From the NCBI GenBank assembly GCA_023150055.1, contig JAKLLP010000015.1, positions 1 through 14,941 of the forward strand: a stretch of 14,941 nt of DNA. Reading direction: 5' to 3'. Both the position numbers and the translations under genes were made by a program. Origin of the DNA: Gammaproteobacteria bacterium. GTDB lineage: Bacteria > Pseudomonadota > Gammaproteobacteria > Steroidobacterales > GCA-2729495. The notes beneath the pieces are model-generated. The model was not told the DNA's origin. It saw only the letters and a list, made by a program, of their open reading frames with translations, and made no database searches. This document shows positions 1-14,941 of this stretch, in pieces (the first letter of the stretch is position 1; each line of letters opens with the position of its first letter).

Positions 1-1088
1 CGGCCCGCTGCATAGGCAAGCCGGATCGGACGCCGATCGCCTCGCGCGACCAGGTCGCGCAGCAGTCCCATGACCGGGGCGATTCCCGCGCCGCCAGCGA
101 GCAGCAGGACACCATCACCCTCGTGGTCCGCCAGCGTGAAGTTGCCGTAAGGCCCATCGATGCCGATGGCGGTACCGGGGGCGAGCGTGCCGACCTCCCG
201 TGTAAAGTCACCTGCCTCCTTGATGATCAGGCTGAGACCCGGGCGCAGCGGGCTGTCGGCCACCGAAAACGGATGATCGAAGAGCGGAAAACGCCGCGCC
301 CCCGCGGTCATCCACACGAACTGGCCGGCACGATACGGCAGCAGCGGGGTGCCGGGCGCAGGCTCGATGTCGAGTTCCCACATGCGGTCGGCCCGCTTCG
401 CGACGGACTTCAGCCGCCAGGGCCGCTGGTGCAGCCGCCACGAGCGCCAGCCGTACAGGACCGTAATGACGGCCAGGACGACGCTGCCGACCGCCCACCA
501 GAAACCATGCACGGAGCCCATGGCGCTGAATCGCCCGGCCGTCACTGCGTGGTGCAGTCCACCGCCAATAGCGATCAGCGCAAGAATCACGTGGCTGGCA
601 CGCCAGGCTTCGTAACGCCACGGCAAACGCTCGCGCAGCATGGAACTGCTCACCAGCATCAGCAGCGCGGCAAGGGCGATCACCCCACTGCGGTAATGGG
701 GCAGCGAGAGGTAAGCGATCAGCCGCTCGGATCCAAGGTCGGGATGCTCCAGCCATGTCGGCACGACATACGCCAGCGGGTGCAGCGCGAGCGCACCGAG
801 CACCCAGCGCGCGGCGACCTTGTGGAATGCCATGATCTTGTCGATGCCGGGATGCTCCGAGACGATGCGGAACCGACCGGAGGTGACGAACTGCACCGCC
901 AGGGTACCGAGCCCCACCAGCCCCAGCCCGGCCGCCGCGTACTCCCAGGAATCAGCGGGGGCAACCCGCCGCGTGAAAGCGAAACCGAGCGGGGCGAGGC
1001 AGAACAGCGGATAGAGCACTGCGAGCGTCGCGCCGGAAAGCCGCAGCGGATCGACGCCGGCGAACACCACGAACCGGCTAGCGGCCAT
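1..1088 (-). CDS. Ferric-reductase-like transmembrane flavocytochrome, 3' end cut by the window edge
   Basis: The visible 362 residues start at the ATG at 1088, with AAGGAG seven bases upstream. They read as a ferric-reductase-like heme membrane domain followed by a ferredoxin-reductase-type FAD/NAD module. Helices fill about residues 18-215. Histidines suited to bis-heme ligation are H89 and H103 in one pair of turns, and H166, H179 and H180 in another. The flavin-binding strand appears as HPFSV (272-276), where an R-x-Y-S/T type motif is usual, so the Arg is His here. The nucleotide-binding loop GGAGIAPVMG lies at 332-341. The NAD-binding C-terminus is outside the window. The family moves electrons from NAD(P)H through FAD and heme across the inner membrane to ferric iron, oxygen or another acceptor; the acceptor cannot be read from sequence. 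The gene is transcribed away from the inverted-repeat patch on its right. Confidence 0.85.
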   Translation of the reverse strand, partial: MAASRFVVFAGVDPLRLSGATLAVLYPLFCLAPLGFAFTRRVAPADSWEYAAAGLGLVGLGTLAVQFVTSGRFRIVSEHPGIDKIMAFHKVAARWVLGALALHPLAYVVPTWLEHPDLGSERLIAYLSLPHYRSGVIALAALLMLVSSSMLRERLPWRYEAWRASHVILALIAIGGGLHHAVTAGRFSAMGSVHGFWWAVGSVVLAVITVLYGWRSWRLHQRPWRLKSVAKRADRMWELDIEPAPGTPLLPYRAGQFVWMTAGARRFPLFDHPFSVADSPLRPGLSLIIKEAGDFTREVGTLAPGTAIGIDGPYGNFTLADHEGDGVLLLAGGAGIAPVMGLLRDLVARGDRRPIRLAYAAG

Positions 1089-1138
1089 GGAGGTGCTCCT
1101 TCCGCACCCCGGAGGCTATGACGGACCGGCGACGCATG

Positions 1139-1504
1139 CTAGGAGTCTGTCGGACTTAGGGAAGCTCTGCGCAGCTGTCGCGGGCCACAGATAACTTGCC
1201 ACTCATGGCCGCCTTTGCGGCGGGAGGTCTCCGCCGTCGCTCCCCGATACTCGCTTTGGGCGGAGACCCCCGCCTCCGGGCGGTCCATGGGTCGCGCGTT
1301 GTGGCCGCGCACTCTGCACGCCACACGCCCGCGACGCCTGCGCAGAGCTTCCTTAGGTGATCGTAGGGAGACAAATGCGAAATCGAGGACAGTTTTGCGA
1401 TCGTTTGCGGAGAATAGCCGTAGCCATTTGACGCAAAGGGTCGTAAAAATGGACCGATTTCCCATTGTCGCAGTAGATCAATCCTAAGTCCGACAGGCTG
1501 TTAG
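1139..1504. mobile_element. Outer inverted-repeat element (degenerate MITE or IS remnant) carrying a nested insertion
   Basis: The ends 1139-1160 and 1483-1504 are inverted copies matching at 19 of 22 positions, with the shared core CTGTCGGACTTAGG. The outermost bases are CTAG on the left and TTAG on the right, which resembles a YTAR target duplication. No transposase frame is recognisable inside. Once the inner element is removed, the outer element would be only about 170 bp, too short for an autonomous insertion sequence. I could not assign a family with certainty. It may be the leftover ends of an IS, or a MITE mobilised in trans. Confidence 0.6.
1156..1356. mobile_element. Inner MITE with perfect 15-bp terminal inverted repeats and a TTAG target duplication
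   Basis: TTAG at 1156-1159 and TTAG at 1353-1356 flank a 193-bp element (1160-1352). Its ends are exact inverted repeats, GGAAGCTCTGCGCAG at 1160-1174 and its complement at 1338-1352. Similarity continues inward for about 15 further bases with some mismatches, including a shared GTCGCGGG. A 4-bp YTAR-type duplication with short inverted repeats is typical of the IS5 family, so I infer an IS5-mobilised MITE. The insertion falls inside the left terminal repeat of the outer element, so it is the younger of the two. No open frame inside looks like a protein. Confidence 0.7.
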
Positions 1505-1581
1505 TGTGGTGTCCCGCAAACAACTTGCCAGCAATGACCGCCCATCGCAGACCGTCAATGTACTTGCGGGACGCTACACTA
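1502..1581. mobile_element. 80-bp palindromic mini-element flanked by TA
   Basis: Positions 1502-1520 and 1563-1581 are inverted copies matching at 16 of 19 bases, sharing the cores GTCCCGCAA and TTGCGGGAC. Both ends carry the dinucleotide TA, the target duplication used by IS630/Tc1-mariner-type elements. That family assignment is an inference. The left end overlaps the last three bases of the outer element at 1504, and the right end stops 17 bp before the cytochrome start codon. It could contribute promoter or leader sequence to that gene. Confidence 0.55.
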
Positions 1582-1598
1582 GTATCGATGGCTGAGAC

Positions 1599-2705
1599 AT
1601 GAGGCGAAAACGACAGCATACAGTCACTGCTTGCGGGCTCCGAGGTCTGGTCGCCATCGTCGTACCGGCGCTGTTCATGGTGCCCGTCGTCGGCGCCACC
1701 GCCGAACTGGCCGATGTCGTCGAAGCCTGGCTCGCGGGACCGCACGCCGACTATCGCTCACCGTCTTTTTCCCACTGGAACAAGACCGGCGCTGTTCCCG
1801 AGGACTGCGCGGCCTGCCACTCCGGGCCCGGCTTCATCGACTACCTCGGCGCGGACGGCAGCCCGGCCTCGATCATCGACCGTCCGGCCCCGATCAATGC
1901 ACCGATCGGCTGTGCATCCTGCCACACGGCCAAGGCCCGGGCAGCCGACAGCGTGCGGTTTCCCTCGCGCGTAACGGTCGACGGCGCCGGCGCCTCGGCC
2001 CTGTGCATGGCCTGCCACCAGGGCCGGACAACCGGTGACACCGTCGCCACCGCGATGGAGAACAGGGCAGAGGACACGGTGTCGGGCGAAATCACTTTCA
2101 TCGACGTCCACCGCGGGGTAGCCGCCGCGGTTCTGCAGGGGGCCGTGGTGCGGGGCGGCTTCCAGTATCCGGGACGCAGATATGCCGGGCGTTTTGCCCA
2201 TGTTCCGGCTGCCGGCACCTGCATCTCCTGTCACGATGCCCATTCGACCCGGGTGGCAACGCAAGGGTGCCTGAGCTGTCACCGTGGCGTCGCGGATGTC
2301 CGCGACATCCGCACACGGCACCTGGATTTCGACGGTGACGGCGAGTCTCATGGCGGCATCCGCGGGGAGATCCTCGGTCTCCAGGAGCGCCTCCACCGGG
2401 CGATGCAGGCCTACGCTGCCGAGGTGAGCCGCAGACCAATGGGTTACGCACCCGGGCAGTTTCCCTTTTTCTTCAACGACACTGATGGCGACGGGAAGAT
2501 CTCCGGCGACGAAAAGGACGCCTCCAATCGCTATGCGAACTGGACCCCGCGGCTGCTGAAAGCCGCCTATAACTACCATTTTATCGCCGCCGACCCGGGC
2601 GCCTATGCGCACAACGCGGGGTATGCCCTGCAGCTGCTCTACGACAGCCTCGACAGCCTGTCCGCACGAATCGCCGTGGCGATGGCGGACCTGCATCGCC
2701 CCTGA
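1599..2705 (+). CDS. Exported pentaheme c-type cytochrome with Ca-binding-like loops
   Basis: This 368-residue protein begins with a basic, hydrophobic signal peptide (about 1-35, ending GATA). Five CxxCH heme sites follow: C70-H74, C105-H109, C136-H140, C208-H212 and C224-H228. Downstream are two acidic loops resembling EF-hand calcium loops, DFDGDG at 243-248 and DTDGDGKISGDE at 294-305. The protein should be periplasmic or cell-surface and transfer electrons, but partner and substrate are not evident. The start is fixed on the upstream side by an in-frame TGA at 1593; the ribosome-binding site is poor. The gene begins 17 bp after the end of the mini-element at 1502-1581, so its native promoter may have been displaced. 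The histidine-rich C-terminal third (after residue 235) has no heme motif. I do not recognise a named family. Confidence 0.85.
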   Translation: MRRKRQHTVTACGLRGLVAIVVPALFMVPVVGATAELADVVEAWLAGPHADYRSPSFSHWNKTGAVPEDCAACHSGPGFIDYLGADGSPASIIDRPAPINAPIGCASCHTAKARAADSVRFPSRVTVDGAGASALCMACHQGRTTGDTVATAMENRAEDTVSGEITFIDVHRGVAAAVLQGAVVRGGFQYPGRRYAGRFAHVPAAGTCISCHDAHSTRVATQGCLSCHRGVADVRDIRTRHLDFDGDGESHGGIRGEILGLQERLHRAMQAYAAEVSRRPMGYAPGQFPFFFNDTDGDGKISGDEKDASNRYANWTPRLLKAAYNYHFIAADPGAYAHNAGYALQLLYDSLDSLSARIAVAMADLHRP

Positions 2706-2717
2706 TGCTGCTCAGCC

Positions 2718-2737
2718 AGAGGTCCCGCCCCTCTTTT
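2718..2737 (+). terminator. Weak candidate terminator after the cytochrome gene
   Basis: AGAGG (2718-2722) can pair with CCTCT (2730-2734) across a 7-base loop, followed by TTT. The stem is only 5 bp and the T run is short, so efficiency is doubtful. The position, 13 bp after the stop at 2705 and just before the end of the opposite-strand small frame, suits a terminator for the cytochrome transcript. Confidence 0.3.
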
Positions 2738-2742
2738 GACTT

Positions 2743-2871
2743 TCATCCGGGCAGAAGACTGACGAGGACGAGCAGGATGATGCCACCGGCAACCGCCATG
2801 AGGACGTAGCGTAGGCGCCGCTTGCTGAGGTCTTCGACAGGATCTTTATCGTCGTTCACGTCGCTGCTCAC
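2743..2871 (-). CDS. Possible 42-aa single-helix membrane protein
   Basis: A GTG-initiated frame of 42 codons starts with a charged N-terminus rich in Asp, Glu and Lys (about residues 4-21). It ends with one hydrophobic helix (about 22-41, MAVAGGIILLVLVSLL) and a Pro-Gly terminus. Charged head plus single helix is the layout of many real small bacterial membrane proteins. It lies 74 bp downstream of the UPF0316-type gene on the same strand and could share its transcript. Against it, the only ribosome-binding-like sequence is a weak CAGG touching the start. TTG codons further upstream could lengthen it by a few residues. Function unknown. Confidence 0.4.
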   Translation of the reverse strand: MSSDVNDDKDPVEDLSKRRLRYVLMAVAGGIILLVLVSLLPG

Positions 2872-2945
2872 CCTGAGAAACCCGCGGCACAAATCTAGCA
2901 AATCGGGTGCCGTCGGCTCAATCCGACGACGCGACTGGATCGGCG

Positions 2946-3524
2946 CTACTTGCGTTTGCCACGGATCCTCCAGCCCGTCGGCACCAGCGGCCAGCGCCTG
3001 GGCGTCGCGCCGCCGCCGCGGACCGGCTTGATGTCCGATACCGTGTAGATCGCCTCGGGGTCGGCATCGCGCACCGTGCGCAGCAGTTCACGCATCTGCC
3101 GACGACCGGCGGTGACCAGCAGCACCTCGGCAGGACGGCCCTCCACCTCGCCATCGAGTTCGATCACCTGGTGTCCCTCGCAGCGCAAGCGGTGCGCAAG
3201 GTCGCCTGTCTGCCGAAAGGAGATGATGCGGAGCAGTTCGTGGCCCATGGCGGCCTTCGCCTCGAGCCAGACGCCAAGGTAATTGCCGCAGGCGAACCCA
3301 CCCGCATAAGCGATCACGAGCGGCCAGGCATTCATCTGGCGCAGCACCTGCCCGACCGCGGTCACCCAGATCAGCACTTCCACGAACCCTATGACGGCAG
3401 CAATTGCCGGATAGCCGCGAAAGACCACGATCGAGCGGAACGTCCCGAGGGAGACGTCCACGATACGCAGCAGGAAAATGGCGGGTGCCAGCAACCACGG
3501 ATGCTGGTCGAGCAACTCGGGCAT
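2946..3524 (-). CDS. UPF0316/DUF2179-type membrane protein (DUF5698 plus DUF2179)
   Basis: The N-terminal half (about residues 10-90) has three hydrophobic helices with the family signature LLRIVDVSLGTFRSIVVFRG and a helix around GFVEVLIWV. The C-terminal half (about 95-170) reads as a soluble DUF2179 domain (EVLLVTAGRRQMRELL), followed by a basic tail. Bacillus YebE belongs to the same uncharacterised group; family proteins are inner-membrane, and no biochemical role is established. I chose the ATG at 3524 because AGGA (3533-3536) sits eight bases before it. The ATG at 3533, three codons upstream, overlaps that same sequence and has no ribosome-binding site of its own. The gene is divergent from the protease at 3793. 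Confidence 0.85.
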   Translation of the reverse strand: MPELLDQHPWLLAPAIFLLRIVDVSLGTFRSIVVFRGYPAIAAVIGFVEVLIWVTAVGQVLRQMNAWPLVIAYAGGFACGNYLGVWLEAKAAMGHELLRIISFRQTGDLAHRLRCEGHQVIELDGEVEGRPAEVLLVTAGRRQMRELLRTVRDADPEAIYTVSDIKPVRGGGATPRRWPLVPTGWRIRGKRK

Positions 3525-3792
3525 GGGTGTCATCCTAAAGCGGAACCGCCCGTCACGGCGAGAGCCGATGACAGGCGGCGTTCACGGGAAATCGCGGACA
3601 CGTATCGGCACGGAGCCGCCTGCACACTGTCGCTGTTCATCAGGGGGGGGCAATGCCAGATAGACGCGGTCTTAACAATAATCACACCGCTTTGAGGAAA
3701 TTTGCTGCAATCGCTTTACCGCCGTCACGACGGGCACGTAAGCTGCGCACAAGAATCCATCCTTACGCCGGAACCAGGAAGGGATTGCTGCT

Positions 3793-4842
3793 GTGATCAA
3801 GACTCGTTTGCGCCGATGGCCGGGCGCCCGTGCTGCTATAACGCTGTTTGCCGTGCTCGCCTCGTGGGCCGGACTCGCGGCACCACCACCCGGGCACATA
3901 CCCCCAGGGTTCCAACGCGTGTGGGAGGTGCAGGAGCGCCACCAGCAGGGCCTGCTCAAGCGCAATGGTGTCGTCGGCGTGGCGCTCGGTGAGGATGCCG
4001 AGGGACGGCCGGTGCTGCAGATCCTCACCGAAAGGCCAGGAATTGCCGGCCTGCCTGCAGTGCTCGACAACGAGCGCGTGCAGGTCCTCGTCACGGGCCG
4101 GTTCAGTTCCGGTGAACTTGCCGAGCCACAGGCTGGCGCCAGTTCTCCCAGGGAGCGCTGGCCGCGGCCGGTGCCCATCGGGGTTTCGATCGCGCACCAG
4201 GACGTAACGGCCGGCACGATCGGCTGCCAGCTCTGGCAGTCTGGCGGCTGCCACACCACTTTCTTCGTACTGAGCAACAACCACGTGCTCGCCAATGCGA
4301 ACTACGCTGCTGGCGGCGAGCCGGTGTTGCAGCCCGGACCCGCTGATGGCGGTGTGCTGCCAGGCGACCAGCTCGGCCTGCTCGCCGATTTCGAGCCGAT
4401 CGAGAAAACCACCACGGCGAACAATGTCATGGATGCAGCGGTGGCCTGGGTCTCTCTGGACGACAGCGACTACGTGACCCCTCCCGATGGCTATGGCGCA
4501 CCGCGCATGAGCGTCCTCACGCCGACGGTCAACCTGCCGGTCAAGAAGTACGGCCGCACCACGCGCATGACCACCGGGCGGGTCAGCTCCATCAATGCCA
4601 TCGTGCACGTGAGCTACACCGGCGGCACCGCACAGTTCGTGCAGCAGTTCATCGTGCTCGGCGACAACAATGCGCCTTTTTCGAAAGCGGGCGACTCCGG
4701 CTCTCTGGTGGTGCACTCTGGCGGCACCAACGACCGCAAGACCGTCGGCCTGCTGTTCGCAGGCTCGGGCAACTACTCGGCAGTCAACCCGATCACGCCG
4801 ATCCTGCAGCGCTTCGGCGCGAACATCAGCGGTGACCCCTGA
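3793..4842 (+). CDS. Exported trypsin-fold serine protease, Nal1-like
   Basis: The 349-residue protein starts at GTG with AGGAAGGG nine bases upstream. A signal peptide fills about residues 1-30 (LAA end). Residues 45-105 form a small domain with the pattern GVVGVALGEDAEGRP ... LPAVL ... VLVTGRF. A chymotrypsin-like core follows, with a recognisable triad: H164 in SNNHVLA, D214 in VMDAAVAWV and S302 in KAGDSGSLVV. C145 and C153 could form a disulfide. It should act in the periplasm or outside the cell. The layout matches bacterial Nal1-type peptidases, for which substrates are generally unknown. The gene after it lies in the same reading frame and repeats the N-terminal small domain, which suggests a functional pair or a broken fusion. 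The intergenic space of about 270 bp to the left gene holds no clear promoter match. Confidence 0.85.
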   Translation: MIKTRLRRWPGARAAITLFAVLASWAGLAAPPPGHIPPGFQRVWEVQERHQQGLLKRNGVVGVALGEDAEGRPVLQILTERPGIAGLPAVLDNERVQVLVTGRFSSGELAEPQAGASSPRERWPRPVPIGVSIAHQDVTAGTIGCQLWQSGGCHTTFFVLSNNHVLANANYAAGGEPVLQPGPADGGVLPGDQLGLLADFEPIEKTTTANNVMDAAVAWVSLDDSDYVTPPDGYGAPRMSVLTPTVNLPVKKYGRTTRMTTGRVSSINAIVHVSYTGGTAQFVQQFIVLGDNNAPFSKAGDSGSLVVHSGGTNDRKTVGLLFAGSGNYSAVNPITPILQRFGANISGDP

Positions 4843-4845
4843 GGT

Positions 4846-5079
4846 GTGACCGCCACCGGTGAACTCGCGGGCGTGATCGCCCGTCACGCGGCAGGGCTCA
4901 TGGCGCTTCCCGGCGTGCATGCCCTTGGCGAGGGCGAACACGACGGCAGGCCCTGCCTCGTGGTATTCGTCAACAAGGACTCGGCTACCCCCGCTTCCCT
5001 GCCCGACAAACTCGAGGGTTACGCAGTGGTCGTCCGGCACGTCGAGCGGTTCAGCGCGGAGAACGGGGCGCCGTTCTGA
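4846..5079 (+). CDS. 77-aa protein resembling the N-terminal domain of the upstream protease
   Basis: The frame starts at GTG 4846, one codon (GGT) after the protease TGA at 4840-4842 and in the same frame. Its sequence tracks the protease residues 50-105 closely: RHAAGLM against RHQQGLL, GRPCLVVF against GRPVLQIL, SLPDKLEG against GLPAVLDN, and VERFSA against VTGRFSS. It has no signal peptide of its own. There is no separate ribosome-binding site beyond GAGG touching the start, so translation would rely on reinitiation from the protease or on stop readthrough. Possible roles are an inhibitor-like or folding partner of the protease, or the detached C-terminal part of a longer protein. No function is known to me. 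Confidence 0.6.
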   Translation: MTATGELAGVIARHAAGLMALPGVHALGEGEHDGRPCLVVFVNKDSATPASLPDKLEGYAVVVRHVERFSAENGAPF

Positions 5080-5160
5080 TTGCGGGCGTGAGCCCCTCCT
5101 TCCCCATTTGGGTAGAATCACCATAAGAAAAAGCACCCTGCACACAGGCGAAGGATTCCA

Positions 5161-6156
5161 ATGAACAGCAATGCAACTCCGCCCGGTATACCGGTCAGCG
5201 CAGTCGTGATCGGCGTGGACGACCTGGACGCCTCGCTCAAATTCTATGCCGGCACGCTCGGCCTCGAGGTGGCCGAGAGCAGTACCTGGAGTGGGCCTGA
5301 TTTCGAACGCTACTGGCAGCTGCCGGCTGGAGCGTGCGCGCGGTGCGCGTTTCTCGGGCACGGCGCCGATCCCGTCGGCCGGATTCAACTCCTGCAGTTC
5401 AATGCCACGAAGCGCAAGCGCGTCCGGCCGCCCGATATACGTCGCGCCGTCGGCCTGTTCAACCTGAACATCTACGCGAGCGACATCAGGAGCGATTACC
5501 AGCGCATCAGCGCACAGGGGTTCCGGTTCTGGAGCGAGCCCGCCCACAACAAGTTTGGCCCGGTGGTAGGCGAAACGATGGAGGCTTCTTTCGACGCCCC
5601 GGACGGGGTCGTGATCAATCTCATCCAGCTACTGACCGAAGACCCGAAGACCGTGATCGGACGCATCGTCAGCTTCGTTTCCCGCTACGGGCGTACGTCC
5701 ACCGGCTTTACCTCGGTCGTCACCACCGCTCACACGGTGGCTGACATGGAAAGAGCCCTCGCCTTCTACTACGGGCCGCTGCACATGACGCTGTTCATCG
5801 AATCCGTGCTGCAGGGTGCGGAGACCAACCGGGCGCTCAGCCTGCCCGCCGAAGCGAAGACGCGCAGCGTCATCGTCCAGGGCGAGCACGAGTACGGCAA
5901 GATCGCGCTCGCTTCCGCCATGAATTACGAGCTTCCGAGCCTGACGGCAGACGCTGTGCCACCCAATATCGGCTACCTCGCGCAGTCGTTCCAGGTGCCG
6001 GATCTCCAGGAGACCGCCAAGGCATGCGCGGCGGTTGGCGCAGCAACGTTTTCGGGTCCCGTGGAGATCGATCTGCCGGGCCGGGTGCGCTGCGCCGCGA
6101 TGATCGTCCACACCAACGGAAGCGGCGCGCTGCAGGAGTTGTTCCAACAGCTCTAG
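5161..6156 (+). CDS. Two-domain VOC (glyoxalase/dioxygenase-fold) protein
   Basis: The 331-residue protein begins at ATG with GAAGGA five bases upstream. It has two copies of the vicinal-oxygen-chelate fold. The first (about residues 11-155) opens with VSAVVIGVDDLDASLKFYAG and TLGLEV. The second (about 180-328) opens with the parallel segment TSVVTTAHTVADMERALAFY. Family members include glyoxalase I, extradiol dioxygenases and antibiotic-sequestering proteins. I cannot assign metal ligands or a substrate confidently, so neither a ring-cleaving nor a lyase role should be assumed. There is no signal peptide, so it is cytoplasmic. A TAGAAT at 5113-5118 could be a -10 box but has no good -35. Its stop codon overlaps that of the opposite-strand RND permease by four bases. 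Confidence 0.8.
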   Translation: MNSNATPPGIPVSAVVIGVDDLDASLKFYAGTLGLEVAESSTWSGPDFERYWQLPAGACARCAFLGHGADPVGRIQLLQFNATKRKRVRPPDIRRAVGLFNLNIYASDIRSDYQRISAQGFRFWSEPAHNKFGPVVGETMEASFDAPDGVVINLIQLLTEDPKTVIGRIVSFVSRYGRTSTGFTSVVTTAHTVADMERALAFYYGPLHMTLFIESVLQGAETNRALSLPAEAKTRSVIVQGEHEYGKIALASAMNYELPSLTADAVPPNIGYLAQSFQVPDLQETAKACAAVGAATFSGPVEIDLPGRVRCAAMIVHTNGSGALQELFQQL

Positions 6157-9100
6157 GACTGCACCGCGACGGCCGCAACGCGCTCCCGCGCGAGCAGCAG
6201 GTACATTGCAGGGACGACGAACAGCGTGAAGAGCGTGCCGATGCTCATGCCGGTGGCAATCACGAGCCCGATGTCGTAGCGGGCGGCGGCACCGGCACCG
6301 CTCGCCAGCAGCAACGGCACCACTCCAAGGACCATGGCGCCGGTGGTCATCAGGATGGGCCGCAGGCGGATCCCGGCGGCCCTTTCGATGGCGGCGCGCT
6401 TGCCGAGCCCCTCCTGCTCCTGCAGCTGGTTGGCGAACTGCACGATCAGGATGCCGTGCTTGCTGATGAGCCCGATCAGCGTGATGAGGCCCACCTGGGT
6501 ATAGATGTTGACGGTGGCGAAGCCGAGCGTGAGGAACAGAAGCGCGCCGGCAATGGACATCGGCACGCTGACCAGCATGATCAGCGGATCGCGGAATGAC
6601 TCGAACTGCGCCGCGAGCACCAGGTAGATCACCAGCAGGGAGAAAAAGAACGTGGTGATCAGCGTTCCCCTCTCCTGGATGTACTGGCGCGACGTGCTTG
6701 CATAGTCGATCTCGTAGCCGCGCGGCATGATCTCGCGCGCCTGCGACTCCAGGTACTCCAGTGCCGCACCGAGCGACACCCCGGGCAGGGGCACGGCGGT
6801 CAATGTCGCCGCGTTGCGCTGCTGAAACCGTTGCAGCCGCTGCGGCTGCACGCCACTCTCAATGGTGACCACGCTCTCCAGGGGAACCAGTTCGCCATTG
6901 CGGGCGGCAATGCGAAACTGCCCGAGTTGATCGGCGTTCAGCCGGAACCGGCGCTGCACCTGGGGAATGACCTTGTAGCTGCGACCTTCCAGGCTGAAGC
7001 GATTCACGTAGTTGCCACCGAGCATGGTGGCGAGCTGGGCACCCAGTTGCTCCATGTCGATACCGAGCGCCGCAGCCTTGTCACGATCGATACTGACCTC
7101 GGCCTGCGCCCGGTCGAATTTCAGGTCGATATCCGCGAAGACGAACATGCCGCTCTGCCATGCCCTGGCCAGCAATTCGCCCGCGACGGGATAGATGTTC
7201 TCGGCAGGGTCCGTGGACCCGATGACGAAAGCCACGGGCGGTCCGCCGGCCGCACCCGGGAGCGTCGGCAGGGAGAAAACAGCCGACTGCAGGCCGGCGA
7301 CGCCATCGACGAGCGCCTGCGTCTCGGGAATCAACTCGTCGATGCCGCGCTCACGCTCGCTCCATGGGGCGAGCACCAGCCCGGACAGCGACACGTTGGT
7401 CGACGCCGGGCCACGGCCGGGGCTGCCGTTGAACAGGAAGCGGTGATCGGCCTCGGGAATGGTGCCGTAGAGATCCATCAGGGCGCCCGTGTATTGCGAC
7501 AACTGCTCGACCGAGGTGTTCGCCGATGCGGTCGACGAGATCAGGATGATGCCCTGGTCCTCGTCCGGCGCGAGTTCCTGCGGGGCGCTGATAAACATGA
7601 AATAAATGCTGCCGAGGACGACGACGGCAAAAAGAACCGTGACCGGCACGTAGTCGAGCGTGCTGGCAAGACGACGCTCATACGCCCCCCTCAGTCGCTC
7701 GAACTGTGTGTCGAGCCAGCGCTCCATCGATCCGCTGCCAATGTCGGCGCGCAGCAGCCGCGAGCACATCATCGGTGTCAAGGTCAGAGCGACCACCCCT
7801 GACACCAGCACGGCGCCGGCAAGGGTAAATGCAAACTCGCTGAACAGGCTGCCGGTAAGACCGCCGGAAAAACCGATCGGCGCATAGACGGCCACCAGCG
7901 TGATGGTCATGGCGATCACCGGAGAGGCCAGTTCGCGAGCGCCGAGTAGCGCCGCCTCCATCGGGCTCATTCCGGATTCGATGTGGCGCTGAATGTTCTC
8001 GACGACGATGATGGCGTCATCGACCACGAGTCCGATGGCGATCACCAGCGCGAGCAGGGTCAACAGGTTGATCGAGTAGCCCAGCGCCAGCATGAGGCCG
8101 CCGACCCCGATCAGCGACAGGGGAATCGCGATCACCGGGATCGCGACGGATCGCGCGCTGCCGAGAAAGAGAAATATCACCACCGATACGATGAGCGCCG
8201 CCTCGAGCAGCGTCTTCACCACCTCCCTGATGGCATCTTCGATATAGCGGGTACGGTCGTATGAAACAGACGCGTTGAGGCCCGGGGGAAGCTGCGCGAC
8301 GATGTCCGGGAACAGCTCCCTCACGTCGCGGATGACCGTCAGGGCATTCGCGTCGGGCAGGCTGTAAATCGCCATGAAGGTCGCGAATTCGCCGTTGTAG
8401 GCAACCGAGACATCGTAGTCTTCGGCGCCCAGCACGACCTCGGCCACATCGCGCAGCCGAATTATCGCGCCGGCTTCCTCGCGAACCACCAGGTCGCCAA
8501 ACTCCTCCACATCGTGCAGGTCGGTGGCAGCCTTGAGGCTCACCGCCAGCGATTCACCCTTGGTGCGACCGACCGCCGCCTGGTAGTTGTTCGCCTCGAG
8601 TGCGCGGTGGACGTCGCCTGGCGTTACCTTCAGCGCCGTCATTCGCACCGGGTCGAGCCAGATGCGCATGGCGTAGAAGCGGCCGCCGAGTATCTCCGCT
8701 TCCTGCACGCCGCTCACCGCCTCGATCTTCGGCTGTACCACCCGCACCAGGTAGTCGGTAATGCGATTGGCGGGCAGCGTGTCACTGTTGAAGCTCAGGT
8801 ACATGTCGGCGGTGGTTTCGCCGATGGCGATATTGATCGTCGGGTCTTCGCTGCCCTCCGGCAGCTCGTCGCGGACCCGGTTCACCTTGGCAGTTATCTG
8901 GGTCAGAGCATCCCAGGGGTCGTAGTCGAGCTCGAGGTGAGCGGTGATCACGCTGATGCCCTGCAGGCTGCTCGACTCCAGGTAATCGATGCCGTCTGCC
9001 GAGGCGATGGAGCGCTCGAGTGGCGTGGTGATGAACCCCTGCACCAGGTCGGCATCGGCACCGACGAAAGCCGTGCTGACCGTGACGACGGCGCTGCTGC

Positions 9101-9218
9101 TTTCCGGGTACTGGCTTACCGTCAGCAACTGCAGCGATCGCAGCCCGACCAGCAAAATCAGCAGGCTGAGCACCGTGGCGAGAACGGGCCGCCGAATGAA
9201 AATATCGGTGAAGTGCAT
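6153..9218 (-). CDS. RND multidrug efflux permease, HAE1 family (AcrB/MexF-like)
   Basis: The 1021-residue length and pattern are those of the inner-membrane proton/drug antiporter of tripartite pumps. Helix 1 covers about residues 11-29 (RRPVLATVLSLLILLVGL). The first porter region and the second large periplasmic loop (from about 550) flank the central helices (about 335-540). The proton-relay pair is D400-D401 in GLVVDDAIIVVENI, and the partner lysine is K920 in GLISKHGILIVQFAN. These match AcrB D407/D408 and K940. No break or missing motif is seen. The gene starts eight bases after the adaptor stop and is translated in the same operon. The transported compound cannot be read from sequence. 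The outer-membrane channel must be encoded elsewhere. Confidence 0.95.
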   Translation of the reverse strand: MHFTDIFIRRPVLATVLSLLILLVGLRSLQLLTVSQYPESSSAVVTVSTAFVGADADLVQGFITTPLERSIASADGIDYLESSSLQGISVITAHLELDYDPWDALTQITAKVNRVRDELPEGSEDPTINIAIGETTADMYLSFNSDTLPANRITDYLVRVVQPKIEAVSGVQEAEILGGRFYAMRIWLDPVRMTALKVTPGDVHRALEANNYQAAVGRTKGESLAVSLKAATDLHDVEEFGDLVVREEAGAIIRLRDVAEVVLGAEDYDVSVAYNGEFATFMAIYSLPDANALTVIRDVRELFPDIVAQLPPGLNASVSYDRTRYIEDAIREVVKTLLEAALIVSVVIFLFLGSARSVAIPVIAIPLSLIGVGGLMLALGYSINLLTLLALVIAIGLVVDDAIIVVENIQRHIESGMSPMEAALLGARELASPVIAMTITLVAVYAPIGFSGGLTGSLFSEFAFTLAGAVLVSGVVALTLTPMMCSRLLRADIGSGSMERWLDTQFERLRGAYERRLASTLDYVPVTVLFAVVVLGSIYFMFISAPQELAPDEDQGIILISSTASANTSVEQLSQYTGALMDLYGTIPEADHRFLFNGSPGRGPASTNVSLSGLVLAPWSERERGIDELIPETQALVDGVAGLQSAVFSLPTLPGAAGGPPVAFVIGSTDPAENIYPVAGELLARAWQSGMFVFADIDLKFDRAQAEVSIDRDKAAALGIDMEQLGAQLATMLGGNYVNRFSLEGRSYKVIPQVQRRFRLNADQLGQFRIAARNGELVPLESVVTIESGVQPQRLQRFQQRNAATLTAVPLPGVSLGAALEYLESQAREIMPRGYEIDYASTSRQYIQERGTLITTFFFSLLVIYLVLAAQFESFRDPLIMLVSVPMSIAGALLFLTLGFATVNIYTQVGLITLIGLISKHGILIVQFANQLQEQEGLGKRAAIERAAGIRLRPILMTTGAMVLGVVPLLLASGAGAAARYDIGLVIATGMSIGTLFTLFVVPAMYLLLARERVAAVAVQS

Positions 9219-9226
9219 TGCGCCGC

Positions 9227-10336
9227 TCAGGTCTCGGCCGGCTCAGGAGTCGGGTCGTCCGCCACGGGCACGCTGTTGTCGATGCGGACGCTGGCGCCAT
9301 CACGCAACTTGTGATGACCCGCCGTCACCACGACCTCCCCCGGCTTGAGGCCGGAGACGATCGCCACGAGATTGCCGCGGGTCTTGCCGGCCTGCACGTA
9401 GACGCTGCGCGCGACCAGACCGTCCGTCCCTGATACCACGTAGACGGCATCGCCGAAGGGACTGTACGCGACTGCCGCCTGCGGCACGACCACCACCGGC
9501 TCACTGGCAGGCAACTGGACGCGAATCTCGGCGAACATTCCCGGATGAAGTCGCCCGTCAGCGTTATCCAGTGTCGCGCGGATGAGAACGTTACGCGTGC
9601 TCGCATCCACGGCCGGCTCGATGGCGACTATTTTCCCGCTGAACGACTCGCCCGGCAGCGCGTCGACCGTGCTCACGACGGACTGCCCGACCGCGAGGAG
9701 CGGCAACGACTGCTGCGGCAGTCTGAAGTCGGCAAACAGCCGATCGAGGGACTCCAGCCGGACGAGCGCATCGCCAGGCTCGATGTGCTGGCCGAGATCG
9801 ACCAGGCGAATACCGAGGCGTCCGGAGAACGGCGCGCGAATCGATTTCTTGGCGATCTCGATCTGCAGGTTCTCGACCTCGGCCGCAACACGGTCCAGGC
9901 GGGACTCGGCGGCATCGAAATCGGACTGCGGCACCAGTTTCTCGGCAACCAGCTTGCGGGCACGCTCGAGCTGGATACTGGCGAGCCGCAGGTCCGCCTG
10001 CAAAGCCTTCAACCGCGCAGCGTCGTCGGCGGCATACTGCTGCACCAGCAGGTCGCCGCGCTCGACGGCAGCGCCGGAATCGAAATGCAGCCCGGTGATC
10101 TGCCCGTCGACCTGCGCCGTCACATCGACCGCCTGCTCGGCCTTCAGCGTTGCCACCGAGGTCAATTCGACCGGCCAATCCATCGCCTGTGCGGTGGCCG
10201 TCGAGACCGTGACGACCGGGGCCCCGCGGGCGGCGATGGCGGATCTTATCTGGCTATTGACGAAGGCCTTCCAGCCAAAGACCGCGCCGAAGAAAGCGGC
10301 GAGCGCTAGACCAACGAGGATTATCCGGGTCTTCAT
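9227..10336 (-). CDS. RND efflux periplasmic adaptor (membrane fusion protein)
   Basis: The 369-residue protein has an N-terminal hydrophobic anchor (about 5-22) and no lipobox, so it is membrane-anchored rather than a lipoprotein. Next come a beta strand/lipoyl half (QVDGQITGLHFDSGAAVERGD, about 76-95), an alpha hairpin (about 105-165), the second lipoyl half (IRAPFSGRLGIRLVDLGQHI) and a beta-barrel segment ending HPGMFAEIRV. The C-terminal membrane-proximal part follows. It bridges the permease to an outer-membrane channel. Its ATG overlaps the regulator stop by four bases (ATGA), which implies translational coupling; no separate strong ribosome-binding site is visible. Confidence 0.93.
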   Translation of the reverse strand: MKTRIILVGLALAAFFGAVFGWKAFVNSQIRSAIAARGAPVVTVSTATAQAMDWPVELTSVATLKAEQAVDVTAQVDGQITGLHFDSGAAVERGDLLVQQYAADDAARLKALQADLRLASIQLERARKLVAEKLVPQSDFDAAESRLDRVAAEVENLQIEIAKKSIRAPFSGRLGIRLVDLGQHIEPGDALVRLESLDRLFADFRLPQQSLPLLAVGQSVVSTVDALPGESFSGKIVAIEPAVDASTRNVLIRATLDNADGRLHPGMFAEIRVQLPASEPVVVVPQAAVAYSPFGDAVYVVSGTDGLVARSVYVQAGKTRGNLVAIVSGLKPGEVVVTAGHHKLRDGASVRIDNSVPVADDPTPEPAET

Positions 10337-10968
10337 TTCAGCAGGCCGTTCATGATGAGATCGAGGGTCACGTCCACGAAGCGCTCCGGCTGCAGGGGCT
10401 CCGGATCGTGAGCCTGCATGGAGTGTCGCAGCACCGCCTGCTGGTCGAGGGCACCGAGAATCACCCGCGCAACGTATTCGACGTCCACGTCGCGAAACTC
10501 GCCGCTGGCAATGCCGCGACGAATGATCGCGACCATCACGTCCCTCGCCCGCAGGCTGATGTCATGGAAATACTCGGCCGCGAGTCCGGGAAAGTGATGG
10601 GCATCGGCGATCACCAGCTTGTGGATGCCGCTCGACGGCGTGTCCCAGAACTCGAGCAGCAGCCCGTGCATCAGCGAGCTGAGCAGCTCGCGGGCCGAGC
10701 CGGCAAAATTGGCCACCTCGGCCTCGGCCTCTTCGATGCGCGGCACCACGCCCGCCTGGACGACCGCCCGGAACAAGGCCTCCTTGGTCGGAAAATAGAG
10801 ATAAATCGCCCCCTTGCTGACGCCCGCGGCGCGCGCGACATCCTCCATGCGGGTTGCTGCAAAGCCGCGTTGAAGGAACAGTTCGAGCGCAGCCGCGATG
10901 ACCTCGGCCGGGTCGATATCGCGACGCCGGGAGCGGCGTGCGACCTGCGCCGACAAATGGGAAGACAT
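10333..10968 (-). CDS. TetR/AcrR-family repressor of the RND operon
   Basis: The 211-residue protein has an Arg-rich N-terminal tail. The TetR-type helix-turn-helix follows (about residues 22-68: LFLQRGFAATRMEDVARAAG, then VSKGAIYLYFPTKEALF). The C-terminal helical ligand domain (about 75-211) is typical in length but its ligand is unknown. It is the first gene of the operon with the adaptor and permease, an arrangement in which the regulator usually represses its own operon until a pump substrate binds. The start ATG at 10968 lacks a clear ribosome-binding site, and the predicted leader is very short. The palindrome at 10981-10998 is its likely operator. Confidence 0.92.
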   Translation of the reverse strand: MSSHLSAQVARRSRRRDIDPAEVIAAALELFLQRGFAATRMEDVARAAGVSKGAIYLYFPTKEALFRAVVQAGVVPRIEEAEAEVANFAGSARELLSSLMHGLLLEFWDTPSSGIHKLVIADAHHFPGLAAEYFHDISLRARDVMVAIIRRGIASGEFRDVDVEYVARVILGALDQQAVLRHSMQAHDPEPLQPERFVDVTLDLIMNGLLK

Positions 10969-10980
10969 GGGTCAACAACC

Positions 10981-10998
10981 TGACTGACTGGTCAGTCA
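10981..10998. promoter_or_regulatory. Probable TetR-family operator
   Basis: TGACTGACTGGTCAGTCA is two perfect 8-bp inverted arms separated by TG. It ends on the last base of the predicted -10 box of the regulator promoter and lies 12 bp before the regulator start codon. A bound dimer would cover the transcription start. Palindromes of this TGAC/GTCA type are common in front of TetR-family genes. Size and placement fit autoregulation. Confidence 0.75.
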
Positions 10999-11027
10999 TT
11001 CTATTGAAGTACGCCCTGATTTCGCAA
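10998..11027 (-). promoter_or_regulatory. Sigma70-type promoter of the TetR-RND operon
   Basis: On the minus strand, TTGCGA (11022-11027) and TAGAAT (10998-11003) are separated by 18 bp. They match the -35 and -10 consensus at four and five of six positions. The operator begins at the final T of the -10 box, so repressor binding would block the polymerase directly. Transcription would start within the operator, leaving a leader of about 15-25 bases. Confidence 0.6.
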
Positions 11028-11422
11028 TCTGTCGGCGATAACGACAGGGTCAGGGAAGCTCCTGGAACCCGTCACTGCGCCCACCGCACCCCTCCTGCCC
11101 CGGCGCATTGCCGGTTACGCGTGTTCGGCTCGGGTCATCATTCCGCCTACTGACGGCAGGCCGCCCGGTCACGCGAGTGCAAGGCCATCTCGCAGTCACT
11201 CATGCCACAGCATGCATGTCCGTCGCCCGCTCCACCGACGCCTTCCAGGCCGGCGAAAACTTGCTGCACACGATTTTGAACACATCCGCAACGTCACGGC
11301 GGGCAGGCATTCGAGGTTGACAATTGCTAAGAAGCGACGCCGCCCTCAACCCGTAGAATCCGGCTTGTGAGAAGTGACAGACGGGAATCGCCACTTGCGA
11401 CGCCGATCATCAGGAGAGTGAC
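11028..11422. other. Intergenic region between the efflux operon and the molybdoenzyme operon
   Basis: No convincing gene is seen here. A consensus-like TTGACA occurs at 11317-11322 on the plus strand, but no -10 stands at normal spacing. A TAGAAT occurs at 11354-11359, but 31 bp away, so a sigma70 promoter for the molybdoenzyme operon is not established. The ribosome-binding site AGGAG (11412-11416) lies six bases before the large-subunit start and supports that start. No second copy of the TetR palindrome is present here. Confidence 0.5.
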
Positions 11423-14380
11423 ATGAACCTTTCGGTCCTGCTGTGGGGCATTCCACAGGCGATGAGAGCAGCTGCGCGGGTCTTTCCCGTGTATGCAGAT
11501 CGGCTTAAAGAAAAGAACCTGGTCGTGCAGTTCAGGTTACGGGACCAGCCAGAAGGCCGTTGGATCCGGCTCGAGAACGGCAAGATCACCTCGAGGAGCG
11601 GCCTGTACCCGAAGCCCGACCTCGATATCCATTTCAAGAGCAGGGCCATTGCCGAGAGCTTCCTCACCCCTCCTTTCGACCTGCTGGAGCGGGTCGATGC
11701 CGCCAAGAACTTCAAGATCGGCCTCGACGGGCCGGACGACCTCGCCGTCTGGTTCATGTCGACCCTGGCGCGGCTGGAAACGCTGACCTGGAAAGCCGGG
11801 ACCGACATGGGCAACGGGGTCACGCGCTACACCAACGGCACCAACGGCGGGCCGATCTTCGTCTACGTCAAGGACGGCAAAATCATTCGCACCACGCCGC
11901 TTGACTTCGATGCCGAGGATGCGCCGTCGTGGACCATCACGGCACGCGGCAAGACCTTCGCGCCGCCGCGCAAGACCACGCTGGCCGCCCATGCCCAGTG
12001 TCAGAAGTCGATGGTTTACTCGAAAAACCGGGTCCTGCACCCGATGAAGCGGGTCGATTTCGACCCCAACGGCAACCGCAACATACAGAATCGCGGCAAG
12101 TCGGAGTTCGTGCGCATCAGCTGGGACGAGGCGCTCGATATCGTCGGCAACGAGATCAAGCGCGCCAAGGCGGTCGGTCCCGGCGCGATCTGCGTGGCCA
12201 ACGGTTCGCACCACCAGTGGGGCAACCTCGGTCATTACCTGAGCGCCTTCAACCGCTTCTGGAACCTCATCGGTGTCACCAAGCTGGTGCACAACCCGGA
12301 CAGCTGGGAAGGCTGGTACTGGGGCGCGATGCACCACTGGGGCAACAGCATGCGCCTTGGGTGCCCGGAGTTCTACGGAACCGTGGAGGACTGCCTCAAG
12401 GAAGCCGAGATGATCGTGTTCTGGTCGAGCGACCCGGATGCCTCCTACGGCTTCGAGGGCACGCAGCGACGCGCCTGGGCCAAGGAACTCGGCATCAAGA
12501 TGGTCCACATCGACCCGTACATGAACCACACCGCCGCCCACCTCGGCGGCAAGTGGATATCTCCGCGGCCGGGTACGGATGCCGCCCTGGCGCAGGCGAT
12601 CTGTTACGTCTGGATCACGGAAGGACTCTACGACAAGGAGTTCGTGGCAAAGCGCTCCACCGGCTTCGAGGAGTGGAAGGCTTACATACTCGGCGAGACC
12701 GATGGCACGCCAAAGACCCCCGAGTGGCAGGAGGCCGAAACGCGCGTGGCGGCGCGTGAGGTCCGTACGCTCGCGCGCCAGTGGGGCCGGAAGAAAACCT
12801 ACCTCGGCGCCGGCGGCTGGGGCGTGGGTGTGGGCGGCGCCTGCCGCAGCCCGATGGGCGCCCAGTGGGCGCGCATGATGGCCATCCTCGGCGCCATGCA
12901 GGGCTGGGGGCGGCCGGGCGTGAACTTCGGCAACCTGCAGTACGGCGCGCCGCTCGACTTCAGTTTCTACTTCCCGGGTTATGCCGAGGGCAGCTTCTCG
13001 GGCGACCTGCAGTACAGCGCCAATGCCGCGAACAACTACCAGCGCATGCCGCACATCGTCACCATGAGTTCGGTGCGGCAGTCCATTCCGCGCATGTGGT
13101 TCCCCGAAGCGATCATGAATGGCAAGGCCATGGGTTATCTCACCGACGTAGCCTCGGTGCAGGGACAGTTCTTCCCCTTCGGCTACCCCTCGCCCGGGCA
13201 TGTGCCGGTGGAGATGCTCTACAAGTACGGCAGCGCCTCGTTCGGGACGATGGTCGATTCGAACCGCTGGGTGAGGATGTACCAGCACGAGAACCTGAAG
13301 TTCGTCGTGAACCAGTCCGTCTGGTGGGAGGGCGAGACGCCGTATGCCGATGTCATCCTGCCCGCCTGCACCGTGTTCGAGAAATGGGACATCGGCGAGT
13401 GGTACAACGTCGGTGCCGGATATGTGCACCACATGTATTCGATGAACAATCACCGGGTCATCTCGATGCAGCACAAGTGCATCGAGCCGCTGGGGGAATC
13501 GAAGTCGGACTACGACATCTTCCTCGCGGTCTCGGAGCGGCTGGGGATGGGTGCCGTTTACTCGGAGGGCGGCACGACCGAATACGAATGGTGTAAACGG
13601 GTCTTCGACTCGTCGGACATGGCGAAGCACATTTCGTGGCGGCAATTCCTCAAGAAGGGTTATTTCGTCGTGCCCCCGGATCCCGAACCGGCGCGCTCGC
13701 CGCTCGCCAACAGCTGGTACTACGAGGGCCGCAAGAAAGACACCCCGGAGCCCTATCCACTGCCATCCGATTTCGTGGGCAATTTCGGTGAGGGGTTGCA
13801 GACGCCATCAGGCAAGTTCGAGTTCGTCGCCAGCACCCTCAAGCGCATCGAGGACCCGGACCGCCCACCGCTCAACCAGTACATGCCGGTCTACGAGGAC
13901 CCGCAGCGGGACAAGGAACTGGCGGATTTTCCGCTGCAACTCCTCACCCCGCATTCCCGCTATCCGTTCCACGTCATGGGCGATGACGAGGGCAGCAGCG
14001 TCCGCGATATCCGTGAGCACCGGGTGTTCAAGGATGGCCACTACTACCTCGTCGCCCGCATCAACCGGAAGGATGCCGAAGTGCGCGGCATCAGGGACGA
14101 CGACCTGGTCCGGCTGTGGAATCACCGGGGCTCCGTCGTGTGCGCGGCCCAGGTGACCGATCGCCTGCGCCCCGGTGCGGTGAGCGCCTCGACGGCGTCG
14201 GCCGAGTACCGGCCAATGGGTGAGCCGGGCCGCTCGACCGATCTCGGCGGCTGCGTGAACATGCTCAACCCCAGCAAGTCCATCACGAGGAAGTCGCACG
14301 GCATCCGTCCCAATACCACGCTCATCCAGATCGAGAAATGGACCGGTGTCGACAGCTGGAAGCCCGGGGAGGTCGCATAA
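11423..14380 (+). CDS. Molybdopterin oxidoreductase, pyrogallol transhydroxylase-like large subunit with N-terminal SCP2-like domain
   Basis: This 985-residue DMSO-reductase-family protein has no signal peptide and should be cytoplasmic. Residues 1-125 read as an SCP2-like domain (LVVQFRLRDQPEGRW, SGLYPKPDLDIHF, NFKIGLDGPDDLAVWF). From about 133 onward it follows Pelobacter transhydroxylase large subunit (TthL/AthL), as I recall it, nearly motif for motif: GGPIFVYVKDGKIIR, FVRISWDEA, NPDSWEGW, FYFPGYAEG. The expected active-site residues are H263, D293, Mo ligand S294, W295 and Y520 (TthL H144, D174, S175, W176, Y404). Like TthL, it lacks an N-terminal Fe-S cysteine motif. Pocket residues differ at four positions (H271, Y272, V470, G664). 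TthL moves hydroxyl groups between polyphenols without net redox change. This protein may do so on another substrate, or act as a ring (de)hydroxylase. AGGAG supports the start, so the fusion is not a start-calling artefact. Confidence 0.88.
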   Translation: MNLSVLLWGIPQAMRAAARVFPVYADRLKEKNLVVQFRLRDQPEGRWIRLENGKITSRSGLYPKPDLDIHFKSRAIAESFLTPPFDLLERVDAAKNFKIGLDGPDDLAVWFMSTLARLETLTWKAGTDMGNGVTRYTNGTNGGPIFVYVKDGKIIRTTPLDFDAEDAPSWTITARGKTFAPPRKTTLAAHAQCQKSMVYSKNRVLHPMKRVDFDPNGNRNIQNRGKSEFVRISWDEALDIVGNEIKRAKAVGPGAICVANGSHHQWGNLGHYLSAFNRFWNLIGVTKLVHNPDSWEGWYWGAMHHWGNSMRLGCPEFYGTVEDCLKEAEMIVFWSSDPDASYGFEGTQRRAWAKELGIKMVHIDPYMNHTAAHLGGKWISPRPGTDAALAQAICYVWITEGLYDKEFVAKRSTGFEEWKAYILGETDGTPKTPEWQEAETRVAAREVRTLARQWGRKKTYLGAGGWGVGVGGACRSPMGAQWARMMAILGAMQGWGRPGVNFGNLQYGAPLDFSFYFPGYAEGSFSGDLQYSANAANNYQRMPHIVTMSSVRQSIPRMWFPEAIMNGKAMGYLTDVASVQGQFFPFGYPSPGHVPVEMLYKYGSASFGTMVDSNRWVRMYQHENLKFVVNQSVWWEGETPYADVILPACTVFEKWDIGEWYNVGAGYVHHMYSMNNHRVISMQHKCIEPLGESKSDYDIFLAVSERLGMGAVYSEGGTTEYEWCKRVFDSSDMAKHISWRQFLKKGYFVVPPDPEPARSPLANSWYYEGRKKDTPEPYPLPSDFVGNFGEGLQTPSGKFEFVASTLKRIEDPDRPPLNQYMPVYEDPQRDKELADFPLQLLTPHSRYPFHVMGDDEGSSVRDIREHRVFKDGHYYLVARINRKDAEVRGIRDDDLVRLWNHRGSVVCAAQVTDRLRPGAVSASTASAEYRPMGEPGRSTDLGGCVNMLNPSKSITRKSHGIRPNTTLIQIEKWTGVDSWKPGEVA

Positions 14381-14941
14381 TGGCTGCCAAGTGGAACATG
14401 ATCGTCGACGTCGAGCGCTGCAATAACTGCCGCATCTGCTTCCTCGCCACCAAGGACGAGCACATCGGCAACGCATTCCCGGGCTACGCGGCCTCGCAGC
14501 CTGCGCAGGGGCACAACTGGCTCGACATCCGCAGGAAGGAGCGCGGCAGCTACCCGATCGTCGAGGCCCACTTCATGCCCGTGATGTGCAATCACTGCGA
14601 CGATGCGCCCTGCATGAAGGCGGCGCGGAACGGCGCCGTCACCAAGCGCCCGGATGGCATCGTGATCATCGATCCGGAGAAGTCCAAAGGACAGAAGCAG
14701 ATCGTCGAAGCCTGTCCGTACGGTGCCGTCTACTGGAACGAGGAAAAGCAGATCCCGCAGCACTGGATCTTCGACGCGCACCTGCTCGACTCCGGCTGGA
14801 CCCAGACCCGCGCCGAGCAGGGCTGTCCGACGGGCGTGTTTCGCGCCGTCAAGGTCGAGGACCAGGAGATGCAGCGCCTCCGCGAGCAGGAGGAACTGGA
14901 AGTCCTGCAACCCGGGCTCGGCACCCGTCCGCGGGTGTATT
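14380..14941 (+). CDS. Iron-sulfur small subunit of the transhydroxylase-like enzyme, cut by the right edge
   Basis: The ATG overlaps the large-subunit TAA by one base (TAATG), so the two are translationally coupled. The 187 visible residues match the Pelobacter transhydroxylase small subunit as I recall it: GYAASQ, RRKERGSYP, CPYGAVYWNEE, and GLGTRPRVY near the edge. All eight cysteines are C14, C17, C20, C70, C73, C78, C112 and C149. They fit two [4Fe-4S] clusters, C14/17/20 with C149 and C70/73/78 with C112. The Pelobacter protein has twelve cysteines and three clusters. The missing four are at T24 (CFLAT), at the former CxxC (now WIFD, 129-132) and just before C149. The C-terminal domain expected in this family lies beyond the window. 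Confidence 0.88.
   Translation, partial: MAAKWNMIVDVERCNNCRICFLATKDEHIGNAFPGYAASQPAQGHNWLDIRRKERGSYPIVEAHFMPVMCNHCDDAPCMKAARNGAVTKRPDGIVIIDPEKSKGQKQIVEACPYGAVYWNEEKQIPQHWIFDAHLLDSGWTQTRAEQGCPTGVFRAVKVEDQEMQRLREQEELEVLQPGLGTRPRVY

Follow-up and report, generated by a model that had tools for sequence, protein, structure and literature searches.

Does the molybdoenzyme gene at this locus really carry a lipid-binding module, and what would such a module imply for its substrate? The question was raised by the original prediction for the window (the whole stretch of 14,941 nucleotides analysed here), in which an SCP2-like domain was proposed to be fused to the N-terminus of a transhydroxylase-type molybdoenzyme within a single open frame. 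The plus-strand frame 11423-14380, as read from the sequence, encodes 985 residues and is open throughout, with no internal stop, and the good ribosome-binding site claimed for its start is indeed in place (Table 1). The large subunit of the Pelobacter acidigallici pyrogallol-phloroglucinol transhydroxylase (PgtL/AthL, PDB 4v4c, hereafter TH; chain 4v4c_A, residues 4-869) aligns to residues 133-975 of the window protein (E 1.5e-279), and Met1 of the TH clade corresponds to about residue 130 (M in 105 of 120 rows), which gives an extension of about 127-129 aa where some 125 extra residues had been anticipated. Because the Met of the unfused relatives sits there, the domain appears to have been added at about the ancestral start codon. 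The ATG of the small subunit overlaps the stop codon of the large one (TAATG).

The same prediction named a frameshift near position 11800, making two separate genes, as the finding that would speak against a fusion. We reject this possibility: the frame is open, 75 of 80 fetched relatives have the extension (the other 5 begin at contig ends), and in 74 of these 75 neither a stop nor a change of frame interrupts the matched stretch. The exception is a locus in a metagenome genome (L030), whose N-domain is interrupted once, by an in-frame stop at residue 51 (L030:297-299); this reflects either a broken gene or an assembly error. Compared with 9 relatives, the extension has a dN/dS of 0.08-0.16, which indicates purifying selection, and it varies more than the catalytic core (median identity 0.67 vs 0.81). 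These observations support a true gene fusion with a TH-type enzyme.

Table 1. Position of the features in the window and the evidence for each
Feature	Position	Strand	Evidence
Multihaem c-type cytochrome	1599..2705	+	Cytochrome_C7 and Paired_CXXCH matches; no match past about residue 236
Trypsin-like protease family protein	3793..4842	+	Nal1_C, E 1.1e-8, over cut-off
Two-domain VOC (glyoxalase/extradiol-type) protein	5161..6156	+	PF00903, E 2.9e-12
RND efflux pair	6153..10336	-	named by eye
TetR gene	10333..10968	-	
Shine-Dalgarno AGGAG, 6 nt 5' of the ATG start	11412..11416	+	sequence read
SCP2-fold domain (predicted), large-subunit residues 1-127	11423..11803	+	AF2 model, Foldseek/VIA, hhalign
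Junction, residues 128-142	11804..11848	+	Met1 of unfused TH aligns at about residue 130
AhtL-like domain 1 (PF21423), residues 143-197	11849..12013	+	Pfam, E 4.9e-29
Molybdopterin oxidoreductase domain (PF00384), residues 203-706	12029..13540	+	Pfam, E 1.3e-29
Ser294 codon, equivalent of TH Ser175	12302..12304	+	alignment to TH
Molybdopterin dinucleotide-binding domain (PF01568), residues 873-959	14039..14299	+	Pfam, E 3.2e-14
Iron-sulfur small subunit, running off the window end	14380..14941	+	PF13247, E 2.1e-20

The AF2 model of the N-domain (pLDDT 85.9) has the secondary structure H-H-E-E-E-E-H-H-E-H, and Foldseek/VIA fold searches with it returned, at the confident end, SCP2-type matches only; UbiJ is among the fold matches. 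Alignment of the N-domain to the SCP2 family by hhalign is collinear (P 1.3e-5, 97 columns) and scores well above shuffled and reversed controls. Pfam SCP2 (PF02036) is matched by more N-domains than any other Pfam family (9 of 32, best E 0.0031, none at the curated cut-off), and 4 matches to it came from the 43 deeper full-length members (best 0.026, again none at that cut-off); the best Pfam match of the window N-domain is the SCP2-like Alkyl_sulf_C (E 0.034, below the cut-off). No SCP2 match reached the Pfam curated cut-off in the window protein, the 32 N-domains or the 43 deeper members, single-sequence N-domain searches of Pfam, NCBIfam (which lists no SCP2 family) and the PDB gave nothing at cut-off, and a profile search of PDB sequences gave no SCP2 chain and two unrelated weak matches (E 0.19 and 0.34). 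A PetP match in NCBIfam (7 of 32 members, best E 0.009) was taken as chance. The Pfam test suggested with the prediction is thus negative at the curated cut-off, while its counterpart by predicted fold is positive. One might argue from the empty results in Pfam at cut-off and in the PDB by sequence profile that the N-domain is unrelated to SCP2 and is a small alpha/beta fold whose likeness to it arose by convergence. We hold this to be highly improbable, as convergence would sit badly with a profile-profile match that runs collinearly across the domain, with SCP2 being the most frequent Pfam family among the N-domains, and with the restriction of the confident fold matches to SCP2-type structures. 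Fold comparison and profile-profile alignment both give a clearly positive result, and we therefore assign the N-domain a predicted SCP2 fold.

The remainder of the protein has the PF21423, PF00384 and PF01568 domains that define the AhtL-like transhydroxylase family, all of which it shares with the Pelobacter enzyme, together with the Fe-S small subunit and the Ser, His, Asp and Tyr of its active site. We take His144, Asp174, Ser175 (the Mo ligand) and Tyr404 of TH to be the catalytic set, and Arg153 and Trp354 to be pocket or substrate positions for pyrogallol. The window equivalents of the former are H263, D293, S294 and Y520, which residue mapping places within the PF00384 domain. Among the fused proteins (the residue counts, over fused and unfused proteins together, leave out 5 of 360, of 820 aa or less), His144, Asp174, Ser175, Trp176 and Tyr404 of TH are kept and Tyr560 nearly always so; the Mo-ligand position is Ser in all 116 close and in 118 of 119 deep fused relatives, with one Cys. 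The Pelobacter enzyme has Arg153 and Trp354, whereas the fused enzymes mostly have Tyr/Trp and an aliphatic residue or Phe at these positions, Tyr272 and Val470 in the window protein. Position 153 is Tyr/Phe in 116 of 116 close and Trp or Tyr in 116 of 119 deep fused proteins, against Arg in 117 of 120 unfused ones. At position 354, Leu, Val or Phe mostly take the place of Trp, with Glu/Gln in 2 of 116 close and at least 21 of 119 deep proteins. Elsewhere, Tyr152 corresponds to His in all 116 close and to Tyr in all 119 deep fused proteins, Cys557 is kept in 66 of 119 deep ones, and Phe468 is mostly Tyr, two alignments differing by two residues at this position. The absence of Arg153 and Trp354 from the window protein bears on its substrate and not on its family membership. 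As far as aligned residues can tell, the chemistry has probably been kept and the pocket changed, in part towards a more hydrophobic one, and this change is uneven across the fused proteins.

We also examined how widely the fused architecture is distributed. A search with residues 1-140, the results of which carry the domain by construction, found 136 proteins, the 120 listed being mostly about 985 aa long and 54-84% identical over this segment. When the catalytic part of a Zixibacteria relative served as query, 119 of 120 proteins (the best 120 of 7009) carried the domain, whole or cut, the sole match lacking it being a 773-aa piece on a 2.8-kb contig; with Pelobacter TH as query, none of 120 (the best 120 of 4577) did. 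By their record titles, the fetched loci (the best 80 of 389) span Gamma-, Alpha- and Betaproteobacteria, Acidobacteriota, Marinimicrobia, Zixibacteria and Sporomusa, to which names among the best 120 of the 7009 Zixibacteria-query matches add Chloroflexota and Thermodesulfobacteriota. Named strains with the fused gene include Pseudomaricurvus alkylphenolicus KCTC 32386 and Sporomusa silvacetica DSM 10669. A quick IQ-TREE of the catalytic part was built from 46 rows, with two further Mo proteins from the same genome as outgroup, the composition of one being flagged as odd. In it the 24 fused proteins all fall into a single branch (SH-aLRT 99) that takes one change, and the unfused side shows only partly resolved branching; an earlier FastTree with a midpoint root gives the same fused/unfused split. 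Distances in the N-domain and in the catalytic part are correlated (r 0.87; 4950 pairs from 100 sampled proteins). A recent local fusion is rejected, as the two sampled trees agree on one origin. Within the sampled sequences, the fusion is thus a shared trait of a broad clade and no isolated oddity, and the fused enzymes appear as a branch within the transhydroxylase family that extends over several bacterial phyla and has one origin on the sampled tree.

At a finer scale, in a set of 60 genomes made up of that of the window and 59 relatives, the AhtL domain (PF21423) and the N-domain profile match the same 38, with the fused gene in 35 of the 37 genomes of the window's family and in 3 of the 23 outside it. 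The profile matched once in each of the 38, and no stand-alone copy of the N-domain was found among the 60 genomes; contig ends truncate the fused gene in two of them (G027 and G010). Outside its strongholds the gene is rare: in a phylum-wide sample PF21423 matched only 2 of 398 genomes, one being the window's own and the other below cut-off. Some genomes hold further family members. One Zixibacteria genome (G481, contig C62) has a tandem of two related Mo enzymes (L155 / L084), the fused gene being preceded, about 3 kb upstream, by another AhtL-family gene whose start is near the contig end; the Sporomusa silvacetica genome (G479) has, beside the fused gene, two further AhtL-family genes (L156 and L157) with weaker matches, whose frames begin just before domain 1 and which look unfused. 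Separately, in 21 of 239 fused proteins (P0343, P0344, P0348, P0292 and 17 others) the SCP2 domain is preceded by at least 15, and up to 54, extra residues that are often hydrophobic and may form a membrane anchor.

Turning to the neighbouring genes, the Fe-S small subunit lies directly downstream in 75 of 75 loci checked (5 of the 80 fetched were left out, mostly cut near the gene end). Another recurrent partner is the VOC protein, which is present in 35 of 60 genomes, including 34 of the 38 with the fused gene (it is absent from 4 of 38), and which occurs without the fused gene in 1 of the 35; one of the 35 copies (G038) is only 29% identical. Taking the best copy per genome, in 23 of 35 genomes it is encoded on the same strand no more than 300 bp upstream of the fused gene, in 6 more it lies within 10 kb, and in 5 it is on another contig or strand. 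The window is one of those 6, with its VOC gene 5.3 kb from the fused gene and the efflux pair and TetR gene in between. Apart from the VOC pair, the context is variable. In 53 clustered neighbourhoods (52 fetched loci and the window), where crude frame calling makes the counts lower bounds, MoeA was found in at least 11 (by Pfam, one member identified), a TorD/NarJ-type chaperone (PF02613, one member scanned) in at least 8, an MFS transporter in at least 11 and TonB receptors in at least 9, the last two named by eye only. In Pseudomaricurvus alkylphenolicus, VOC and FAA hydrolase genes adjoin the fused gene in the opposite direction, and in a Rhodoferax another VOC gene lies upstream of it. 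Overall, the gene neighbourhood looks like one of aromatic catabolism.

We propose, with a probability of about 0.55, that the protein is the large subunit of a cytoplasmic heterodimeric bis-MGD Mo enzyme of the transhydroxylase/resorcinol-hydroxylase type, whose SCP2 domain takes up a hydrophobic phenolic substrate. The large and Fe-S small subunits would form the heterodimer, presumably in the cytoplasm; the tunnel of the SCP2 domain would take up an alkyl-, prenyl- or sterol-like phenolic compound and present it to the Mo site, which would add or move a ring hydroxyl without O2, and the VOC protein, whose gene is adjacent in many relatives, may process the product, e.g. by ring cleavage. 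Ligand, substrate and domain geometry are what we infer here; the full-length AlphaFold model (46 sequences, mean pLDDT 64), which was used in no fold search, is too poor to place the SCP2 domain relative to the Mo site. Thus, of the predicted link between an SCP2 domain on a TH-type Mo enzyme and a hydrophobic substrate, the fusion, the fold and the enzyme type hold, while the substrate is only plausible, in that some of the altered pocket residues and the gene neighbourhood agree with it. One might speculate further, and more tentatively, that these proteins represent a widespread class of bis-MGD hydroxylases acting on lipid-borne phenolic rings, in which SCP2 would extract the substrate from a membrane or pool and feed it to the Mo site for hydroxylation without O2, with VOC taking the product.

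Known systems offer partial parallels. A table in PMC10100899 gives Ser as the Mo ligand of PgtL and the cytoplasm as the location of both PgtL and the resorcinol hydroxylase RhL, the other Ser-ligated, phenol-hydroxylating member, which we liken to the fused enzymes by description. Unlike the fused enzymes, Pelobacter TH is without an SCP2 domain. Steroid C25 dehydrogenase and the catechol dehydroxylases belong to the same Mo superfamily and carry out (de)hydroxylation on hydrophobic or phenolic substrates but fall in different clades, S25dA being in the Asp-coordinating family (PMC10100899) and the catechol dehydroxylases grouping with acetylene hydratase (PMC7028382). For an SCP2 module serving an enzyme on an amphiphilic substrate, the type III alkylsulfatases (Pisa1, SdsA1, SdsAP) are the precedent (PMC5426288); their SCP2-like domain is C-terminal, on a metallo-beta-lactamase enzyme without molybdenum, and the 985-aa window protein has no metallo-beta-lactamase Pfam match. 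UbiJ and UbiT, which serve enzymes on prenylated substrates (PMC6747719), are separate SCP2 proteins, unlike the domain fused to the Mo enzyme. The SCP2 module would act like either of these, but within a Mo enzyme.

Two other functional readings were weighed against this one. The SCP2-fold domain may no longer bind a ligand and may have been retained for assembly, dimer contacts, chaperone docking or membrane attachment, on a TH-like enzyme acting on soluble phenols. The weak SCP2 sequence signal and the greater variability of the domain are consistent with such a role, as are the potential membrane anchor in some members and the nearby TorD/NarJ-type chaperone gene. Yet the purifying selection on the domain, its strict retention (in 119 of the best 120 of 7009) and the mostly hydrophobic changes at the two presumed substrate positions fit a ligand role better, and unfused TH enzymes have kept the core without any SCP2 domain; we thus consider a non-binding domain unlikely, though a serious contender.

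Far less probable, in our opinion, is O2-independent hydroxylation of a prenylated aromatic quinone precursor by this enzyme, with the SCP2 domain acting as UbiT/UbiJ do. What speaks for it is the part played by these SCP2 proteins in ring hydroxylation of prenylated precursors, as described in PMC6747719, the presence of UbiJ among the fold matches and the near-universality of the gene in the window's family. However, all 60 genomes have flavin Ubi-hydroxylase matches (over cut-off in 58) and 43 of the 60 have a COQ7 match, and neither shows a pattern complementary to that of the fused gene, so that co-occurrence lends the quinone-biosynthesis reading no support. Moreover, the fused enzyme also occurs in Sporomusa, Chloroflexota and Thermodesulfobacteriota, outside the ubiquinone-making proteobacterial classes named in PMC6747719, and the recurring neighbours, a minority of which were scanned by profile, included no gene noticed as a quinone gene. 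As a separate observation, COQ7 is without a match in 15 of the 37 genomes of the window's family (G000-G036), and the one-contig genome G007 has no COQ7 match and only one listed Ubi-hydroxylase over cut-off.

That a lipid-binding module on a Mo enzyme of the TH clade is undescribed, as the prediction had it, agrees with our searches: we found no description of an SCP2 domain combined with a TH-type or molybdopterin enzyme in open PMC papers, judged mainly by their titles, a scope that excludes subscription papers and preprints. The domain fusion is real, conserved and, as far as literature searches go, undescribed, and it marks a branch of the transhydroxylase family with a putative role with hydrophobic phenols. 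Relatives of the Pelobacter transhydroxylase get read in genomes as pyrogallol-degrading enzymes. Two fused proteins (P0014 and P0346) bear the source name 'pyrogallol hydroxytransferase large subunit', and pyrogallol fermentation in sediment Chloroflexi was drawn from TH homologues (PMC3971608). The fused branch probably has another, more hydrophobic substrate than pyrogallol, and the fusion probably points to an overlooked group of enzymes acting on oily ring compounds instead. If the wider class speculated on above exists, many genes now named pyrogallol hydroxytransferase would carry the wrong substrate. The fused enzymes would also represent a new way to couple lipid binding with molybdenum chemistry.
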